Origin: an uncultured Verrucomicrobiota bacterium
Lineage (GTDB): Bacteria > Verrucomicrobiota > Kiritimatiellia > Kiritimatiellales > Tichowtungiaceae
Direction of reading: 5' to 3'
Assembly (NCBI GenBank): GCA_903826865.1
Contig: CAIKGD010000007.1
Location: 62,001 to 126,000 of the forward strand
Length of the DNA stretch: 64,000 bases
Positions 1 through 64,000 of this stretch are shown one piece after another (position 1 is the first letter of the stretch; every line of letters starts with the position of its first letter). Both the position numbers and the translations under genes were made by a program. Below the pieces are notes generated by a model. It searched no databases. It was not told the DNA's origin and saw nothing but the letters and a program-made list of their open reading frames with translations.

Positions 1-191
1 AATGTGACGAGACCGTTTTTGGCTTCGGTTTTGATGGAATCATTCATCAGATACGTCTTGTAGACGTAGGTCTTCTTGAACGACGACTCGATTTTATCAT
101 CCGTCTCGGATGCGCGCAGCGGTGCGCCGGTGAAAAATACAGCAGCCGCAGCCGCTGCAAACGCTAAACGATACATTACTTTCAGTTTCAT
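1..191 (-). CDS. BON-domain exported protein (3' part outside the window)
   Basis: The first 63 codons of a leftward gene are visible. They give a signal peptide (MKLKVMYRLAF, an alanine-rich core, then a cleavage region near LRASE) followed by the opening helix and strand of a BON domain (KIESSFKKTY, then a segment like IKTEAKNGLVT). BON proteins such as OsmY sit in the periplasm, bind membranes and are usually stress-induced. The gene runs off the left edge, so the number of BON domains is unknown. A GGGGT-N3-ACCC motif lies about 150 bp upstream, which suggests shared control with other envelope genes in this window. Confidence 0.7.
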   Translation of the reverse strand, partial: MKLKVMYRLAFAAAAAAVFFTGAPLRASETDDKIESSFKKTYVYKTYLMNDSIKTEAKNGLVT

Positions 192-343
192 TCTTGTTTC
201 CTTGTTTTTGGTTGTTGCGGGGAATTCCCCATGTTGATGGAACAGGTCGAACGCATGCTTTTTACTTCGCGGCACCTCCCTTCCGGTGTTGAATCCAATC
301 TGTTTCTACTGTGGTGAGACTACGCAACGAGCCGGCGGCTTGC

Positions 344-362
344 TATGGGGTGTAACCCTACC
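344..362. promoter_or_regulatory. Candidate regulator site, copy 1
   Basis: TATGGGGTGTAACCCTACC is a near-palindrome (GGGGT/ACCC) in the otherwise gene-free stretch 192-440, upstream of the BON gene. The identical 19-mer recurs at 5763-5781 in front of the DUF3494 operon. Related sites are at 5822-5840 and 12197-12213. I infer a transcription-factor site, perhaps for the NarL-type regulator encoded at 7085-7771. Confidence 0.5.
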
Positions 363-440
363 GGAGAGGGAACAGAACTTTGAACTGTGAAGCCTGAATC
401 CGGACGCTGGACACTTCCCGTTTGCCGGGCTCGTCCTTGA

Positions 441-1007
441 TTACCAGGGGAGTTCTCCGCCTTCAGCGATGGTTACCACTCTGAAAAACATTGGCACGCC
501 GAAGAAATTTGTAACGGTTGCTGCGGTGTGAATATTCGTCTGGCAGATCCATTGATCCGACCAGACTCCGTTTGCGGCAGTGGCCTGTTCGACGTAATAG
601 ACAAGGCCGGTGTTGCCGCTGTTCGTCCAGCAGATAAATCCGTTTACAATCTTCGACGGTATTACACCCGTCACGGTATAGTTCACCGCCGGTGTGTTTG
701 TGGTTTGCCCTGTAACGCAGCTGATCCGGAAGAACCGGGGAAGGGCGGCGTAAAACATGCCATTGGATTGCGAGAACGGGACAAGGGGTTTATACCAGGA
801 ATTTGTCCAGCCGCCTGCGCTGAGCGTTGAACGCCACTCGACGGCGCACGAATAGTCGGAGACGGTTCCCGTCGGTGACAGCGTGAAGCCCAGCCGTCCG
901 GACGGCATGTCCAGATTTTCAATGCGGACTTGCTGGCCTGAACAGGCGAGCGCCGCCACAAGAGTTGTGGCGGCGATTGTCAGCGAAATGGTGCGAATAC
1001 TTTTCAT
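441..1007 (-). CDS. Exported protein with two beta-rich repeats
   Basis: This 188-residue protein has an N-terminal signal sequence (MKSIRTISLTIAATTLVAAL, with a Cys at 22 that could be a lipobox). Two related segments follow: the first has EWRSTLSAGGWTNSW ending in FFRIS, the second has YYVEQATAANGVWSDQW ending in FFRVV. This 'string of result-W-FFR' module is frequent in secreted proteins of Kiritimatiellota-like bacteria. The function is unknown. The C-terminus GGELPW closely resembles that of the next two upstream genes. It is the last gene of a leftward set that starts at 5603, with a 43-nt gap to its neighbour. Confidence 0.6.
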   Translation of the reverse strand: MKSIRTISLTIAATTLVAALACSGQQVRIENLDMPSGRLGFTLSPTGTVSDYSCAVEWRSTLSAGGWTNSWYKPLVPFSQSNGMFYAALPRFFRISCVTGQTTNTPAVNYTVTGVIPSKIVNGFICWTNSGNTGLVYYVEQATAANGVWSDQWICQTNIHTAATVTNFFGVPMFFRVVTIAEGGELPW

Positions 1008-1050
1008 GCAACTCCCGGCATTACTCCGCGAAGATCAATCCGGTGCGGAA

Positions 1051-1500
1051 TCAGAACGGCATTTCTCCGCCGTCATTGCTGCTGTCCGTGCCGCTGCTTG
1101 TGCCGCTGCTGCCTGACGAACTTCTGCCTTCCCAGTCACGATGGCGGTGATCATCGTCGTTGTTGGATGCATCAATAATAAAGAACAGCACCCCGGCGAC
1201 AGCCGCTTCACCCAGCAAAACTTTTCCTGTCCGGCCCGGCACGCTGGCCCAGGCATTGTAGTTCAGCCAGGAAAGAGATCCGCCTTCTGCAATGGGATTT
1301 TTCCAGCGCGACGGCCTGAACATGGCCGTAAGATCAGACCATGAGCTGAAGTTTTGCTGCACGCCGACACTGCCGCCCGAGGGTGTGGCCTGAACAAAAA
1401 CCTCCGGCGCACTGCCGACCGTTTCTGCCTGTGTTGTGCAAACTCCAACGACCAGCAAACACAATCCTGATACGATCACCAACTTACTTGAACTGTTCAC
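1051..1500 (-). CDS. Small exported protein with one C-terminal membrane segment
   Basis: This 149-residue protein starts with a signal peptide (MNSSSKLVIVSGLCLLVVGV, cleavage after TTQAE). A hydrophobic segment lies near residues 93-110 (VLLGEAAVAGVLFFIID). An acidic/histidine stretch (NNDDDHRHRD) and a Ser/Gly-rich linker follow, and the protein ends GGEMPF. No known domain is recognised. It lies 20 nt downstream of the HEAT-repeat gene and is probably in the same operon. The C-terminal tail matches those of the neighbouring genes at 441 and 1521. Confidence 0.6.
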   Translation of the reverse strand: MNSSSKLVIVSGLCLLVVGVCTTQAETVGSAPEVFVQATPSGGSVGVQQNFSSWSDLTAMFRPSRWKNPIAEGGSLSWLNYNAWASVPGRTGKVLLGEAAVAGVLFFIIDASNNDDDHRHRDWEGRSSSGSSGTSSGTDSSNDGGEMPF

Positions 1501-1520
1501 CTTGCACGCTCCCTTCTATG

Positions 1521-2717
1521 TTAGAACCAGAGTTCTCCGTTTATTCCGGCGATTCCTGCCGTACCCCTGGACTGCGGCGGGGTTCCGCTTTGTTCGATGG
1601 TCTGTAAAGTCTGATGGATGGCTGCTTGCAGAACCGGATCGCCGGCTGCCTGCTCCAGATTGGCAAGCACCGTTTGTGTCCGCTGGCTTGGCTGGTTTGC
1701 AAGTGCCTCCGCGGCAGCGATGCGCACGGCTGATGGAACGGCCGGATTGACCGCCGCCCGAATCAGAACTTCCTGACCGTAGGAGGAACCCACAGTCGCC
1801 AGCGCAGCGCGGCAGACCGGGGCGATGTCTTCCGTCGAGGACGCCGTTTCTAAAAGGGCGGTGCAGGCGGCACTGCTGCCCACATGAGCCAGACCGCGAG
1901 CCGCCGAGGTCTGGATTTCCGTTGTTTTTCCGGTCTCAATCAAATTTCGCAGTATGGCGGCCTGCTCCGGATCGCTGGCTCTTGCCAGCAGTTCCGCGCA
2001 GTCTTTGGCGTGCATTTTATCAATCGGGCTGGCCAGACTTGCCGCCAGACAGTCTACCACTTCCGTCCCGTGCAAAGCGGCCAGAATGGCAATAACCCGC
2101 TGCCGGACGTCCTCTGTTTTCGTCCGGCCCAGAAAACCGGTGAGCCATTCTGCAACGGCGGCACTGCGGCAGTCCGCAAATGCGTTAATAAATTTGTTAT
2201 AGTCCGGACTGTCTGCCGGTACCGTCAGCAATTTCCCCAGAGCGGCCGCCAGCGCTTCTCCTCCGCCGATACGGGCCAGCAGCCGGACGGCTTCAATTTC
2301 ACCGGCCGGGTCGCCCGAGTTCATGAACATGGCGATATCCCGGATGTTTCCATCCATTGCCGCGGCGGTCAGTTTTTCGTGCAGTTCCGCTGCCGTTGTT
2401 TTTCCGGAAACTTTATTCGTTCCGGCGAACGGCATTTCGTAGCCGCGTGTTTCGGCTTCAGCATCCGCTGGTTTAAGGATGACCGGTATGAATTCTTCCG
2501 GCGGGATGGCGGCCGGTTTCCTGCTTTCGGGATGGTCTGTTTTCGCAGAGAGGGCTTGCCCGGCAGTGCTTTGCACGGCTTGCGCCTGCACCGGTACCGG
2601 TGCAGGCGAATCCGTTTCCCGGTTCCGGTTGCTCACCAGAAAGATACTTACGGCCAGAGCTGCAGACAGCCCCAGCCATAAGACGGGCTTCGGTTTTATA
2701 TTCTGCCGGGAGTTCAC
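1521..2717 (-). CDS. Membrane-anchored HEAT-repeat protein
   Basis: This 398-residue protein has an N-terminal membrane anchor (VLWLGLSAALAVSIFLVS, residues about 12-29) and a Pro/Ala-rich linker. Most of the rest (about 110-385) is alpha-helical HEAT/PBS-lyase-like repeats, for example GDPAGEIEAVRLLARIGGGE and AVRIAAAEALANQP. Such solenoids are protein-binding scaffolds, here predicted to be periplasmic. The ATG overlaps the stop of the upstream DUF3494 gene (ATGA at 2714-2717), indicating translational coupling. It ends NGELWF, related to the tails of the next two genes. Confidence 0.7.
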   Translation of the reverse strand: MNSRQNIKPKPVLWLGLSAALAVSIFLVSNRNRETDSPAPVPVQAQAVQSTAGQALSAKTDHPESRKPAAIPPEEFIPVILKPADAEAETRGYEMPFAGTNKVSGKTTAAELHEKLTAAAMDGNIRDIAMFMNSGDPAGEIEAVRLLARIGGGEALAAALGKLLTVPADSPDYNKFINAFADCRSAAVAEWLTGFLGRTKTEDVRQRVIAILAALHGTEVVDCLAASLASPIDKMHAKDCAELLARASDPEQAAILRNLIETGKTTEIQTSAARGLAHVGSSAACTALLETASSTEDIAPVCRAALATVGSSYGQEVLIRAAVNPAVPSAVRIAAAEALANQPSQRTQTVLANLEQAAGDPVLQAAIHQTLQTIEQSGTPPQSRGTAGIAGINGELWF

Positions 2718-5603
2718 GGGTTGATCGTCCTTTCGATCAGGCGGCCGTACATGCCGTTTTCCTGCACCGGACGCGGGTCAACATCCGCCGCCAGATTTTC
2801 AGCCATCCACGCTGAAAGCGGATTGGCACTGTCGCGGCTGCGGAAGTACAGCTGCTGGGTTCCGGCCTGAGGCGGAACGATAAAGGTCGCCCGGAAGGTT
2901 GATTCCTTCGCATAGTATTTCACGCCGGTCGTCCGGTCCTTGAAGTAGAACGTTGATTGCACCGGAGTTCCGACAAGCGACGCGGAGGCGGTTGTCCAGA
3001 GGTTGCTGGTTGCCAGATTCAGCACCAGCAATTGCGCTTCCACGTCAATGTAAGACTGTACCTTCCACTCGCAGGTCACGGGTGATCCTTGCGGCAGGTT
3101 GTCCGGCATGGTCATTTCGATGATGGTAACGGCCGACCGTTCCTTATGCTGGGCAATGGTTTCGAATATGTTGGCACTGTCCCAGGTGTCGGGATCGGAT
3201 ACCGGGTTTGCGCCGTTGCCGCCGGCCAGAATGGTCCGCTGAATCAGTTTCGGGTAGGTCGGATCCATTCTGGAGTCCACGCCGTCAGGGATGACCGGAA
3301 TCATGAACTGGTCGCCGTCCATCTGCGCGACATTAAACCAGATATCGAAGTCGCCGGATTTTTGCGGCACGACCCATGCGCACTCGAACGCATAGAGGTT
3401 CGCCGGACGTCCGTTGAGATTCCATGCGCTTACCGTCATGCCCTGATACACACCGTTCTGGTAGAAAAACCAGCCGCCCGCTATCCCGCCGTAAATGCGG
3501 GACTGGATCGGTACATAGGAAAGGACTTTCCATTGCACGGTTACGGTTTCTCCCGGCGTCAGATTGTCCGGGAAGACGATTTCCTGCACGATATTGCCGG
3601 ATCGGAGCACGTCGTCATAATTTGCGTCTCCGGCGTATACCACCGTCACGGTATCAGTTGCTGAATTGCCCGAAGCGTCGTAGGCGATTGCGGTCACCAG
3701 ATTCGTTCCCTGAAACAACGGAAAGCCCGTCAAGGTCCAGTTGATGGTGCCGGCCGCTGTATAGACTGCAACGTCGCGGCTGTTACGCAGTGTGACTTGC
3801 GTTACACCGATATTGTCTGCTGCCGTGCCGCCCAAGTTCAGGCGGTTGGTCAGACTGGTGTAAGTTGTATTGGTGGTGGGGACAATGATCTGGATGGATG
3901 GAGCAACGATTTCCGACGGCGTATCGTTTTCAATGATCGTCACCGTTTTTAATACCGGAATGCCCAGACGGGCTCCGCTCGCATTAGTGATGACTACCGT
4001 GAAGGTCTCATTTCCTTCATAAATGGGGTCATCCAGCAGAGTGATCACAAAGGTTTTGGATGCGGTTTCACCATTGGTCCAGTTGAGTACACCGCTTGCG
4101 GCAGTGTAATCAAAACCCAGGCCGGCTGTGGCTGTTCCGTTGGAGGTCGCGTAATTCACGCTGGCCGCGCCGAAACTGCCGCTCAGCCGCGTAACCGTGA
4201 CCGTGAGCGACGCGCTGTTCTCGAGTACACTGTTGGTGGTCGTGTTGAATTGCAAGGTGCCGCGTGACGCTTCATTTGCAGTTGTAAATGACCACACGTC
4301 GCCCTCATTGATTCCCCCTGCATTCCGTGAGTCAATACGCCAGTAGTACGTGTTGCTGTAACTGAGTGTGCCGGGAGCAAAAGAGAGGGCGGTCTGGTTT
4401 GTTTTAAACTCGGCGAGGCCTGGTATCGGGTTGGTTCCGAAGTAAACCGCGTAATTGGTCGCGCCGCCGCCATTCTGCCAGGAAGTGTTAACGGTTATCA
4501 CTTGACCGGTCGCGCCGTTGGCCGGAGTCGGGTTGATGGCTTTTCCGGCGAGAGGAAGATTGCCGCCTGTGCCGGCGAAAGCAACCTGACCTGCGAAGGC
4601 CAGTGCCCGGCCTTCCATCGTGCTGCCGACATCCAGCGTAATGGATTGGTCAGCCAGAATGGTTCCCTTGAAACTGGAGTAGGTGCCCAATGTTGCTGAA
4701 GTGCCCACCTGCCAGAAAACGTTTCTGGCTTGTGCGCCGCCCGCCAGAATAACGGCTCTGTTGACACCGGCTTCCACGATCAGGTCGGTTGCAATCTGGA
4801 ATATCCAGACATCATCAGGGCCGCCGGTGAGGGTGACGTCCGAGCCCGCGATGCTGGCGCCGCTGGTGAATTTATAAAGACCGGGAACAAGGTTCAGTCC
4901 GCCGATATTTCCGGCTCCGGGGTTCAGAAAAGGTCCGGTCGGTACCGGCACCCGGTCTCTGGCCGCATTGTAAGCTGTGGTTAAATCACCTTTGGCTGTG
5001 GTTAACAGTCCGGCGTTAACAATTACGTTCGCACCGGCAGATCCGCTGGCATCGACCTTGTAGATGATGCCGTTCACTTGAGCCGGGGGGGATGCCGATG
5101 GCCGACCCGGCAATCGGGCTTGCTCCGACGTCGCCGTTAATGATGCCCGGCCCGGCGCTAATGGCCGCTCCGGCCAGAATTGTGAAATGCGCGGTCGATC
5201 CCAGATTGACGGCCAAAGGACCGGATGCAACCAGCGTCGTAAAGTTGGTGGTCGCAGAGGCCCATGCCGAGCCGCTCGTGTTCGTTGCGAAAAACCGGTA
5301 ATAGTACGTCCGGTTCGGCGTCAGGTTGGTCAATCCAAGGCTCAACACCCCGGTCGGATTCGTTCCCAGATTATTGGTATGACCCCAGTTTCCAAAGGTT
5401 GTTCCCCCGTTAGTCGTTCCCCAGTACACATAGACTTGTGTCGGTACGCCGCCGGTTGAGGTCAGTGTTCCGTTTGCCGTTGCGCTGATGGACATCACGC
5501 TGGATGCCCCGTTGGTGTTGTTTACAACCGGCGCTGCCGCCTGCGCCCAATGCGGCATCGTTACGGCCGCCGCGACAGCCAGTCCTTTGAGGATATTTTT
5601 CAT
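2714..5603 (-). CDS. Multidomain DUF3494 (ice-binding-like) exported protein, frameshifted
   Basis: The start at 5603 has a good Shine-Dalgarno (AGGAG) and a signal peptide (MKNILKGLAVAAAVT...AQA). In order come a fibronectin-type segment, a DUF3494 domain (from LAVNLGSTAHFTILAGAAIS to about position 4530), a second Fn3-like domain, a Calx-beta domain (SVLENSASLTVTVTRLSG...FTVVITNASGA), an Ig-like domain and two C-terminal repeats of about 120 residues (PDNLTPGETVTVQWKV / PDNLPQGSPVTCEWKV). The reading frame breaks inside the DUF3494 domain at a run of seven C on the coding strand (5085-5091). Eight C would restore it. DUF3494 proteins act in ice binding or adhesion. As written the product would stop early, through sequencing error, phase variation or decay. 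Confidence 0.75.
5085..5091 (-). other. C7 homopolymer at the frameshift in the DUF3494 gene
   Basis: Upstream of this run the frame reads GSAIGIPP. Downstream the family sequence AQVNGIIYKVDASG continues in another frame. Adding one C joins both halves into one DUF3494 domain. Either an indel sequencing error or a slippage-prone contingency tract explains this. Confidence 0.75.
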
Positions 5604-5910
5604 TCTATTAACTCCTGTCGCCCTGAGGGCGTGTGTATGTGTCGAACATTCAACCTTTTGTTCGCCGGGCAGATCTTCGTATGCAGTCTTCATTTGCTGA
5701 CTCCTTTCAGGTTTGTCAGGTGTTGCGATGGGGCGAAGGTAGTTGAACAGCCCGTGCTTCGCTATGGGGTGTAACCCTACCGCGGGAAAAACGTCTTTTT
5801 GCGGAGCCTTTCATCCGGTCGTGGGGTGAATACCCCATAGCGAGCTGCCGAAGCGGCGGGTAGTGTGCTTTTCTCTTGCTACAGGACAGATGAACACGAA
5901 AGGAAAAGAA
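5604..5910. promoter_or_regulatory. Divergent control region with two GGGGT-N-ACCC sites
   Basis: This gene-free 300-bp region separates the two DUF3494 genes. It holds TATGGGGTGTAACCCTACC at 5763-5781 (identical to the site at 344-362) and TGGGGTGAATACCCCATAG at 5822-5840, a longer palindrome on a 4-nt spacer. Their placement suggests common control of both genes. Confidence 0.5.
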
Positions 5911-6003
5911 ATGATGAAGCTAATGCAGCTCTGGACATCCAGATCCGACAAACAAACGGAAGAGAGCACAGATAACGGAACAGCCGGAAAAGGAAAATAT
6001 ACA

Positions 6004-6828
6004 ATGAAACCAACTCGTACACTGCGGTTTACCAGAAACGGCGCACATCGGATTTCCACAGGACTGGTCATCGCAGCAGCTCTGCTGTTTATGCACCGCA
6101 ACACGATGGCAATTGCGCCGGTGGATATTGGCACCGGCTCCGGTTTTGCGGTGCTGGCCGGTGCCGGGATTACGGCAGCCGGTGCGGTCAACACAACCAC
6201 GATCACCGGGGACATCGGAACGTATCCAACTACGAACATCACGGGACTTGGCAATGTAGTTTTGAACGGAACAAATCATGCCGGGGACGCGGTCACGCAA
6301 ACGGCTAAATCCGACCTGACCCTTGCGTATAACGATGCCGTCGGGCGTCCGCCGACTACGTCTTATGGCGCGATTTATAATCTGGGCGGATCAAGCCTGA
6401 CCTCCGGTGTTTATAACGGCATCAGTTCGTTTTTTATCACAGGAGCTCTCACACTCGATGCCGGAGGCGATCCGAATGCCGTTTGGATTTTTCAGGCATA
6501 TTCCACGCTTATAACCGCTGACGGCAGTCAGGTTATACTCACCAACGGTGCCCGGGCGGCTAACGTTTTCTGGCAGGTTGGAAGTTCAGCGACACTTGGA
6601 ACCTACTCAGCCTTTGCGGGGAACATACTGGCTATGGATTCCATCACACTCACCACCGGTGCAACGGTGGATGGCCGGGTGCTGGCACGTAATGGCGCGG
6701 TTTCTCTCGACAGCAATACCATTAACGCAGTGCCGGAACCTGCCGGCGCGCTGTTAATCGGTTTTGGGACAGCGGTCATACTGGCTGTCAGACGTCGGTT
6801 CCCGTCCTGTATCCGTTTCGACAGCTAA
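6004..6828 (+). CDS. DUF3494 (ice-binding-like) protein with PEP-CTERM anchor
   Basis: A single DUF3494 domain (from DIGTGSGFAVLAGAGITAAG to about residue 245, including GDIGTYPTTNITG, WIFQAYSTL and FWQVGSSATLGTYSAFAGNI) is followed by VPEPAGALLIGFGTAVIL and RRR. This is a PEP-CTERM tail for exosortase processing and surface delivery. The signal sequence has a long basic n-region before STGLVIAAALLF. I prefer the ATG at 6004 (274 residues, AAGGA upstream); ATGs at 5911 or 5863 would add an unlikely leader. The domain resembles that of the divergent gene at 5603. Its likely role is as a surface adhesin or ice-interacting protein; the substrate is unknown. Confidence 0.75.
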   Translation: MKPTRTLRFTRNGAHRISTGLVIAAALLFMHRNTMAIAPVDIGTGSGFAVLAGAGITAAGAVNTTTITGDIGTYPTTNITGLGNVVLNGTNHAGDAVTQTAKSDLTLAYNDAVGRPPTTSYGAIYNLGGSSLTSGVYNGISSFFITGALTLDAGGDPNAVWIFQAYSTLITADGSQVILTNGARAANVFWQVGSSATLGTYSAFAGNILAMDSITLTTGATVDGRVLARNGAVSLDSNTINAVPEPAGALLIGFGTAVILAVRRRFPSCIRFDS

Positions 6829-6913
6829 CGCACTTAAAAAACAGGCGGGTTTGTGTCAGCGTTGCAGACGCTACTCAAAGAACGCATTCAAAGCGTCGAT
6901 ATTCTGCGGCCAA

Positions 6914-6968
6914 CCCCTCCCGCGGAGGGGAAAGAAAAGCGGTTATATGATCCCCTCCTTCGGAGGGG
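6914..6968. terminator. Two C4TCC/GGAG4 hairpins after the PEP-CTERM gene
   Basis: CCCCTCC-CGC-GGAGGGG (6914-6930) and CCCCTCC-TTC-GGAGGGG (6952-6968) form two strong 7-bp stems between convergent genes. Neither has a clear T-tract. They may be terminator or repeat elements. The rest of 6829-7084 shows nothing else I can assign. Confidence 0.4.
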
Positions 6969-7084
6969 TGCCGGGCCGGCAGGGTGGGTTTCCCAATAAC
7001 GGCAGCTTTTCTGTTAAATGCTCTATTGGGAATCCGGGAATAGAAATTCCAAGGGTTGGACAGATGATCTCCGTCCTCTGTCCC

Positions 7085-7771
7085 TTAGACGATGGTCAGC
7101 TGAACGCTGCTTTCGATGATGCCGGCTTCGATCGCATAGCGCGTGAGGCCTGCGGTGTCGTGGATGTTGAGCTTTTGCATCAGATGCTCCCGGTGTTTCT
7201 CAACCGTCTTGATGCTGATGCCGAGATCATCCGAAATCTGCTTGTTCGCTTCGCCTTCGGCGATCAATTGGAGCACTTCCGTCTCGCGCGAACTCAGGTG
7301 GAGGACTTTCGTTTTCAGCAGTCCTTTCCGGTCCAGCGACGTCTGATTCTGATGGCGGAGTTTTTTGGCGATGGAGGCGCTGAAAAAGGTATTCCCTTTT
7401 TCGATCTCCCGTATGGCTCTGGACAGATCGTTTGAGGAGGTTTGTTTTAACAGAAATCCTGCCGCACCGAACGTGATCGCCTGTTCGACGTAAGCGATAT
7501 CGCTGTACGCGGAAAGAATCAGCACCTTGGTGCCGGGAACGGCCTGGCAGATCTGCCGGGTGGCTTCCAGTCCGTTAAGCTGCGGCATGGCGACATCCAT
7601 CACCACGACCGCCGGGGACAGCTTTTTGCTCAGGACCACGGCCTGCCGTCCGGTGGTCGCTTCGCCGATCACCTCGATATCGTGTTCCGCTTCCAGCAGC
7701 TTCCGCAACCCCTCCCGGACAATCTGGTGGTCTTCAGCAAGCAGGACAGTGATAGGTTTTGCGGATTTCAT
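7085..7771 (-). CDS. NarL/LuxR-family response regulator
   Basis: This 228-residue protein has an N-terminal receiver domain (VLLAEDHQIVREGL, phospho-acceptor Asp in VVVMDVAMPQLNG, Ser/Thr in LILSAYSD, Lys in GFLLKQ). A C-terminal LuxR-type HTH follows (LSSRETEVLQLIAEGEANKQ, then ISIKTVEKHREHLMQKL). It is the output of a two-component system. Its start codon overlaps the stop of the upstream kinase gene (ATGA), so the two are coupled. Candidate DNA targets are the GGGGT-N-ACCC sites found elsewhere in this window; that link is inference. Confidence 0.9.
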   Translation of the reverse strand: MKSAKPITVLLAEDHQIVREGLRKLLEAEHDIEVIGEATTGRQAVVLSKKLSPAVVVMDVAMPQLNGLEATRQICQAVPGTKVLILSAYSDIAYVEQAITFGAAGFLLKQTSSNDLSRAIREIEKGNTFFSASIAKKLRHQNQTSLDRKGLLKTKVLHLSSRETEVLQLIAEGEANKQISDDLGISIKTVEKHREHLMQKLNIHDTAGLTRYAIEAGIIESSVQLTIV

Positions 7772-9174
7772 GGGCGGTTGCTTTCTTTGGTTTTATTGCT
7801 GAACGGGATCTGGGCCTGAATGACCGTGCCTTTGCCCGGTGCGGATTCGATTGCGAACTGGCCGTTTACCATTTCCACCCGCTCTCTCATTCCGATCAGC
7901 CCCAGGCGTTTGTTTTTCCGGGGTAGCAGCGCGTGTTTCACATCAAATGAACAGCCATCGTCTTTAATTTGCATGAGCAGCGCATTCGGCAGTCTCTGAA
8001 TGCTCACTTCCACTTTGGTCGCCTGCGCATGTTCGGCAACATTGGTCAATGCTTCCTGGGCGACGCGATAAAGCGCCGTGCGCTTGGCGCTGCTCAGATT
8101 TTCAATCTCAGCAAAAGCGGTCAGGCTGACCCGCAGGCCTGTTTCTTTCATTAAATTTTTCATGAACGAATGCAGGGCCGGAATCAGCCCCAGATCGTCC
8201 AGCATCGTCGGGCGCAGTTCCCGGGCGAACCGGTGTACAATGTCCACCGACTTCTCCACCAGCCGTTGCGTCCGGACGATCTTCTGCTTGAGCGCTTTGG
8301 GGCTGATGGCTGCTTCCTGCGCCAGCGTTCCCAGGTGGACGTTGATGCTCACCAGAGTCTGGGTGATTTCATCGTGCAGCTCGCGGCTGATACGCTTTCG
8401 TTCTTCCTCCTGCACATGCAGTATCCGGTGGGACAGATGCCGCAACTGCTGCTGCATATGGCGCGACTGTTCCAGCAGCTGGATCTGGTGCTGTTCGCTT
8501 TGCTTGAGGGCTTCCGCCGCCGTCTGCCGCTGGACAATTTCATGCTGCAAAGCCAGATTGGTCTTGGTGATCGCCTCAAGACGATGTTGCGCTTCTTCAA
8601 CCAGCTTGAAAACCGTGATGTCCGAAACCGCCACCCGGCACCAGCGCTGCGGACTGCTGAGCGAAATAGCGGCTGCGCCATGACAGTTTGCCCAGAAAGC
8701 GGTGCCGTCCGCCTTCAGCAGCGTCGTTTCGCAGACCTGTTTTTCCGGCGCGGAGAATATCTGTTCAAGGAAGGATAAAAAAACCGGCCGGCTCGCCGGA
8801 GCTACAAAATGCAGCACACACCGGTTAACAAGCAGGGAACGTTCCACGCCGAGCAGGGCGGCACCGGTCAGATTCACCTCCAGAATCCGGCCCCGTTCAT
8901 CCAGAGAGAAATAGCCGACCGGGGCGAAGTCGTAGAGGTCGCTGTATTTTTCCATCTCCGCTTCCATCTCATTCCGGGCGGTCTGGAGTTCGTCATTCTG
9001 CATCTCCAGTTCAATCTGATGGACTTGCAGTTCATGGAGCAGCCGCTGCGTATCGGCCTCTGACCTCTGATCGCCGACCCCGGATTTCTGTTTGTCCTTC
9101 CGCTTCCGCAGCTGTTCTTCGGCGCGGTGACGCAGTTCGGCTGCGGCGGGTGAGCGGCTGGTTTTCTTTTGCAT
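7768..9174 (-). CDS. Cytoplasmic PAS sensor histidine kinase (HisKA_3 type)
   Basis: In order: a basic N-terminus, a coiled coil (about 45-75, QIELEMQNDELQTARNEME), a PAS domain (YDFAPVGYFSLDERGRILEV), a second coiled coil, a HisKA_3 dimerisation domain with the phospho-His in RISRELHDEITQTL, and a HATPase domain (YRVAQEALTNVAEHAQA; GLIGMRERV). No membrane segment is seen, so it should sense a cytoplasmic cue or take input from the CheB-CheR-PAS protein encoded just upstream (4-nt gap). It pairs with the NarL-type regulator. A word-repeat-like insertion (GVGDQRSEAD) sits near residue 32. Confidence 0.9.
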   Translation of the reverse strand: MQKKTSRSPAAAELRHRAEEQLRKRKDKQKSGVGDQRSEADTQRLLHELQVHQIELEMQNDELQTARNEMEAEMEKYSDLYDFAPVGYFSLDERGRILEVNLTGAALLGVERSLLVNRCVLHFVAPASRPVFLSFLEQIFSAPEKQVCETTLLKADGTAFWANCHGAAAISLSSPQRWCRVAVSDITVFKLVEEAQHRLEAITKTNLALQHEIVQRQTAAEALKQSEQHQIQLLEQSRHMQQQLRHLSHRILHVQEEERKRISRELHDEITQTLVSINVHLGTLAQEAAISPKALKQKIVRTQRLVEKSVDIVHRFARELRPTMLDDLGLIPALHSFMKNLMKETGLRVSLTAFAEIENLSSAKRTALYRVAQEALTNVAEHAQATKVEVSIQRLPNALLMQIKDDGCSFDVKHALLPRKNKRLGLIGMRERVEMVNGQFAIESAPGKGTVIQAQIPFSNKTKESNRP

Positions 9175-9178
9175 GGGA

Positions 9179-11851
9179 TTACGGCTTTACTTTTTTTCTT
9201 TGTTTCAACTTTCTGGATTGTTCGGCGACGTGTTTTTCAAGGACAGATTGATTATCCCGCAACTTCGTCTCCAGCGTCTTGGCGGCAGTAATATTCGCGA
9301 AGGTAATCACGACGCCGTCAATCCGGTCATCCAGCGTGCGGTACGGCATGATGCGCACGGTGAACCACCGGCCGTCGCGCGCGGCAATCGGTTTTTCCGC
9401 CGAGACCAGCGTGCGCAGAACCTCCCGCGCATCCGCCGCAAGTTCCGGGTAGCGCAGCCCCGAGGCCAGATCGGTGATGGGCCGGCCGGCGTCGGACGGA
9501 ATGAGTTTGATGATTTTGGTCGCCTGAGGGGTGAACCGCCGCACGTTGAGATCGTTGTCCAGAAAGAGGGTGGCAATGTCCGTGCTGTTGAGCAGGTTGT
9601 TCATGTCGTTGCTGACCCGCGAAAGCTCGTCCACCTTGGTCTGCAACTCGGCATTGACCGTCTGCAGCTCCTCATTCAGCGATTGCATCTCTTCCTTCGA
9701 GGTGGTGAGTTCCTCGTTGGTGGACTGCAACTCTTCATTCGTGGATTGCAGTTCCTCGTTGGTCGAGCGGAATTCCTCCTGCGAAGTCTGCATCACTTCG
9801 CGGGTAGTACTTGCTTCGGCGCGAACCTGCTGGAGTTCCTGCTCCAGTTCGGCCACCCGCGCACTGCGGACAGGAGATTTCGGCGGCTGGGCCGCCGTTT
9901 TCACAACGACAGACGCAGCAATGTCGGTAAAAACGACCATCACCAACCCGTGCAGCAGCCCGGGATCATCGAGTTGCTGGAGGGTCACATTCACGCACTG
10001 TTTCGCGCCGCCGGTCTCTATGTTGAGTCCGTGGAGTGCCACGCTCCCTTTTTGCCGGAGCGCTTTCTGGAAAGCACCGGACAGTTCGTGGCGCAGCCCT
10101 TCGCGGGCCATGGCGAAAAGGTTCCAATTGGCCTTGCCGGCGGCCGGTTCCAGATATTTTCCGGTCCGGCCGCTGATGTAACAGATGTCCCCTTTGTCAT
10201 TGGCGAGTACAGCCGGCGGAGCATAACGCTGGAGAACCAGTTGATCCGCCAGTGTCTGGAGACTGCCCGTCGGCTTGATTTCCGGAGTCGTCGCAAGTCT
10301 GGCCGGTAAACCGGCGCTGAAAGACGAAGGAAACTCTACCGGTTCCGGATGTGCCGCGGATTCCTGCCGCCGGAAAAGCCTTGATTTGCCGTTGAGCGGA
10401 GTAAACAGCTCTGCAGCGCCGCCGATGGTCTCCGCACTGCCGAGAAATAAAATGCCGCCGGGGTTGAGGCTGTAGTGAAACAGCGGCATCAGTTTCTTCT
10501 GCACTTCTGTGGTCAGATAGATCAGCAGGTTGCGGCAGCTCAGGATGTCCAGTTTGGTAAAGGGCGGATCCATGATGAGATTCTGCGGAGCAAAAATAAC
10601 CATTTCGCGGATTTCGTTGCGCACCCGGAAGCCGCGATCTTCTTTGAAAAAAAACCGTTTCAGCCGTTCCGGTGACACATCCGCAGTAATACTGTCCGGG
10701 TAGAAGCCTTGGCGGGCTTTGTTTATAGCATCCCGGTCCAGATCGGTGGCGAATATCTGCACGGCGAAATTTTCTTTGGGCTGAACCTGTTCTACGGCCT
10801 CTTTGAGCACGATGGCCATGGAATACGCCTCTTCTCCGGTGGAACAGCCGGGCACCCATACCCGCAAAGCCTGACCGGAAGTCCGGTTTGCGAGCAGAGC
10901 CGGAAGAGTCTGTGTGCGCAACTGCTCCCAGGCGTCGGGGTCGCGGAAAAAGTTTGTCACCCCGATCAGCAGCTCCTTGAAGAGCAGATCCAGTTCCTGT
11001 GAGTTCTCTTGCAAATAGCGGACGTAGGCCGTCATTTTACCGATCTGATGAATACCCATGCGGCGCTCAATCCGGCGATAAAGCGTGTTCCTCTTGTAGA
11101 GTGAAAAATCATGGCCGGTGCGGGCGCGCAGCAGGATAACCGTTTTTTCCAGAGCGCTCTGCGTCTTGTCGTCCAGCACCGTTTCCGCCGGGGAAATCAG
11201 CGGCGTCCGGTGGAGATACGCGATGATTTTTTCCGGCAGTTCATTTGCCGGAGCCGTAATATCCGCCAGCCCGGCGTCTACCGCACTGCGCGGCATACCG
11301 TCGAATTTGGCTGTTGCAGGCTCCTGCACCAGCACCAGCCCCGCCTTTTCCTTGATGGCCCGCAGCCCCAGCGTGCCGTCGGAGCCCATGCCGGAAAGAA
11401 TCACGCCGATGCTGTGCTCCTGCTGATCCTGTGCCAGCGAGCGGAAGAAAAAGTCGATCGGCAGGCGCAATCCGCGAGCCGAGGCCAGCGCGAGCAGATG
11501 CAGAACTCCGTGCAGGATGGACATATCTTTGTTCGGCGGGATCACGTAGACACAGTCCGGCTGCACTTTGGTGCGATCCTTGACTTGCACAACTTTCATA
11601 CCGGTGGTGCGCTGAAGCAGCTCCGGCATGATTCCTTTGCGCGTCGGATCCAGATGCTGAACAATCACAAACGTCATGCCGCAGTCCGCCGGCACGCCCC
11701 CTAAGAACTGCTCCAGAGCTTCCAGTCCGCCGGCGGAGGCACCGATGCCGACGATGGGGAATGACGCACTTGAAGCCGGGGCGGGGGATTTTTGTTTAGC
11801 GGTTTCAGCGGGCTTTTTTTTCCGGTGCTTCGGTGCAGATTTCATTTTCAT
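9179..11851 (-). CDS. CheB-CheR-PAS fusion protein
   Basis: This 890-residue protein combines three parts. A CheB methylesterase domain (about 30-215) shows the catalytic Ser in GIGASAGGLEAL, His in VQHLDP and Asp in GMGSDGTLG. A CheR methyltransferase (about 225-490) shows the SAM site VPGCSTGEEAYS. After a linker, a coiled coil of STNEELQ repeats (about 655-740) leads into a PAS domain (about 745-870). The family usually ends in a kinase; here the kinase is a separate downstream gene. No receiver domain precedes CheB, and no chemotaxis genes are nearby. A role as sensor/adaptor for the adjacent kinase fits better than receptor adaptation, though this is inference. Confidence 0.9.
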   Translation of the reverse strand: MKMKSAPKHRKKKPAETAKQKSPAPASSASFPIVGIGASAGGLEALEQFLGGVPADCGMTFVIVQHLDPTRKGIMPELLQRTTGMKVVQVKDRTKVQPDCVYVIPPNKDMSILHGVLHLLALASARGLRLPIDFFFRSLAQDQQEHSIGVILSGMGSDGTLGLRAIKEKAGLVLVQEPATAKFDGMPRSAVDAGLADITAPANELPEKIIAYLHRTPLISPAETVLDDKTQSALEKTVILLRARTGHDFSLYKRNTLYRRIERRMGIHQIGKMTAYVRYLQENSQELDLLFKELLIGVTNFFRDPDAWEQLRTQTLPALLANRTSGQALRVWVPGCSTGEEAYSMAIVLKEAVEQVQPKENFAVQIFATDLDRDAINKARQGFYPDSITADVSPERLKRFFFKEDRGFRVRNEIREMVIFAPQNLIMDPPFTKLDILSCRNLLIYLTTEVQKKLMPLFHYSLNPGGILFLGSAETIGGAAELFTPLNGKSRLFRRQESAAHPEPVEFPSSFSAGLPARLATTPEIKPTGSLQTLADQLVLQRYAPPAVLANDKGDICYISGRTGKYLEPAAGKANWNLFAMAREGLRHELSGAFQKALRQKGSVALHGLNIETGGAKQCVNVTLQQLDDPGLLHGLVMVVFTDIAASVVVKTAAQPPKSPVRSARVAELEQELQQVRAEASTTREVMQTSQEEFRSTNEELQSTNEELQSTNEELTTSKEEMQSLNEELQTVNAELQTKVDELSRVSNDMNNLLNSTDIATLFLDNDLNVRRFTPQATKIIKLIPSDAGRPITDLASGLRYPELAADAREVLRTLVSAEKPIAARDGRWFTVRIMPYRTLDDRIDGVVITFANITAAKTLETKLRDNQSVLEKHVAEQSRKLKQRKKVKP

Positions 11852-11988
11852 AACTCCCGTTACCTCCGCTGAATTTCATGTCACAGACCGCAACGGTTTC
11901 TGACCTGTGATTTAACGGAACGTTGCAACGCAACGAGTATGTTCCATCAGGGGGACGGGTCAATACAAAACCCTGTTCAGCCGTGTTT

Positions 11989-12138
11989 TTACAACACTCT
12001 TCGTCCCTGAATGATCCGGAGAAGGACGACGACGACCGCAATCACCAGCAGGATATGAATAAACCCGCCCATGGTGTAACTGCTTACCAGCCCCAGCAGC
12101 CATAGAACCGTCAGAATTACTGCAATCGTCCACAACAT
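11989..12138 (-). CDS. Small two-helix membrane protein (lmo0937-like)
   Basis: This 49-residue protein has two hydrophobic helices (LWTIAVILTVLWLLGLVS and FIHILLVIAVVVVLLRII) and a short basic tail, the pattern of the lmo0937 family of small membrane proteins often linked to stress. I chose the ATG at 12138 because AAAGGAG lies 8 nt upstream. Longer in-frame starts lack support. A GGGGTAAAACCC motif at 12197-12213 stands about 60 bp upstream. Confidence 0.7.
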   Translation of the reverse strand: MLWTIAVILTVLWLLGLVSSYTMGGFIHILLVIAVVVVLLRIIQGRRVL

Positions 12139-12196
12139 AATGCACTCCTTTTTGTTTACCTGCGCGGAGAATACGCGACGCACTGATTTTTTGCAG

Positions 12197-12213
12197 TGGG
12201 GTAAAACCCTACC
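12197..12213. promoter_or_regulatory. Candidate regulator site, copy 4
   Basis: TGGGGTAAAACCCTACC shares the TGGGGT-N3-ACCCTACC pattern with the sites at 344 and 5763. It lies between the small membrane protein and the LysM lipoprotein, 60 bp from the start of the former. Confidence 0.45.
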
Positions 12214-12260
12214 TTCGGTTATGCACAGCCCCTGCGGGGAATGGGTGAAAAAAGCGGTTA

Positions 12261-12989
12261 TTAATTCGGAATGGTGAGCGTCTGTCCGACTTTGATGTCC
12301 GTTTCGCTTTTCATCTGGTCGCGGTTGGCCTCGTAGATTTTCCGCCATTTGCCGGCATCACCATACACCGATCCGGCGATGCGCGTGAGTGTGTCGCCGG
12401 GACGCACCTGATAGGTGCCTGCCGCAGCAGACTGTTTGCCGGCCGCAATTCCTTGCACAGCGGCGGGCGCCGGTGCCGGCCGGGGTGCAGGCGGCTCCGT
12501 CAGGATGGTTTTAACGTTGGCGGCTGCCGCCGGTGCGGCTCCGCCGGCGGCTTCAAGCTGTTTGCGCAGCAGGTTGTTTTCGCGTGTCAGCCGTACGAGT
12601 TGTTCTGCGACGTCGCCTTCAGCTCCGCCGACTTCTCCGGCCAGTGAAACTTTGGCCTGCTTGATCCATTCCTGAATCAGCGCGCGCTTTTCTGTGAGCG
12701 GACGTTTTTCAAGGTAGCGCTCATAGTGATAGATGGCGCGGACATAATTTTTTTTCTGCTGATGATAAATTATGGCCAGTTCCAGATCAGGACGGCCCAG
12801 TTCCGGTTTTTTCACCAGTGCGGTTTCGAACGGCCCGATGGCCGCGTCCCATTTTTTCAGACTGACCTGTTCAAGGCCTTTGCGGACGTAAGTATCCTTT
12901 TCATCCGTCAGGTCAAGTTGCGCGCCGCTCTTCGGGCCGCATCCGGTCAGTAATAAGGCGCAGGCAATAAAAAGGAAAAGCGTTTTCAT
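12261..12989 (-). CDS. LysM/TPR lipoprotein
   Basis: This 242-residue protein has a lipoprotein signal (MKTLFLFIACALLLTGCG, lipobox LLTGC). A TPR-like helical region (about 30-100, for example AAIGPFETALVKKPELGRPD) and a short coiled coil with an Ala/Pro-rich linker follow. A C-terminal LysM domain (YQVRPGDTLTRIAGSVYGDA...VGQTLTIPN) binds peptidoglycan. It is probably an outer-membrane lipoprotein that contacts the cell wall. Start at 12989; the upstream epimerase gene ends two bases away, so they are likely co-transcribed. Confidence 0.8.
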   Translation of the reverse strand: MKTLFLFIACALLLTGCGPKSGAQLDLTDEKDTYVRKGLEQVSLKKWDAAIGPFETALVKKPELGRPDLELAIIYHQQKKNYVRAIYHYERYLEKRPLTEKRALIQEWIKQAKVSLAGEVGGAEGDVAEQLVRLTRENNLLRKQLEAAGGAAPAAAANVKTILTEPPAPRPAPAPAAVQGIAAGKQSAAAGTYQVRPGDTLTRIAGSVYGDAGKWRKIYEANRDQMKSETDIKVGQTLTIPN

Positions 12990-12991
12990 AC

Positions 12992-14035
12992 TCAGAAGAA
13001 AATTTTGAAAAATTTCAAAATGCCCTGGCTCCACGGAACGCGGTGCGAGATGCCGCCCTTGCCCGCAAACGTATGCAGGTTCTCGAGATACCACTCGTAG
13101 TTGCGTACCAGCGCCTGCTTGTTTGAAAACTTCGGGTGGAAGTTCAGCTTCTGTTCGATCTTCTCTGTCGAGACGAACGAATCCTCGCAGGCGGTTTCAT
13201 AGACCCATTTGTAGAGCGGCGAAAGTTTGAAGAACTCGAGAATGCGCAGCGCCAGAATCAGCGGTTTCGCCGGGGTTCCGATCACCTTTTTGCCGAAGCC
13301 GGCGCGGTCGAGCACCGCCTGATAGTCCTCTTTCATCGTTGTGAAGTCGGTCGCGCCGACATTGAAGATGTCATTCACGGCCGCCGCGTCTTTGGTCAGA
13401 CAGAGGTAAATCGCGGCGCAGAGGTCTTCGACGTCGAGCAGCTGGTAGCGGTTTTTCCCGCTTCCGATCATCGGAAAATTTTTGCCGTCTTTCGCCCAGT
13501 CGTAGAAAAGGGCGAAGACGCCGAGCCGCTCGGGGCCGACAAACGATTTCGGGCGGATGATCGGCACGCACAGACCTTTGGCACGGTATTCCAGGCAGGC
13601 CTTTTCCGCTTCGATCTTGGCGATGCCGTACGGACCGACGCCGATCAGCTTGTCGTTTTCATAGAGCGGATGGTGATCCGGAATGCCGTAAACAGCGGTC
13701 GAAGAGATGTGGACGAACCGTTCGACTTTTTCCTTTTCCGCCGCCGCCAGCAGAATCCGGGTGCCTTCAATGTCGGTGGAGAAAATTTCTTCCTTCGTAT
13801 AAAGGGGCAGGGCGGCGGCGGTGTGGATAACCCAGTTCACGCCTTGCATCACCTCGCGCACGGTTCCGGCGTTACGGATATCGCCGATTACCGCCTTAAT
13901 CCGGTCTCTTTCCGGATAATCGAATTCGACAAGATCCAGCACGGTAATATCGGTTATGCCCTGAGAAAGCAGGTGGCGGATCATATTGATGCCGAGGAAG
14001 CCGCTTCCTCCTGTTACTAAAACCTTCTTGTTCAT
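12992..14035 (-). CDS. NAD-dependent epimerase/dehydratase (extended SDR)
   Basis: This 347-residue extended short-chain dehydrogenase has an N-terminal NAD site (VLVTGGSGFLGINMI), the HTAA motif, and active-site Ser/Tyr/Lys in HISSTAVYGI and YGIAKIEAE. The family acts on nucleotide sugars or sterols/terpenoids. The substrate cannot be read from the sequence, and no polysaccharide cluster is present. Start at 14035 from the glycine-rich loop position. It is divergent from thiL with only 28 bp between start codons. Confidence 0.85.
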   Translation of the reverse strand: MNKKVLVTGGSGFLGINMIRHLLSQGITDITVLDLVEFDYPERDRIKAVIGDIRNAGTVREVMQGVNWVIHTAAALPLYTKEEIFSTDIEGTRILLAAAEKEKVERFVHISSTAVYGIPDHHPLYENDKLIGVGPYGIAKIEAEKACLEYRAKGLCVPIIRPKSFVGPERLGVFALFYDWAKDGKNFPMIGSGKNRYQLLDVEDLCAAIYLCLTKDAAAVNDIFNVGATDFTTMKEDYQAVLDRAGFGKKVIGTPAKPLILALRILEFFKLSPLYKWVYETACEDSFVSTEKIEQKLNFHPKFSNKQALVRNYEWYLENLHTFAGKGGISHRVPWSQGILKFFKIFF

Positions 14036-14063
14036 AAAGCGCTCCTGAACTAAACTTAAACCG

Positions 14064-14936
14064 ATGAAAACCCTGAAAGATGTCGGAGAACATAACGCCA
14101 TTGCGGCCCTGACTGCAAACCTGAAAGCCGTCGGCGATGACTGCGCCGTTCTGCCGCTCGACGCGCACTATGATCTCGTCCTCACCTCCGATCCGCTCAT
14201 TCAAGGCGTACACTTTACGCCCGGCACCGCGCCGGAAGCCATCGGCTGGAAAGCCGCTGCACGTGTCCTGAGCGATTTCGCCGCCATGGGAGCCGACCCG
14301 CAGTATCTGCTTATCAACCTCGTCGCGCCGCCGGACGAAGATTTTCAAACTCTGGAAAAAATCTACGCCGGCGTTTCCAATGTCCGTAAACTTTTCAACG
14401 TGGATCTGGTCGGCGGAGATCTTGCGCAGGGGCCGGTGCTCGAACTGCACGTCTTCGGCGTCGGGCGCGTACCGAAAGGCAAAGCGCTGTTCCGTTCCGG
14501 TGCGCATCCCGGCGACATCGTTTACGTTACCGGCCCGCTCGGCGGTTCGTTCGAAAGCGGCAAACACCTGAACTTTATGCCGCGCATCAAAGAAGCCAAA
14601 TGGCTGCGGCAGTCCGGCTTTGTCCGCGCCATGATGGATATCAGCGACGGCCTTGCCACCGACCTGCGCCATATCCTCAAAGCCTCAAAAGTCGGTGCGG
14701 CGCTGGACAGTGCCGCGATTCCGAAAGTAAAAACACTGGAGCAGGCACTGTTCGACGGCGAGGACTTTGAACTGCTCTTTACGGTTCACGCCGATGAGGC
14801 AGATCAGTTTGATTTCCAATGTCTGGAAGATTTGGATCAGCAGTTTCCAAGAATCGGAAAAATCACCGGTCAGCCGGAAACCCTGACCCTCGATGGCGCG
14901 ATTCTGAACCGCAAGGCGTTTGAGCATTTCAGATAA
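14064..14936 (+). CDS. thiL: Thiamine-monophosphate kinase
   Basis: This 290-residue PurM-like kinase makes thiamine diphosphate from the monophosphate with ATP, the last step of the vitamin B1 pathway. Family motifs are present: VGDDCAVL, LTSDPLIQGVHF, KAAARVLSDFAAMGA, LVGGDLAQGP, MMDISDGLATDL and DGEDFELLFT. The protein is slightly short but complete. No other thi gene is nearby. The start at 14064 is close to the divergent epimerase, so its promoter must overlap that gene. Confidence 0.9.
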   Translation: MKTLKDVGEHNAIAALTANLKAVGDDCAVLPLDAHYDLVLTSDPLIQGVHFTPGTAPEAIGWKAAARVLSDFAAMGADPQYLLINLVAPPDEDFQTLEKIYAGVSNVRKLFNVDLVGGDLAQGPVLELHVFGVGRVPKGKALFRSGAHPGDIVYVTGPLGGSFESGKHLNFMPRIKEAKWLRQSGFVRAMMDISDGLATDLRHILKASKVGAALDSAAIPKVKTLEQALFDGEDFELLFTVHADEADQFDFQCLEDLDQQFPRIGKITGQPETLTLDGAILNRKAFEHFR

Positions 14937-14942
14937 GTTCAG

Positions 14943-15170
14943 TTAAACACGCTGAACTCCGGCCCCGCCGCAGGCCGGACAGGTTTTAGTTCTGTAGTTG
15001 AAAAGACCGCCGTCATCAACCTCGCCCCTGCCGTTGCATTGTGCACATTGGACGGTTTGTGACCCGTGAGATGAACTGAAGCAGTCAACTAACTTAAGGC
15101 GATGTTCGCACTCCGGGCAAAGCACATAGCTGCCGTTCAACTTGTGACCGCAGTGTGGACAGTAGTTCAT
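14943..15170 (-). CDS. Small zinc-ribbon protein with DnaJ-like CxxCxGxG
   Basis: This 75-residue protein has an N-terminal zinc ribbon (YCPHCGHKL...LCPECEHRL) and a pair of DnaJ-type cysteine motifs (CAQCNGRGEV and CPACGGAGV). Eight Cys could bind two zinc ions. The function is unknown; such proteins often act as metal-dependent adaptors. The ATG at 15170 has GAGGGA upstream. It is convergent with thiL, separated by 6 nt. Confidence 0.65.
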   Translation of the reverse strand: MNYCPHCGHKLNGSYVLCPECEHRLKLVDCFSSSHGSQTVQCAQCNGRGEVDDGGLFNYRTKTCPACGGAGVQRV

Positions 15171-15360
15171 CACGTTATCCCTCCGCCGATATTTATAACA
15201 GTTCAAACCGTCCCGGTTCGGAAGCGACTATAGAAGGCGGGAGGTGCGGCGTCAACTTTTGGCTGAGATCTAAAAGGACGGGCGAATTCGGATTTCAGTG
15301 CGCCGGCCGGCCGGTGCACCGTCCCTGCCCAAGACAGCGAGCATTTCAGGGATTAAACGC

Positions 15361-15390
15361 TTGTCGGCGGACGGGCGGCGCGGATATATT
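15361..15390 (+). promoter_or_regulatory. Probable sigma-70 promoter of tRNA-Ala
   Basis: TTGTCG (15361-15366) and TATATT (15385-15390) are 18 bp apart, with the tRNA starting 15 bp after the -10 box. The spacing fits a stable-RNA promoter. Confidence 0.5.
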
Positions 15391-15405
15391 CCGAACCTTC
15401 TTTTC

Positions 15406-15481
15406 GGGGCGATAGCTCAATTGGTAGAGCGCCACGTTCGCAACGTGGAGGTCGAGGGTTCGATCCCCTTTCGCTCCACCA
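15406..15481 (+). tRNA. tRNA-Ala (anticodon CGC)
   Basis: A full cloverleaf of 76 nt: acceptor GGGGCGA pairs with TCGCTCC with the G3:U70 alanine identity pair. The anticodon stem is CCACG/CGTGG with loop TTCGCAA (anticodon CGC), the T-arm contains GGTTCGATCC, and CCA is encoded. It lies 106 bp upstream of the prophage left end. Confidence 0.95.
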
Positions 15482-15582
15482 CTTTTTCGGACTCTCCCCC
15501 AATGAGAAGGGACGGATGGTTTGAGACAGCCTTCAAGAGCGTTGAACAGGCTGAATTACGCCGAATATCAACGACTTATGCG

Positions 15583-15587
15583 ATTTT
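15583..15587. repeat. Target-site duplication, left copy (ATTTT)
   Basis: ATTTT directly precedes the proposed left terminus and is matched by ATTTT at 48886-48890. Five bases is the Mu-type duplication length. Confidence 0.7.
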
Positions 15588-15662
15588 TTGACCGCGTCGA
15601 CCGGTTTGATACAACTTCATGGCTAAACCGGCCAATATGACAGTGGTTTGATATAACTTTCA
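15588..15662. repeat. Prophage left end with two transposase-type sites
   Basis: The terminus begins TTGAC. Two direct copies of GTTTGATAYAACTT lie at about 15604-15617 and 15647-15659. The second is preceded by AATATGACAGTG, the same sequence seen at the right end. These are the expected binding sites for the MuA-type transposase. Confidence 0.65.
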
Positions 15663-15703
15663 GAATGAATGCACCGGCCATGCAAGACCGGTGCATTGCT
15701 GTA

Positions 15704-16468
15704 TCAGAAGTTCTGAATGATGACCTCTAACCGGTCTTTGGCTTTCGACTCCTTCGACCGACCGATCGAGTATTTCAGCGAGGTGGTTTTGATCTTCATT
15801 CCAGCGAATAACTCGCGGACTCGCGGATGATCGTTCAGCGATATAATCGCCTTCCCCTTTATAGAGAAAAGAACGTCGCGCAGATCGATCAGATCCTGCT
15901 CTGAAAAAGGGACCTCGTAACCGGCTGTTTCGAAGTACGGCGGATCGCAATAGAACAGGGTCTCGGGCCTGTCGTATTTCTGAATGCAGCCGATTGCCGA
16001 CAGGTTCTCTATTGTGACCTTGGACATCCGCCAGTGGATTTTAAGCAGCAGGTCGTCTATGTCCATCAGGTTCAGCCGGGCTGGCTGTACGGCGCTTGTG
16101 CCGAAGGTTCGGCCGTGAACCTTTCCACCGAAGCACAGCTTCTGCAGATAGAAGTACCGGGTGGCGCGCTGCACATCGGTCAGGGTTGTCGGGTCCTTCC
16201 GGTTTTCGATATTGAATATCTCCCGGCTGGTGACGGCATATTCATAGTAGCGCCGGAACTCAGGCAGGTGGTTCTGGATCACGCGCCAGAAGGTAATCAG
16301 CTCGGAGTCCAGATCGTTTATAATCTCGACCTTGGAAGGCTCCTTTTCGAACAGCACCCAGCACGCGCCGCAGAACGGCTCAACGTAGCAGGTATGCTCT
16401 GGAAACAGTTTGGTGATTTGGTTGGCCAGGCGGCTTTTACCGCCCTGGTATGACAATGCACTTCTCAC
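15704..16468 (-). CDS. DNA adenine methyltransferase (MT-D12/Dam-like)
   Basis: This 254-residue N6-adenine methylase has YQGGKSRLANQI (SAM-binding, N-terminal), FCGACWVLFEK, and the catalytic DPPY (in FYCDPPYFETAGY). It is the last gene of the leftward early operon and lies at the left end of the prophage. There it could protect phage DNA from host restriction, a role comparable to Mu mom at the other end. No partner restriction enzyme is visible. The target may be GATC, but this cannot be told from sequence. Confidence 0.88.
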   Translation of the reverse strand: MRSALSYQGGKSRLANQITKLFPEHTCYVEPFCGACWVLFEKEPSKVEIINDLDSELITFWRVIQNHLPEFRRYYEYAVTSREIFNIENRKDPTTLTDVQRATRYFYLQKLCFGGKVHGRTFGTSAVQPARLNLMDIDDLLLKIHWRMSKVTIENLSAIGCIQKYDRPETLFYCDPPYFETAGYEVPFSEQDLIDLRDVLFSIKGKAIISLNDHPRVRELFAGMKIKTTSLKYSIGRSKESKAKDRLEVIIQNF

Positions 16469-16572
16469 GATACTTTCCTTTCTGCTACCTTGGCGGTGCT
16501 TGAGTTCCGACCGGGGCAGCGATTCATTTCGTGACGGTGTAGTGCATCGTCGGTTCAGGCGGTTGCCACCGC

Positions 16573-16773
16573 CTAGCCTGCCACGGTCACTTTCGATCGC
16601 GAGGCAAAAATTCTTCTCCAGGTGCCTTTATTAAGCATCGGATTGTTGCGAATGAAGCTGGCGTGCTGATCGCAGTATTTAAAATCCCTAAATACACAGC
16701 TCTGATCCTGTTTGTTTCTAATACGCCACTTTGCTGGTTGGGAACAGGGATGCCAGTCGCACATCCCATTCAC
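16573..16773 (-). CDS. Small phage protein with Cys/His zinc-finger pattern
   Basis: A 66-residue product with CDWHPCSQPA near the start and YCDQH in the middle gives a C-x4-C...C-x2-H metal-binding pattern. A GTG start at 16773 overlaps the end of the preceding gene. The function is unknown. Confidence 0.5.
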   Translation of the reverse strand: MNGMCDWHPCSQPAKWRIRNKQDQSCVFRDFKYCDQHASFIRNNPMLNKGTWRRIFASRSKVTVAG

Positions 16774-17156
16774 AGTAGCACTCCTTGCCCGGCGGCTGTA
16801 AAAAGCAGGCCTTGATTAGTGTCCTTTTCGCAGGTGAAAGCCGGTCGCTTTATGGACTTCAAAACTGTAGAACGGCGGCGATCCAGATTGCGGGTGCGAA
16901 CCATCTCGGCGATGGCGTGGTTGCGCATACGGTGTTTAAAGGCCAGCCATTCCCGCGTAGAGGCCCGGGTGATATGCTTGAACCCTTTGTCGGAGCTGAT
17001 TGCAAAGTCGCTGCACAGGCCGTCCTGATCGCCAACCTTGCGCAGCTGGCGCTCGGCGATCCCGAAGCGTTCGCACAGCTCAGCCGACTTCGCCCAGCCT
17101 TCTCCCGGCGCGGTCAGCAGATACTGCTCGATGGCATCTTTGAGTTCTTCGCACAT
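16770..17156 (-). CDS. Phage early protein, wHTH-like, paralogue A
   Basis: This 128-residue protein has an N-terminal helical segment resembling a winged helix (ELKDAIEQYLLTAPGEGW, then SAELCERFGIAERQLRKVGD) and a basic region (HRMRNHAIAEMVRTRNLDRR). The first about 100 residues are nearly identical to the gene at 17352-17744, so the pair is a recent duplication. The function is unknown; DNA binding is likely. It is part of the leftward early operon. Confidence 0.6.
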   Translation of the reverse strand: MCEELKDAIEQYLLTAPGEGWAKSAELCERFGIAERQLRKVGDQDGLCSDFAISSDKGFKHITRASTREWLAFKHRMRNHAIAEMVRTRNLDRRRSTVLKSIKRPAFTCEKDTNQGLLFTAAGQGVLL

Positions 17157-17170
17157 GACCTATTGATTCA

Positions 17171-17332
17171 TTAACGGCTAATTTTCCACGGATAATTCTG
17201 ATCATTGATCCAGTCTGCAAACCTGTCGGCCCGCTCGCCTATCCAGACCAGGCACAGCAAAATAAAATAGATGATGAACAGTGGAATCCATAGTGGGGCC
17301 CATAAAAAAAATATTACGCGACTAGTTTTCAT
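17171..17332 (-). CDS. Small single-helix membrane protein
   Basis: A 53-residue product starts MKTSRVIFFLWAPLWIPLF and has one strong hydrophobic helix to about residue 31, then a polar tail ending PWKISR. Its ATG overlaps (ATGA) the stop of the gene-C tail fragment at 17338-17437, so it was once coupled to a full copy of that gene. The function is unknown. Confidence 0.55.
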   Translation of the reverse strand: MKTSRVIFFLWAPLWIPLFIIYFILLCLVWIGERADRFADWINDQNYPWKISR

Positions 17333-17337
17333 AACCG

Positions 17338-17437
17338 CTTCAGCCTTTCCTTCAGTTCCTCAATAAATTTCGGGCCGTGCTTGTCGCGCAGTCCGGTCCA
17401 GTACCGGGAAAGAGCCTCGCGGGCGTTGGTGCCTTCG
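17338..17437 (-). pseudogene. Tail fragment of a second copy of gene C
   Basis: Read in the frame ending at the ATGA with the small membrane gene, this stretch encodes YEGTNAREALSRYW...KERLKRL. This is almost the same as the end of the gene at 17886-18272. It has been joined to paralogue A-prime out of frame. Confidence 0.65.
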
Positions 17438-17744
17438 TAACGGACTTCAAAACGGTGGATCGGCGGCGGTCGAGATTACGGGTGCGTACCATCTCGGCGA
17501 TGGCGTGCTGGCGCATACGGTGTTTAAAGGCCAGCCATTCCCGCGTAGAGGCCAGGGTGATATGCTTGAACCCTTTGTCGGAACTGATTGCAAAGTCGCT
17601 GCACAGGCCGTCCTGATCGCCCACCTTGCGCAGCTGGCGCTCGGCGATCCCAAAGCGCTCGCACAGCTCCGCCGACTTCACCCACCCGTCGCCGGGTGCG
17701 CTTAGCAGATACTGCTCGATGGCCTCTTTAAGTTCTTCAATCAC
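17352..17744 (-). CDS. Paralogue A-prime, chimeric C-terminus
   Basis: A 130-residue product from a GTG start at 17744. Residues 1 to about 101 match the protein at 16770-17156 almost residue for residue (SAELCERFGIAERQLRKVGD; HRMRQHAIAEMVRTRNLDRR). After that it reads into the wrong frame of a gene-C tail copy and gains an unrelated tail (TKAPTPARLFPG...). This is a duplication junction rather than a designed protein. The wHTH-like part may still work. Confidence 0.55.
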   Translation of the reverse strand: MIEELKEAIEQYLLSAPGDGWVKSAELCERFGIAERQLRKVGDQDGLCSDFAISSDKGFKHITLASTREWLAFKHRMRQHAIAEMVRTRNLDRRRSTVLKSVTKAPTPARLFPGTGPDCATSTARNLLRN

Positions 17745-17889
17745 GCGGCATTCTAACTCCGTAAAAACTACGTTTTTTAAGATCGTTTTTATTAAGCCGA
17801 TTCCACAAATCAGTTAACTGTTCATCTGACATTTTTTTTAAATACACAATGATTGCATCAATAGTTAACGGCCTATCGAAAGATTTCAT
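17737..17889 (-). CDS. Small phage early protein
   Basis: A 50-residue charged product (MKSFDRPLTIDAIIVYLKKM at the N-terminus). Its ATG overlaps the stop of the gene at 17886 (ATGA) and its stop overlaps the GTG start region of paralogue A-prime. It is held only by this coupling; no family is recognised. Confidence 0.45.
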   Translation of the reverse strand: MKSFDRPLTIDAIIVYLKKMSDEQLTDLWNRLNKNDLKKRSFYGVRMPRD

Positions 17890-18272
17890 GTGCGCAACCT
17901 CTCCTTTAGCTCGTCAATAAACTTCGGGCCGTGCTTGTCGCGCAGGCCGGTCCAGTAGCGCGACAAAGCCTCGCGGGCGTTGGTGCCTTCGTAATCGTAG
18001 CCGTGGCGGATGTACTGCTGGATTGTCCGGGTGCGGGCCGTCGCCTCTTTAAGGTACTGCTCACGCGGGCTGGCCTTCATCGTGCCGTCGGCCTTTTGGC
18101 GGCGCTTCCATGTGCGTACCGCAGCCTGCCAGTTTTTCATTGGTGCAGCGCCGATCTTCCAGCCCTTGGATTCGTAGAAATCGCAGAAGGCATCACCGTC
18201 CAGCGCGAAGTCGATCGAATCAGCGTATTCGGTCACCTCTTTCGGCATCGGTTTCTGGAATTTTTTGGACAT
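17886..18272 (-). CDS. Phage early protein C (helical, DNA-related)
   Basis: This 128-residue basic protein contains AFCDFYESKGWKIGAAPMKN and WQAAVRTWKRRQ, a segment often seen at the C-terminal side of phage replication or DNA-binding proteins, and ends YWTGLRDKHGPKFIDELKER. The last 35 residues are duplicated at 17338-17437. The exact role is unknown. Confidence 0.55.
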   Translation of the reverse strand: MSKKFQKPMPKEVTEYADSIDFALDGDAFCDFYESKGWKIGAAPMKNWQAAVRTWKRRQKADGTMKASPREQYLKEATARTRTIQQYIRHGYDYEGTNAREALSRYWTGLRDKHGPKFIDELKERLRT

Positions 18273-18279
18273 ATTTTGT

Positions 18280-18483
18280 CTAGCCGTTTTTTGTCAACTC
18301 AGCCTGGTCACAAAGCTTGCGCCACTCGCGGGAGCATGCGCGTGGATCGTCGAACTCCAGCCAGATTTCCCAATGCTCCGGACCGCCGACCGCGTGGCGC
18401 TTGATCTTGAACGCATCGAACCGGTAAACGAACCCGGCGACCTTGCGGTCGATCCAGAAGCTGTATTTGTCTTTAAAGTTCAT
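18280..18483 (-). CDS. Hypothetical phage early protein
   Basis: A 67-residue product starts MNFKDKYSFWIDRKVAGFVY, with many aromatic residues and a beta-like pattern. Its ATG overlaps the stop of the next gene (18480-18483). No family is recognised. Confidence 0.45.
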   Translation of the reverse strand: MNFKDKYSFWIDRKVAGFVYRFDAFKIKRHAVGGPEHWEIWLEFDDPRACSREWRKLCDQAELTKNG

Positions 18484-18998
18484 GCTGGCACTCCCGGTTC
18501 GGCGTGGCTCACCGCAGGCAGTTCACGGTCGTGGCGGTGGTGGCGTTTAAAATCCTCGTCGAGCGCGATGAAAATTTTCTTCAAATGCTCGGCTGGCAGA
18601 TCCGCGTAGGCCAGCTGATCAATACCCATGTGGTTCATGATACTCTGAATATAGCGCTCGCCGCGCAGATATGCTCCGAAGGACATACCCTTGGCCGTCA
18701 TCTTTTGCGCAATCATATAGCGCCAGCGGCGCTCGGCGGCACCGGCCATCCGCTTAATCCAGTATTCATCACCGGCGATCTCCGCCATCGCCAGCATAAT
18801 GCAGTCGAAATCGCCCGTCTGGTTTGCTTCCTTCGTCGAATAGATACCGGCGGCATCGAGCAGCAGGCAGCGGTACCACTGATCCTGGGCGAAGCGGCTG
18901 TTCGGATGCAGATTATTCCGCGACGCATGCGCCAGCCACGCTCTTTCCTTGAGCGGGCGGTAGTAACCTTGCTGTCTGGCTGTAAAACTCATAATCAC
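18480..18998 (-). CDS. Hypothetical phage early protein in the Gp16/GemA position
   Basis: This 172-residue, mostly helical protein contains DQWYRCLLLDAAGIYSTKE, GAAERRWRYMIAQKM and a C-terminal basic, His-rich tail (KRHHRHDREL). Its size and place after gam and small genes recall Mu gp16/GemA, but I do not see the GemA motif, so the link is only positional. Start and stop overlap both neighbours. Confidence 0.4.
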   Translation of the reverse strand: MIMSFTARQQGYYRPLKERAWLAHASRNNLHPNSRFAQDQWYRCLLLDAAGIYSTKEANQTGDFDCIMLAMAEIAGDEYWIKRMAGAAERRWRYMIAQKMTAKGMSFGAYLRGERYIQSIMNHMGIDQLAYADLPAEHLKKIFIALDEDFKRHHRHDRELPAVSHAEPGVPA

Positions 18999-19168
18999 CC
19001 CCTGATCGTGATCTCGACATCGACGAGATCGGTTGAAGAGCCATTAAAGATCACCGGCTTATCCAGCCGGACCAAGCGGATGGACTTCACCATCTTGCCG
19101 GTCTCGCGCTCGAACTCGCGAATGGCGTACATCACTCTGGTTTCCATTGCTGACACTGGTTTTTTCAT
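18995..19168 (-). CDS. Small hypothetical phage protein
   Basis: A 57-residue product from ATG 19168 (MKKPVSAMETRVMYAIREFE), chosen because GGAG lies 6 nt upstream. A farther ATG at 19192 lies inside the REP-like palindrome. Its stop overlaps the next start. The function is unknown. Confidence 0.45.
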   Translation of the reverse strand: MKKPVSAMETRVMYAIREFERETGKMVKSIRLVRLDKPVIFNGSSTDLVDVEITIRG

Positions 19169-19183
19169 TGCTTCTCCACGTAT

Positions 19184-19203
19184 GGGCGACATTCATGTCG
19201 CCC
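19184..19203. repeat. REP-like palindrome GGGCGACA-N4-TGTCGCCC (prophage copy)
   Basis: GGGCGACATTCATGTCGCCC has perfect 8-bp arms. The same arms occur twice inside the RAYT gene (53708-53727 and 53937-53956). It sits in the short non-coding stretch between gam and the small gene at 18995. The rest of 19204-19354 shows only hairpin-rich sequence and word repeats. Confidence 0.7.
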
Positions 19204-19354
19204 TTTCAAAAGGTGCCTGCCGGGTCGCGGTCGGTTATTTGCCCGGCAGGCTGGCAGGAAGGCGGCACACGGGAAATGAAGCGCAGCAGAGACCGTGTGC
19301 CGTCGGCACCGACCGATGGCCTTGAGCGAAAACTCTGTGCGTAAAAGTTCATAA

Positions 19355-19897
19355 TTAACCGTTCGACGCCGGGCTTTGTGCCTCTGTGCCTTTGGCCCCG
19401 ATGGCCTTTTCAATCAGCTCTTTTTTGACCGTGTAACCGGCGACGTCGCCGGAGACCAGGCGCGCACCCGGGCAGACTTCGCCGGCCTGCAGCCGGTCGC
19501 GTAGCGGCTTTGAAAGCAGCCTGATTGTTTTTTTCAAGCAATCATTCCAGTCGTTGGCAAGGCAGTGCGCAATGGCCGCATCCTTGCTTATAATCTTCGC
19601 CTTGCTGGCGTCGGTAAGACCGTAGGTGCCCCACATTGTTCTACGGCGGCGCGGCTTCTGAAACAGCGACCTGTTGGCATCCACAAACGACGCCAGACGC
19701 TTTACCGATGATTCGCGCATCACTTGGAATCCATCCAGCGTTCGGGCGTAGTCGGCCTTCACATCGGCCAGCTTTTTTTCGCAGGCCGCTTCGATTTTCG
19801 CGATATCGATCTCCAGCATCGCCAGATTCTCAAACTCGCGGTCGGCATCCTCGACCGTTTTAATCTGCTCGCGCAGGTCTTTCAGTGGCTTGCTCAT
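19355..19897 (-). CDS. gam: Mu Gam-like host-nuclease inhibitor
   Basis: This 180-residue protein is close to the Mu Gam length. Features are an N-terminal coiled coil (LREQIKTVEDADREFENLAM ... EAACEKKLADVKADYA) and the core RRRTMWGTYGLTDASKAKII. Gam is a Ku-like dimer that binds double-stranded DNA ends and protects them from exonucleases during transposition. The C-terminus (AKGTEAQSPASNG) comes from a word-repeat stretch and is probably not part of the fold. The ATG overlaps the upstream small membrane gene. Confidence 0.8.
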   Translation of the reverse strand: MSKPLKDLREQIKTVEDADREFENLAMLEIDIAKIEAACEKKLADVKADYARTLDGFQVMRESSVKRLASFVDANRSLFQKPRRRRTMWGTYGLTDASKAKIISKDAAIAHCLANDWNDCLKKTIRLLSKPLRDRLQAGEVCPGARLVSGDVAGYTVKKELIEKAIGAKGTEAQSPASNG

Positions 19898-20055
19898 TTT
19901 TCACCTGCTGCCGGTTTGATAATGCGATGGCGGATCACTTCACGCGGGACGAATAACAGCGCGATGAAAACCCCGGCCAGACCGGTCTGCGCGTTAACGA
20001 ATACTGCCGCCGCGAGGCAGGCGATGAATACGATGGCTCTTGATAGATGAAACAT
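19894..20055 (-). CDS. Small two-helix membrane protein
   Basis: A 53-residue product with a hydrophobic helix from residue 5 to 20 (SRAIVFIACLAAAVFV) and a second near 25-37 (LAGVFIALLFVP), then a basic tail. AAGGAGT precedes the ATG, and the stop overlaps the gam start (ATGA). It could be a holin-like protein, but nothing proves that. Confidence 0.5.
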   Translation of the reverse strand: MFHLSRAIVFIACLAAAVFVNAQTGLAGVFIALLFVPREVIRHRIIKPAAGEK

Positions 20056-20076
20056 TGGGACTCCTTTGGTTATGGT

Positions 20077-20451
20077 TTATGCAAAAATTGAATCTTTCAG
20101 CGGCTGCAGAATGCGCATCCTGGTTGGATGCTTCAGGCGCATAATCGCCCGCTGGCCCCACATCCCGACTGCCTGTGGAGAGATTCCGATAAATGCGCCG
20201 ATTTCGTCATACGTCATTGGCTGGGTTGACAGGCTGTTTTGCCCGGCGCGGTCAGATACCTCCTCGATGAACTCCAGGCTGCAGCCGAACGCCTTGGCGA
20301 TTTCCTCATGACTGAATTTTTTGGGCGACCGCAGCGCTGAAAGAACCGACAGCATCAGGTCAATCTCATCAACACGGTGCCGACCAATTTCTCTAGCAGG
20401 AACTCTGTTCTCTGATCGCTGATCCAGTTCGATTACATCATCCATGACCAA
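20077..20451 (-). CDS. Sigma-70 region 4-like DNA-binding protein
   Basis: The C-terminal half of this 124-residue protein (MTYDEIGAFIGISPQAVGMW, then GQRAIMRLKHPTRMRIL) follows sigma region 4.2: a helix-turn-helix, an aligned 'RAxxRLKHP' helix and a short tail. A second HTH-like segment lies before it (FSHEEIAKAFGCSLEFIEEV). It could be the phage middle/late transcription activator, replacing Mu Mor and C, which are not found here. This role is inference. Confidence 0.55.
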   Translation of the reverse strand: MVMDDVIELDQRSENRVPAREIGRHRVDEIDLMLSVLSALRSPKKFSHEEIAKAFGCSLEFIEEVSDRAGQNSLSTQPMTYDEIGAFIGISPQAVGMWGQRAIMRLKHPTRMRILQPLKDSIFA

Positions 20452-20669
20452 CCTCCTGTTTTAAGAAAGTGAGCGAAACAGCGGGAGAACCAGATCAAGC
20501 CGATCATCACCAGCAGTCCGATGAACGAACAAAGAACCATCATGACCGACGCAATCAATGATGCCGGATAGCTCGGCTCCCCGTATTCATTGGCAAACAT
20601 GGTTGGCTTTTGCCGATGTTCATTTGACCTCTGATCTTTGACCTCTGACTTCTTATTGCTCATCCTCAT
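20433..20669 (-). CDS. Small membrane protein with word-repeat N-terminus
   Basis: This 78-residue product has one long hydrophobic segment (SLIASVMMVLCSFIGLLVMI, then GLIWF). The first 20 residues (SEVKDQRSNEHRQ) are encoded by the degenerate repeat at 20624-20653. An internal ATG at residue 24 (MFANEYGE) may be the real start. It overlaps the next gene by 19 nt. The function is unknown. Confidence 0.45.
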   Translation of the reverse strand: MRMSNKKSEVKDQRSNEHRQKPTMFANEYGEPSYPASLIASVMMVLCSFIGLLVMIGLIWFSRCFAHFLKTGGWSWMM

Positions 20670-20673
20670 CCTC

Positions 20674-21726
20674 CTACTTTTTGGCGTAAGTCCGTTCGCC
20701 CATCATTTGCTGGCGCACTGCCACGGCCTTGAAAAAATGCTCTTCCGTCAGCTTCTGCTTCGACTTCGCGGCAATGCGGCTGGCGACCTTCAGGTTCTCA
20801 ACCAAAATGCCGAGGCGTCCCTGTTCATTGGCAATGTCGCTGCACTGGTCCAGCAGCTCTTTTCCGGCGGTTGGAAGGTACTGCTCAACGATCGGCTTGA
20901 TGTCCTTCAGCGGGATCGTGCGTTTCAGCCGGATCGGCATACCGATGCGCCCGAGGATCTGCTCGAACTGGTAACTGCTCTTATTCATCGCGTCGCTGAA
21001 ACGCTGCGTGGCAATCAGGGCCAGAGCGCACCCGGTCTGGTCGTGCAGATCGCGCAGGAGTTCAATAGCCACCGGAGTACTGCGGCCATCGACCGGCATC
21101 AGCCGGTGCGCTTCATCAATAATCAGAATCCGGTTCCGGTTAAAACTTCGGCTGATCGACTCGAACAGCTGCGAGCTATTCATGTTCCGGTTCACACCGA
21201 CCGTTTCAGCGATCCGGCGCAGGAGCATCTTCACACCGCCGACCGGCGGCGCAGTCACCAGCACGCTCGTTCCGTGATTATTCGCATCGCGCCACAGCTT
21301 GGCGGACTCAGTTTTTCCCATACGGCTTTCGCCGATAATCAGCGTGATCGAATTGTTGCTGAGCGCATAGTCCAGCCCGGCTCCGATCATCCGCGTGATG
21401 GAATTTTCAACAATCTGGTTGTCCTGAATCGTCGCCCGTTCTTCGGCAATGCGCTTATAGCTCTCAATCGCCGCCGTGACCTTTTCCATGCTGCCTTCGT
21501 AGATGCCTTTCAGCACACGGTAAACGGTGCTCTTGTCGTACTGGATCGCCTCACCGGCCTGATCCAGCGTCATGCCTTCATCCAGTACATGCTGGTGGAA
21601 CCACAGCAGCAGTCCGCGAGCCTCCTCTGGGTAACCGTTCCAGTTGTGCAGATTGAGCGGGATATTGATCCGCGCATTGTTGCTGCTCGCCTTCGCCTCA
21701 TCGCTCTTTGTAATCGCCTCGGTCAT
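20674..21726 (-). CDS. MuB-like AAA+ transposition ATPase
   Basis: This 350-residue protein has an N-terminal HTH (MTLDQAGEAIQYDKSTVYRV, about 52-71) and an AAA domain with Walker A GESRMGKTES (about 132-141) and Walker B ILIIDEAHRL (about 203-212). MuB binds target DNA, delivers it to the transposase and stimulates strand transfer. The gene follows the transposase directly with an 11-nt gap, as in Mu-like phages. The C-terminus is helical (KQKLTEEHFFKAVAV). Confidence 0.88.
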   Translation of the reverse strand: MTEAITKSDEAKASSNNARINIPLNLHNWNGYPEEARGLLLWFHQHVLDEGMTLDQAGEAIQYDKSTVYRVLKGIYEGSMEKVTAAIESYKRIAEERATIQDNQIVENSITRMIGAGLDYALSNNSITLIIGESRMGKTESAKLWRDANNHGTSVLVTAPPVGGVKMLLRRIAETVGVNRNMNSSQLFESISRSFNRNRILIIDEAHRLMPVDGRSTPVAIELLRDLHDQTGCALALIATQRFSDAMNKSSYQFEQILGRIGMPIRLKRTIPLKDIKPIVEQYLPTAGKELLDQCSDIANEQGRLGILVENLKVASRIAAKSKQKLTEEHFFKAVAVRQQMMGERTYAKK

Positions 21727-21737
21727 TCATGCTCCTT

Positions 21738-23813
21738 TTAGTTGGTGAAAAGTTTGGTGATCTCGTCGTTTGAAAATTCCTCGTCCTCATCATTCCGGCG
21801 GTGCGCTGTCACGGCCTCGACGTCTTCGCGATCCGGAGCGGACTCTGCGATCTTCTCGGCGCGGAACAGCTCTTCGCCGGTCACCGGATCGCCAGCCATC
21901 ACGCGGGCGTTGTGCTCGTGCATGGATTTCTTGGCGCGGGCTTCCTCCTGGTGCCGGGCCTTAACCGGATCGAGCAACTGCTGCTCAAAGTGCATCGCCT
22001 TGCCGATCTGCCGGTGGATCGCCTCAACATCGGTCTTGCAGGCCGCCTGCATGCGCCGTGCAATGCCGATGAACGCATTATCCTCGCTGGCCACAAACAC
22101 CGCCGAAGGATCGAACGGCGTCGCGTAGACCGCGAAGGCCGCGCCCGGCTGCAGGTTGACCAGTTCGCCGTGTTGCGTTTGAACCTGCGCCAGATAGCGA
22201 TGGATGCCGGGGCCGATGCGCCGGTCCTGAAATGTAATCGTATGGTCGTCCTGAACGCGCAGCATCTTGGCGTTCTTTTCTCCAAGTAGCATCGGCACAT
22301 AATGAGCATCCAGCCTGTGCAGATCACCGCGACCGATTGACCACACTTCGGCGGGCGACATCTTGCGCATCCGCACCATGCCCGGCAGTTCAATCAGCTG
22401 CTCAACGGCTCCGCGCTGATCCGCCGGCATCGTCAGCAGCTTCGTCATCGGCATCCACGGCGCTTCAATACCAAGGCGGTACTCCGTCGTCACCAGCCCG
22501 GCCTCTTCATAGCCTTCAATGTTGTGCTCGGTGCGGCAGTTAATCCGTTCATAGATTTCGCCGACAATCTGTTTCCACTGATTGAACTCAAGTATTGGAA
22601 ACTGAAGCATCTCAGCACGGTGCGCCGGGAGAAAGGCTCTCGCTTTCAACAGCAGATCATTATATTTATCCATCCCGTGAAGCTGCTCCGGCTGGAAGTC
22701 ACGGCTTTTCCCAACCTGACCCGGCAGCGAGGCAAGCTCATTTTGCTTAAAACCATGCAATGATTCTAGCTCGGCTTTTGATCGGCTGTTTCCCTTCGGG
22801 CGTCCAATAAACTGCCCATCGTGGGCAACTGCTCCCTGAATACCGCCTCTGGATACAGTCACCGCTCCGCCGGTCCAGTTGAACAGCAGCTCTTCTAAAT
22901 CTTTTCGTATGGCTGCAGTCCCGTGCTCTACGTGAAGAACACATCCTTCCGGATGATAGCCAAGGGTGCACATCACATGGCAGAGCAGAAAGCGCATTTC
23001 AGTTTCGCGCAACATTTCGCGCTTTCCGGTCGCTTCATCCTCGGTCATCGGCTGCGCGCCCCATGCAATCAGACACCCTGAGAACAGATCGATGCAGGAA
23101 AATTCCAAAGGCCGCATCGCCGTCTTATTCACACCAAGCCAGTTGACCTTATTGTTGTGGTGCATGTCGTCGAACATATAGCCTTGTCCGACGCGCATAC
23201 CGACGCGGGTCGTGTAAACCAGCGGGCGGAACTCCGCCGCCGCACTGCGCCCAATCCGCGAAGCCGTCAGCTCAAACTTCGTCGGCCTGTAACGCGCCAG
23301 ATTGCGCTCGCCCCAGCCGGGCGGCAGCGGCGGATTGATCGGGCATACATCGGGCGCACGGCCGCCTACCGCGTCGATCCAGATATTGCGCCAGTTGCCA
23401 ATGCCCGGGATCTGATCGCCGTTCCGGTACCGGCGAATCAGCTCGCGGTAAGCCGCCCGGCTGTTGCGCTGGTATGATTCCTGCAAACCCTTCCAAAACT
23501 CCACAAAGGCCGCAGGCTGGCCGCCGGGTGTATTCGGTGCCACCACGTTATGGCGCGGAAGCTTCGACTTATTAATCAGCGACTGCCAGCCGTCGCGCTT
23601 GAACGCATAATACTTCGTCCGGATATTCGCCGCGCTCAGACTCTTGCTGGACGGATACCGCTTCGCGATCTCCGCGAACGCCTTGCTCTTACTCCGCGCC
23701 GCCTCGACCTCGCCGATGATCTTTGTCCACAGACCAACCTCATCCTTAACGGACTGCGGCAGCTGTGCGAACACCAGCGTTTCAGCGGTCGGAATGGTGG
23801 ATAGTGCGGTCAT
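21738..23813 (-). CDS. MuA-type DDE transposase
   Basis: A 691-residue protein from ATG 23813 (GGAG upstream; longer starts add a junk leader). An N-terminal DNA-binding part (FAEIAKRYPSSKSLSAANIR) precedes an RNase H-like core with YMFDDMHH (Asp 215/216), HVEHGTAA (Glu 296) and KAELESLHGF (Glu 348/350), then a beta-barrel and a C-terminal MuB-contact region. It cuts and joins the phage ends for integration and replicative transposition. The middle acidic residue is Glu in place of Asp, which is unusual. Confidence 0.9.
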   Translation of the reverse strand: MTALSTIPTAETLVFAQLPQSVKDEVGLWTKIIGEVEAARSKSKAFAEIAKRYPSSKSLSAANIRTKYYAFKRDGWQSLINKSKLPRHNVVAPNTPGGQPAAFVEFWKGLQESYQRNSRAAYRELIRRYRNGDQIPGIGNWRNIWIDAVGGRAPDVCPINPPLPPGWGERNLARYRPTKFELTASRIGRSAAAEFRPLVYTTRVGMRVGQGYMFDDMHHNNKVNWLGVNKTAMRPLEFSCIDLFSGCLIAWGAQPMTEDEATGKREMLRETEMRFLLCHVMCTLGYHPEGCVLHVEHGTAAIRKDLEELLFNWTGGAVTVSRGGIQGAVAHDGQFIGRPKGNSRSKAELESLHGFKQNELASLPGQVGKSRDFQPEQLHGMDKYNDLLLKARAFLPAHRAEMLQFPILEFNQWKQIVGEIYERINCRTEHNIEGYEEAGLVTTEYRLGIEAPWMPMTKLLTMPADQRGAVEQLIELPGMVRMRKMSPAEVWSIGRGDLHRLDAHYVPMLLGEKNAKMLRVQDDHTITFQDRRIGPGIHRYLAQVQTQHGELVNLQPGAAFAVYATPFDPSAVFVASEDNAFIGIARRMQAACKTDVEAIHRQIGKAMHFEQQLLDPVKARHQEEARAKKSMHEHNARVMAGDPVTGEELFRAEKIAESAPDREDVEAVTAHRRNDEDEEFSNDEITKLFTN

Positions 23814-23916
23814 TGGTTGCTTCGCTCCGGTTAATTGGTGTCGGGTGTTGAGTGTCCAATCCGCGCATAGCTTATTTTCCTGCGCCCGTCGCGCAGCTGA
23901 AGCTCTGTGCATATTT

Positions 23917-24075
23917 TCACATGAAATATCTGCGCGCTGACCACATGGCCGGAGGAAGATCCGATTCAATGCCATTCGTTATTGCAATGCGCATCGACCG
24001 TAACTGATCGTTGCTTTTTGACCGGATCCCTCTATTGATCGCTTCATCGAGTTCATGGACATATTTTGATCGCAT
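23917..24075 (-). CDS. Small phage early protein
   Basis: A 52-residue basic product (MRSKYVHELDEAINRGIRSK at the N-terminus) with an AAAGGAG Shine-Dalgarno. It sits between the DUF3102-like gene and the transposase. No family is recognised. Confidence 0.45.
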   Translation of the reverse strand: MRSKYVHELDEAINRGIRSKSNDQLRSMRIAITNGIESDLPPAMWSARRYFM

Positions 24076-24088
24076 AAAAAAACTCCTT

Positions 24089-24979
24089 TTATTTTTTCAG
24101 TACCGCTTTCAAACGCTTATCCAGCTCGTGAATCATGTCGTAAAGCGGTGTCATCTCTTCGGGATTAAGATAGGCCCAGGACTCTTTTGTCAGGCCATGG
24201 TCGTTCAGAAGACCTCCGATGTGATTCCACGTTTTCACGGCGTTGTAGTGCTCGCCGCTTTCTCCCGGCGGTAGCTCTGCAGGAGGGGCCTTTTCGGCCT
24301 TCTTAATCCCCAGGTTATGCAGCAGAGCCGACGGGCCTTTGCCGCCTGTAAATTGCATCAGCAACTGTTCAGCCTGTTCAACCTGCCGTTTATTTGATCC
24401 GGACCCTTCGATCAGCGCGGCGGCGGTTCCCTGTCCATGCTCTGCAATGAACTTCTGCGCGGCCTTTCGGCAATAAATATCCCACCGTTCACTGAGTCTT
24501 GTATTTTCGTCGCGCCATTTAGCGAGCTCTCCGTGCGGCAGATTGTCTTTCACGGCCAGCATAATGATACCGATCTCGACAACAGCCCGGCCCTGCGCAT
24601 TGGCCGGTTTTTTCAGGATTTCATAGCGGTGATTGATAAGGTGAGCGGCTTGGTCAAGTTTTTCCGAAAACCGCACTGAGTGCGGATTTGAAATGTTTAC
24701 CGGTGAACTTTCGGGTGGGGCTACCGTCGCCACGGCATTTTTATTAGCAGGAACAATCACCAGATCGCATCCGCGTTTTTCAATAACGCGGCTGGTATCC
24801 TGATTCTCGACCATGAATTTCCATAACGACTCGACTTCATCTTTGGGCATACCGCTTTTACCGCCAGCCCATCCTTTATCCGTCGTGTAGTTTCTAATCG
24901 TCGGTTTATCAGCGCTTCCGCCGTATCGATAAATTGTTCTGTTGTAGATGATGTCGTCTTTTGGAATATTCTTCGGCAT
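24089..24979 (-). CDS. DUF3102-like phage early protein
   Basis: This 296-residue protein's middle (about 125-185: VVEIGIIMLAVKDNLPHGEL, then AKWRDENTRLSERWDIYCRK) resembles DUF3102, a helical segment found in phage and plasmid DNA-binding proteins. The N-terminus (YRYGGSADKPTIRNYTTDKG) and the C-terminus (about 245-296) look like separate small domains. The role in replication is unknown. Confidence 0.55.
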   Translation of the reverse strand: MPKNIPKDDIIYNRTIYRYGGSADKPTIRNYTTDKGWAGGKSGMPKDEVESLWKFMVENQDTSRVIEKRGCDLVIVPANKNAVATVAPPESSPVNISNPHSVRFSEKLDQAAHLINHRYEILKKPANAQGRAVVEIGIIMLAVKDNLPHGELAKWRDENTRLSERWDIYCRKAAQKFIAEHGQGTAAALIEGSGSNKRQVEQAEQLLMQFTGGKGPSALLHNLGIKKAEKAPPAELPPGESGEHYNAVKTWNHIGGLLNDHGLTKESWAYLNPEEMTPLYDMIHELDKRLKAVLKK

Positions 24980-25005
24980 GGTCTATTTCCTCTCGTTTTT
25001 GTTGA

Positions 25006-25746
25006 TTAAATTTTCGCCAGTGTGGCTTTAACTTTGGCGCGGTAATGCGCGGTCGTCTGACCGAACGGCTTGTTCCAGCGGCAGGCCAGCTCGACCGGGT
25101 CGGTAACGCCGCGACGGTAATGCCAGGTCAGGATCGTGCGGGCCATTGCGCGGCTCTTCTGCGGGCAGAAGCGATCAGACAGCTTCCAACGGTTGGAACC
25201 GGCGATCCGGTTCGCTTCGCGCATCGCGACCGGGTGCAACTGAAGCAGGCCGACCGCCCGGCATTGGTCGCCGGTCACCGCAGGCCGTCCGCCGCTTTCA
25301 ATCTGAACCAGCGCATCAATCACGCGCTCTACGATTGCCGATTGGCGATTGGCGATTTCCGATTTTCCAGACAACGGATAACTGATAACCAATAACACCG
25401 CGATAGCGGTCAGAATCGGTCGGCCGTTCCGCGCCGATCTGGCGACGATTCCGCGATTGCAGGCTTTTGGCTTTGGGCTTGAGGCTTTTTCTAAAGGCCG
25501 CCATCTTCCAGTCTCGGCCAGAGACGCCGCCTCCGGAACATCCTGCATTGCGCAGAGAATTGCTTTGCACAGCGGAACCGTCTGGAAAAGCAGCGACCGC
25601 GCCGCGACACGTTCATCGGCCGTCATAATATCCGAGCTATTCACCGCGTCGAATCGCGCCATCGCCGCGCAGGCCGCCTTATGCGCCTTATCCAGCGCTC
25701 TGCGAGCCACCAATAAACTAGCCACTCCATCATCCAGCATCGTCAT
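25006..25746 (-). CDS. Membrane-anchored lytic transglycosylase-like protein
   Basis: This 246-residue protein has a helical N-terminal part (1 to about 90), a linker made from word repeats (LEKASSPKPKACNRG), a transmembrane segment (ILTAIAVLLVISYPLSG, about 111-127) and a C-terminal SLT-type domain with the catalytic Glu in VQIESGGRPAV and GLLQLHPVAMREANRI. It should face the periplasm and cut peptidoglycan. It is the only cell-wall enzyme I see in the prophage, so it may serve lysis even though it lies in the early operon. The N-terminal part may be a fused separate protein. Confidence 0.65.
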   Translation of the reverse strand: MTMLDDGVASLLVARRALDKAHKAACAAMARFDAVNSSDIMTADERVAARSLLFQTVPLCKAILCAMQDVPEAASLAETGRWRPLEKASSPKPKACNRGIVARSARNGRPILTAIAVLLVISYPLSGKSEIANRQSAIVERVIDALVQIESGGRPAVTGDQCRAVGLLQLHPVAMREANRIAGSNRWKLSDRFCPQKSRAMARTILTWHYRRGVTDPVELACRWNKPFGQTTAHYRAKVKATLAKI

Positions 25747-25832
25747 TTCATCCTCCTTGGTTTGCTTCGTTACCTTCTATAAAAATCTGCTCTCCGCCCC
25801 ATGCTCCATGCCCTTTGCGCGGCTATCGCCGC

Positions 25833-26282
25833 TCACCACGCCCCTTCGCGGCGTCGATTCACATACGCCACCAGGTCGCGCAGCGGGATGCGCCAGTCCG
25901 AGCGCGTAGAATCCGCGCTGGCAATATTGAAAGCGTTCGGGAACTCGCCTGCGCGGATCTGATTGAGCACATGCTGGTCGGAGCAGTACATAGCGCGGGC
26001 GATGCGCACGGTCGTCAGCGGATCATCTGCCGGGAACCGGAAATAAAGCTGGTCGGCATACTGCGCGTTCAGATAGCTGATGAAATTTTTCAGCGGAATC
26101 CGGTATGCCTTCACCGTCGAGCCGTCGGTCGAAATATCCGTGGCCGCCATCCTGCCGGTATAAATCGCCGAATAAACATCGGACACCGGAACATTCAGCG
26201 CCTTCGCCGCCTCGACCGGGGTAATCGGATCGTGGCAAGGGATGCGGAAGTCGAACTCAAGCTGGGCGGTGGCGCAGTTCAT
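25833..26282 (-). CDS. Tandem excisionase-like HTH protein
   Basis: This 149-residue protein consists of two copies of one module. Copy 1 (about 11-75) reads FRIPCHDPITPVEAAKALNV ... YRIPLKNFISYLN. Copy 2 (about 80-146) reads FRFPADDPLTTVRIARAMYC ... WRIPLRDLVAYVN. Each looks like a MerR/excisionase winged helix. It probably binds DNA as a two-headed regulator. It lies near the repressor switch. Confidence 0.6.
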   Translation of the reverse strand: MNCATAQLEFDFRIPCHDPITPVEAAKALNVPVSDVYSAIYTGRMAATDISTDGSTVKAYRIPLKNFISYLNAQYADQLYFRFPADDPLTTVRIARAMYCSDQHVLNQIRAGEFPNAFNIASADSTRSDWRIPLRDLVAYVNRRREGAW

Positions 26283-26387
26283 GGTTATCAGTTAAGGGTT
26301 ATTGGTTGGGGAGTCCCGCCCGCCGGGCTGGCCGCGTGAGATGTGCGGTAACGCACGGCCAGTACTTCCCGGCGGGCTGGGTTTTCA

Positions 26388-27059
26388 TTACTTCAAGCCC
26401 TTGCGGGTTGTTTTGAGCAGCTCGACCGCCGCCTGAATATCCGCAGGCAGGGCGGAAATCACCTTGTTGCCGTTTCCGCGCACAATGCCGCACGGACGGC
26501 GCAGTTGGTTGATAATCGCCCGCTTAATGGAACGGGTTTCGTTGGCAAGCTGCCGGTCGCTCATCTTTGGGAAGTATTCCCGGAGCCAGACACCGATCGC
26601 CACCGCGCCGTCCAGCCGGTAAACCAGCCTCGCCTTGCAGTCCAGCTCGCGGGCTTCCAGCCGCTTCTTCACCGCCGCAATGCGGTATTCCAGCGAAACC
26701 AGCTCCGCCACTTCCGGCAACAGCTCGCCGGCCATCATGAACATTCCCGTCCGGCGCAACTGCGGAAGAACCTCTTCGCAGATCCAGTCCTGAAACTTTT
26801 CGGCATCCGGCGTGTTAGCCCGGAGCACCAGACGGTAAACATCCGGCTCGCGGAGAAAGCGCACATTCTGGATGCCGCCTGATGTCTTAAGGGGGTAGTG
26901 CAGAGCTACCCCCTTGCAGTGTTTTTTGATGGCATCTGGGGCGTTCTGAAAGCCGAGGGCTTCGGCCACGTCTTTGGCACAAAGAACGGGCTCGCCGTCC
27001 ATAATGCCGCCGCGAATCTCGTTGGTCTCGAATTGGAACAATTGCAGTGCTGTCGTCAT
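26388..27059 (-). CDS. BRO-family (Bro-N) antirepressor-like protein
   Basis: A 223-residue protein with an N-terminal Bro-N domain (about 5-110: FETNEIRGGIMDGEPVLCAK, DVAEALGFQNAPDAIKKHC, FLREPDVYRLVLRA, FQDWICEEVLPQLRRTG). The C-terminal helical part ends RKGLK. Such proteins act as phage antirepressors or DNA-binding regulators. The ATG overlaps the stop of the truncated Bro-like gene upstream. Confidence 0.75.
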   Translation of the reverse strand: MTTALQLFQFETNEIRGGIMDGEPVLCAKDVAEALGFQNAPDAIKKHCKGVALHYPLKTSGGIQNVRFLREPDVYRLVLRANTPDAEKFQDWICEEVLPQLRRTGMFMMAGELLPEVAELVSLEYRIAAVKKRLEARELDCKARLVYRLDGAVAIGVWLREYFPKMSDRQLANETRSIKRAIINQLRRPCGIVRGNGNKVISALPADIQAAVELLKTTRKGLK

Positions 27060-27307
27060 TTGGTCTCTCCTTCTTGGTTTGGATTGCTTGAAATCGGTTG
27101 GGGGCGCAGGGCTGGAACTTCGATAAACAAATCAGCCGTCAGGCGGGACATCGTTCCGTCGTCTATAAACTTCTTGCCCCGTACAACGGCTGGAAGAACC
27201 TCGTGGGTAAGCCAGCGCTGAAACGCTCTGGCGGCGGGTTCCCGATGCTGGAAAAGCCGCTGAAGCCACCCGTCGTCTTGAAGCACCTCTAAAAGCGGGT
27301 CGCTCAT
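27056..27307 (-). CDS. Short Bro-N fragment-like protein
   Basis: This 83-residue protein matches only the C-terminal half of a Bro-N domain (LLEVLQDDGW...AARAFQRWLTHEVLPAVVR), the same segment as FQDWICEEVLPQLRR in the next gene. It lacks the first half of the domain. It could be a truncated paralogue or a small modulator. It starts at ATG 27307, or GTG 27310, overlapping the upstream stop. Confidence 0.55.
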   Translation of the reverse strand: MSDPLLEVLQDDGWLQRLFQHREPAARAFQRWLTHEVLPAVVRGKKFIDDGTMSRLTADLFIEVPALRPQPISSNPNQEGETK

Positions 27308-27465
27308 CACTTCACCTCCCGATAATGAACCTTTTTCATGATGCGATCTGAATGGCGTTTTCCGTTAAGAACCAGCCATAGATGCGCTCGCGAAACGTTC
27401 ATTCTCCTGGCCTCTGCGGCGACCCCGTGAAGTTTTCCTGTATTCATGTCTCGAATTACGGCCAT
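27307..27465 (-). CDS. Small HTH protein, first early gene
   Basis: This 52-residue product has an HTH (VAAEARRMNVSRAHLWLVL, then NGKRHSDRIMKK). AAAGG lies upstream. It is the first gene of the leftward operon, 30 bp from the palindromic operator, a place comparable to Mu ner. It may act as a Cro/Ner-like switch. Confidence 0.6.
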   Translation of the reverse strand: MAVIRDMNTGKLHGVAAEARRMNVSRAHLWLVLNGKRHSDRIMKKVHYREVK

Positions 27466-27494
27466 CTCTTTTTCCTTTGGTTTTTTCTGCTTTG

Positions 27495-27513
27495 TGTTAC
27501 GTTTCCCGTAACA
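27495..27513. promoter_or_regulatory. Palindromic operator in the early/repressor switch
   Basis: TGTTACGTTTCCCGTAACA has perfect 7-bp arms around TTTCC. It lies in the 79-bp gap between the divergent HTH gene and the repressor, where the early and repressor promoters must be. It is the best candidate binding site for the repressor or the small HTH protein. Confidence 0.65.
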
Positions 27514-27544
27514 GTGATTACAAAACTAATTCAGAACTGATTTG

Positions 27545-28054
27545 ATGACAAGCGGAAAAAACAGAATTAAATCAGAATTTTTGCGACGCTTCGATCTAGC
27601 CCGCAAAAAGCGCGGTTTTATTGAGGATAAGGATGTCGCGCAGGCCGCAGGAATTTCAGCTCCAAGTATAAGCGGGTGGCGCAATACCCCCAGTTTTCCA
27701 TCTAAACGAACGATTAGAGATCTGGCGGTAGCTTTGCACGTCTCAGAAGAATGGCTGTCGTGTGTTTCTGATTCAGAACCGAATTGGGTGACAATCGCAA
27801 ACGACGAGCCAGACCATTATACCGTGCGCAAGGAGTTCAAGGCCGGAACGCTTCGCAGTTCGGAACTTCCAGGTATCCATGAAGCAGACGATGGGGCCAT
27901 CGAAGAGAATGCCGACTATTTTTACAACGAACTGGTTAAGCCTCACGGCATCAAGGCGCGTCCGGGAAACATTCACTCTCTGATTCAATATCTGGTTGAA
28001 ATGCAGGAACGATCGGTGAAATACTGGCACAACAAAAACAGGAGTGATCGATGA
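27545..28054 (+). CDS. Phage repressor (XRE-type HTH)
   Basis: A 169-residue protein from ATG 27545. The N-terminal HTH (DKDVAQAAGISAPSISGWRN, about 28-47, continued by PSFPSKRTIRDLAVALHVSE) is of XRE/CI type. The C-terminal part has no recognisable peptidase motif, so induction need not use RecA. It lies divergent from the early operon. No clear Shine-Dalgarno precedes the ATG. It is coupled to the next gene by ATGA. Confidence 0.7.
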   Translation: MTSGKNRIKSEFLRRFDLARKKRGFIEDKDVAQAAGISAPSISGWRNTPSFPSKRTIRDLAVALHVSEEWLSCVSDSEPNWVTIANDEPDHYTVRKEFKAGTLRSSELPGIHEADDGAIEENADYFYNELVKPHGIKARPGNIHSLIQYLVEMQERSVKYWHNKNRSDR

Positions 28055-28428
28055 AAAAGATAATGATGGCGGCGATGTGCATGCTGGTTGCAGGTCTTGT
28101 GCAGGCAATAGAATTTAACGAAATCCGCAAGAATACCGATGGGGCGACGACTGCACAGTTTGAAGCTTACGCCAACCCTTTGCTTGGCTCCCGCGTCTAT
28201 TGGAAGGGCTGGGTGCGCGATGTCGAGACGGCTTCCGGAGACCAGTGCAAGGTAGAGATCGACATGGATAACCCGGCCAACGGATACACGTCTTACGACG
28301 TGGTGATCTATCTTCCGGCCTACAAAGCCATGAAACTCAAACCTAAAGAGCCAATCAGCTTCAACGGCAAAATTGAAAAAATCAGCAAGTTATTCGGTGC
28401 TACCGTTTATCTTTCCGACGTTCAGTAA
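28051..28428 (+). CDS. Exported OB-fold-like protein coupled to the repressor
   Basis: This 125-residue protein has a signal peptide (MKKIMMAAMCMLVAGLVQA) and a beta-rich domain (VYWKGWVRDVETASGDQCKV ... ISFNGKIEKISKLFGATVYL), like small exported OB-fold proteins. Its ATG overlaps the repressor stop and a terminator follows, so it should be made in the lysogen. This suggests lysogenic conversion, for example superinfection exclusion. The function is inferred, not shown. Confidence 0.65.
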   Translation: MKKIMMAAMCMLVAGLVQAIEFNEIRKNTDGATTAQFEAYANPLLGSRVYWKGWVRDVETASGDQCKVEIDMDNPANGYTSYDVVIYLPAYKAMKLKPKEPISFNGKIEKISKLFGATVYLSDVQ

Positions 28429-28467
28429 ATCCAGTTGCTAGCAACTGGATCTACAAACAAACCCCGC

Positions 28468-28491
28468 AGCCCGCATTCGTGCGGGCTTTTT
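28468..28491 (+). terminator. Rho-independent terminator of the repressor operon
   Basis: AGCCCGCA-TTCG-TGCGGGCT followed by TTTT. The 8-bp stem with a UUCG loop ends the lysogeny transcript 40 bp after the exported protein gene. Confidence 0.85.
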
Positions 28492-28594
28492 CGTGTCGCG
28501 CCTTTGCGTCTTTGCGAGAACTCCTCGCACCTTTCCCTATTAGAACCGCATCCCAACTCAGCCAACCGCGACCCGTCCGGCATTGTGCATTTAT

Positions 28595-28617
28595 GTTTTC
28601 ATGGGCACCATGAAAAC
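28595..28617. promoter_or_regulatory. Large palindrome upstream of the late operon
   Basis: GTTTTCATGG and CCATGAAAAC are perfect 10-bp arms around GCA. It lies 60 bp before the first late gene and after the repressor terminator, so it is a candidate site for the late activator. The rest of 28429-28677 holds word repeats (28495-28540, 28622-28650). Confidence 0.55.
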
Positions 28618-28677
28618 GACATCCGCTTTTATAGTTCATAGTTCATCGTTAATCCTTCGCTCCCCCGGGAGGTTCGT

Positions 28678-29085
28678 ATGAACGGCACCGACGCCACCGC
28701 CCTTGGAGAATGGGTCAAGATCGCGTTTTACGTCATCGGCTCGCTGGCCGGTATCGCCGTCAGCCTTAATCAGTTCCGCCGCAAGCCACATATCGACGTG
28801 GATCTGTCCAGCATCACCAGTCGGCTCGAAACAGTCGAAGACTCGCTGACGAAGAAACAGGACTCCATGCTCTGCGGACCATCACACGCAGCCTTTCAGG
28901 CGACGCTCGCGTCAATTCTCGCCGACAATGACCGCCGCGACCGCATTACCAAGGATCAATTTCAAGCCGTAGCTGTGGCGCTCGGCGAATTACGGAAAGA
29001 ATTTCGCGAGGAAATCCACGGCCTTAATGTGAGATCTGACAATGTTCTGAAGGCCGTTTCGCGTTTAGAAGGGAAGGTCGAATGA
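28678..29085 (+). CDS. Mu gp25/DUF2730-like membrane protein
   Basis: This 135-residue protein has one N-terminal membrane helix (WVKIAFYVIGSLAGIAVSLN, about 12-31) and a long coiled-coil region (ITSRLETVEDSLTKKQD ... NVLKAVSRLEGKVE). This fits the DUF2730 protein found before the terminase genes of Mu-like phages. A role in lysis (spanin-like) or at the membrane is possible. GGGAGG precedes the ATG; the stop overlaps the next start. Confidence 0.55.
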   Translation: MNGTDATALGEWVKIAFYVIGSLAGIAVSLNQFRRKPHIDVDLSSITSRLETVEDSLTKKQDSMLCGPSHAAFQATLASILADNDRRDRITKDQFQAVAVALGELRKEFREEIHGLNVRSDNVLKAVSRLEGKVE

Positions 29086-29321
29086 ATATCAAACTGGCCA
29101 TTTTAGTCTACCTGAAGGCCTGCGGTGATTGGGCATCAACAAAACCTCTTTTGAAAACAGCTGTTCAGTCCAGCCTCGGCGGTCAGATTGGTGACGGTGA
29201 GTTTAACGACGCCCTGGTGCAGCTGAAAGACAAAGGCCTGGTCGGAACCCGCCTCGACGATGTCACCAACGACACCCGCTACTTCATCACCGAAACCGGA
29301 AAAACGAGGGTGGCGCAATGA
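29082..29321 (+). CDS. Mu gp26-like winged-helix protein
   Basis: A 79-residue protein with a winged-helix fold pattern (LAILVYLKACGDWASTKPLL ... GDGEFNDALVQLKDKGLVGT ... YFITETGKTRV). It is in the place of Mu gp26, between DUF2730 and the small terminase. It overlaps both neighbours by ATGA. Confidence 0.6.
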   Translation: MNIKLAILVYLKACGDWASTKPLLKTAVQSSLGGQIGDGEFNDALVQLKDKGLVGTRLDDVTNDTRYFITETGKTRVAQ

Positions 29322-29641
29322 GCGGGACAAAGGCATCTGGCACAAAGGCACAGAGCGCTGATAACTCATCGTTCATCATTGAGCGTTTAGATGCCGTCTC
29401 CGCTAAACGCGCTTTGCAGTCGGCCTATGACCGCATCGATGGAGTGCGCAAGACCATCTTCGGTTCCCGAGCCAACCAGCTCGACCACTCTCTGCGGGAA
29501 CTCTCTATCGCCATCACCGCACTGCGCGACGCGGATCGCGTTGGAAATGAAGTCAGCATCACATCGGGCATTAAGGACCTCGGAGAAAAAGCGCTCAAGC
29601 GCCGCAATCTCAAGCCCGCCCGCACGGGAGGTGCTGCATGA
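29318..29641 (+). CDS. Hypothetical phage protein
   Basis: This 107-residue protein's first 20 residues (SGTKASGTKAQSADNSSF) derive from word repeats at 29326-29385. The remaining helical part (KRALQSAYDRIDGVRKTIFG ... LRELSIAITALRDADRV) may start at an internal site. The function is unknown; it is coupled to the small terminase. Confidence 0.5.
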   Translation: MSGTKASGTKAQSADNSSFIIERLDAVSAKRALQSAYDRIDGVRKTIFGSRANQLDHSLRELSIAITALRDADRVGNEVSITSGIKDLGEKALKRRNLKPARTGGAA

Positions 29642-30144
29642 AAACACGAAGCGATTCCAAACTGGCCCCGCACGAAGATTTCATTTTTGAGCGCCTGGTT
29701 GATGGTAACGTGAGTTACCAAACCGTTGCCGATGAACTCCAGAAATCACTCGGAGTCCGGACGTCGGCCAGTGCGCTCAGTTCTTATTTTTCGAAGCACT
29801 CCTGGCGCTGGCGCGCCGAACGCGCCTCCGCGCAGGCCGACGCCATTAAAAAGGCGCTGCTAAAAGATGGCAAGAATTTCACCGCCGCCAAAGCCGCCGC
29901 GATCGCCCAGCGCGAGTTTGAATTGTCTGCCAGCAACCTCAGCGTCAAAGACCTCGTCGCTTTGCGCGGAATTGATCTCAAGGCCAAAGCGATTGACCAG
30001 CAGCAGGCCGCGCTTGATCTGCGCGTCCGCGAGTTCGAACAGAAGCTGGCTGAAACACGCAGCGTTCTCGAACGCGCCAAGTCAAAAGGCTCGATCGATA
30101 AGGCCACCATCGCTGAAATCGAAGAGAAACTCGGAATGCTTTAA
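29638..30144 (+). CDS. Small terminase subunit (Mu gp27-like, DUF3486)
   Basis: This 168-residue protein has an N-terminal HTH (SYQTVADELQKSLGVRTSAS) and a long coiled coil (LDLRVREFEQKLAETRSVLE), the plan of Mu gp27. It recognises phage DNA and starts packaging together with the large subunit that follows. Confidence 0.75.
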   Translation: MKTRSDSKLAPHEDFIFERLVDGNVSYQTVADELQKSLGVRTSASALSSYFSKHSWRWRAERASAQADAIKKALLKDGKNFTAAKAAAIAQREFELSASNLSVKDLVALRGIDLKAKAIDQQQAALDLRVREFEQKLAETRSVLERAKSKGSIDKATIAEIEEKLGML

Positions 30145-31550
30145 TGAAGGCTCTGCCGTCAAAGTTTTTTCTGCCGTACCAGGCGAAGTGGATCAAAGAC
30201 GATTCACGCCTGAAGATCATGCAGAAGTGCCGCCAGATTGGATTGAGCTGGTCTACGGCCTATGCGCTCGACCGCGATACAGCGCCCAGCGATGCCCGCA
30301 ACGACGTCTGGGTTTCCAGCCGCGACGATATTCAGGCACGGCTTTTTCTGGAAGACTGCAAGGCCTTTGCAGGCATCCTGCAGATGGCCGCCGCCGACCT
30401 CGGAGAGCAGGTGGTTGATCCGGATCGTAAGATCAGCGCCTATGTCCTGCAGTTCGCCAACGGCAAGCGGATCAACTCCATGTCCAGCAACCCGGACGCG
30501 CAGGCCGGTAAGCGCGGCACCCGCGTACTCGATGAGTTCGCGCTGCATCCTGATCCGCGCAAGCTCTACGCCATTGCGTACCCCGGTATAACCTGGGGTG
30601 GCTCGATGCAGATCATCTCGACGCATCGCGGCAGCCAGAATCTGTTTAACGAACTGGTTCAGGAAATCCTGCACAAGGGAAATCCGAAAGGCTTCAGCTT
30701 GCATACCGTCACGCTGCAGGATGCCATCGACCAGGGCTTTCTCGAAAAGCTGAAAACAAAACTGCCGCCCGACGATGCGCGGCAGGAAATGGATGCAGGG
30801 GAATACTTCGATTTTATCCGTGCCGGTTGTCCGGACGAAGAAACCTTCCAGCAGGAATACATGTGCCAGCCGTCCGACGACGCCAGCGCCTTCCTGACCT
30901 ACGATCTCATCCGGGGCTGTGAGTATCCCGCCAATGAGCCATGGGAAAAAACAATCCGCGAACTTGCTGAGTGCAAAAATCCGCTTTATCTGGGTGTGGA
31001 CGTTGGGCGCGATCATGACCTCACCGTCATGTGGTTGCTTGAAAAATTCGGTGGCGTTTTCTTTACCCGCAAAAAAATCGAGCTGCGCGGTGAGACCTTC
31101 GACTCGCAAGAACAAAAGCATAACGAATTACTGTCTCTGCCGATGCTGCGACGCGACTGCATCGATGCCACCGGCATCGGCCGCCAGTTCGCCGAACGCG
31201 CCCAGCAGCGGTTTGGAACCTACAAAGTCGAGCAGGTGCAATTCACCGGCCCGGTCAAAGAAGAGCTGGCCTATCCGCTGCGTGCCGCCTTCGAAGACAA
31301 GTCCGTCCGTATCCCGAACGACGAACTGGTTCGCGCAGATCTCCGCGCCGTAAAAAAAGAAACCACCGCCAGCGGAAACATCCGCTTCACCGCCGATCGC
31401 GGCAAGAACGGCCACGCTGACCGCTTCTGGGCGCTCGCCTTGGCACTCCATGCCGGGAAAGACATTGGCGGCGGCGGAATGCCGGTCCGCATCGATGCGC
31501 GTCCGGCGCGCAGCGCCTTTAACCGAAAAGACAGGAGCGTTTTAGCATGA
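30144..31550 (+). CDS. Large terminase subunit (Mu gp28-like)
   Basis: This 468-residue protein's ATPase part starts FFLPYQAKWIKDDSRLKIMQ, with the variant Walker A CRQIGLSW and Walker B-like VLDEFALH. The C-terminal nuclease domain begins YLGVDVGRDHDLTVMWLLEK and includes DATGIGRQFAE. It is the motor that packages DNA by headful into the prohead. The start overlaps the small subunit (TAATG). Confidence 0.88.
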   Translation: MKALPSKFFLPYQAKWIKDDSRLKIMQKCRQIGLSWSTAYALDRDTAPSDARNDVWVSSRDDIQARLFLEDCKAFAGILQMAAADLGEQVVDPDRKISAYVLQFANGKRINSMSSNPDAQAGKRGTRVLDEFALHPDPRKLYAIAYPGITWGGSMQIISTHRGSQNLFNELVQEILHKGNPKGFSLHTVTLQDAIDQGFLEKLKTKLPPDDARQEMDAGEYFDFIRAGCPDEETFQQEYMCQPSDDASAFLTYDLIRGCEYPANEPWEKTIRELAECKNPLYLGVDVGRDHDLTVMWLLEKFGGVFFTRKKIELRGETFDSQEQKHNELLSLPMLRRDCIDATGIGRQFAERAQQRFGTYKVEQVQFTGPVKEELAYPLRAAFEDKSVRIPNDELVRADLRAVKKETTASGNIRFTADRGKNGHADRFWALALALHAGKDIGGGGMPVRIDARPARSAFNRKDRSVLA

Positions 31551-33142
31551 GCACCTTGAAAAAACAGATTGAGCAACTCAATAAAGTCCGTGACCAGTAC
31601 AACCCGCTGCGGTCGCTGACGATGTCCGCCGCCGTCTCGCGCCTGGAGCAGGCCGAGCGCGGGATCTACTGCGATTTGCAGTGGACGTACCGCACGCTGG
31701 AAAAACGCTATGCCGTTCTGCGCGGCCTCAAGCGCCTGCGCCTGGGCGCACTGCTCGAAATGGATTGGGACATCCGCACCTTCCCGGAAGACCAGCTGCC
31801 GAAAGGCTGCACGCAGGCCGATGCCGACGCGCAGGCCGACCGGCTCCGCGCCGTGTATGAAAACATCGCCAACCTGCGCGAAGCAATCAAGGCGCTGGGA
31901 ATGGCCGAGTTTCGCGGGTTCGCCTTTTTGGAAAAGACCGGCGAGAACGGACAGCCTGTAAAGAATCCGTCGGAGATCCGCAGCCTTCAGCCGATCGAAC
32001 AATGGTTTTGGCTCAAGGACCGCGCCGGAAAGTGGCGCTTCGATCCAGCCTTCGCCCGATCTGATGCCTCCGGAGTTGAAGCCGATCTTTCCACGCTTAT
32101 TTTCCGTGAGGTAGAAGACCCGATCAATGAAATAGGCATCGTCTGCTTCATCTACGAAGCGCTCGGCAAAAAGGACTACGCGGGCTTCATCGAAGTGTTC
32201 GGCATCCCTTCCACCTTTTTCATCGCGCCACAGGGCGTCAACTCCGACGACATGGCCAAGTGGCAGGCGATGGCTGATGCCCTGATGGGCGACCAGCGTG
32301 GCGTGCTTCCGGCCGGATCAGACGTCAAGACAGTTGGCGGCGATGTGCGCGGTGTCAGCCCGTTCGAGAATTTCATCAAGCTCACCCGCGAGGATCTGGT
32401 GCTGGCCGGAACCAGCGGCAAGCTGACGATGCTGACTGAAAGCGGATCAGGCACGCTGGCCGGTGGCGCGCACATGGACGTTTTTGAAAAGCTGGCCGCC
32501 GGTGACGCCCGCGAAATTTCAGAGATGTTCCAGAATGCAATCGACATTCCGCTGCTCAAAGCCGAGTTCCCGAACAAGCCGGTACTGGCATGGTTCGAGA
32601 TCGCCGCCGAAGAAATCGAAGACACGGCTGCTTTTGTCGACAACGTCACCAAACTTGCCGCCCAGGGATTTATCACCGAACCCGATCAGGTCATGGAAAA
32701 GACCGGTCTGCGCGTTCAATACCGCGAACCGTCACAGCCGGTTCAGCCGTTCGCGAACAGAGGTCAGGGGTCAGAGGTCAAAGGTCAGACATGGCTTGGC
32801 CGTCTATTCAATCGTCAGCCAGCCGCCAGCACCCAGCAGCCGGGAACCGACGCTCTGCTCAAAAGCGCTCGCTCCGTCATCGCCCAGGCGACTGCATCAG
32901 ATCTGAAGCCGGTCGCCGACCGCCTCGCGCAGATCCTCGATGAGACTCCGGACGGCGAGCTGCTCGCCGCCTTGGAAAAATTCCGCGACACCGAACTGCC
33001 GGAGCTGGCCAAAAAGGCACTGGCCGGAACAGCCGGGGCCGAGGCTCTGGCCGACACCCTGACCGCCGCCTTGTTCAATGGAATTGAACAGGGGTCAGGA
33101 GTCGGGGATCAGGGGTCAGCAAAAACAGGGAAAAAGGCATGA
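31547..33142 (+). CDS. DUF935 portal protein (Mu gp29-like)
   Basis: This 531-residue protein shows the DUF935 portal pattern: WTYRTLEKRYAVLRGLKRLR, EMDWDIRTFPEDQ, GFAFLEK, DYAGFIEVFGIPSTFF and DIPLLKAEFPNKPVLAWFEI. Twelve copies form the DNA entry ring of the head. Two word-repeat insertions are seen (RGQGSEVKGQ at about 404 and GSGVGDQGSAK at the C-terminus). It overlaps the terminase gene by ATGA. Confidence 0.85.
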   Translation: MSTLKKQIEQLNKVRDQYNPLRSLTMSAAVSRLEQAERGIYCDLQWTYRTLEKRYAVLRGLKRLRLGALLEMDWDIRTFPEDQLPKGCTQADADAQADRLRAVYENIANLREAIKALGMAEFRGFAFLEKTGENGQPVKNPSEIRSLQPIEQWFWLKDRAGKWRFDPAFARSDASGVEADLSTLIFREVEDPINEIGIVCFIYEALGKKDYAGFIEVFGIPSTFFIAPQGVNSDDMAKWQAMADALMGDQRGVLPAGSDVKTVGGDVRGVSPFENFIKLTREDLVLAGTSGKLTMLTESGSGTLAGGAHMDVFEKLAAGDAREISEMFQNAIDIPLLKAEFPNKPVLAWFEIAAEEIEDTAAFVDNVTKLAAQGFITEPDQVMEKTGLRVQYREPSQPVQPFANRGQGSEVKGQTWLGRLFNRQPAASTQQPGTDALLKSARSVIAQATASDLKPVADRLAQILDETPDGELLAALEKFRDTELPELAKKALAGTAGAEALADTLTAALFNGIEQGSGVGDQGSAKTGKKA

Positions 33143-33533
33143 AATCGGCAATGGCGATAAAACCGCCGGAAACGGCCCTGTGGCCGCGAGTGATTTTTGC
33201 CGCCCTCTTACGCGACATAACGGGCGGTCGCGTTTTTGCAATGGCAAAGAATAAAAATGCAAGACAAGTCCGCCGGTCGGTTAGCGGTCAGACGTCAGAA
33301 ATCAGAAGTCAGCCGGAAAAACCAGCGGTCAAAGGTCAGAAATCAGAAGTCAGCCTGCTGATCTCTGATCTCCGATCTCTGACCTCTGGCGTAAAGCTCC
33401 GCTTCTACGCAGTCGCCCTCCGTTTCAAGCGCTGTCCACTGACCTCTGACCGCCGATCTCTGACTTCTAAAACCCGTGCCAACCCAGCCAAACGCTCCCG
33501 CTGCTTTTTTACTGAACCTGCGAGGATGTGCTC
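33143..33533 (+). other. Gap rich in degenerate word repeats
   Basis: This nearly 400-bp stretch between portal and protease genes is mostly imperfect copies of GTCAGAGGTCAGA/TCTGATCTCTGAC in both orientations (33280-33475). An open frame from 33139 (132 residues, coupled by ATGA to the portal gene) crosses it; its first 45 residues might be real, while the rest is repeat translation (for example KSEVSLLISDLRSLTSG). Mu-like phages carry the F head gene here; this phage has it at 43548. Confidence 0.55.
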
Positions 33534-34532
33534 ATGAAAATTAAGAATCTTCAAATTTTGAACCGCGAAGGAAAGATTCCGGACGATGGCTGGTACCAGA
33601 TCGTACCGCTTGGCGAGTTCCCGGTCAGCGCCGAAGGTCCGCAAGGCCAGCGCATCAAACTCTCTCAGGTGATCGATGAAAAAGCTGTCACCTCGATGGC
33701 CGCAGGATTTCAGGCCGACGGCGAACTGCTGGTCGACTATGACCACGCATCGCTTGACGAAGACAAACCCAGCGAAGCCGCCGGGTGGATCCGAGAGGTC
33801 GAAGCGCGCTCCGATGGTCTCTACGCCAAGATTGAATGGACGGACACCGGCAGTGCCGCCGTCACGAACAAACGCTACCGCTACGTTTCCCCGGTCTGGA
33901 ACCGTAATGAATGTGAGGAGGTCGGGAAGAATCGGGTTCGCCCGCTGCGCATGGACTCTCTCGCTTTGACTAATGTACCGAATCTCAAGGGCATGAGGCC
34001 GCTGTCGAATCGCGGGACAGTGGACGAACCTCAGAATATCCGCGCAGGAGAACAGCAGATGAAAGAACTCATCACGCTTCTCGGCCTGGCAGTTGACGCG
34101 ACCGATCAAATGGTTGTGGATGCCGTCAAAGCCTTGAAGACTAGCGCGGACGAAGCACCCGCTTTAAAAAACCGCGCCGAAACTGCCGAAGGTAAACTTC
34201 AGGCAGCCGAAACCAAGCAGCTCGAAATAGACGCCGATGCGTTCTGTGGAAAGTTTGCCAAGCACATCACAAACCGCGACCAGGTACGCGGCCAGTTCAT
34301 TGCGAACCGGGCCGGAACCGAAGCGCTGTTTGCAGGCCTCAAGCTCGACGTCGCCGCCGAACCCAGTACCGCGCTTAAAAACCGCGCCACCGGAAATCCG
34401 GATGACAAAGGTGGCCAAGGCGATGATGCAGCAGCGGCCAAAATCCGCAACCGGGCAACCGAGATCATGAATCAGCGCAAGTGCTCGTGGGGCGTCGCGT
34501 TCGACGCTGCTCAGTCCGAATCGAAAAAATAA
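33534..34532 (+). CDS. Mu I-like protease/scaffold protein
   Basis: A 332-residue protein from ATG 33534 (GAGG upstream). The N-terminal protease domain (about 1-160) includes WYQIVPLGEFPVS, LVDYDHASLDEDKPSEAAGW and RYVSPVWNRN, ending RMDSLALTNVPNLKGM. This is the phage prohead protease (peptidase U35) pattern. The C-terminal half is a helical scaffold (PALKNRAETAEGKLQAAETK). It shapes and matures the head. Confidence 0.8.
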   Translation: MKIKNLQILNREGKIPDDGWYQIVPLGEFPVSAEGPQGQRIKLSQVIDEKAVTSMAAGFQADGELLVDYDHASLDEDKPSEAAGWIREVEARSDGLYAKIEWTDTGSAAVTNKRYRYVSPVWNRNECEEVGKNRVRPLRMDSLALTNVPNLKGMRPLSNRGTVDEPQNIRAGEQQMKELITLLGLAVDATDQMVVDAVKALKTSADEAPALKNRAETAEGKLQAAETKQLEIDADAFCGKFAKHITNRDQVRGQFIANRAGTEALFAGLKLDVAAEPSTALKNRATGNPDDKGGQGDDAAAAKIRNRATEIMNQRKCSWGVAFDAAQSESKK

Positions 34533-34576
34533 GTAAGGCGCTGACCTCGTGTCAGCCCGCAACGAAAGGAAAAACC

Positions 34577-34990
34577 ATGTATCCAAGTCAAAGCAATACT
34601 CAAGAGGGCAATATCGTCCTCCCGGCGAACGCAAGCCTCGTCGGCAAAGAAGGCTTCCTCTGTAAGATCGTGAACGATGGCGGTGTCGCCAAAGCTGATC
34701 TTCCGGGTGCCGCCACCGACGTATGCAACTACGTCATTCTCGAAGGCGCTGCCATTGATGCCGATTGCGTCATCGCTCCGCTGACTCCGGGCCGCAATGT
34801 CCGTGTCGTCGCCAAGTCCACCACGCTGGTTCCCGGCGACAAGGTGATCGGCTACGCCTCCGGATCTGAAGGCAAGCTCACGGAATACGCCAGCGGCGCA
34901 GCGTTCATCGTCGGCGTGTGCGAAGAAGTTGGCGATACCGAAGATCAGCTGGTGCTGATCCGTCCGGTTCTCTCCATCGTCACGGCTTAA
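34577..34990 (+). CDS. Head decoration-like protein (DUF2190-like)
   Basis: A 137-residue beta-rich protein from ATG 34577 (GAAAGGA upstream). Segments such as VLPANASLVGKEGFLCKIVN, PLTPGRNVRVVAKSTTLVPG and GKLTEYASGAAFIVGVCEE fit small capsid-stabilising proteins. It lies between the protease and the major capsid, the usual place. Confidence 0.65.
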   Translation: MYPSQSNTQEGNIVLPANASLVGKEGFLCKIVNDGGVAKADLPGAATDVCNYVILEGAAIDADCVIAPLTPGRNVRVVAKSTTLVPGDKVIGYASGSEGKLTEYASGAAFIVGVCEEVGDTEDQLVLIRPVLSIVTA

Positions 34991-35021
34991 TCAATCAACC
35001 CATAACTGAAAGGAAATCATC

Positions 35022-35954
35022 ATGGGACGTTTAGCAAATCTGGGTTCAAACCCGACAATCATCCAGTACGCCAAAGGGGCGTCACAGGCGGCGATCGCGA
35101 AGATCGCTGAGTTCCTCGCACCAACCGTCGATGTCGCAACCATGACGGGGCAATATAAAGTTTACGATGCCAAGCATCGTTTCAAACTTCCGAAATCGCA
35201 GCGCTCTGTCGGCGGTCGCGCCGTTCAGCTCGGCTTCGATGCCACGGACGCTTCGTTCAACCTGAAGGCCAATGCGCTCGACGCGCCGATCGACATTCAG
35301 GAATCGATGGCATCCGAAGACATGGAAAGCGCCATGATGGAAGCCGCTGACCTGGTCGCGGAAACCGCCGGGCTGATCCATGAGAAGTCCACTGTCGACA
35401 CGGCTGTGGCCGCGTTGGTCGCTGAGACTCCGGACTTCAGCGCATCGATTGACCCGATCAAGTTCATTGATGAGCAGATCCTCGCCGTGCTCAAGGCTAC
35501 CAAGTCTGGCAGCACGATGGAAATCGGCATTCTGATGGGAGCCACCTGTCTGCTGAAGCTGAAAAACCATCCGCTGGTCACCAAACGGATCATCAATGGA
35601 AAAGGCGCGAACAACGTCGCCGTGGTCAACGAACAGGCCCTCAAGGACATGTTCATCGGCAATCCTGAAGTGAAGTCCAGCTTCATGGTTTTCGACGACT
35701 CCGCCGAAGGCTTAGCCGAAGACATCAAGTTCCTGCTCGACACCAGCATGATCGTGTTCGCCCGCAAGTCGAACCCGACCCGCCGCGACCCGTCTTTCAT
35801 GAAGACGTTCCGCCTGCGCGGAAAATGGATGGTGCCCGGCACCTACGTCCGCGATGACGGCCGTGAAGAAGTCGCCAAGTTCGATTGGCACGAACAGATC
35901 GCTGTGACCAACTCCGCAGCCGCGAAGCTGATCACCCCGAACTTCGGCAGCTAA
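35022..35954 (+). CDS. Major capsid protein
   Basis: This 310-residue protein starts MGRLANLGSNPTIIQYAKG with GAAAGGA upstream. Size, position after protease and decoration genes, and segments such as FKLPKSQRSVGGRAVQLGFD and ETAGLIHEKSTVDTAVAALV fit an HK97-fold capsid protein. It is not clearly the Mu gpT type. It forms the icosahedral shell. Confidence 0.75.
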   Translation: MGRLANLGSNPTIIQYAKGASQAAIAKIAEFLAPTVDVATMTGQYKVYDAKHRFKLPKSQRSVGGRAVQLGFDATDASFNLKANALDAPIDIQESMASEDMESAMMEAADLVAETAGLIHEKSTVDTAVAALVAETPDFSASIDPIKFIDEQILAVLKATKSGSTMEIGILMGATCLLKLKNHPLVTKRIINGKGANNVAVVNEQALKDMFIGNPEVKSSFMVFDDSAEGLAEDIKFLLDTSMIVFARKSNPTRRDPSFMKTFRLRGKWMVPGTYVRDDGREEVAKFDWHEQIAVTNSAAAKLITPNFGS

Positions 35955-36002
35955 TCCACCGTCCCGCCCCGGCAACGGGGCGGGCATAACTGAAAGGCAA
36001 TT

Positions 36003-36392
36003 ATGAAAAAAACACTCGCTCTCATTCTGATCGCAATCGCGGTTCTTTTTGCGGTTCAGGCTCAGGCCGAATCCGTTCCGTTCTCGACGAACGTGACTAT
36101 CACAGCAGGTTCCGGATCGTTCACCTACAGCTCGGCACTCCGTAAGGACTATGCATCGAGCTTTAAGGTTCTCGCCGTAATCGGCCCGTGCACGGCTGGC
36201 CTCACGAATACTTATCAGATAGTCGATGGCGGAGTCACCAATAAGCTCGGCACTGGAACGAAGGTGGTAGCTGCTGGCGACGCAGCCTTGGCTGTAACGT
36301 CTGACTGGCCGCACTTCCGTACATCTAAAGTGCTGATCAACTCCGGCGACACCAATACCTTCACCGCAACCATCATCGGCCTCGAAGACTAA
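36003..36392 (+). CDS. Exported protein within the head module
   Basis: This 129-residue protein has a textbook Sec signal peptide (MKKTLALILIAIAVLFAVQA, cleavage after AQA). The mature part is beta-rich (SVPFSTNVTITAGSGSFTYS ... TNTFTATIIGLED). It lies between major capsid and head-tail connector genes, where exported proteins are not expected. GAAAGGC precedes the ATG. The function is unknown; it may be a surface-displayed product or a virion protein assembled outside the cytoplasm. Confidence 0.6.
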   Translation: MKKTLALILIAIAVLFAVQAQAESVPFSTNVTITAGSGSFTYSSALRKDYASSFKVLAVIGPCTAGLTNTYQIVDGGVTNKLGTGTKVVAAGDAALAVTSDWPHFRTSKVLINSGDTNTFTATIIGLED

Positions 36393-36469
36393 CCCGCTCC
36401 GGGCGGCGTTCGCGCCGCCCGGATAACCCGTAAGGGCGCACCCTTGTGGTCGCCCGGAGTTTAGCGCAC

Positions 36470-36913
36470 ATGTGGAAAGTAATCACAGAATCCGATGTCC
36501 TGACGCAGATCTCCGGCACCGAGCTGGAATCCCTGCGCGGCGTTGTGCTGGCCGATGGTCAGGCCGACCCGGTACAACCATCGATTGACGCCATCACGGC
36601 CAAGGTGCGCGGTTTCGTAGCCGGGAACATCCACAACGAGCTTGATGCAGATCCCGCCAAAATTCCCGACCGCCTGATCGATGCAGCAGTCAGCCTGATC
36701 ATCGTTAAAATAATTTCACGCACCACGATGGAGCCGAACGCGACGCGCCAGAAATCAGCAGAAGGTGCAGACAGTCTGCTGCGCGATGTCTCCGCCGCAA
36801 AATTTTCTATCACCGACCCGGTATCTGGAAATGAAAACTCAGCGGTACCGCTCCCGACTTATTCACCGGCCCGCACCCGCCGCTTCACCGGCGACACGCA
36901 GAGGGGAATCTGA
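36470..36913 (+). CDS. Mu gp36-like (DUF1320) head-tail connector
   Basis: This 147-residue mainly helical protein (VITESDVLTQISGTELESLR, AKVRGFVAGNIHNELDADPA, IPDRLIDAAVSLIIVKIISR) fits the DUF1320 connector family. The ATG at 36470 with CGGAG upstream is preferred over an upstream GTG. Its stop and the next start overlap (TGATG). Confidence 0.65.
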   Translation: MWKVITESDVLTQISGTELESLRGVVLADGQADPVQPSIDAITAKVRGFVAGNIHNELDADPAKIPDRLIDAAVSLIIVKIISRTTMEPNATRQKSAEGADSLLRDVSAAKFSITDPVSGNENSAVPLPTYSPARTRRFTGDTQRGI

Positions 36914-37200
36914 TGTTGAAAGAAAAACTCCAGTCAGCGGTTGCGGAACTGAAAAAGGTGTACACCAACGTGCTGGTTCGTCCCGGATCTGGCGAAGGCG
37001 AGATCGACATTACAATCGATCTGAAAGACAGCAGAAACGGCGCTGCAGAGCGGGTGCAGGCGCTCGAAATAATTAAGGCCAGCGGCTTGAAGGCGCATGG
37101 CTTCGTCGCCTCGCAGCAGTGCTCAAAAATCTTTCTACGCAACATTCATGAAGTTGCCCCCAGCTCCACGCTCCCAGCCCCTAGCGAATCCCAGCAATGA
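36913..37200 (+). CDS. Hypothetical head-tail region protein
   Basis: A 95-residue product (LQSAVAELKKVYTNVLVRPG, then GEIDITIDLKD). It lies between the DUF1320 connector and the tail terminator and overlaps both. No family is recognised; the location suggests a connector or tail-completion role. Confidence 0.5.
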   Translation: MLKEKLQSAVAELKKVYTNVLVRPGSGEGEIDITIDLKDSRNGAAERVQALEIIKASGLKAHGFVASQQCSKIFLRNIHEVAPSSTLPAPSESQQ

Positions 37201-37640
37201 ACTTTGAACCCTCCATCTTAGCCCGGCTTCAGGAAGAGGTTGTCGCCCGTCTCAAAGGCGACGCCTATCTATCTGAAATCGAAGTCGTCGGCGAAGAGCG
37301 TAAAGACCTCGTCCAGACGATTACACTTTCCCTGCAAAAACTCGGCGTAGTGATCGTGGTGCAGACGGTGGCGGCCAATGCTACGCACCCGAATCTTCCG
37401 GGGCCGAACTTCGACAGCCTTAAGTTTTCTGTCGAGATCATTGAAAACGTGCTGTTTAACCGCGCCGCGAAGGGAACCAACAAACCGGCCCTTGAAATTG
37501 CGGTGCGCGTTGCGCAGCGCCTGCATCACTTTCGCCCGACCATCGGCGGCGGAACCATCATTATTGATAACCCCAGCATCCAGCTGGCAGCCAACGAACA
37601 GAATTTGATCTACGACGTGAATTTTAAAATCGGAGAATAG
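37197..37640 (+). CDS. Tail terminator-like protein (Mu gp37/DUF1834-like)
   Basis: This 147-residue alpha/beta protein (SILARLQEEVVARLKGDAYL, VVQTVAANATHPNLPGPNFD, IAVRVAQRLHHFRPTIGGGT) has the size and order of the gp37 family, which caps the tail tube. It overlaps its upstream neighbour. Confidence 0.6.
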   Translation: MNFEPSILARLQEEVVARLKGDAYLSEIEVVGEERKDLVQTITLSLQKLGVVIVVQTVAANATHPNLPGPNFDSLKFSVEIIENVLFNRAAKGTNKPALEIAVRVAQRLHHFRPTIGGGTIIIDNPSIQLAANEQNLIYDVNFKIGE

Positions 37641-37654
37641 AAAGGAATACGACC

Positions 37655-38614
37655 ATGGACAGAGCAAATATCATCAACGGCCCGGCAATCATCACCTTTA
37701 AAGGTGCATCGTTTTATACCGAGGGCGACATCGAAGTGAATCCAGGCATCAGCTATGGCGAAATCAATACGGCCATGCACGGCAAGGTCGATTCGTTCAT
37801 CGAAGACATCGTCGCCGAAATCACCTTCACGCCTGCAGGGCAGTGGATCGCCGAGCATCTTGCCGTTTTGTTCCCATATGCCGCGCCGGTTATCGGCAGC
37901 AGCATCTTCGGCTCAAGCGACACCGATGTCACCATCCAGACGCTGGCCGGCCAGCTCATCACTTGGAAGGCGGGGGCGATCACCAAGATGCCCGACCTGA
38001 TCCTTTCCGCCGTCAAACCCGCCCTGGGCGCGGTCACCATCGCCTGTATTGGCGAGAATGCCACCGAATGGAGTGACGAGGCCAAACGCTCTGTCGTGGC
38101 TGCTACCGCCTTTTCCGACGCATCCTTCGATCCGGCGGACATCAAGATGGCCGCCTATGTCGCGGCGATCACCGGCGCTTCGGCACCGTGGGATGCGATT
38201 GAAACGCAGGAAGGCTGGACAATCAGTTTTGACGTCAAGACCGAGCCGGTTAAAACCGACGCGCTTGGAACGGTTGATATGCGGATAGGCGGCGTGACCG
38301 CCTCGGCTAAGTGCACTCCTGTCGGGATCAGTGAAGCCCAGCTGCTGGCAAAACTCCCGCTGCAAGGCGCTGGAATTTCCCGTGGCGTCCGCCTGTCCGG
38401 ACTCGGCGCGGATCTGACCATTGCCGGGCCTAATGTCGGCGATCCGATTGTAGTTCTGAAAAATGCGGTCATGAAGACCGGCCAGCTCAAGTTCGGAGCC
38501 ACCGCGCTACGCATCGGCGAGATCGAATTCGAATGTGCGGTCACCTTCACGGCCGGAGTTCGCAACGCACTCTTCACCGTCGGCAGCGTACCTGAGCCTG
38601 ATCCGGAAGCTTAA
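37655..38614 (+). CDS. Tail tube protein
   Basis: This 319-residue beta-rich protein (GPAIITFKGASFYTEGDIEV ... GWTISFDVKTEPVKTDALGT ... GEIEFECAVTFTAGV) is placed between the tail terminator and tail genes. No sheath gene is next to it, so the tail should be long and non-contractile. AAAGGAA precedes the ATG. The duplicated halves recall siphovirus tube proteins with an added domain. Confidence 0.65.
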   Translation: MDRANIINGPAIITFKGASFYTEGDIEVNPGISYGEINTAMHGKVDSFIEDIVAEITFTPAGQWIAEHLAVLFPYAAPVIGSSIFGSSDTDVTIQTLAGQLITWKAGAITKMPDLILSAVKPALGAVTIACIGENATEWSDEAKRSVVAATAFSDASFDPADIKMAAYVAAITGASAPWDAIETQEGWTISFDVKTEPVKTDALGTVDMRIGGVTASAKCTPVGISEAQLLAKLPLQGAGISRGVRLSGLGADLTIAGPNVGDPIVVLKNAVMKTGQLKFGATALRIGEIEFECAVTFTAGVRNALFTVGSVPEPDPEA

Positions 38615-38641
38615 TCGTCAATCGGAAATCGGCAGTCATCA

Positions 38642-39127
38642 ATGCGTATAACCATCACAGCGGAAGGCGGAGATCCGGTCATCCTTTGCGACCACGGGCG
38701 CGAAGGACCGGCCGAGATGACTCCGCTACCGCTGCGGCGCGTTGACGTTAATGAGTTCGTCCAGGGTCTGTACGCCAAGCCTAAAAACCGTGGCAATACC
38801 CTGAACCAGTTGAGTTTCAGCAAGAGCACCGAACACGAAAACTACACCGCCGCGCAGCTTTTCCTTTTCCAGTTGAATGAGAAGGTTCCGGTTTCCGGAA
38901 CGCTCGAAATCGAGCTGGACGATCAGTTGACACATTTAGAGGCGCTTAACGCCACGGTAGAGATCGCTCCTCTGCCGATATTCGGCGTCATGACAATGGT
39001 GAGCTACACCATAAAATACGGTGCGGTAAACGCGATATTCGAGGCGGTTCCTTTGCTGACATCGGACGGCAAGCAGCGCGTCGATGCTGCCGGAAAAATT
39101 ATGTTTGTGAGAAAGGAAATACTATGA
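38642..39127 (+). CDS. Hypothetical tail protein
   Basis: A 161-residue protein (MRITITAEGGDPVILCDHGR ... RRVDVNEFVQGLYAKPKNRG ... MTMVSYTIKYGAVNAIFEAV) that looks like a beta-sandwich tail component. A word repeat (38613-38638) fills the gap to the tail tube gene, and no good Shine-Dalgarno is seen. Its stop overlaps the next start (ATGA). Confidence 0.5.
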   Translation: MRITITAEGGDPVILCDHGREGPAEMTPLPLRRVDVNEFVQGLYAKPKNRGNTLNQLSFSKSTEHENYTAAQLFLFQLNEKVPVSGTLEIELDDQLTHLEALNATVEIAPLPIFGVMTMVSYTIKYGAVNAIFEAVPLLTSDGKQRVDAAGKIMFVRKEIL

Positions 39128-39618
39128 AAAAAGCATGTTTAATAATCAGTCTGTGCGCAAGCGGTTGTGCTGTATTTGCCGGAACCAATGACTATATTTC
39201 AGCGTTTACCGGCGAAGAAACGGATCGCCGCCTTGGAGTTATCACCGATTTTACAAACAATGCGAGAACCGTCGTATATTCCGGCGGGCTGGCAGACGTT
39301 GGCTTCGTCAATGTCGTCATTAGCCCGGCATTCACTAACGCCAACTTTACCACGAACAATTTATCGGCTTATGTTGGAACGAATGTCGCCATGGTCACGA
39401 TACAGTTTAAAGGCATCGCCGCATCAACAGTATCGCTTCGCACAGCGGGAAACACGAACACGGTCGATGACACTTCGATCAACAGCGTCGCCATCGCTGC
39501 CGGATCAACGGCCAACATGACCTGCCTGACCGATCCGTCAGGCTGTGTAGAAGTCAAAGCCACGGCGAACACTTCTATGACCCTCATCGCATTCATTCGA
39601 CGCCACGTTTTTGAATAA
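39124..39618 (+). CDS. Exported protein in the tail module
   Basis: This 164-residue protein has a signal sequence (MKKACLIISLCASGCAVFAG), with cleavage after VFA or a weak lipobox at Cys 15. The mature part is Thr/Asn-rich beta structure with a chain of short strands (FTNANFTTNNLSAYVGTNVA, STVSLRTAGNTNTVDDTSIN), as in surface or fibre proteins. It begins the exported cassette 39124-43546. AAAGGAAA lies upstream. Confidence 0.6.
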   Translation: MKKACLIISLCASGCAVFAGTNDYISAFTGEETDRRLGVITDFTNNARTVVYSGGLADVGFVNVVISPAFTNANFTTNNLSAYVGTNVAMVTIQFKGIAASTVSLRTAGNTNTVDDTSINSVAIAAGSTANMTCLTDPSGCVEVKATANTSMTLIAFIRRHVFE

Positions 39619-39627
39619 GGAGACCGT

Positions 39628-41595
39628 ATGCCCTTCAGGTTTCACATTTCAGGTTTCAGGTGTCTAATCGCTTTATGCCTATGCGCCTTTTCCCCTCTGT
39701 CCCTTTATTCCGCCCAGCGCGAGCTGAACGAAAAATGGAAAGTCGACGTCGGCCAGAAGCAAAAACAGCCGATCAAATTCTTCCAGGCTGAATCGGTGCG
39801 ACTCACCGAGACCTTCACGCAGAATGGCTCGCCGCTGGATATGACCGGGACGAATACCATTGTCGTATGGGAAATCAACGGCTGGGCAGACTGCACCAAC
39901 ACCTACGCGATTTGCACGGGCACGGTTTCCAGTGCCAGCAACGTTGTTTCTTTTACTCTAAATTCTGAACTTTCAAACCTGCCCGCCTCAAACTACTTGG
40001 GCTTTGTCCGGGCTTTACAAGCCGACGGCACGAACCTTTCACAAGTCGCTGTACTGGCTTATCAGACGATTTCGGTTGTGTGGTCACCTGACTCGCGCAA
40101 CTACAATCTCGTCGGTCCGTTCACATACACCATCATGGGCCCGCAAGGCCCTCCGGGAGAAACTGGTCCGCAAGGCCCGCCCGGAACGAACGGCATTGAT
40201 GGCGCAATTGGCCCGCAAGGCCCGCAAGGCCCGCCCGGAACGAACGGCGTTGATGGCGCAATCGGCCCGCAAGGCCCGCAGGGAGAAACCGGCCCGCAGG
40301 GGCCGCAAGGTATTCAAGGCCCGGCGGGCGAGGGGGTTGATACCAACCTGACGGCCCGTGTTTCGGCGGTCGAGTCCGATCTGTCTAATCTGTCCGCTGC
40401 GTCGGTGCTCCGCACCGACATCACCGGCGGCTGGTATTATCCAGACTGGTTTCAGTGGAGCTTTACGCCAGCGGCTGATGGGACCCCGGACAGCACTTCG
40501 ACGCTGACAAATAATGATGTCGTGCTGACGCGCTCGATTTATTCCGCGATGGGCGGAAGTTTTGATATTAATTTTAGCGGGCTGCGCTCGGCTGATTTTA
40601 CGGAACCGGTGGTCACGTCGGCCACCCCGTCGGTCGCCACGGCCACGGTAAACAAGGTCTGGTATGTCGCTCCTGGAACGGCCACCGTATCGGCGGTGAT
40701 TGGCGATTTTGGGCGAAGCACCAATCTCGTTATTGATCTACTGAGCTCTTTAACAAACGACACAGTTACCGGCTGCGTACCCGGCTCTGCCGTGTGCGCC
40801 TTTGTAGAAGGAATTGACAGCCGCTTAGGCGACGGAACGGACAAGGCTGTTTTTTCGGTACAGGATCATGCGGCGACCAACTATGTGCGCAATACCAACA
40901 GCTGGGTGGCTGACATTGACCTGACTGGAGTTTCGCCGTGGTCGTCGAATCTCGGAAGATTTTATTGCGGAACGCTGATCGGAAGCGACTGCGCACTCTT
41001 CGCCTCGCACACGCTTTTATGGAACGCAACGCTTCCGGTCGGCGGAACGATCCGTTTTATAACGTCTGACAATAGAGTTATTGAGCGGACGATGGTTTCC
41101 CGGGCTCAAGTCAGTTATACCGACTTTACGCTCGTCCGGTTGTCGGCGGCCATCAGCACCAACGACTGCCGTCCGGCTTTGCTGCTGCCTGCCGACCAGG
41201 CCGAATATATGGCCTATTCAGGGTCTTATGGCGAGTTGCGGCCGTTCCTCTGGGTCGATCAATATGAAAATGCGCTTTGTGCAAACACGACGCTGATTAA
41301 TCAGAACTGTACATTGCGCGAAAGCACAAACTCCGTCCGGTCGCTGTACAGCAAGCTCCCTGTTGTCGGTGATTCCGGCAGTCCAATGTTTCTTGTTTTA
41401 AGCGGAAGCCGCCCGATTTTGATAAGCACATTGAGTTCGACGCTTGGCGGTCCGTCTGTCGGATACTACAACGCATTAATCCGCTCAACTGCCGCAGCCC
41501 TTGGATGCGCGACCGGAACAATTTGCGATGCAGATTTCTCAGCCATGGGCTTCACAAACTTTTATCCGAAACCGCCGTCGCCGGGAGGAAACTGA
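39628..41595 (+). CDS. Exported collagen-repeat protein with trypsin-like (S1) protease domain
   Basis: This 655-residue protein has a signal peptide whose n-region is word-repeat derived ([20 protein letters not shown], cleavage near LYSA). A BppU-like N-terminal domain (about 30-165) comes next, then 22 uninterrupted collagen-type G-x-y triplets (171-236), a coiled-coil stretch ([15 protein letters not shown]), and a beta-domain. The C-terminal protease domain has His 461 (ALFASHTLL), Asp 499 (YTDFTLVRL) and Ser 583 (VGDSGSPMF). This order and spacing is that of trypsin-like proteases. The protein probably forms a trimeric, surface-exposed fibre that carries a protease, or self-processes. 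Confidence 0.75.
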
Positions 41596-41596
41596 T

Positions 41597-43075
41597 ATGC
41601 AGATTAAAAGCTATGCCGTTATTGCCGCCGCTGTTTTTTATTCAGCGTTTCATGCCGCTGCCATTCCGGTTGATCCAACGGTACGCAAAGCGTCAACAGC
41701 CGAAATTTATGAAACTGTAATTCCGGAGGGTGTCCTGCTGCGGGCGAACGACGGAACTCCGGGAGCTGTTTACGTTGGAGACGGCATCACGCCGGGCGGA
41801 ACACAAATCGGCGACGGAATGGGCTGGCAGGAAGGGGAGAGTCTGACAAGAGACCTTTATACCGGTGGCCATAAAATAATTTTAGGGAACTGGTCTTTAC
41901 TGACACTCGGAGGCTGGGCGGCGCTGTCGGGCGGCGAGGCATCCGTCACGACCGGCGGAGTATTCCATCTTAGCCAGAGCGGAAGCGTATTTATGGAAGC
42001 CATCAGCGAAAACGCGCTGGTACAGATTTCCAGTTTTGGTTATCAGGCTCCCTACCTTGTGTTAGGAATGAGCGCCGCCGGAACGCAGGCAACGATTGAG
42101 TATAGTACAAACCTGATTTCGTCAACATGGACAACCTGCCCGGTGGAAAGCATCGCCACCAATGGGTCTGTGCGGCAGTACAATATCAACCCGACCAACT
42201 TTTCAACCTACGCCTATTTTCGCGCCACCATCTCCAGCGGATCAGGCAGCGAAGTTAACTTTCTGGCCGCTGTAAAGGAAAACGGTGTACGCCTCGTGAC
42301 CATTGTTAATGTTCAGTCCGGAGCCGCACTTTCGGCGACGAACAATAATGGTGCTGTAACGCTAACTATTCCGACTAATCCGCCACCTGATATGAGTGGC
42401 TATTTAACAACGACAGGAACCGTGAACGCCGCGAACTTAACCAACACTCTTCCGTCCGGAGTTCTGGGAACGAGTGTTTCGCGCACAGTTGGCGGTCTGG
42501 CCACGACTGGAACTGTGCAGGCGGCTTCGTTCGCCGGGTCGGGCGCAAACTTGACTGGAATAACGGCCTCCCAGATCGGGGCGGTCAGTACAAATTCCGG
42601 GCGCAGAGTATCGTTCGGGTCTCAAGCATTGTATTTGTCGTCGGTCAACTATACGGCCTCTCCGCTGGGAAGTGAATATTATGGGTTCACTCACAACGCT
42701 CAAAGCGACACTCATTATTTGCCGGCACCTGCCGGCTCCACAAACATATTCGTCGGGTTAATATTCGGCTACACGGATCAGACGAATCAAGGCTGCCGCA
42801 TACGGCTTCAATACCGAACAATAACCTCAACCAATACAATTCGCACGAGCGATTTATATTACAATTGGGCGGTGTCGGCGACGAACGGTTGGAACGGAAC
42901 CGCGACAAACAGCGTGGTCTATATTTCTGCTGGCATTCCAACAAACCACTGGGGTGAGCGTGGTGGACAGTTGTCGGTTTGGACTTACACACCGTCAGGC
43001 GGAGGACTGACAACCTACCAGACAAACGGCCTTTGGTTTTTAATTCACGAAGCCGACATTCAGCCGGGCTATTAA
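41597..43075 (+). CDS. Exported tail-fibre-like protein
   Basis: A 492-residue protein from ATG 41597 (GGAGG upstream). The signal peptide is MQIKSYAVIAAAVFYSAF, cleaved near AAA. The start of the mature part, YVGDGITPGGTQIGDG, is typical of phage fibre N-terminal domains. A host-style module follows (TIEYSTNLISSTWTTCP ... YFRATI), then fibre-like repeats (VQAASFAGSGANLTGITASQ) and a C-terminal beta-domain (about 330-492), likely the receptor-binding tip. It lies directly after the protease gene; the pair is probably one functional unit. Confidence 0.7.
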   Translation: MQIKSYAVIAAAVFYSAFHAAAIPVDPTVRKASTAEIYETVIPEGVLLRANDGTPGAVYVGDGITPGGTQIGDGMGWQEGESLTRDLYTGGHKIILGNWSLLTLGGWAALSGGEASVTTGGVFHLSQSGSVFMEAISENALVQISSFGYQAPYLVLGMSAAGTQATIEYSTNLISSTWTTCPVESIATNGSVRQYNINPTNFSTYAYFRATISSGSGSEVNFLAAVKENGVRLVTIVNVQSGAALSATNNNGAVTLTIPTNPPPDMSGYLTTTGTVNAANLTNTLPSGVLGTSVSRTVGGLATTGTVQAASFAGSGANLTGITASQIGAVSTNSGRRVSFGSQALYLSSVNYTASPLGSEYYGFTHNAQSDTHYLPAPAGSTNIFVGLIFGYTDQTNQGCRIRLQYRTITSTNTIRTSDLYYNWAVSATNGWNGTATNSVVYISAGIPTNHWGERGGQLSVWTYTPSGGGLTTYQTNGLWFLIHEADIQPGY

Positions 43076-43085
43076 GGAGACCCTA

Positions 43086-43253
43086 ATGAACTTCCAACGT
43101 CATGACTTGGCCGGGGCGATCCGGACGAAGAGTTTTTTCAAGCCGGTACCGGTCAACATGGGTTTCGGCTGGCGCAAGTACCGCCGCGCCATATTGTGGC
43201 TGCTGTTTTCTGCCGTCTGTCTTCTGATTTCAATCCTCTCTCATGGGCATTAA
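43086..43253 (+). CDS. Small single-helix membrane protein
   Basis: This 55-residue product has a basic N-terminus and one C-terminal hydrophobic helix (AILWLLFSAVCLLISIL). AAGGAG lies 6 nt upstream. Size and place between fibre and lipoprotein genes would suit a lysis-accessory or anchor protein; there is no proof. Confidence 0.5.
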   Translation: MNFQRHDLAGAIRTKSFFKPVPVNMGFGWRKYRRAILWLLFSAVCLLISILSHGH

Positions 43254-43270
43254 AAAAAAGGAACTATTAA

Positions 43271-43546
43271 ATGAAAAACCCCCTGTTCATCATTCAGATT
43301 TCGTCACTCATAATGCTCTCCGTCGGCTGCACCCGCCTGACCTACCGGTCCGGCGACAGCAAGGCCACCTATACCGACCTGCGCAATCCATTTTTTCAGC
43401 GCGCCGCGTCAGTCACCTACTCGCCAAGCAACGGAGCCTTTACAGTATCCACCGGCCAGCTCGACGCCATCACGGCTGAAAAGATGAAGACCATCGCTGA
43501 GACCGCAGCGCAGTCCGCCATTAAAGAACTCAAATCCGGACTCTGA
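43271..43546 (+). CDS. Small lipoprotein
   Basis: This 91-residue protein has a lipoprotein signal (MKNPLFIIQISSLIMLSVGC, lipobox LSVGC) and a helical C-terminus (EKMKTIAETAAQSAIKELKS). It is perhaps an o-spanin-like or surface lipoprotein. It ends the exported cassette. Confidence 0.6.
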   Translation: MKNPLFIIQISSLIMLSVGCTRLTYRSGDSKATYTDLRNPFFQRAASVTYSPSNGAFTVSTGQLDAITAEKMKTIAETAAQSAIKELKSGL

Positions 43547-43547
43547 A

Positions 43548-44384
43548 ATGATTTTCACCGCTCCAGTTCCCTTTAAAGAAGCCATCCAGTCGCAGGCAAT
43601 AAAGAGCCTGATGCCGACGGCTGCCAAGACGGCGGAACTGAAGCAGCTCGGCCCGGAGATCCTCGCCCGGGCGCGTTTCTCGGCACAGACCACCAACGTC
43701 GGCTATCTCTCCAAGATGGACAACCTGCTCACCACGCTGGTTTCGCCCGCATCACAGGACCGCGAATCCGCCCCCGCGCTCGATGCCTCCGCCGTGCGCC
43801 TGGCGTTGAAAGAGCACCTCGCTGAAATCGGCTACGCGCCAGACGAGGGCAAGGCCGGAGGACTCACCGATCTCGGCAGCGACCGCCGCCTCAACCTGAT
43901 TATCGACACCAACATCAAGATGGCCAACGGCTACGGAAATTATGCGCAAATGCAAGACCCCGATCTGCTCGACGTCTGGCCGTGCCAGGAGCTTATCCGC
44001 GTCGAGGATCGCGACAAAAAGCGAAACTGGGAAGGGATGTCCGGGATATGGCGATCCGCCGGAGGCCAGATATTCGGCGGCCGCATGATCGCCCGCAAAG
44101 ACGACCCGATCTGGACGCGCATCAGCGCTTTCGGCAATCCTTATCCTCCGTTCGACTTCGGCAGCGGCATGGGCGTCCGCGACGTAGACCGCAGCGAGGC
44201 CGAATCTCTCGGCGTCATCAAGCGCTCGACCGTCGTCGCACAGAAGAAAGTCGGCTTCAATGAGGCCGTCGAAACCCCGGTACCGCAGGGCATCAGCAAA
44301 GGCCTTGCACAGGCCGTTTATGAGGCATTCAAAGGCATTGCCAAAGTCGAAGCCGGCAAATTCACCATGGAGGCGGCGCTGTGA
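43548..44384 (+). CDS. Mu F-like minor head protein
   Basis: This 278-residue protein's central and C-terminal parts (LIIDTNIKMANGYGNYAQMQ, ELIRVEDRDKKRNWEGMSGI, DPIWTRISAFGNPYPPFDFG) fit the phage Mu F/SPP1 gp7-like head morphogenesis family. In Mu-like phages this gene follows the portal gene; here it is 10 kb downstream, after the exported cassette. Its stop overlaps the DUF1353 gene. Confidence 0.7.
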   Translation: MIFTAPVPFKEAIQSQAIKSLMPTAAKTAELKQLGPEILARARFSAQTTNVGYLSKMDNLLTTLVSPASQDRESAPALDASAVRLALKEHLAEIGYAPDEGKAGGLTDLGSDRRLNLIIDTNIKMANGYGNYAQMQDPDLLDVWPCQELIRVEDRDKKRNWEGMSGIWRSAGGQIFGGRMIARKDDPIWTRISAFGNPYPPFDFGSGMGVRDVDRSEAESLGVIKRSTVVAQKKVGFNEAVETPVPQGISKGLAQAVYEAFKGIAKVEAGKFTMEAAL

Positions 44385-44824
44385 GCAGTTTCACCACTCC
44401 GCTAATCATTGAATTTGATTATGAAGGCAATCCTTCGAAGCCATATATATTGCGAGAACCATTCAAATTCTATACCGATTTGCTGCCGATCGCAGTCATT
44501 GATGTGCCGGTCGGTTACCGCACCGATTTCGCCAGCATCCCGCGTTTTTTTCACCGTATCCTTCCGCCGGCCGGGCGTTATGGGAAAGCTGCTGTTATTC
44601 ACGACTGGCTCTGCGACATCAAACCAAAAATGTGTGACCACCTGACAGCCGCCGACGTATTCAATGAAGCCATGACTGTTTTGGGTGTTTGTCGTATCAA
44701 ACGCTTCATCCTAGTGCAGGCTGTGAAACTCTTCGGCCCGCGATTCCAATACGACTATGCGTCCTATCCGCCAGATACATCCTATAACTTTAATCCAGAC
44801 AACTCCGGATATTCACCATCATGA
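44381..44824 (+). CDS. DUF1353 protein
   Basis: This 147-residue protein has the DUF1353 signature: VPVGYRTDFASIPRFFHRIL and GRYGKAAVIHDWLCD. The family is common in phage tail and lysis regions and the role is unknown. A metal-dependent enzyme is possible from the conserved Asp/His. It overlaps both neighbours. Confidence 0.8.
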   Translation: MSSFTTPLIIEFDYEGNPSKPYILREPFKFYTDLLPIAVIDVPVGYRTDFASIPRFFHRILPPAGRYGKAAVIHDWLCDIKPKMCDHLTAADVFNEAMTVLGVCRIKRFILVQAVKLFGPRFQYDYASYPPDTSYNFNPDNSGYSPS

Positions 44825-45381
44825 GTTATGGCCTCGATATAGAAATCAAAGAAGACGTCAGCCAAATGGCTGCCAAGCTCGGCGCGGCCTTCGCCGGTGA
44901 TGCCGCGAAAAAGGTGATGGCGCGCTCCGGAGCGAACAAAGTCAAAGACCACCTGCGCGGTCTTAGCCGATATCGCCATCGTGCCGGGCTGCCATTCAAC
45001 TTCTACGCTCGCGCTGCCGACGCGACCAGCTCCGGCGTTCAGGGCGGCAATGCCTATGTCAGCATTGATCACGAAGGCATCGCCATGCGCCGGTATGGCA
45101 GCGGCGGAAAAATCAGCCCGCGCCGCGCAACATATTTCACGATCCCGGTTCATCCGGAATCGATGGGGAAACGGGTCAAAGAATTCCCTGAAAATGAACT
45201 TACGTGGATCCTCAACCGGCGAAAAGGCACCGGCGTCGTACTGCGCCAAGGCCGCGTCATTTACGCTCTGACAAAACAGATTGAACAGAAAGCCGATACA
45301 ACCGTTATTCCGACCGACTACGACCTGATGCAGCACATCACTGAAGACCTTAAAAAATACATCGAAAAGAAGGCTGACTAA
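44821..45381 (+). CDS. Tail completion-type protein (HK97 gp10-like)
   Basis: This 186-residue protein has a helical N-terminal part (DVSQMAAKLGAAFAGDAAKK ... NKVKDHLRGLSRYRHRAGL) and a beta C-terminal part (RRATYFTIPVHPESMGKRVK). It fits the virion-morphogenesis/HK97 gp10 group that completes tails. It is coupled to the tape measure gene (TAATG). Confidence 0.6.
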   Translation: MSYGLDIEIKEDVSQMAAKLGAAFAGDAAKKVMARSGANKVKDHLRGLSRYRHRAGLPFNFYARAADATSSGVQGGNAYVSIDHEGIAMRRYGSGGKISPRRATYFTIPVHPESMGKRVKEFPENELTWILNRRKGTGVVLRQGRVIYALTKQIEQKADTTVIPTDYDLMQHITEDLKKYIEKKAD

Positions 45382-47255
45382 TGGGCTCACGCACTGAACT
45401 TCTAATCTACATCCTCGACAAAATAAACCTGTCGGGAATGCAAAAAGTCACCAAGGCCCTGAAGGAAATTCAGGATGGTTCCGGCAAGCTGAAGGCGGTG
45501 TTTAAGGCCGACTTTGAAGCCAGTAAAAAAGCCGTCGAAATATTCTTAGCGCCACTGAAGGCGGCTGCCGTTCCGGCGATCGCCGCCGTCACAACGGCAT
45601 TCGGTCTGGCCGTTAAAGCCGTCCGCGAGTTCGCCGGGCAGGAATTGGGTGAACAAGATGTTATCTCGGCCTTAATGGCAATGGGCCAGTACACGGACCA
45701 GTATAAAGAGCGGATCGTGCAACTGGCTGATACCTACCAAACGACAACCGGAATAGCCGACGACATGTGGCTTAAAGCAATGGGCCAGCTCACCCGCTTT
45801 GGTATGAACGCCGCGAACGTCGACAAAGTGTCGACGGCCTTGAAAAACCTGACCGGGCTGATGGATGGAAATATCGACGGAGCCACGCTGGCTCTTTCAA
45901 AAGCTCTGCAGGGTGAGTTCGACGCGTTCAGCCGCTTCGGTATCATTGTTAAAAACTCAGGCGATGATGTGAAAGACCTGGACACCCTCATCAGCCAGAT
46001 TAACACCAAAGGTCAGGGCCTTTTGGAGGGCCGTGCGGATACGTTGGTTGGAAAATGGACGAGCCTTAAAAATCAGGTCAACGAGGTTTTTGAAGCCGTC
46101 GGAAAACGCCTGAACGAAGGGCTGAATATCGGCGCTGCGGTTGAGAGTGCCAAGGGGATGCTGGCCACCCTCACTTCTGCAGTCCAAAGCGGAGGCCTGG
46201 GCGATCTGATTGCCGAGGGTGGTAAAAAACTCCGTGAACATATCGAAAAAGCTGTCGAATGGGCTCAAAAAATAGCCACGGCAATTAAAGACAGCGGCAA
46301 GCCGGTCGAACAGGTTTTTAGCGATGCCCTGAGAGCCGCTGCAACGGTTTTTCTCGACGCCATTGTTGCCGGACTGCAGGCCTCGCTTGAAATATGGAAA
46401 CTGATCGGAAAAACGATTGCATCTACATTCAAAGAAGACCTTTTGAAAATAAATTTTCCGGGGTTGGGAGGTTTCGGAGGAAGTAACAGAAACGCATGGG
46501 CATCCTATAACGCAAAAAGCCTGCCTGATGATAAAGCCGCTCAAATAATGGTGGATAATGGGCTTGTAACAAAAGATGAGGCAACGAATCCGGTCTTTAA
46601 AGGCATGTGGTCGCAAAATCTTTCGACGGCGGCTTCGGAAGGTCTTTTGCCTTCCGGCTCAGCTGCAAAACTCGGGGCGTCGTTATCCAGCGCTGAAGTT
46701 ACTGACGCATTCACTAAATTTAAAACCGCCGTAACCGATATCGCCACGAATCTTGGGAAGGAAGTAAAAACCGCCGTCGAAACCGCAGCCGGAATGAAAG
46801 ACGGCAAATCCGCCGCGCCAGAAAAATCCACCATCACGATTCAAGGATCGGATGGAAAAGAAGTCACGATCGCTTTAGATGAATACATAAAACAATACCA
46901 GGACATTGAAAAGAAGATGGTCGAGGCCGCCGAGGCCGGGACAAAGGCCGCCGATGGCGTATCAAAATCGGGCGATGACATTAAAAAAAGCACAGATGCC
47001 GCCATTAAAGCTGCACTAGAATCGGCGACCTCCGCAGAAAAATCCAGCGATGCCGCTGTCGAAGCTCATGAAAAGGTAACCTCGGCGCTTGACCGTGCCA
47101 CCACGGCCGCTGATACCGCCGCTCAGGCCGCTGTTACAGCGCAATCGACGCTCGATCGGGCACTTGTCATAATGGTGAAACTGGCACAGATGCAGTCAAA
47201 TAATTCATTCCGAATTGGAGAGGTCGAGGGCCAGATCAGGAACATGAGAGCCTAA
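45381..47255 (+). CDS. Tail tape measure protein
   Basis: This 624-residue protein has a helical N-terminus, a TMP core (EQDVISALMAMGQYTDQYKE, FSRFGIIVKNSGDDVKDLDT, GRADTLVGKWTSLKNQVNEV), a hydrophobic segment near 335 and a long Ala-rich coiled coil at the C-terminus (SATSAEKSSDAAVEAHEKVT). It sets tail length; its short size implies a fairly short tail. It overlaps the hub gene (TAATG). Confidence 0.8.
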   Translation: MGSRTELLIYILDKINLSGMQKVTKALKEIQDGSGKLKAVFKADFEASKKAVEIFLAPLKAAAVPAIAAVTTAFGLAVKAVREFAGQELGEQDVISALMAMGQYTDQYKERIVQLADTYQTTTGIADDMWLKAMGQLTRFGMNAANVDKVSTALKNLTGLMDGNIDGATLALSKALQGEFDAFSRFGIIVKNSGDDVKDLDTLISQINTKGQGLLEGRADTLVGKWTSLKNQVNEVFEAVGKRLNEGLNIGAAVESAKGMLATLTSAVQSGGLGDLIAEGGKKLREHIEKAVEWAQKIATAIKDSGKPVEQVFSDALRAAATVFLDAIVAGLQASLEIWKLIGKTIASTFKEDLLKINFPGLGGFGGSNRNAWASYNAKSLPDDKAAQIMVDNGLVTKDEATNPVFKGMWSQNLSTAASEGLLPSGSAAKLGASLSSAEVTDAFTKFKTAVTDIATNLGKEVKTAVETAAGMKDGKSAAPEKSTITIQGSDGKEVTIALDEYIKQYQDIEKKMVEAAEAGTKAADGVSKSGDDIKKSTDAAIKAALESATSAEKSSDAAVEAHEKVTSALDRATTAADTAAQAAVTAQSTLDRALVIMVKLAQMQSNNSFRIGEVEGQIRNMRA

Positions 47256-48799
47256 TGTATTTATACATCAAAAACGCATGGAAGCCGCTGGCCGATCTGA
47301 AGCTGCTGTCTCTAAATCAGCAGCTGACGAATTTGAAGCCCGGCACCCTGTCTTTTTCAATCGAGGCCGATAGCGCTCTCGTCATTGGAAAGTACGATGT
47401 CGTCGCACTGCACACTTCAATTCCTGCGCCGGGCGAGCAGATACTTTTCTGCGGTAAAATCACATCTCAGCGACTAGTTGGAAAAACCATAATCGAATAT
47501 CAGGCAGAGGATGTTCTGTTTGATCTTGAGCACATCATTTATCAGGTCATTGGCGGCGACAATTTGTCGACCACGCGGGTGTTCTTATTCCGCAATACCG
47601 CCAGCGATCCAATCTCGTCTGGATATCAGATCGAGCTGGCGATCGGCTGCGCGGCCGTCAACGGTATAGCCATCGACACGAATGCGGATGACATCGAAAA
47701 TCTCGACCTGTTTCTACCGGCCAAAGAAGTATCCGAATATACGGTTTTCGAGGTTCTCAAGTCGGCGCTCGTCTATAACCGCGATATCAGCTGTTTCTCC
47801 GAATATTACCAGCCTGGCGAAGACACAATCATCCGGTTTTTGTCCCGCGAAAACATGACCGACTTCACCATTTACGACGGCATAAAGAGTGTGGAGGCCT
47901 CAGCCCGGTTCGACCTTCAGGTCGAAGGCGTAATTATCAAATATTTGTGGACGGATACCGATGTTGATGGCGTTGAAACTCCCGGATCTGAGGAAGACTC
48001 ATTCGGCGTCGTTACAGGAATAAACGTCTTGCGCCAAACCGTTCCACTTGTTGGAAGCAAAGAGGTAACTACTGCCAGTTACACATTAGACTTAATCTAT
48101 GACCGCAGACTGGCTCATTCGGTTGGGTGGAACAATTCCGCCGGCCAGCCTGAAGCCGAGGCCGCGTATAACTTCTATTTAACTTTAGGAGCTTCGATGG
48201 GTCTTTATCCGCCCGGAGTAACACAATACCCAACAACACTGCTGGTTGATTCTTGGCCGTACAAAACGACATCACCCGACAACTATCTTTTTTCTCCGGC
48301 CGAAGTAGCGGACATCCCGCCGTGGGTCTTGTCTCAAATTGACGCACAGCCGTTTTATGGCAAGGCGACGTTCTACGCTTGGAATGGTAGCAGCTGGATT
48401 CAATGGAAGGTCTCTTGCCCGTACAGTGCAGGATACATGGCCATCAACAACGGATTGAATAGAGAGTATACGACGACCGAAACGTTTCCGGCCGACCCGA
48501 TACCTGCCGCCCTTGCAGAACAGCTCTATAACATGCTTAATCCGATGCAGTACGACGGTCAAATTATTAGGTACTGTGATCTGTTGACTGTCGATGGTGT
48601 GACCAACGCTTTGCGCAGGCTGAATATTGGTGGCTACGGCGACGAGATTTTAACCATGAGAGCCATAATTCAGTCGCTATCATTCGACTACATGAGCCAG
48701 ATTCAATCCATTCGATTCGGAACACCGGAACACCTCGAGCCGGCAGACTTCATTGCCCTCTGCCGCATCAATCGGCAGGCCGACTACTCAGTCCTTTAA
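47255..48799 (+). CDS. Tail hub/baseplate protein
   Basis: A 514-residue protein after the tape measure. The N-terminal beta-domain (LLSLNQQLTNLKPGTLSFSI ... GEQILFCGKITSQRLVGKTI) fits a gp27-like hub. The middle and C-terminus have no assigned fold. It is the last gene before the right end of the prophage, 86 bp from the terminus; the usual baseplate and fibre genes are not downstream. Confidence 0.65.
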   Translation: MYLYIKNAWKPLADLKLLSLNQQLTNLKPGTLSFSIEADSALVIGKYDVVALHTSIPAPGEQILFCGKITSQRLVGKTIIEYQAEDVLFDLEHIIYQVIGGDNLSTTRVFLFRNTASDPISSGYQIELAIGCAAVNGIAIDTNADDIENLDLFLPAKEVSEYTVFEVLKSALVYNRDISCFSEYYQPGEDTIIRFLSRENMTDFTIYDGIKSVEASARFDLQVEGVIIKYLWTDTDVDGVETPGSEEDSFGVVTGINVLRQTVPLVGSKEVTTASYTLDLIYDRRLAHSVGWNNSAGQPEAEAAYNFYLTLGASMGLYPPGVTQYPTTLLVDSWPYKTTSPDNYLFSPAEVADIPPWVLSQIDAQPFYGKATFYAWNGSSWIQWKVSCPYSAGYMAINNGLNREYTTTETFPADPIPAALAEQLYNMLNPMQYDGQIIRYCDLLTVDGVTNALRRLNIGGYGDEILTMRAIIQSLSFDYMSQIQSIRFGTPEHLEPADFIALCRINRQADYSVL

Positions 48800-48861
48800 A
48801 CGCCGCTGAAAAGTCACTGCACAACCATTGCAACCCACCTGCTGTTTTGGTTAAAAATCCT

Positions 48862-48885
48862 TAAGTTGTATCAAACCACTGTCAT
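48862..48885. repeat. Prophage right end
   Basis: Read inward on the minus strand, ATGACAGTGGTTTGATACAA and then CTTA. This matches the left-end sites (TGACAGTGGTTTGATA at 15638) and gives the terminal inverted repeat for the transposase. Confidence 0.7.
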
Positions 48886-48890
48886 ATTTT
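48886..48890. repeat. Target-site duplication, right copy (ATTTT)
   Basis: This copy matches 15583-15587. Beyond it CTCAAATCGC completes the hairpin whose left arm is at 15580-15587. Confidence 0.7.
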
Positions 48891-48932
48891 CTCAAATCGC
48901 GCGTCGTGATACTCCAAAGACGGGGCGGGCGT

Positions 48933-51422
48933 TCAGAAAAGATCCATCTGCGAATCGTTCGGCTTTTTCCGGCGCGAGCGGTGTTGAGCCAGCTTCGGGA
49001 TGCCCTCGGCCTCAAACTCGCCTTCTTCAAGGTTATGCAGAATTTCATTGGCCCGTTCGAGTACGGAGGCAGGCAGGCCCGCCAGCCGCGCGACGTGGAT
49101 GCCGTAGCTTTTATCCGCCGCGCCGGGAACAATCCTGCGCAGGAAGGTGATCTGGTCGCCGCGCTCTTTCACCAGTACATTGGCGTTCTGCACGCCCGGC
49201 ATCGTCAGGCTCAGATCGGTCAGTTCGTGGTAATGCGTTGCAAACAGTGTTTTGGCCCGCACCGCCGGATTGGTGCAGAGAAATTCCGCCACCGACCACG
49301 CAATACTGATGCCGTCAAACGTGCTTGTGCCGCGCCCGATTTCATCGAGCACAATCAGACTCTTCGGCGTGGCGTTGTTCAGAATATTCGCCGTCTCCTG
49401 CATCTCCACCATGAAGGTGCTTCGTCCGCGTGCAAGGTCGTCGCTGGCGCCGACGCGTGTGAAAACGCGATCCACCAGCCCGATCTCCGCGCCTGAAGCC
49501 GGAACAAACGAACCGATGTGCGCCATAATCGTGATCAGCGCCACCTGCCGGATGTAGGTTGATTTACCCGCCATATTCGGGCCGGTAATCACAATCAGCT
49601 GGTGATCGGCGCAGTTGAGTGTCGTATCGTTCGGTACAAACCGCTCGGCGTCCGGCATCTGTTCGACCACCGCGTGGCGTCCGTCGCGGATGACCAGTTC
49701 GTCGCCCTCGCTCATGGCGGGCCGCACATAACGGCGGGTCAGTGCGTTTTCGGCGAAGGCGGCGAGTACGTCCGCTTCGGCAACAGCGCGTGCATTGCGC
49801 TGAATTTCGTCAATGTGCTTCACCACTTCATCGCGGATCTGTGCGAACAGTTCAAACTCCAGCGCGACGGCCCGTTCCTGCGCGCCGAGAATTTTATTTT
49901 CGTACTCCTTCAGCTCCGGCGTGATAAACCGCTCGGCGTTTGTCATCGTCTGCTTGCGGGTATAGTGCGCGGGCACCATCGAAAGATTGCTGTTGGTGAT
50001 CTCAATGAAATAGCCGAACACCTGATTGTAGCGCACTTTGAGCGACTTGATGCCGGTGCGCTCCTGTTCCGCTGTCTGAAATTCCGCCAGCCATTGTTTT
50101 CCTTTGCCGGCCGCATCGCGCAGTTCGTCCAGCTCCGGAGAAAAACCGCGCCGGATCATGCCGCCTTCTTTGGTCGAAACCGCAGGCTCATCATCAATCG
50201 TTTCGTTGATCATTTTTCCAATGCCGGGAAGTTCCGTGAGCGATTGCTCTAAAGCCGGAAAACTTCCGTTTTCCGCCAGCAGTTTCTTGAGTACCGGCAA
50301 TTGATCAAGCGACTCGCCGACGGCCCGCAGGTCGCGTGCGTTGCCGCCGCCCGATCCGAGCCGCGACATAATCCGCTCCAGATCGCGCATTTCGCCGAGC
50401 AGTTCGCGCACTTCGGCCAGCAAAGTCCGGTTTCCGGTGAAAGCCTGCACGGCGTCGAGCCGTGCATTGATGGCCGACAGGTCGCGGAGCGGACGGACGA
50501 TCCAGTCGCGCAGCATTCGCGCGCCCATTGCCGTGCATGTCGTGTCCAGTACAGAGAGCAGTGTTGATTTAGGACCTTGCCGCGCCGGATTGAGCGGTGC
50601 GACCAGTTCCAGATTCATCACGGTTGTTTCGTCGAGCAGCAGGTAATCATCGGGATTTTTTACCTGAATGCGCCGGACATGCGCGAGGTTGCGGCGCAGG
50701 CCGGTGTTTACGTAATAAAGCACCGCGCCGGCCGCGCGCAGTCCGAGCGGCGAGTTTTCACAGCCGAATCCTTTCAGCGAATGCACCTTGAAGTGGCGCA
50801 GCAGAACGTCTTCAGCGCTTTTGGTCTCAAACGTCCAGTCCTCGCCGACGGTTTTGAGCGTTCGTCCGATGACGGCCTGAATTTCAGCATCGTCCGCTGC
50901 GGTTTCGGCAACGATGCACTCCTGCGGGGCGTAGCGTGCGAGGTTGCCCGCCAGCCCGTTTGCGCTGACCGATTCTTCAATCCAGAACGCGCCGGTGGAA
51001 AGATCGAGCATGGCCAGGCCGAAGCGCGCGCCTTCATGGACGAGACCGGCGAGATAATTGTTTTTTGTGCGGTCGAGCGCTGTTTCGTCGAGAATGGTTC
51101 CAGGCGTCACCACGCGGGTGATTTCGCGCTTCACAATTCCTTTGGCGGCGGCCGGGTCTTCGACCTGTTCGCAGATGGCAACCTTTTTGCCGGCCTCGAT
51201 CAGTTGAGCCAGATAACCTTCGGCGGAATGATACGGCACGCCGCACATCGGCACGTCGTGGCGTTTGGTCAGCGTAATGTCGAGAATGCGCGCCGCTTCC
51301 TGGGCATCTTCCATGAACATTTCGTAGAAATCGCCGAGGCGGAAAAAGAGCAGGGTGCCTTCGGGCAGTTCGCGGCGGATGCGCCGGTACTGATCCATCA
51401 TAGGTGTACTCTTAGCTGTCAT
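48933..51422 (-). CDS. mutS: DNA mismatch repair ATPase MutS
   Basis: This 829-residue MutS1 protein has a mismatch-binding N-terminus (Phe-x-Glu in FFRLGDFYEMF), a connector, clamp (FGYFIEITNSNLSMVPAHYT), a Walker A (VITGPNMAGKSTYIRQ), Walker B and dimer motifs (LIVLDEIGRGTSTFDGISIA; FATHYHEL) and a C-terminus DSQMDLF. It recognises mispairs and starts repair. The prophage landed 42 bp after its stop codon, so the gene is intact. Confidence 0.97.
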   Translation of the reverse strand: MTAKSTPMMDQYRRIRRELPEGTLLFFRLGDFYEMFMEDAQEAARILDITLTKRHDVPMCGVPYHSAEGYLAQLIEAGKKVAICEQVEDPAAAKGIVKREITRVVTPGTILDETALDRTKNNYLAGLVHEGARFGLAMLDLSTGAFWIEESVSANGLAGNLARYAPQECIVAETAADDAEIQAVIGRTLKTVGEDWTFETKSAEDVLLRHFKVHSLKGFGCENSPLGLRAAGAVLYYVNTGLRRNLAHVRRIQVKNPDDYLLLDETTVMNLELVAPLNPARQGPKSTLLSVLDTTCTAMGARMLRDWIVRPLRDLSAINARLDAVQAFTGNRTLLAEVRELLGEMRDLERIMSRLGSGGGNARDLRAVGESLDQLPVLKKLLAENGSFPALEQSLTELPGIGKMINETIDDEPAVSTKEGGMIRRGFSPELDELRDAAGKGKQWLAEFQTAEQERTGIKSLKVRYNQVFGYFIEITNSNLSMVPAHYTRKQTMTNAERFITPELKEYENKILGAQERAVALEFELFAQIRDEVVKHIDEIQRNARAVAEADVLAAFAENALTRRYVRPAMSEGDELVIRDGRHAVVEQMPDAERFVPNDTTLNCADHQLIVITGPNMAGKSTYIRQVALITIMAHIGSFVPASGAEIGLVDRVFTRVGASDDLARGRSTFMVEMQETANILNNATPKSLIVLDEIGRGTSTFDGISIAWSVAEFLCTNPAVRAKTLFATHYHELTDLSLTMPGVQNANVLVKERGDQITFLRRIVPGAADKSYGIHVARLAGLPASVLERANEILHNLEEGEFEAEGIPKLAQHRSRRKKPNDSQMDLF

Positions 51423-51536
51423 AGGCCGCGCAGACTAGCAAAGTCAGTGCAGTGTAGCAAAGCCGCAAAGAAGGAAGTTCCCGTGTTGAATTTTTCCGCT
51501 CGTCTGGCGGGCGAATGCAGTCCGCACGGCAAGGGC

Positions 51537-52178
51537 TTAAAGAATCTCGTTCAGCTTTTTGAGCGTGAGTCCTTCGAGGGAAGCGACAATGGCGTCGGCC
51601 TGAGTGAGAACTTCCGGTCCGTAGCTGTTGGTGACAGCGAGAACCTGCAGTCCTGCTCCTTTGGCCGAGGTAATGCCCGCCGGAGTATCTTCAATCGCCA
51701 GTCCGCCGGTCACTTTGAGTTTTTTCATCGCCAGTTTATACGGCGCGGGATCGGGCTTGCTGATGTGCGTGTCGTCGGCAGTGACGATTGTATCGAAGGC
51801 ATTTTCAATCCCGAGTTTTCCAAGAATCGGAATAATGTCCGCACGGAGCGCACCGGAACAGATGGCGAGCGGTATTTTTCCCGACAGACCTTTGATCAGT
51901 TCAACCGCGCCGGGCAGCGCGGCGGCCCCGTCGCTCTCCAGCAGTTCCTGAAAGGCGGCGGCTTTCTTTCCGATCAGGGTTTGAAGTTCGATTTTTCCAA
52001 TGTCTGGAAAAGCATGGCGGAAGGCGTCGCGGTCGTCAAAGCCGATGAGGGTCTCAACATATTCGGGCCACGAAACGCTTTTGCCGAGCGGCTTGAAAAC
52101 CTTGTTGAACGCCGCCCAGTGAATCCGCTCGGAATCCACGATGATGCCGTCAAAATCAAAAATTATTGCTGAAATCAT
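51537..52178 (-). CDS. HAD-family phosphatase (beta-phosphoglucomutase-like)
   Basis: This 213-residue HAD subfamily IA protein has motif I IIFDFDGIIVDSE, motif II AICSGA, motif III Lys in HISKPDP and motif IV AIEDTPAGI. It hydrolyses a phospho-sugar or isomerises it; the substrate is not predictable. 114 bp separate it from mutS. Confidence 0.88.
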   Translation of the reverse strand: MISAIIFDFDGIIVDSERIHWAAFNKVFKPLGKSVSWPEYVETLIGFDDRDAFRHAFPDIGKIELQTLIGKKAAAFQELLESDGAAALPGAVELIKGLSGKIPLAICSGALRADIIPILGKLGIENAFDTIVTADDTHISKPDPAPYKLAMKKLKVTGGLAIEDTPAGITSAKGAGLQVLAVTNSYGPEVLTQADAIVASLEGLTLKKLNEIL

Positions 52179-52219
52179 GGGGCGGGATTATAGATGAGTG
52201 ATGAATGATGAACGATGAG

Positions 52220-52582
52220 TTATTTGCGATTTTTTACTGTTTTGACCGATGCAGTAAACATGGCGGTCAGTTCATTGTTTTCCTTATATAATCCGGACAG
52301 CTTCTCAGGGTCGATGACACCGCTTTCGCCGAGAAGTTCCAGCCAGTAGCCGGTTTCTTCCAGCTCCTGCAGACCGCCTTCCAGCTTGCTGATAAATTCG
52401 GCATCGGACCGGGCGCGGGTGGCTTCGCGGTAATGTGCGCCAACGGAAGTTCCGCTGCGCAGAATCTGTTTCCCGAGTACCTGTGCTTCGGTCGATTTCG
52501 GCAGGGCGCAATACATCCGGATAATGCGCAGAGCAAAATCTTTAGTTCTTGGTCTCAGCCCTCTTGATTCATCGCTCATCAC
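52220..52582 (-). CDS. Four-helix-bundle protein (S23 family)
   Basis: This 120-residue protein has the family pattern: RTKDFALRIIRMYCALPKST, GKQILRSGTSVGAHYREATR, SKLEGGLQELEETGYWLELL. Such proteins also occur inside 23S rRNA intervening sequences and near diversity elements. The role is unknown. Word repeats lie at both ends of the gene (52192-52215, 52566-52600). It overlaps the upstream small gene by ATGA. Confidence 0.8.
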   Translation of the reverse strand: MMSDESRGLRPRTKDFALRIIRMYCALPKSTEAQVLGKQILRSGTSVGAHYREATRARSDAEFISKLEGGLQELEETGYWLELLGESGVIDPEKLSGLYKENNELTAMFTASVKTVKNRK

Positions 52583-52782
52583 TTATCCCTTATCACTATC
52601 TCCGCCGCTTGCGGCGGCATTGCCTCCGGCTTTTGATTTTTCAGGTAAAAATACCGGCTGACCAGCCCGATCCAGCAGATAACCAGAATATACAGCATCC
52701 AGGTTTTTTCTTCATCGGTCAGCGTGAACCGTCCGCGCAGCCAGATGATCAGTTCGTCAAGAATCAGCGGTCTCTTTTTCAT
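52579..52782 (-). CDS. Small membrane protein
   Basis: This 67-residue protein has one membrane helix (TWMLYILVICWIGLVSRYFY) between basic and polar tails. It is coupled to the four-helix-bundle gene. Its last residues (VIRDK) come from a word repeat. The function is unknown. Confidence 0.55.
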   Translation of the reverse strand: MKKRPLILDELIIWLRGRFTLTDEEKTWMLYILVICWIGLVSRYFYLKNQKPEAMPPQAAEIVIRDK

Positions 52783-52825
52783 CAGGCCGCCGAGTCTACT
52801 GATTCGGATGAAGAAAAGGAAATAC

Positions 52826-53500
52826 TTAATCAGCCTTTGCCGTAATGGCGGAGAAGACCGCCTCGGCCATCAGCCGTGCGCCGTCGGCGTTCGGATGCAC
52901 CGTGTCCGGAAAAAGTTCCGGTTTGCCGCTCAGCGGACGGTACAGATCAATAATCTTTGCGCCGGTCTGTCTAGCAATCTCATTAATCATCGGAATGATT
53001 TCGTTAACGACAATCGGATCGGTGAAATCATACGGACCGGGATAAGTCGGTGTTGGATAGCAGATCCAGACTGTCGCGCAACTGTTCGATTGGAAGCTGC
53101 GGATCAGTTCGATGTAATCCCGCACAAATTCGTATTTATAAATCCAGTTGTAGACTGCGGCATCATTGGCGCCGAGATTGATCACCGCCACGTCCGGCTT
53201 GAACACTTGCGCCGCTTTGAAGGCGCGCATCTGCCAGTAAGGAATATCGCCATGCTTCAACAGCGTTGCGCCGTTTACGCCGAAATTTTTTACCGAATAA
53301 TTGGTTCCGAGCAGCACGCCGAGCTGAGTCGGATAGCACTTCGCCTCACGGTTGAAAATCCGCGCTCCGTACGTGATGCTGTCGCCGACACACGCCACAC
53401 GGACGGCGTTTGCAGGCGCTGCCGTTTCGCCGGCATGAAGTATCCGGACAGCGAAAATCAGTATCGTCGCGGCAAGCAGAATGAACAAAATCGGTTTCAT
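52826..53500 (-). CDS. Exported SGNH/GDSL hydrolase
   Basis: A 224-residue protein from ATG 53500, with a signal peptide (MKPILFILLAATILIFAVRI). Block I is VACVGDSITYG (catalytic Ser), block III is NLGANDA, and block V is PDTVHPNADG (Asp and His). It acts on ester bonds, perhaps of acetylated polysaccharide. An earlier ATG at 53542 lacks support. Confidence 0.85.
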   Translation of the reverse strand: MKPILFILLAATILIFAVRILHAGETAAPANAVRVACVGDSITYGARIFNREAKCYPTQLGVLLGTNYSVKNFGVNGATLLKHGDIPYWQMRAFKAAQVFKPDVAVINLGANDAAVYNWIYKYEFVRDYIELIRSFQSNSCATVWICYPTPTYPGPYDFTDPIVVNEIIPMINEIARQTGAKIIDLYRPLSGKPELFPDTVHPNADGARLMAEAVFSAITAKAD

Positions 53501-53598
53501 GATGGTTCCTTCATAGTTTGGATGCCGAACAGTTGTCAACATCAGCCATGGTCGAACATTTTATTGGCGGCGGTTTTTAAATCTGATAAAGAATTTTC

Positions 53599-54516
53599 AT
53601 GGCAGGGAATTTTGATCCGGCGCGGCATCACCGGCAGTCGATCCGGTTGAAAGGGCATGATTATGCCGGCGGCGGGTTGTATTTCGTCACGTTGTGCGCA
53701 CATGCGGGGGCGACATGCGTGTCGCCCGTACCGGGCGCGCCATTCGCGCCGCCCATCCGGGAAATCATTGCCGAAGAATGGTCGCGGTGCAGGGAATTGC
53801 GCGATGATGTTTCCCTCGGTGAATTCGTGGTGATGCCCGATCATTTTCATGGATTGATCGAAATCCGATCCGGCGCATCCGAATTGGGCCATGTCATTGG
53901 CGCATTCAAGGCCGCCGTGTCGCGCCGCATCCGTAGGGGCGACACGCATGTCGCCCTCTACGCGCAAGTCGCCCCCGATACGCGCATTTGGCACCGGAAT
54001 TATTATGAGATGATCGTCCGCACTCCCGAAGCCGCCGAAAACATCCGCCGGTACATTCGCATGAACCCCTGGAAATGCATCCAGAACTTCGGCAGCGGAC
54101 TGCGAGGCATGGGCAACCCCGCACTTTGGAATGCGGAGAAGACCGGAGTGCTTTGTTCGAGGAATGGAATTCCAGCCCTTGGGAAAATTCCGCATGCCGA
54201 AGTGTATCTTGGCGGCTTCCATTCTCCGCCGGAACAGAAAATTTTAGAAGCGTTGCTGAAGCGCCGCGCCAGAATCATCTATTGCCCGGCATGGGGTCTC
54301 GACAATGTGCGGGCTGAATTTATTCCGCCGCTCGAAGAAAACCGCATATTGATTCTTGAGATGAAAGATCGCTTAGGCGATCTTGCCGCCGCCGAACAGC
54401 GCAACCGCTTCGTCATTCAGAACGCGGATAAACTTTGGATTCCGCACGTCACCCCCGGCGGCATGCTCGACCGGCTGTTGAAGGAAACAAGCGTAGCCTG
54501 TAAATTGATCTCTTAG
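53599..54516 (+). CDS. RAYT-type Y1 transposase with DprA/LOG-like C-terminal domain
   Basis: In this 305-residue protein, residues 1 to about 160 form the REP-associated Y1 transposase domain: LKGHDYAGGGLYFVTLCAH, HUH motif in VVMPDHFHGLIEI, and catalytic Tyr in ENIRRYIRMNPWK. Residues about 200-305 look like a Rossmann-type DprA/LOG domain (GGFHSPPEQKILEALLKRRA, IYCPAWGL, RNRFVIQNADKLWIPHVTPG). Two palindromes GGGCGACA-N4-TGTCGCCC lie inside the coding sequence (53708, 53937). It probably moves or maintains this repeat family. Confidence 0.75.
   Translation: MAGNFDPARHHRQSIRLKGHDYAGGGLYFVTLCAHAGATCVSPVPGAPFAPPIREIIAEEWSRCRELRDDVSLGEFVVMPDHFHGLIEIRSGASELGHVIGAFKAAVSRRIRRGDTHVALYAQVAPDTRIWHRNYYEMIVRTPEAAENIRRYIRMNPWKCIQNFGSGLRGMGNPALWNAEKTGVLCSRNGIPALGKIPHAEVYLGGFHSPPEQKILEALLKRRARIIYCPAWGLDNVRAEFIPPLEENRILILEMKDRLGDLAAAEQRNRFVIQNADKLWIPHVTPGGMLDRLLKETSVACKLIS
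53708..53727. repeat. REP-like palindrome inside RAYT, copy 1
   Basis: GGGCGACATGCGTGTCGCCC, perfect 8-bp arms around TGCG. Confidence 0.75.
53937..53956. repeat. REP-like palindrome inside RAYT, copy 2
   Basis: GGGCGACACGCATGTCGCCC, the reverse complement orientation of copy 1 with loop CGCA. Confidence 0.75.
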
Positions 54517-54520
54517 GTGG

Positions 54521-54545
54521 AACGCGACCGCCGGGCGCGTTTTCT
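54521..54545 (+). terminator. Probable terminator after RAYT
   Basis: AACGCG and CGCGTT pair around a 9-nt loop, followed by TTCT. It ends the RAYT transcript before the convergent gene. Confidence 0.45.
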
Positions 54546-54590
54546 AATAAGATTCATTGGATGACCCCTTCGCCGTTGACCCCTTCGCTT

Positions 54591-56003
54591 TTATTTTCCG
54601 AGGTGGGGGCGTTCCCCTTGTGCGCTAATTGCATCGTCGATTATCCGGTTCACGTTGATTCCAACGCCAAAAATATTTGGAGTAAGAATGGCGTATTTAC
54701 TGAGGGACGAAAGAAGACGAGAGATGATTCCTCCGTCAGATTCTGGTTTGATTTCTAGGAGATCAATAAGCCACTTGTCACGTTGCTTGATCCATACTGG
54801 GCTATGAAGAGTTGGTCTTTTTAACGCGTTTATGGCCTGTTGTACGTCGTCCTTTCGGCGAGTAAGCACTGCCAAAAATGCCCACGAGAGACCTAGGTCA
54901 AGTAATTCGCCGTTATCCATCTGTTGTATATCTACTGTGGTGAGTGTATTTTTCGCAGCAATAATGTTGTTTTCCTGAAGCATGGATCGCGCTAAAAAAA
55001 CCTTTATTATCTCTGACGGATTAACCCGAAGGCTTGCTTCGTAGGCCGCGATAGAATCCTTTGTTCTTTTAAGGGATTGTAGAGCGTTCCCTTTGGTTCG
55101 AAGCAGGTCGCCCAGATGAACAGAGGAATGATTTTTATTGATGGAGGCTTCGATGAGCCGTTCTGTAATTAGCAGGGACTCTTTGAGAGCCGTGTTGTCA
55201 GAGCGCAGGTCTCCGTAAAGACCTAGTGCAGATGCAAATTGCAAGTCACCGTACTCCGAATGTTTTTCTTCTGGGAGCTTGCGATAATCTGAGATAGCCA
55301 TTGTCATTATTTCTTCGGCCTCACTCTGTAGAGACAGCTCGAAATATTTTATGCCTTTCAGAACCGTATATTGGAGTTTTTCGGCGGGACTATCGGTATG
55401 GCATATGAGTCGGTCAATAATGTTTATGATTCTGGAAAACTGAACAGGCTGTGGGACGACGTGAATATATAAGGCGAGTATGTTGTGGTCTGTGCATGTA
55501 TCAATATCGACTGATGCGATTTTCTGATAGGCAGAGGCGTCATCGTCTTTATCAACCAAATACCAGAGCGCTTGAGAGTAGATGATTTTTAGTTCCCAGC
55601 GGGGATCGTCAATAATGGAGGAGAGATGGGATATGACTTGAGGGAACTCTTTGCTTCTTCCCGTCTTATAGTAGCAGTGGTGAATTTGTTCCAAAATTTC
55701 GGAAAGCGCTTCAATATCAACCTTTAACATCTCGGATGTCTTAAAAAATGCCGCTGCAAGTGGATTCGTGGTGTGGGCTTTTACGCACAGAATATACCAA
55801 GTCAAATGGTAGCGGGTATGCTTTAGCGCTTTTTCGTACAGTCCGCTGTTATAAAAGGATGAGGACTGCCTTAATGCTTCGGAACAATATTTTTTGGCGC
55901 AACAGTTTTTGAATTTACGGCCAGAGCCGCATACACATGGGGCATCATTACTCGGCTCATAATACTTGGGATACATTTGAGGTGGATATTTTTTCTTTTC
56001 CAT
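54591..56003 (-). CDS. SEC-C motif/TPR-like protein
   Basis: This 470-residue protein has an N-terminal SEC-C zinc motif (DAPCVCGSGRKFKNCCAKKY, Cys/Cys/Cys-Cys). The rest is helical and TPR-like (SSFYNSGLYEKALKHTRYHL; RTKDSIAAYEASLRVNPSEI). SEC-C binds zinc and contacts ribosomal or Sec partners. The role is unknown. The gene has lower GC than its neighbours, which suggests recent transfer. It is bounded by a word repeat at 56056-56083. Confidence 0.7.
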   Translation of the reverse strand: MEKKKYPPQMYPKYYEPSNDAPCVCGSGRKFKNCCAKKYCSEALRQSSSFYNSGLYEKALKHTRYHLTWYILCVKAHTTNPLAAAFFKTSEMLKVDIEALSEILEQIHHCYYKTGRSKEFPQVISHLSSIIDDPRWELKIIYSQALWYLVDKDDDASAYQKIASVDIDTCTDHNILALYIHVVPQPVQFSRIINIIDRLICHTDSPAEKLQYTVLKGIKYFELSLQSEAEEIMTMAISDYRKLPEEKHSEYGDLQFASALGLYGDLRSDNTALKESLLITERLIEASINKNHSSVHLGDLLRTKGNALQSLKRTKDSIAAYEASLRVNPSEIIKVFLARSMLQENNIIAAKNTLTTVDIQQMDNGELLDLGLSWAFLAVLTRRKDDVQQAINALKRPTLHSPVWIKQRDKWLIDLLEIKPESDGGIISRLLSSLSKYAILTPNIFGVGINVNRIIDDAISAQGERPHLGK

Positions 56004-56090
56004 TACTCGCCTTGCGCTTTTGTTGCTTTTTCGGTTAAAAAATATTCATCCCGATTAGTGTCCATTCGCGTTCATTCGCGGTTAAAAATA

Positions 56091-58898
56091 TCAATGAGCC
56101 TCAAGCCAATTGTTGCCGGTGCCGCAGTCGACGACGACGGGAACGGATAACGGCAGGGCGTCGCTCATGAGTTCGCGGATGTCTTCAATCAGTCCGTGTT
56201 CGTCTTTGTGCAGTTCAAAGACGAGTTCGTCGTGCACCTGCAGCAAAAGGCGGGTTTTGGCGTGCTTCTGCTTCAGCAGGTCGTGGATGCGGATCATGGC
56301 GATTTTAATCATGTCGGCGGCTGAACCCTGGATCGGCGCGTTGATGGCGTAGCGCTCGGCGGCGGCGCGGACGGTGCCGTTGGCGGTGTTGATGTCGCGG
56401 ATGTGGCGCCGCCGTCCGGCGATGGTTTCGACGTAGCCTTTATTGCGCGCGGTTTCGATGATGTGGTCGATGCAGGCTTTGACGGCCGGATACTGTTTGA
56501 AATAGCTTTCGATAATTTCCGCCGCCTCTTTGCGCGGGATGCGCAGGCGCTGGGCGAGGCCGAAGGCGGAAATGCCGTAGATGATGCCGAAGTTGACCAT
56601 CTTGGCTTTGCGGCGCATGTCGGAGGTGACGTCGGCCAGTGCGACGCCGAAAACGCGCGCGGCGGTGGCGGTGTGAATATCTTCGCCGCTTTCGAAAGCG
56701 GCTTTCATGTGCTGGTCGCCGCTGAGGTGCGCCATGATGCGCAGTTCGATCTGGGAATAGTCAGCGGAAAGAAGCGTGAAATCCTTTGAACCGGCTACAA
56801 AAGCGCGGCGGATTTCCTGTCCCTGTTCGGTGCGGACGGGAATGTTCTGGATGTTCGGGTCGCTGGAAGCGAGCCGTCCGGTGGTGGTGACGGCCTGGCT
56901 GAACGAGGTGTGGATGCGGCCGGTTTTTTTGGAGATGAATTCCGGCAGGGCGTCGACGTAGGTGCTTTTGAGTTTGGTTGCTTCACGGTAGTCGAGCAGG
57001 ACTCGGGCGATTTCATGTTCGGTCGCGAGCTGGTCGAGCACTTCTTCGTTGGTGGTGTACTGTCCGGTTTTGGTTTTCTTCGGTTTCTCGGCCAGCTTCA
57101 GTTCGTCGAAGAGTACGTCGCCGAGCTGTTTGGGCGAGTTGAGGTTGAACTCGTGTCCGGCCAGCTCATAAACCTTCTTTTCATAACCGGCGATTTCACC
57201 GGCCAGCCGTCCGGAAATTTCCTTAAGCGCGGCGGTGTCGAGCGCGATGCCGTTGGCTTCCATCTCGACCAGCACCGGAATGAGCGGGCATTCAATGGTG
57301 TCGAAAACATTTCTGAGTTTCCGTTTCTCCAGCTGCGGTTCGAGAATTGTGCGAAGCTGTATGGTGACGTCGGCGTCTTCGCAGGCGTAGTCGACCAGTT
57401 TTTCGACCGCCACGTCGGCCATGGAAATCTGCTCGCTTTTCTTTTCGCCGATCAGCGCAGTGATCGGAACCGGCGCGTAGCCGAGGTGCGTTCCGGCCAG
57501 TTTGTCCAGTCCGTGCCGCTGGTCGGGATCGAGCAGATAATGGGCAAGCATGGTGTCGAAGAGCTTTCCTCGCACTTCAATGCCGGCGGCGCGCAGCATG
57601 GCGATATCAAACTTCAGGTTGTGGCCGGTCTTTTCGATCTGCTCATTTTCAAAAAGCGGTTTGAAAAGCTCCAATGCTTTGGCGGATTCCTTTTCGTCAG
57701 GCGGAAGCGTGACGAACCACGCTTCGTGCGGTTTGACGGAAAAAGAGATGCCGACGAGTTTATCGGTGAGCGGGTCAAGTCCGGTGGTTTCGGTGTCGAA
57801 GCAAAAGCTCTTGTGTTTACCGAGTTCTGCCGCCAGCGCCTTGCGTTCTTCCAGCGTCTGGACAGCACGGTAAGCGTGTTTGACATCTTCGATGGTTTTA
57901 TAAACCGGCGCGGTTTCTTCTGCCGGAGTCGCCGGTGCTTTCTGTGAAGCGAAGTCGAAGAGGTCGCCCTGTCCGTGTTTCGGCGGCGGCGGGGCGTAGG
58001 AAGCGACTGGCGCAACCGGCGCGGCAGGTTTGCCGAACAGCCGTTTGGAGAAAGCGGAGAATTCAAATTCGGAGAAAAGCGCGTTCAGCCTGTTTTCGTC
58101 GTATTTGCCGCGGATGAGCTGGTCGGGCGAAAAATCAAGCGGCGCTTCGGTCATGATGGTTACGAGCCGTTTGCAGAGCAGGGCGCGCTCCTTGTTGGCT
58201 TCCAGATTTTCCTTGAGCTTGCCTTTCAGTTCACCGGTGTGCTTGAGGAGATTTTCAACGGAGCCGTACTGTGCGATCAGTTTCTGCGCGGTCTTGGGGC
58301 CGACGCCCGGCACGCCGGGAATATTGTCGGCGGCGTCACCGGCGAGGCCGAGAATGTCGGTGACCTGTTCGATGCGCTCGATTTCCCAGTGCTTGAGCAC
58401 TTCCGGCACGCCCATGATTTCGGGCGGCGCGCCGCTCTTGGCGGGTTTGTAAACAAAGGTATGTTCGTCAACCAGCTGGGTGAAATCTTTGTCCGGCGTG
58501 ACCATGTAAGTGTCGAAGCCCTGCTTTTCGGCGCGGCGCGCGAGCGTACCGATCAGATCGTCGGCCTCGAAGCCCTGTGCGGTGAGAATCGGAATATTGA
58601 AAGCCGTCAGAAATTCCCGGATGGCCGGAACGGCGGCACGGATTTCTTCGGGCGTCTCTTCGCGCTGCGCTTTGTATTCGGGGAATTCTTCGTGGCGGAA
58701 GGTCGGCCCGGAAACGTCGAAAGCGACGGCGATGTGCGTCGGGTTCTGTTTCTCGAGCAGTTCGAGCAGTGTGTTGAGGAACCCGAATACGGCGGAAACA
58801 TTGCGGCCCTTCGAATTGATCATCGGGTTGCGGATGAACACGAAGTAGGCCCGGTACACCAGCGCCATGCCGTCGAGGAGGAAAAGCTTTTTGCTCAT
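56091..58898 (-). CDS. polA: DNA polymerase I
   Basis: This 935-residue protein has three domains: a 5'-3' exonuclease (about 1-290: DGMALVYRAYF, ADDLIGTLARRAEK, GVPGVGPKTAQKLI), a 3'-5' exonuclease with intact acidic residues (FDTETTGLDP, GHNLKFDIAML, YACEDADVTIQL), and polymerase motifs A (SADYSQIELRIMAHLS), B (RRKAKMVNFGIIYGIS) and C (LLLQVHDELVFEL). It fills gaps in repair and removes primers. Confidence 0.97.
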   Translation of the reverse strand: MSKKLFLLDGMALVYRAYFVFIRNPMINSKGRNVSAVFGFLNTLLELLEKQNPTHIAVAFDVSGPTFRHEEFPEYKAQREETPEEIRAAVPAIREFLTAFNIPILTAQGFEADDLIGTLARRAEKQGFDTYMVTPDKDFTQLVDEHTFVYKPAKSGAPPEIMGVPEVLKHWEIERIEQVTDILGLAGDAADNIPGVPGVGPKTAQKLIAQYGSVENLLKHTGELKGKLKENLEANKERALLCKRLVTIMTEAPLDFSPDQLIRGKYDENRLNALFSEFEFSAFSKRLFGKPAAPVAPVASYAPPPPKHGQGDLFDFASQKAPATPAEETAPVYKTIEDVKHAYRAVQTLEERKALAAELGKHKSFCFDTETTGLDPLTDKLVGISFSVKPHEAWFVTLPPDEKESAKALELFKPLFENEQIEKTGHNLKFDIAMLRAAGIEVRGKLFDTMLAHYLLDPDQRHGLDKLAGTHLGYAPVPITALIGEKKSEQISMADVAVEKLVDYACEDADVTIQLRTILEPQLEKRKLRNVFDTIECPLIPVLVEMEANGIALDTAALKEISGRLAGEIAGYEKKVYELAGHEFNLNSPKQLGDVLFDELKLAEKPKKTKTGQYTTNEEVLDQLATEHEIARVLLDYREATKLKSTYVDALPEFISKKTGRIHTSFSQAVTTTGRLASSDPNIQNIPVRTEQGQEIRRAFVAGSKDFTLLSADYSQIELRIMAHLSGDQHMKAAFESGEDIHTATAARVFGVALADVTSDMRRKAKMVNFGIIYGISAFGLAQRLRIPRKEAAEIIESYFKQYPAVKACIDHIIETARNKGYVETIAGRRRHIRDINTANGTVRAAAERYAINAPIQGSAADMIKIAMIRIHDLLKQKHAKTRLLLQVHDELVFELHKDEHGLIEDIRELMSDALPLSVPVVVDCGTGNNWLEAH

Positions 58899-58960
58899 GC
58901 AGGGAGTGTAGCCAATTTTTCAAGGGTTGGAAGAACTTAACCAGCCCCGTGAAAGCATCT

Positions 58961-60841
58961 TCAAATCTCGATCTGCATACCCATTTCGACCACGCGGTTG
59001 GCGGGCAGCCCGAAGAAGGCGGTTGCCGACTGGGCGTTGCGGGACATCAGCGCAAAGAGACGTTTCCTCCAAAGGGCCATGCCTTTAGCCGATGTGGCCA
59101 CCAGTGTTTCCCGGCTGAGGACGAACGTGCAGGCGTTCGGATGCAGTTCAAGACCAAGGTCGCGGCAGCGGGACAGGATTTCCCCGATGGCGGCTTTTTC
59201 CATGAAACCGTAACGGGCGGCTACGCGATGGAACCCGTTTGTCAGCGCTTCTATCTGTACACGCCCGGCGGGATTCACATACGGCTCGTCGACGGCAAGA
59301 ATTGTGAGCAGGATCACGCGCTCATGCACGGACCGGTTGAGTTTAAAGTTGTGGAGCAGCGCCAGCGGTGTGCCGAGGAGGTTGCCGGACAGGTAGACGG
59401 CTGTACCGGGAACTCGCACAGCATGGCCGAGGCTCAGGTCGTCGAGGAAGCTTTCCAGCGGCAGCAGGCGTTCTTTCATGTGGCGGCTGAGCAGGTGGCG
59501 GCCCGTCCGCCAGGTGGTCATCACCGCCAGGAATCCGGCGGCGGCCACCAGCGGGAGCCAGCCGCCGCGCCAGATTTTCAGTGCGTTGGCAGCAAAGAAC
59601 AGAACTTCTACTGTAAGCAGACCTGCGCATAACGTGCCGGCACCCAGGACATTCCATCCCCAGCGTTTCCGCGCCACGATGAAGAATAAAATAGTGGTGG
59701 AGATCATGGTCAGTGTGACGGCGACACCGTAGGCGGAGGCCAGATTGCTGGAGGAGCGGAAGCCGAGCACCAGCGCGAGGCAGCATGTGAGCAGAAACCC
59801 GTTGATGATCGGCAGGTAAACCTGACCGCGCTGTTCGGACGAAGTGTGGCGGATTTCCATGCGGGGCAGATAACCCATCTGGATCGCCTGCATGGTCAGC
59901 GAAAACGCACCGGAAATGAGAGCCTGCGAGGCAATAACCGATGCGACGGTGGCCAGTATGACAAGCGGGTAAAGAGCCCAGCCGGGGGCGAGCATATAGA
60001 AGGGGTTGGCCAGAGCTTCCGGCTGCTTCAGGATCAGTGCGCCCTGACCGAAGTAGTTCAGAATCAGCGCCGGGAATACGATAAAAAACCATCCCTGCCG
60101 GATGGGACGGGGGCCGAAGTGTCCTAGATCGGCATAAAGCGCTTCCGCGCCGGTCACGGTCAGAAATACGGCACCCATGACGATGAAGCCGATTTTCCCG
60201 CTGTGCAGGAGGAAATCAATGCCGTACACGGGAGAAAGCGCGGCCAGTACTTCGGGAGCCATTACAATGCCGCGCAGTCCGAGAAGAGCGAGGACAGCGA
60301 ACCAGGCCAGCATCACCGGTCCGAATACTCCGCCGACTTTACCGGTGCCCTTATGCTGGAAGGCAAAGATGGCAATCAGGATGCCCAGACTCAGAGGAAC
60401 AATCCATGGTTCAAAAAACGGGGTGGCGACGTTCAGCCCTTCGACCGCGCCCAGAACGGTGATACAGGGCGTGATCATGCCGTCGCCGTAGAGCAGGCTG
60501 GCACCCAGCAGAGCCGTCATCACCAGAATGGTTCGGCGCTTTCCCTGTCCGGCCTCGTCGGCGCGGGTGAGGGCGAACAGCGCCAGAATACCGCCTTCGC
60601 CGTGGTTATCAGCCCGCAGGACGAAGGTGACATATTTCAGACAGACGATCAGGATCAGTGTCCAGATGACCAGCGAAAGGACGCCCAGCACATGCGGAAC
60701 TGTGGGTGTCAGGCCATGGGAACCGTGAAAACATTCGCGCAAGGCATACAGCGGACTGGTGCCGATATCTCCGAACACCACACCTAACGCACACACGATC
60801 AGGCCAGCTGTTTTCCGGCGGCTCATTTCGACTGTTTGCAT
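58961..60841 (-). CDS. kup: Kup-family potassium transporter
   Basis: This 626-residue protein has the family start GVVFGDIGTSPLYALRECFHGSH, about twelve membrane helices up to residue 430 (for example DGMITPCITVLGAVEGL, GWFFIVFPALILNYFGQGA) and a soluble C-terminal domain. It imports K+ with protons. A partner for the pyrophosphatase encoded upstream is plausible, since both shape ion gradients. Confidence 0.93.
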   Translation of the reverse strand: MQTVEMSRRKTAGLIVCALGVVFGDIGTSPLYALRECFHGSHGLTPTVPHVLGVLSLVIWTLILIVCLKYVTFVLRADNHGEGGILALFALTRADEAGQGKRRTILVMTALLGASLLYGDGMITPCITVLGAVEGLNVATPFFEPWIVPLSLGILIAIFAFQHKGTGKVGGVFGPVMLAWFAVLALLGLRGIVMAPEVLAALSPVYGIDFLLHSGKIGFIVMGAVFLTVTGAEALYADLGHFGPRPIRQGWFFIVFPALILNYFGQGALILKQPEALANPFYMLAPGWALYPLVILATVASVIASQALISGAFSLTMQAIQMGYLPRMEIRHTSSEQRGQVYLPIINGFLLTCCLALVLGFRSSSNLASAYGVAVTLTMISTTILFFIVARKRWGWNVLGAGTLCAGLLTVEVLFFAANALKIWRGGWLPLVAAAGFLAVMTTWRTGRHLLSRHMKERLLPLESFLDDLSLGHAVRVPGTAVYLSGNLLGTPLALLHNFKLNRSVHERVILLTILAVDEPYVNPAGRVQIEALTNGFHRVAARYGFMEKAAIGEILSRCRDLGLELHPNACTFVLSRETLVATSAKGMALWRKRLFALMSRNAQSATAFFGLPANRVVEMGMQIEI

Positions 60842-60900
60842 TATTTTACCGTTATTTTCAAGCCGAGACGTATCGGGTTGCTTTCAATCCTTTACGGCAG

Positions 60901-60928
60901 AAGAGGCGCGCAGGGGAGCGCGCCTCTT
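60901..60928. terminator. Strong hairpin between hppA and kup
   Basis: AAGAGGCGCGC and GCGCGCCTCTT are perfect 11-bp arms around AGGGGA. It lies just after the hppA stop. There is no T-tract, so it is a terminator or mRNA-stability hairpin. Confidence 0.55.
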
Positions 60929-60951
60929 CGCCGGAACAGAGAGAAGCAGGT

Positions 60952-63381
60952 TTAGTCCTTTTTGTCGACCGGGATACGCATGCCGTAGAAGCTGCGATAT
61001 ACAAAGATAAGGGCGATGATGAAGATAATGGCGCCGAGCGCGTGTTTGAGGCCGGGCTCCATCTTCACAGCAATCTCGACGGCGAGCAGCCCGAAGAGGG
61101 TGGTGAATTTGATGACCGGATTCAGCGACACGGACGAAGTGTCTTTGAAGGGGTCGCCGACGGTGTCGCCCACGACGGTGGCCGCGTGCAGCGGGGTGTT
61201 TTTCATCTTCAGCTCAACTTCGACGATTTTCTTGGCGTTATCCCATGCGCCGCCGGCGTTGGCCATGAAGATGGCCTGGAATAATCCGAAAAACGCCATG
61301 CCGATGAGGTAGCCGATGAAGAAGAAGGGGTCAAACAGCGCCAGTGAAAGCGAGAAACAGAAGATGACGACGAAGATGTTAATCATGCCGCGCTGTGCGT
61401 ACTGCGTGCAGATTTTCACCACTTCTTTCGAGGCTTCGATGGATGCGGTGGCCGCGTCGAGCTTCATGTTTTCTTTAATGTAGACAACGGCGCGGTAGGC
61501 GCCGGTTACAACGGCCTGGGTGCTTGCACCGGTGAACCAGTAGATAACCGCGCCGCCCATCAGAAGTCCCATGATGGCTTCGGGGTGGACGAGCGAGAGC
61601 TTCTCGATGGTGTCGGGGAAAATCCCTTTCAGCATCATGATGATGCCGAAGACCATCGTGGTTGCGCCGACGACGGCGGTGCCGATCAGCACAGGCTTGG
61701 CGGTGGCTTTAAATGTGTTGCCGGCGCCGTCGCCCTTTTCAAGCTGGTGTTTGGCCAGAGCGAAGTCCGGCTTGAAGCCGAAGTCCTTCTCGATTTCGGC
61801 GCTGATATTTTTCTGTCCTTCGATCTGCGACAGTTCGAATACCGATTGCGCGTTGTCGGTTACGGGGCCGAAGGAATCCACGGCGATCGTGACCGGGCCC
61901 ATACCGAGGAAGCCGAAAGCTACGAGACCGAACGCGAAGATCGGTGCGGCGAAGCGGAAGGCTTCGGGCATCATGGCCTGCAGGGCTGAACTCTGGGAGA
62001 AGTGGTAAGCACCGAACATCAGCATAAGGATGGCGAGGCCGGTCCAGAAGGCGGAGAAGTTGCCGGCGACCAGTCCGCTGAGAATATTAAGTGATGCGCC
62101 GCCCTGACGGGAAGAGGTGACGACTTCTTTCACGTGGCGGGATTCGGTGCTCGTGAAAATTTTAGTGAACTCGGGGATGATCGCGCCAGCGAGCGTACCG
62201 ATCGAAATGATGGTCGAAAGCACCCACCACAGTTCAGAACCGCACGCCGGGTGATGGGCGAGCAGTGCATAACTTGCGGCGTAGGTGACGAGGATCGAGA
62301 TGAGCGAAGTGATCCAGACCAGATGGGTCAGGGGTTGCTCAAGGTTGAAATCTTTCGTGCCGCCATAAAGCATTTTGCTGATGACATCGTTGATGAGGTA
62401 GCTGACGAGCGAGGTGATGACCATCAGAATACGCATGGCGAAGAGCCATACGATGAGCACGCCGCACAGTGCCGGGTTGGCGGCCAGCGCCAGCGCGAGG
62501 AACGCGATCAGCGCGACGCCGGTCACGCCGTAGGTTTCAAAGCCGTCGGCCGTAGGGCCGACTGAGTCGCCGGCATTGTCACCGGTGCAGTCGGCGATTA
62601 CGCCGGGGTTGCGCGGATCGTCCTCGGGCAGATTGAAGACGATCTTCATCAGGTCGGCGCCGATGTCGGCGATTTTGGTGAAAATACCACCGCAAATACG
62701 CAGCGCGCTTGCGCCGAGAGACTCGCCGATGGCGAAACCGATGAAGCAGGGGCCGGCCAGTTTGCTGGGGAGAAAGGCGAGAATGCAGATCATGAAGAAC
62801 AGTTCAATGGCGACGAGCAGCAGGCCGACGCTCATGCCGGACTTCAGCGGAATGCAAAGAGTGGCGAGCGGGTTGCCTTTGAGCGAGGAGAACGCGGTGC
62901 GGGAATTCGCAACGGTGTTGATGCGGATGCCGAACCAGGCGACGCCGTAGCTGCCGAGGATACCGAGTACCGACGCGGACAGGATGAGTGCGACGTGGGC
63001 GGCTGACAGATCTGAAAGTACGCCGAAATAATAGGTCATGCATACCGCGATAAGTATCCAGAGCATCGTGAGAAATTTACCCTGCTGGAAAAGGTAGGTC
63101 TTGCAGGTTTCCCAAATGACCTGGGAGACCGCACTCATGGAGGCGTGCACCTGAAGGTTGCGGGTCTGGATGTATTGACGCCAGCCGTAGAACACGCCGG
63201 CGATACAGACCGCGAGGCCGATCATGAGAACACTCATGCCGGAAAGAGCGCCGTCGAAAAACGAGACGGTGCTGAGGTCGGGGATGTTGATGTCAGCCTC
63301 GCTGGCGCGGGCGGCGGGAGCCACAATAGACACGATGGCAGCCAATGCGGCGGTATACGACAGACGACTCGGGATTTTCAT
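60952..63381 (-). CDS. hppA: Membrane-bound ion-pumping pyrophosphatase
   Basis: In this 809-residue protein with about 16 membrane helices, the catalytic motifs are DIGADLMKIVFNLPEDDPRN (a variant loop), CTGDNAGDSVGPTADGFETY and DNAQSVFEL. The motif GNTFKATAKP has Lys where K+-dependent enzymes have Ala, so it should be the K+-independent H+-pumping class. A longer stretch separates DNAQSV and GNTF than in many homologues (about 45 residues with NISAEIEKDFGFKPDFALAK). It couples PPi hydrolysis to proton export. Confidence 0.93.
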   Translation of the reverse strand: MKIPSRLSYTAALAAIVSIVAPAARASEADINIPDLSTVSFFDGALSGMSVLMIGLAVCIAGVFYGWRQYIQTRNLQVHASMSAVSQVIWETCKTYLFQQGKFLTMLWILIAVCMTYYFGVLSDLSAAHVALILSASVLGILGSYGVAWFGIRINTVANSRTAFSSLKGNPLATLCIPLKSGMSVGLLLVAIELFFMICILAFLPSKLAGPCFIGFAIGESLGASALRICGGIFTKIADIGADLMKIVFNLPEDDPRNPGVIADCTGDNAGDSVGPTADGFETYGVTGVALIAFLALALAANPALCGVLIVWLFAMRILMVITSLVSYLINDVISKMLYGGTKDFNLEQPLTHLVWITSLISILVTYAASYALLAHHPACGSELWWVLSTIISIGTLAGAIIPEFTKIFTSTESRHVKEVVTSSRQGGASLNILSGLVAGNFSAFWTGLAILMLMFGAYHFSQSSALQAMMPEAFRFAAPIFAFGLVAFGFLGMGPVTIAVDSFGPVTDNAQSVFELSQIEGQKNISAEIEKDFGFKPDFALAKHQLEKGDGAGNTFKATAKPVLIGTAVVGATTMVFGIIMMLKGIFPDTIEKLSLVHPEAIMGLLMGGAVIYWFTGASTQAVVTGAYRAVVYIKENMKLDAATASIEASKEVVKICTQYAQRGMINIFVVIFCFSLSLALFDPFFFIGYLIGMAFFGLFQAIFMANAGGAWDNAKKIVEVELKMKNTPLHAATVVGDTVGDPFKDTSSVSLNPVIKFTTLFGLLAVEIAVKMEPGLKHALGAIIFIIALIFVYRSFYGMRIPVDKKD

Positions 63382-63596
63382 ATTTTATTAACCTGCCTGA
63401 GTGATAAGAAACCGCTTTCCAGATGACACGGGCACACGCCCGGCGAGATCACCTTGGAAGGAGCGTTTTCATAAAGCGGGAGAAGTTGCTTGAACGGGGC
63501 CGAGAGGTCAAGCGCGATTTTGAATCTATGTCGAGGGGGTGAGTGGCCGGTTTTCCCTGTTTCAAGTGATCCGGTCTGAGGTGTTTGCGCGAAAGC
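63382..63596. other. Upstream region of hppA
   Basis: This 215-bp gene-free stretch holds a small hairpin CGGGC-ACAC-GCCCG (63429-63442). I could not match it to a known riboswitch class. No other structure is clear. Confidence 0.35.
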
Positions 63597-64000
63597 CTAA
63601 TCAGTCAGCAGACCGAATATCTCATCGGCTGATGAAGCCTGCAGCAACTGATCCCGCAGTTCCGGACGGCTTAGCGCCTTGCTGATTTCCGCCAGAAACT
63701 GAATATGCGGACCGGCACGGTTTTCGGGGGAAAGTGTTATAACGAAAATATGCGAAGGCTTGCCGTCCATGGCGGCGAAGTTTACGCCGGCGCGATGAAT
63801 GGCTATGGCGGCGACCAGTTGATCCACTGCATCGGTTTTGCCGTGAGGGACAGCCACACCGTTCTGCATGCCGGTCGACATTTTTTCTTCGCGGGCCAGC
63901 AGTGATTGTACGGCTGCGGCGCGATTGGTGAATTTTCCGGCTGCAGCCATAAAAGAGGCCATTTCTTCAATGACGCCCCTTTTAGTATTGGCTTTCAGCT
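63597..64000 (-). CDS. PTS EIIA (fructose/nitrogen type) domain, 5' end outside the window
   Basis: The frame is open to the right edge (LKANTKRGVIEEMASFMAAA), so the visible 134 residues are the C-terminal part. The active His is in NGVAVPHGKTDAV, followed by DGKPSHIFVITLSPENRAGP. Domain end at LLTD. It may be a PtsN-like regulator or the C-terminus of a larger transporter or permease; the upstream part is needed to decide. Confidence 0.85.
   Translation of the reverse strand, partial: LKANTKRGVIEEMASFMAAAGKFTNRAAAVQSLLAREEKMSTGMQNGVAVPHGKTDAVDQLVAAIAIHRAGVNFAAMDGKPSHIFVITLSPENRAGPHIQFLAEISKALSRPELRDQLLQASSADEIFGLLTD

Follow-up and report, generated by a model that had tools for sequence, protein, structure and literature searches.

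A short C-terminal motif is kept in the accessory proteins of a recurring gene cassette of Kiritimatiellota-type bacteria

We found that the gene cassette P4-P3-P2 recurs in genomes of the class Kiritimatiellia, and that a short C-terminal motif is kept, at the protein level, in the P3 and P2 proteins of eight such loci. We consider it probable (roughly 60%) that this tail is a short linear docking motif which acts multivalently within the cassette, binds one common partner and holds the cassette together.

Results

Three neighbouring genes share a C-terminal tail

The window is a stretch of 64,000 nucleotides from an uncultured Verrucomicrobiota bacterium (assembly GCA_903826865.1, contig CAIKGD010000007.1, positions 62,001 to 126,000). 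Within it P1, P2 and P3 lie on the same strand, separated by intergenic gaps of 43 and 20 bases, and the end of P4 overlaps the start of P3 by 4 bases. The features of this region, in window positions, are as follows.

441-1007, reverse strand: P1, 188 aa, with a signal-like N-terminus, two beta-type repeats (judged by eye) and the tail EGGELPW
444-461, reverse strand: P1 tail codons, GGELPW
1051-1500, reverse strand: P2, 149 aa, with an N-terminal signal-like segment, a conserved core and the tail DGGEMPF
1054-1071, reverse strand: P2 tail codons, GGEMPF
1521-2717, reverse strand: P3, 398 aa, with an N-terminal hydrophobic anchor, a linker, HEAT repeats and the tail INGELWF
1524-1541, reverse strand: P3 tail codons, NGELWF
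2427-2441, reverse strand: internal motif YEMPF of P3 (residues 93-97), in the linker between the anchor and the HEAT domain
2714-5230, reverse strand: P4, large; ice-binding-like (DUF3494) and Calx-beta domains precede a C-terminal module that is conserved
2720-3631, reverse strand: C-terminal module of P4, the cassette hallmark (from alignment, a search match and a low-confidence model)
5016-5693, reverse strand: probable 5' part of the P4 gene, encoding a signal-like N-terminus and the beginning of the ice-binding domain; its frame differs from that of 2714-5230
5863-6828, forward strand: another ice-binding-like protein, which adjoins the cassette on the opposite strand and whose end is PEP-CTERM-like (NCBIfam matches below threshold)

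The first-pass annotation of this DNA had described three neighbouring exported proteins that finish in GGELPW, GGEMPF and NGELWF and are otherwise unrelated. The three tails were confirmed at the ends of P1, P2 and P3, and pairwise BLAST revealed no significant similarity among the bodies of the proteins, the best pairing of P1 with P2 spanning 6-9 residues only, with the tail as one such stretch. When tail triples were drawn column-wise from 145 C-termini, none of 4 million reached the observed summed BLOSUM score, a score picked after the tails had been seen. Hydrophobic N-terminal segments are present in all three proteins, which suggests from sequence that they are exported or membrane-bound. 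The co-occurring protease or translocase that the annotation had proposed to look for is not present beside the window operon.

Pfam gave no match in the window P1 or P2 and HEAT only in P3 (HEAT_2, 6.7e-13), for which a sequence search of the PDB returned alpha-Rep HEAT proteins as relatives. P1 was found in the window genome only; the relatives of its repeats form the N-terminal portions of other exported-looking proteins, which lack the tail. In the window P2, a second hydrophobic segment begins at residue 94 and is followed by a Ser/Gly linker to the tail, which is disordered in a low-confidence model of the protein (mean pLDDT 55). The ice-binding-like P4 gene appears to be split into two frames near position 5085, at a run of seven G, and the split seems to be a sequencing error or a real frameshift; NCBIfam NF045625 is matched at positions 53-105 in the frame at 5016-5693 and at positions 110-264 in P4.

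The cassette and its tails recur in other genomes

Scanning of genome contigs with the P2 alignment returned 19 loci. In two of these a P3 relative lies directly upstream and both genes are motif-ended, namely L042 (Lentisphaerae bacterium RIFOXYC12_FULL_60_16, with DGEVWF in P3 and GGEMPW in P2) and L043 (Kiritimatiellae bacterium CSSed165cm_27R1, with GGELCF and TGEVPI); L043 and L042 were taken as loci of G527 and G535, with which positions and contents agree. When 345 genomes of the class were searched with a P3 profile, 12 matches appeared, in 10 genomes. Six of the matched loci were inspected, a set that leaves out L068, L069 and L070, and five proved to be further cassettes (G535b, G342, G344, G348 and G527b); the sixth (G534) was rejected as a different HEAT protein. 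With the window, the cassette stands at eight loci in six genomes, seven of these loci lying in five other genomes of the class; three of the six genomes belong to one family. P4 is visible upstream in six of the seven further loci. The tails are as follows.

Window: P3 GELWF, P2 GEMPF
G535a: P3 GEVWF, P2 GEMPW
G527a: P3 GELCF, P2 GEVPI
G535b: P3 HELCF, P2 DELPF
G342: P3 SERWF, P2 DESPF
G344: P3 DERWF, P2 DESPF
G348: P3 AERWF, P2 DESPF
G527b: P3 DEIWH, P2 DEQPMF

In 8 of 8 loci the ends of P3 and P2 are thus variants of E-x-[W/C/P]-[F/W/I/H], and the linkers that precede these ends do not align. Glutamate stands at position -4 in 15 of the 16 P3 and P2 tails (0.34 bits, compared with 2.2-3.5 bits in columns -30 to -7), while positions -3 and -1 vary, as in EVPI, EIWH and EQPMF. 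Because the tail is kept in the eight cassette loci and the neighbouring residues are not, these data support a functional, selected tail. Its relaxed form is present in 17 cassette genes (8 P3, 8 P2 and P1), whereas 0 of 324 other genes called in the examined loci and the window have it, this background consisting of greedy ORF calls, not curated genes; 12 of the 17 tails qualify under the strict form E-x-[PW]-[FW]. The G and E codons differ among loci, indicating that the motif is kept as protein and that selection acts at the protein level. Furthermore, the P3 and P2 tails covary within operons at positions -5 to -3 (permutation P 0.008, phylogeny not removed). Across loci, P2 proteins begin with a signal-like segment; a conserved core and a Gly/Ser/Pro linker are also present, in many cases together with a second hydrophobic segment. 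The P2 of G535b has no detectable similarity to the window P2, yet it ends in DELPF.

None of the 17 other loci of the 19-locus scan, which hold P2 relatives but not the cassette, has the tail. They include pairs that, judging by record titles, come from one MAG, and the count leaves out the G014 relative at L030 and a weak match in G063. The comparison of 7/7 with 0/17 P2 loci gave a Fisher value of 2.9e-6, with relatedness not removed, and the relative at L030 likewise has no tail. No P3 was seen upstream in the contexts listed for the 17 loci (13 of the 17 in one listing, plus L049). At L049 (G216), two P4-like half modules lie behind a polysaccharide deacetylase, and after them comes a P2 relative ending in IETEI; no P3 was recognised at this locus.

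P4 joins exchangeable N-terminal parts to a constant module

The 4-base overlap of P4 with P3 was found in 6 of the 6 loci compared (without G535b; the G535a contig begins inside P3). The C-terminal module of P4 comprises about 300 residues and is 37-57% identical to that of the window, and the N-terminal parts are of several kinds: ice-binding-like and Calx-beta in the window, peptidase C25 in G342, G344 and G348, subtilase in G527b and G535b, and FG-GAP/BACON/cadherin-like in G527a. The C25 peptidase of G342 also matches PorU, but below threshold (NCBIfam E 4.2e-51; 174 bits where the cut-off is 420). We found the module in 7 of 332 genomes of the class, one of which, G216, carries a distant form followed by a tail-less P2 relative, and in 2 of 288 genomes drawn from the phylum, both already among the class-level finds. 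A model of the module (mean pLDDT 52) has two Ig-like halves at low confidence. Foldseek returned tandem Ig-like matches with a TM of about 0.2, a hint of predicted beta sandwiches, and PDB sequence searches with the module and with P2 found nothing.

P3 carries internal copies of the motif

The recurrence of the tails in homologous operons elsewhere and an internal copy in P3 go beyond what the first-pass annotation had seen. Of the seven full-length P3 proteins, five have a sequence E-x-P-[W/F] in the linker between anchor and HEAT domain: YEMPF in the window (residue 93), DETPW in G342 (77), DELPW in G344 (77), DEQPW in G348 (75) and DESPW in G527b (87). No internal copy was found in the P3 of G527a or G535b. 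The expectation was about 0.33 (from nine matches in 71,457 background residues; Poisson 2.5e-5), with a regular expression set after the tails had been seen and the length of the G535b P3 entered as 370, an estimate. These internal copies suggest that a free C-terminus is not essential for recognition.

Pattern counts argue against a genome-wide tag

The first-pass annotation had read the tail as a sorting or processing tag. The idea of a functional, selected tail stood up to our analysis; that of a general sorting or processing tag did not. A sorting, anchoring or cleavage signal for a general enzyme, such as a sortase-like enzyme or a PDZ-bearing protease, appears unlikely. Free C-terminal phi-x-phi or S-x-phi ends suit PDZ domains, and the tail does stand at the C-terminus of exported-looking proteins; however, in the pattern searches it was confined to the cassette. 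In the window genome, a degenerate DNA pattern of the tail gave 8 matches compared to 5 for a reversed-pattern control. Three of the eight were the P1, P2 and P3 genes, the only gene ends among them, since no gene ends at the other five in greedy gene lists of the surrounding 3 kb; a tag of the PEP-CTERM or sortase type would be expected on many unrelated proteins. Across 43 genomes of the order, a tighter pattern gave 6 matches against 2 for its control, with three being the P1-P3 genes and the remaining three not gene ends. These patterns are codon forms of particular tails, so that variants such as GEVPI would be missed. In the six cassette genomes, the pattern E-x-W-F-stop had 27 matches versus 28 for the control. 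Among the 27, 15 finish in TGG, which is no stop, and five are P3 genes; no called gene ends at the remaining seven, one of which marks the end of a 24-codon frame. No other E-x-W-F gene end was found in these six genomes, which argues against a general sorting tag, and on the pattern counts with their controls a genome-wide tag was rejected. Genome-wide the motif is no commoner at C-termini than expected, the outcome that the first-pass annotation had named as refuting its reading; for the operon this does not hold.

The internal P3 copies also speak against a signal for a general enzyme, as does the form of the tail. Known sorting tags have a hydrophobic or basic segment after the motif, whereas the cassette motif forms the last residues of each protein, with no such segment behind it. 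PEP-CTERM and T9SS signals resemble it as C-terminal features of exported proteins, but they are longer, consist of domains or hydrophobic segments, and serve many proteins in a genome, whereas the cassette motif has about five residues and is bound to one cassette. Over the C-terminal module of P4, Pfam gave no match of any kind, T9SS CTD included (window, L074, L077, L073, L043, L075 and L076), and profile searches gave no PDB relative.

Comparison with known docking tails

The nearest analogues appear to be the acidic tip of SSB and the chemoreceptor pentapeptide, neither of which fits by domain: Pfam found neither the SSB domain (PF00436) nor a chemoreceptor domain in P1-P3. PMC7145534 and PMC10018359 describe the SSB C-terminus as a disordered linker whose acidic tip is a docking point for several partners. 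The cassette genomes gave ten SSB loci, and the correct frame was read for five: one ends in GPAPF, and the other four have [I/L]PF behind acidic residues (EDIPF, SDIPF, EEIPF and SDLPF), near the DELPF and DESPF of P2. L117 and L118, frames on the wrong strand, were dropped. That the tails mimic this tip and recruit cytoplasmic SSB-binding proteins is nevertheless quite improbable. Both kinds of tail sit on low-complexity linkers, and most P2 tails fit the form of the tip (acidic, x-P-F, free C-terminus), but P3 tails end in E-x-[WC]-[FH] and the motif also lies inside P3. SSB is cytoplasmic and binds DNA, whereas P1-P3 look exported or membrane-bound, with signal-like segments at the start of P1 and P2; mimicry would be possible only if the tails were cytoplasmic. 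The neighbouring genes are not repair genes, except for a DinG/YoaA-like helicase beyond the cassette in G342.

The C-terminal pentapeptide of chemoreceptors (NWETF), for CheR and CheB, is described in part of PMC7390727 as a partner-tethering peptide, often acidic and with aromatic ends, on an unstructured linker of about 35 residues. It is similar to the cassette tail as an acidic-aromatic peptide on a flexible linker; it differs in having W at position 2 and F at position 5, compared to E-x-P-F or E-x-W-F.

In G342 and G344, PqqD-like and radical-SAM/SPASM genes come directly after the cassette (L074:4562-8333 and L075:6161-7563), and HprK-like and PpiC-type isomerase genes also lie downstream in G342. 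That the tail is a substrate site for PqqD/radical-SAM enzymes, which adjoin the cassette in the f20 genomes, is very improbable, even with these genes following P2 in two genomes and a radical-SAM relative in G348. The window genome has a weak match only (E 6.7e-17, 26%), and a 58% relative occurs in G113, where no cassette was detected. The radical-SAM genes thus do not track the cassette, and maturation was rejected as a general explanation.

Finally, we give almost no credence to chance likeness or a shared DNA element (a short 3' duplication or an RNA signal), which the identical GGA GAA codons of all three window tails might suggest but which is already contradicted by recurrence in eight loci with different codons, just as chance is by the random tail triples. 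As a Shine-Dalgarno or other RNA signal, GGAGAA was rejected separately: its distance from the next start is too great, likely ribosome sites lie nearer to P2 and P1 (by eye), and the codons differ in other loci.

Discussion

We favour a docking motif of the form E-x-[P/W/C]-[F/W], preceded by small or acidic residues. The accessory proteins of one dedicated cassette would present it on their flexible tails and, in P3, within the linker as well. All copies would bind one common partner, and P3, P2 and, in the window genome, P1 would be tied in this way to the P4 protein at the cell envelope. P3 may act as the membrane anchor and P4 as an exchangeable passenger (ice-binding, C25 peptidase, subtilase or FG-GAP/BACON). 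As to the partner, our guess is the conserved C-terminal module of P4, the obvious constant component and hence the candidate receptor. Since the P3 anchors have mixed flanking charges (by eye) and P2 often has a second hydrophobic segment, whose flanking charges are ambiguous as well, the tails need not all face the same compartment.

More tentatively, and as less likely than not, we suggest that in Kiritimatiellota-type bacteria the whole may be a display or secretion cassette of a kind not yet described. Its passengers, with exchangeable N-terminal domains and a shared C-terminal module, would have their own HEAT anchor and tail protein, all held together by a multivalent E-x-[P/W]-[F/W] motif; a dedicated receptor, perhaps the module of the passenger, would read this motif. 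Our literature searches, which for Kiritimatiellota and Verrucomicrobia covered sorting, HEAT repeats, ice-binding, PEP-CTERM and C25, turned up no publication on the cassette. Inside the cell, disordered tails that bear docking motifs are well established, as in SSB and the chemoreceptors. The five-residue motif offers a directly mutable handle. Its occurrence on several unrelated, apparently exported proteins encoded in one operon with an exchangeable passenger would, if the proposal is true, point to a new means by which surface or secreted enzymes are assembled, in a phylum that has received little study.
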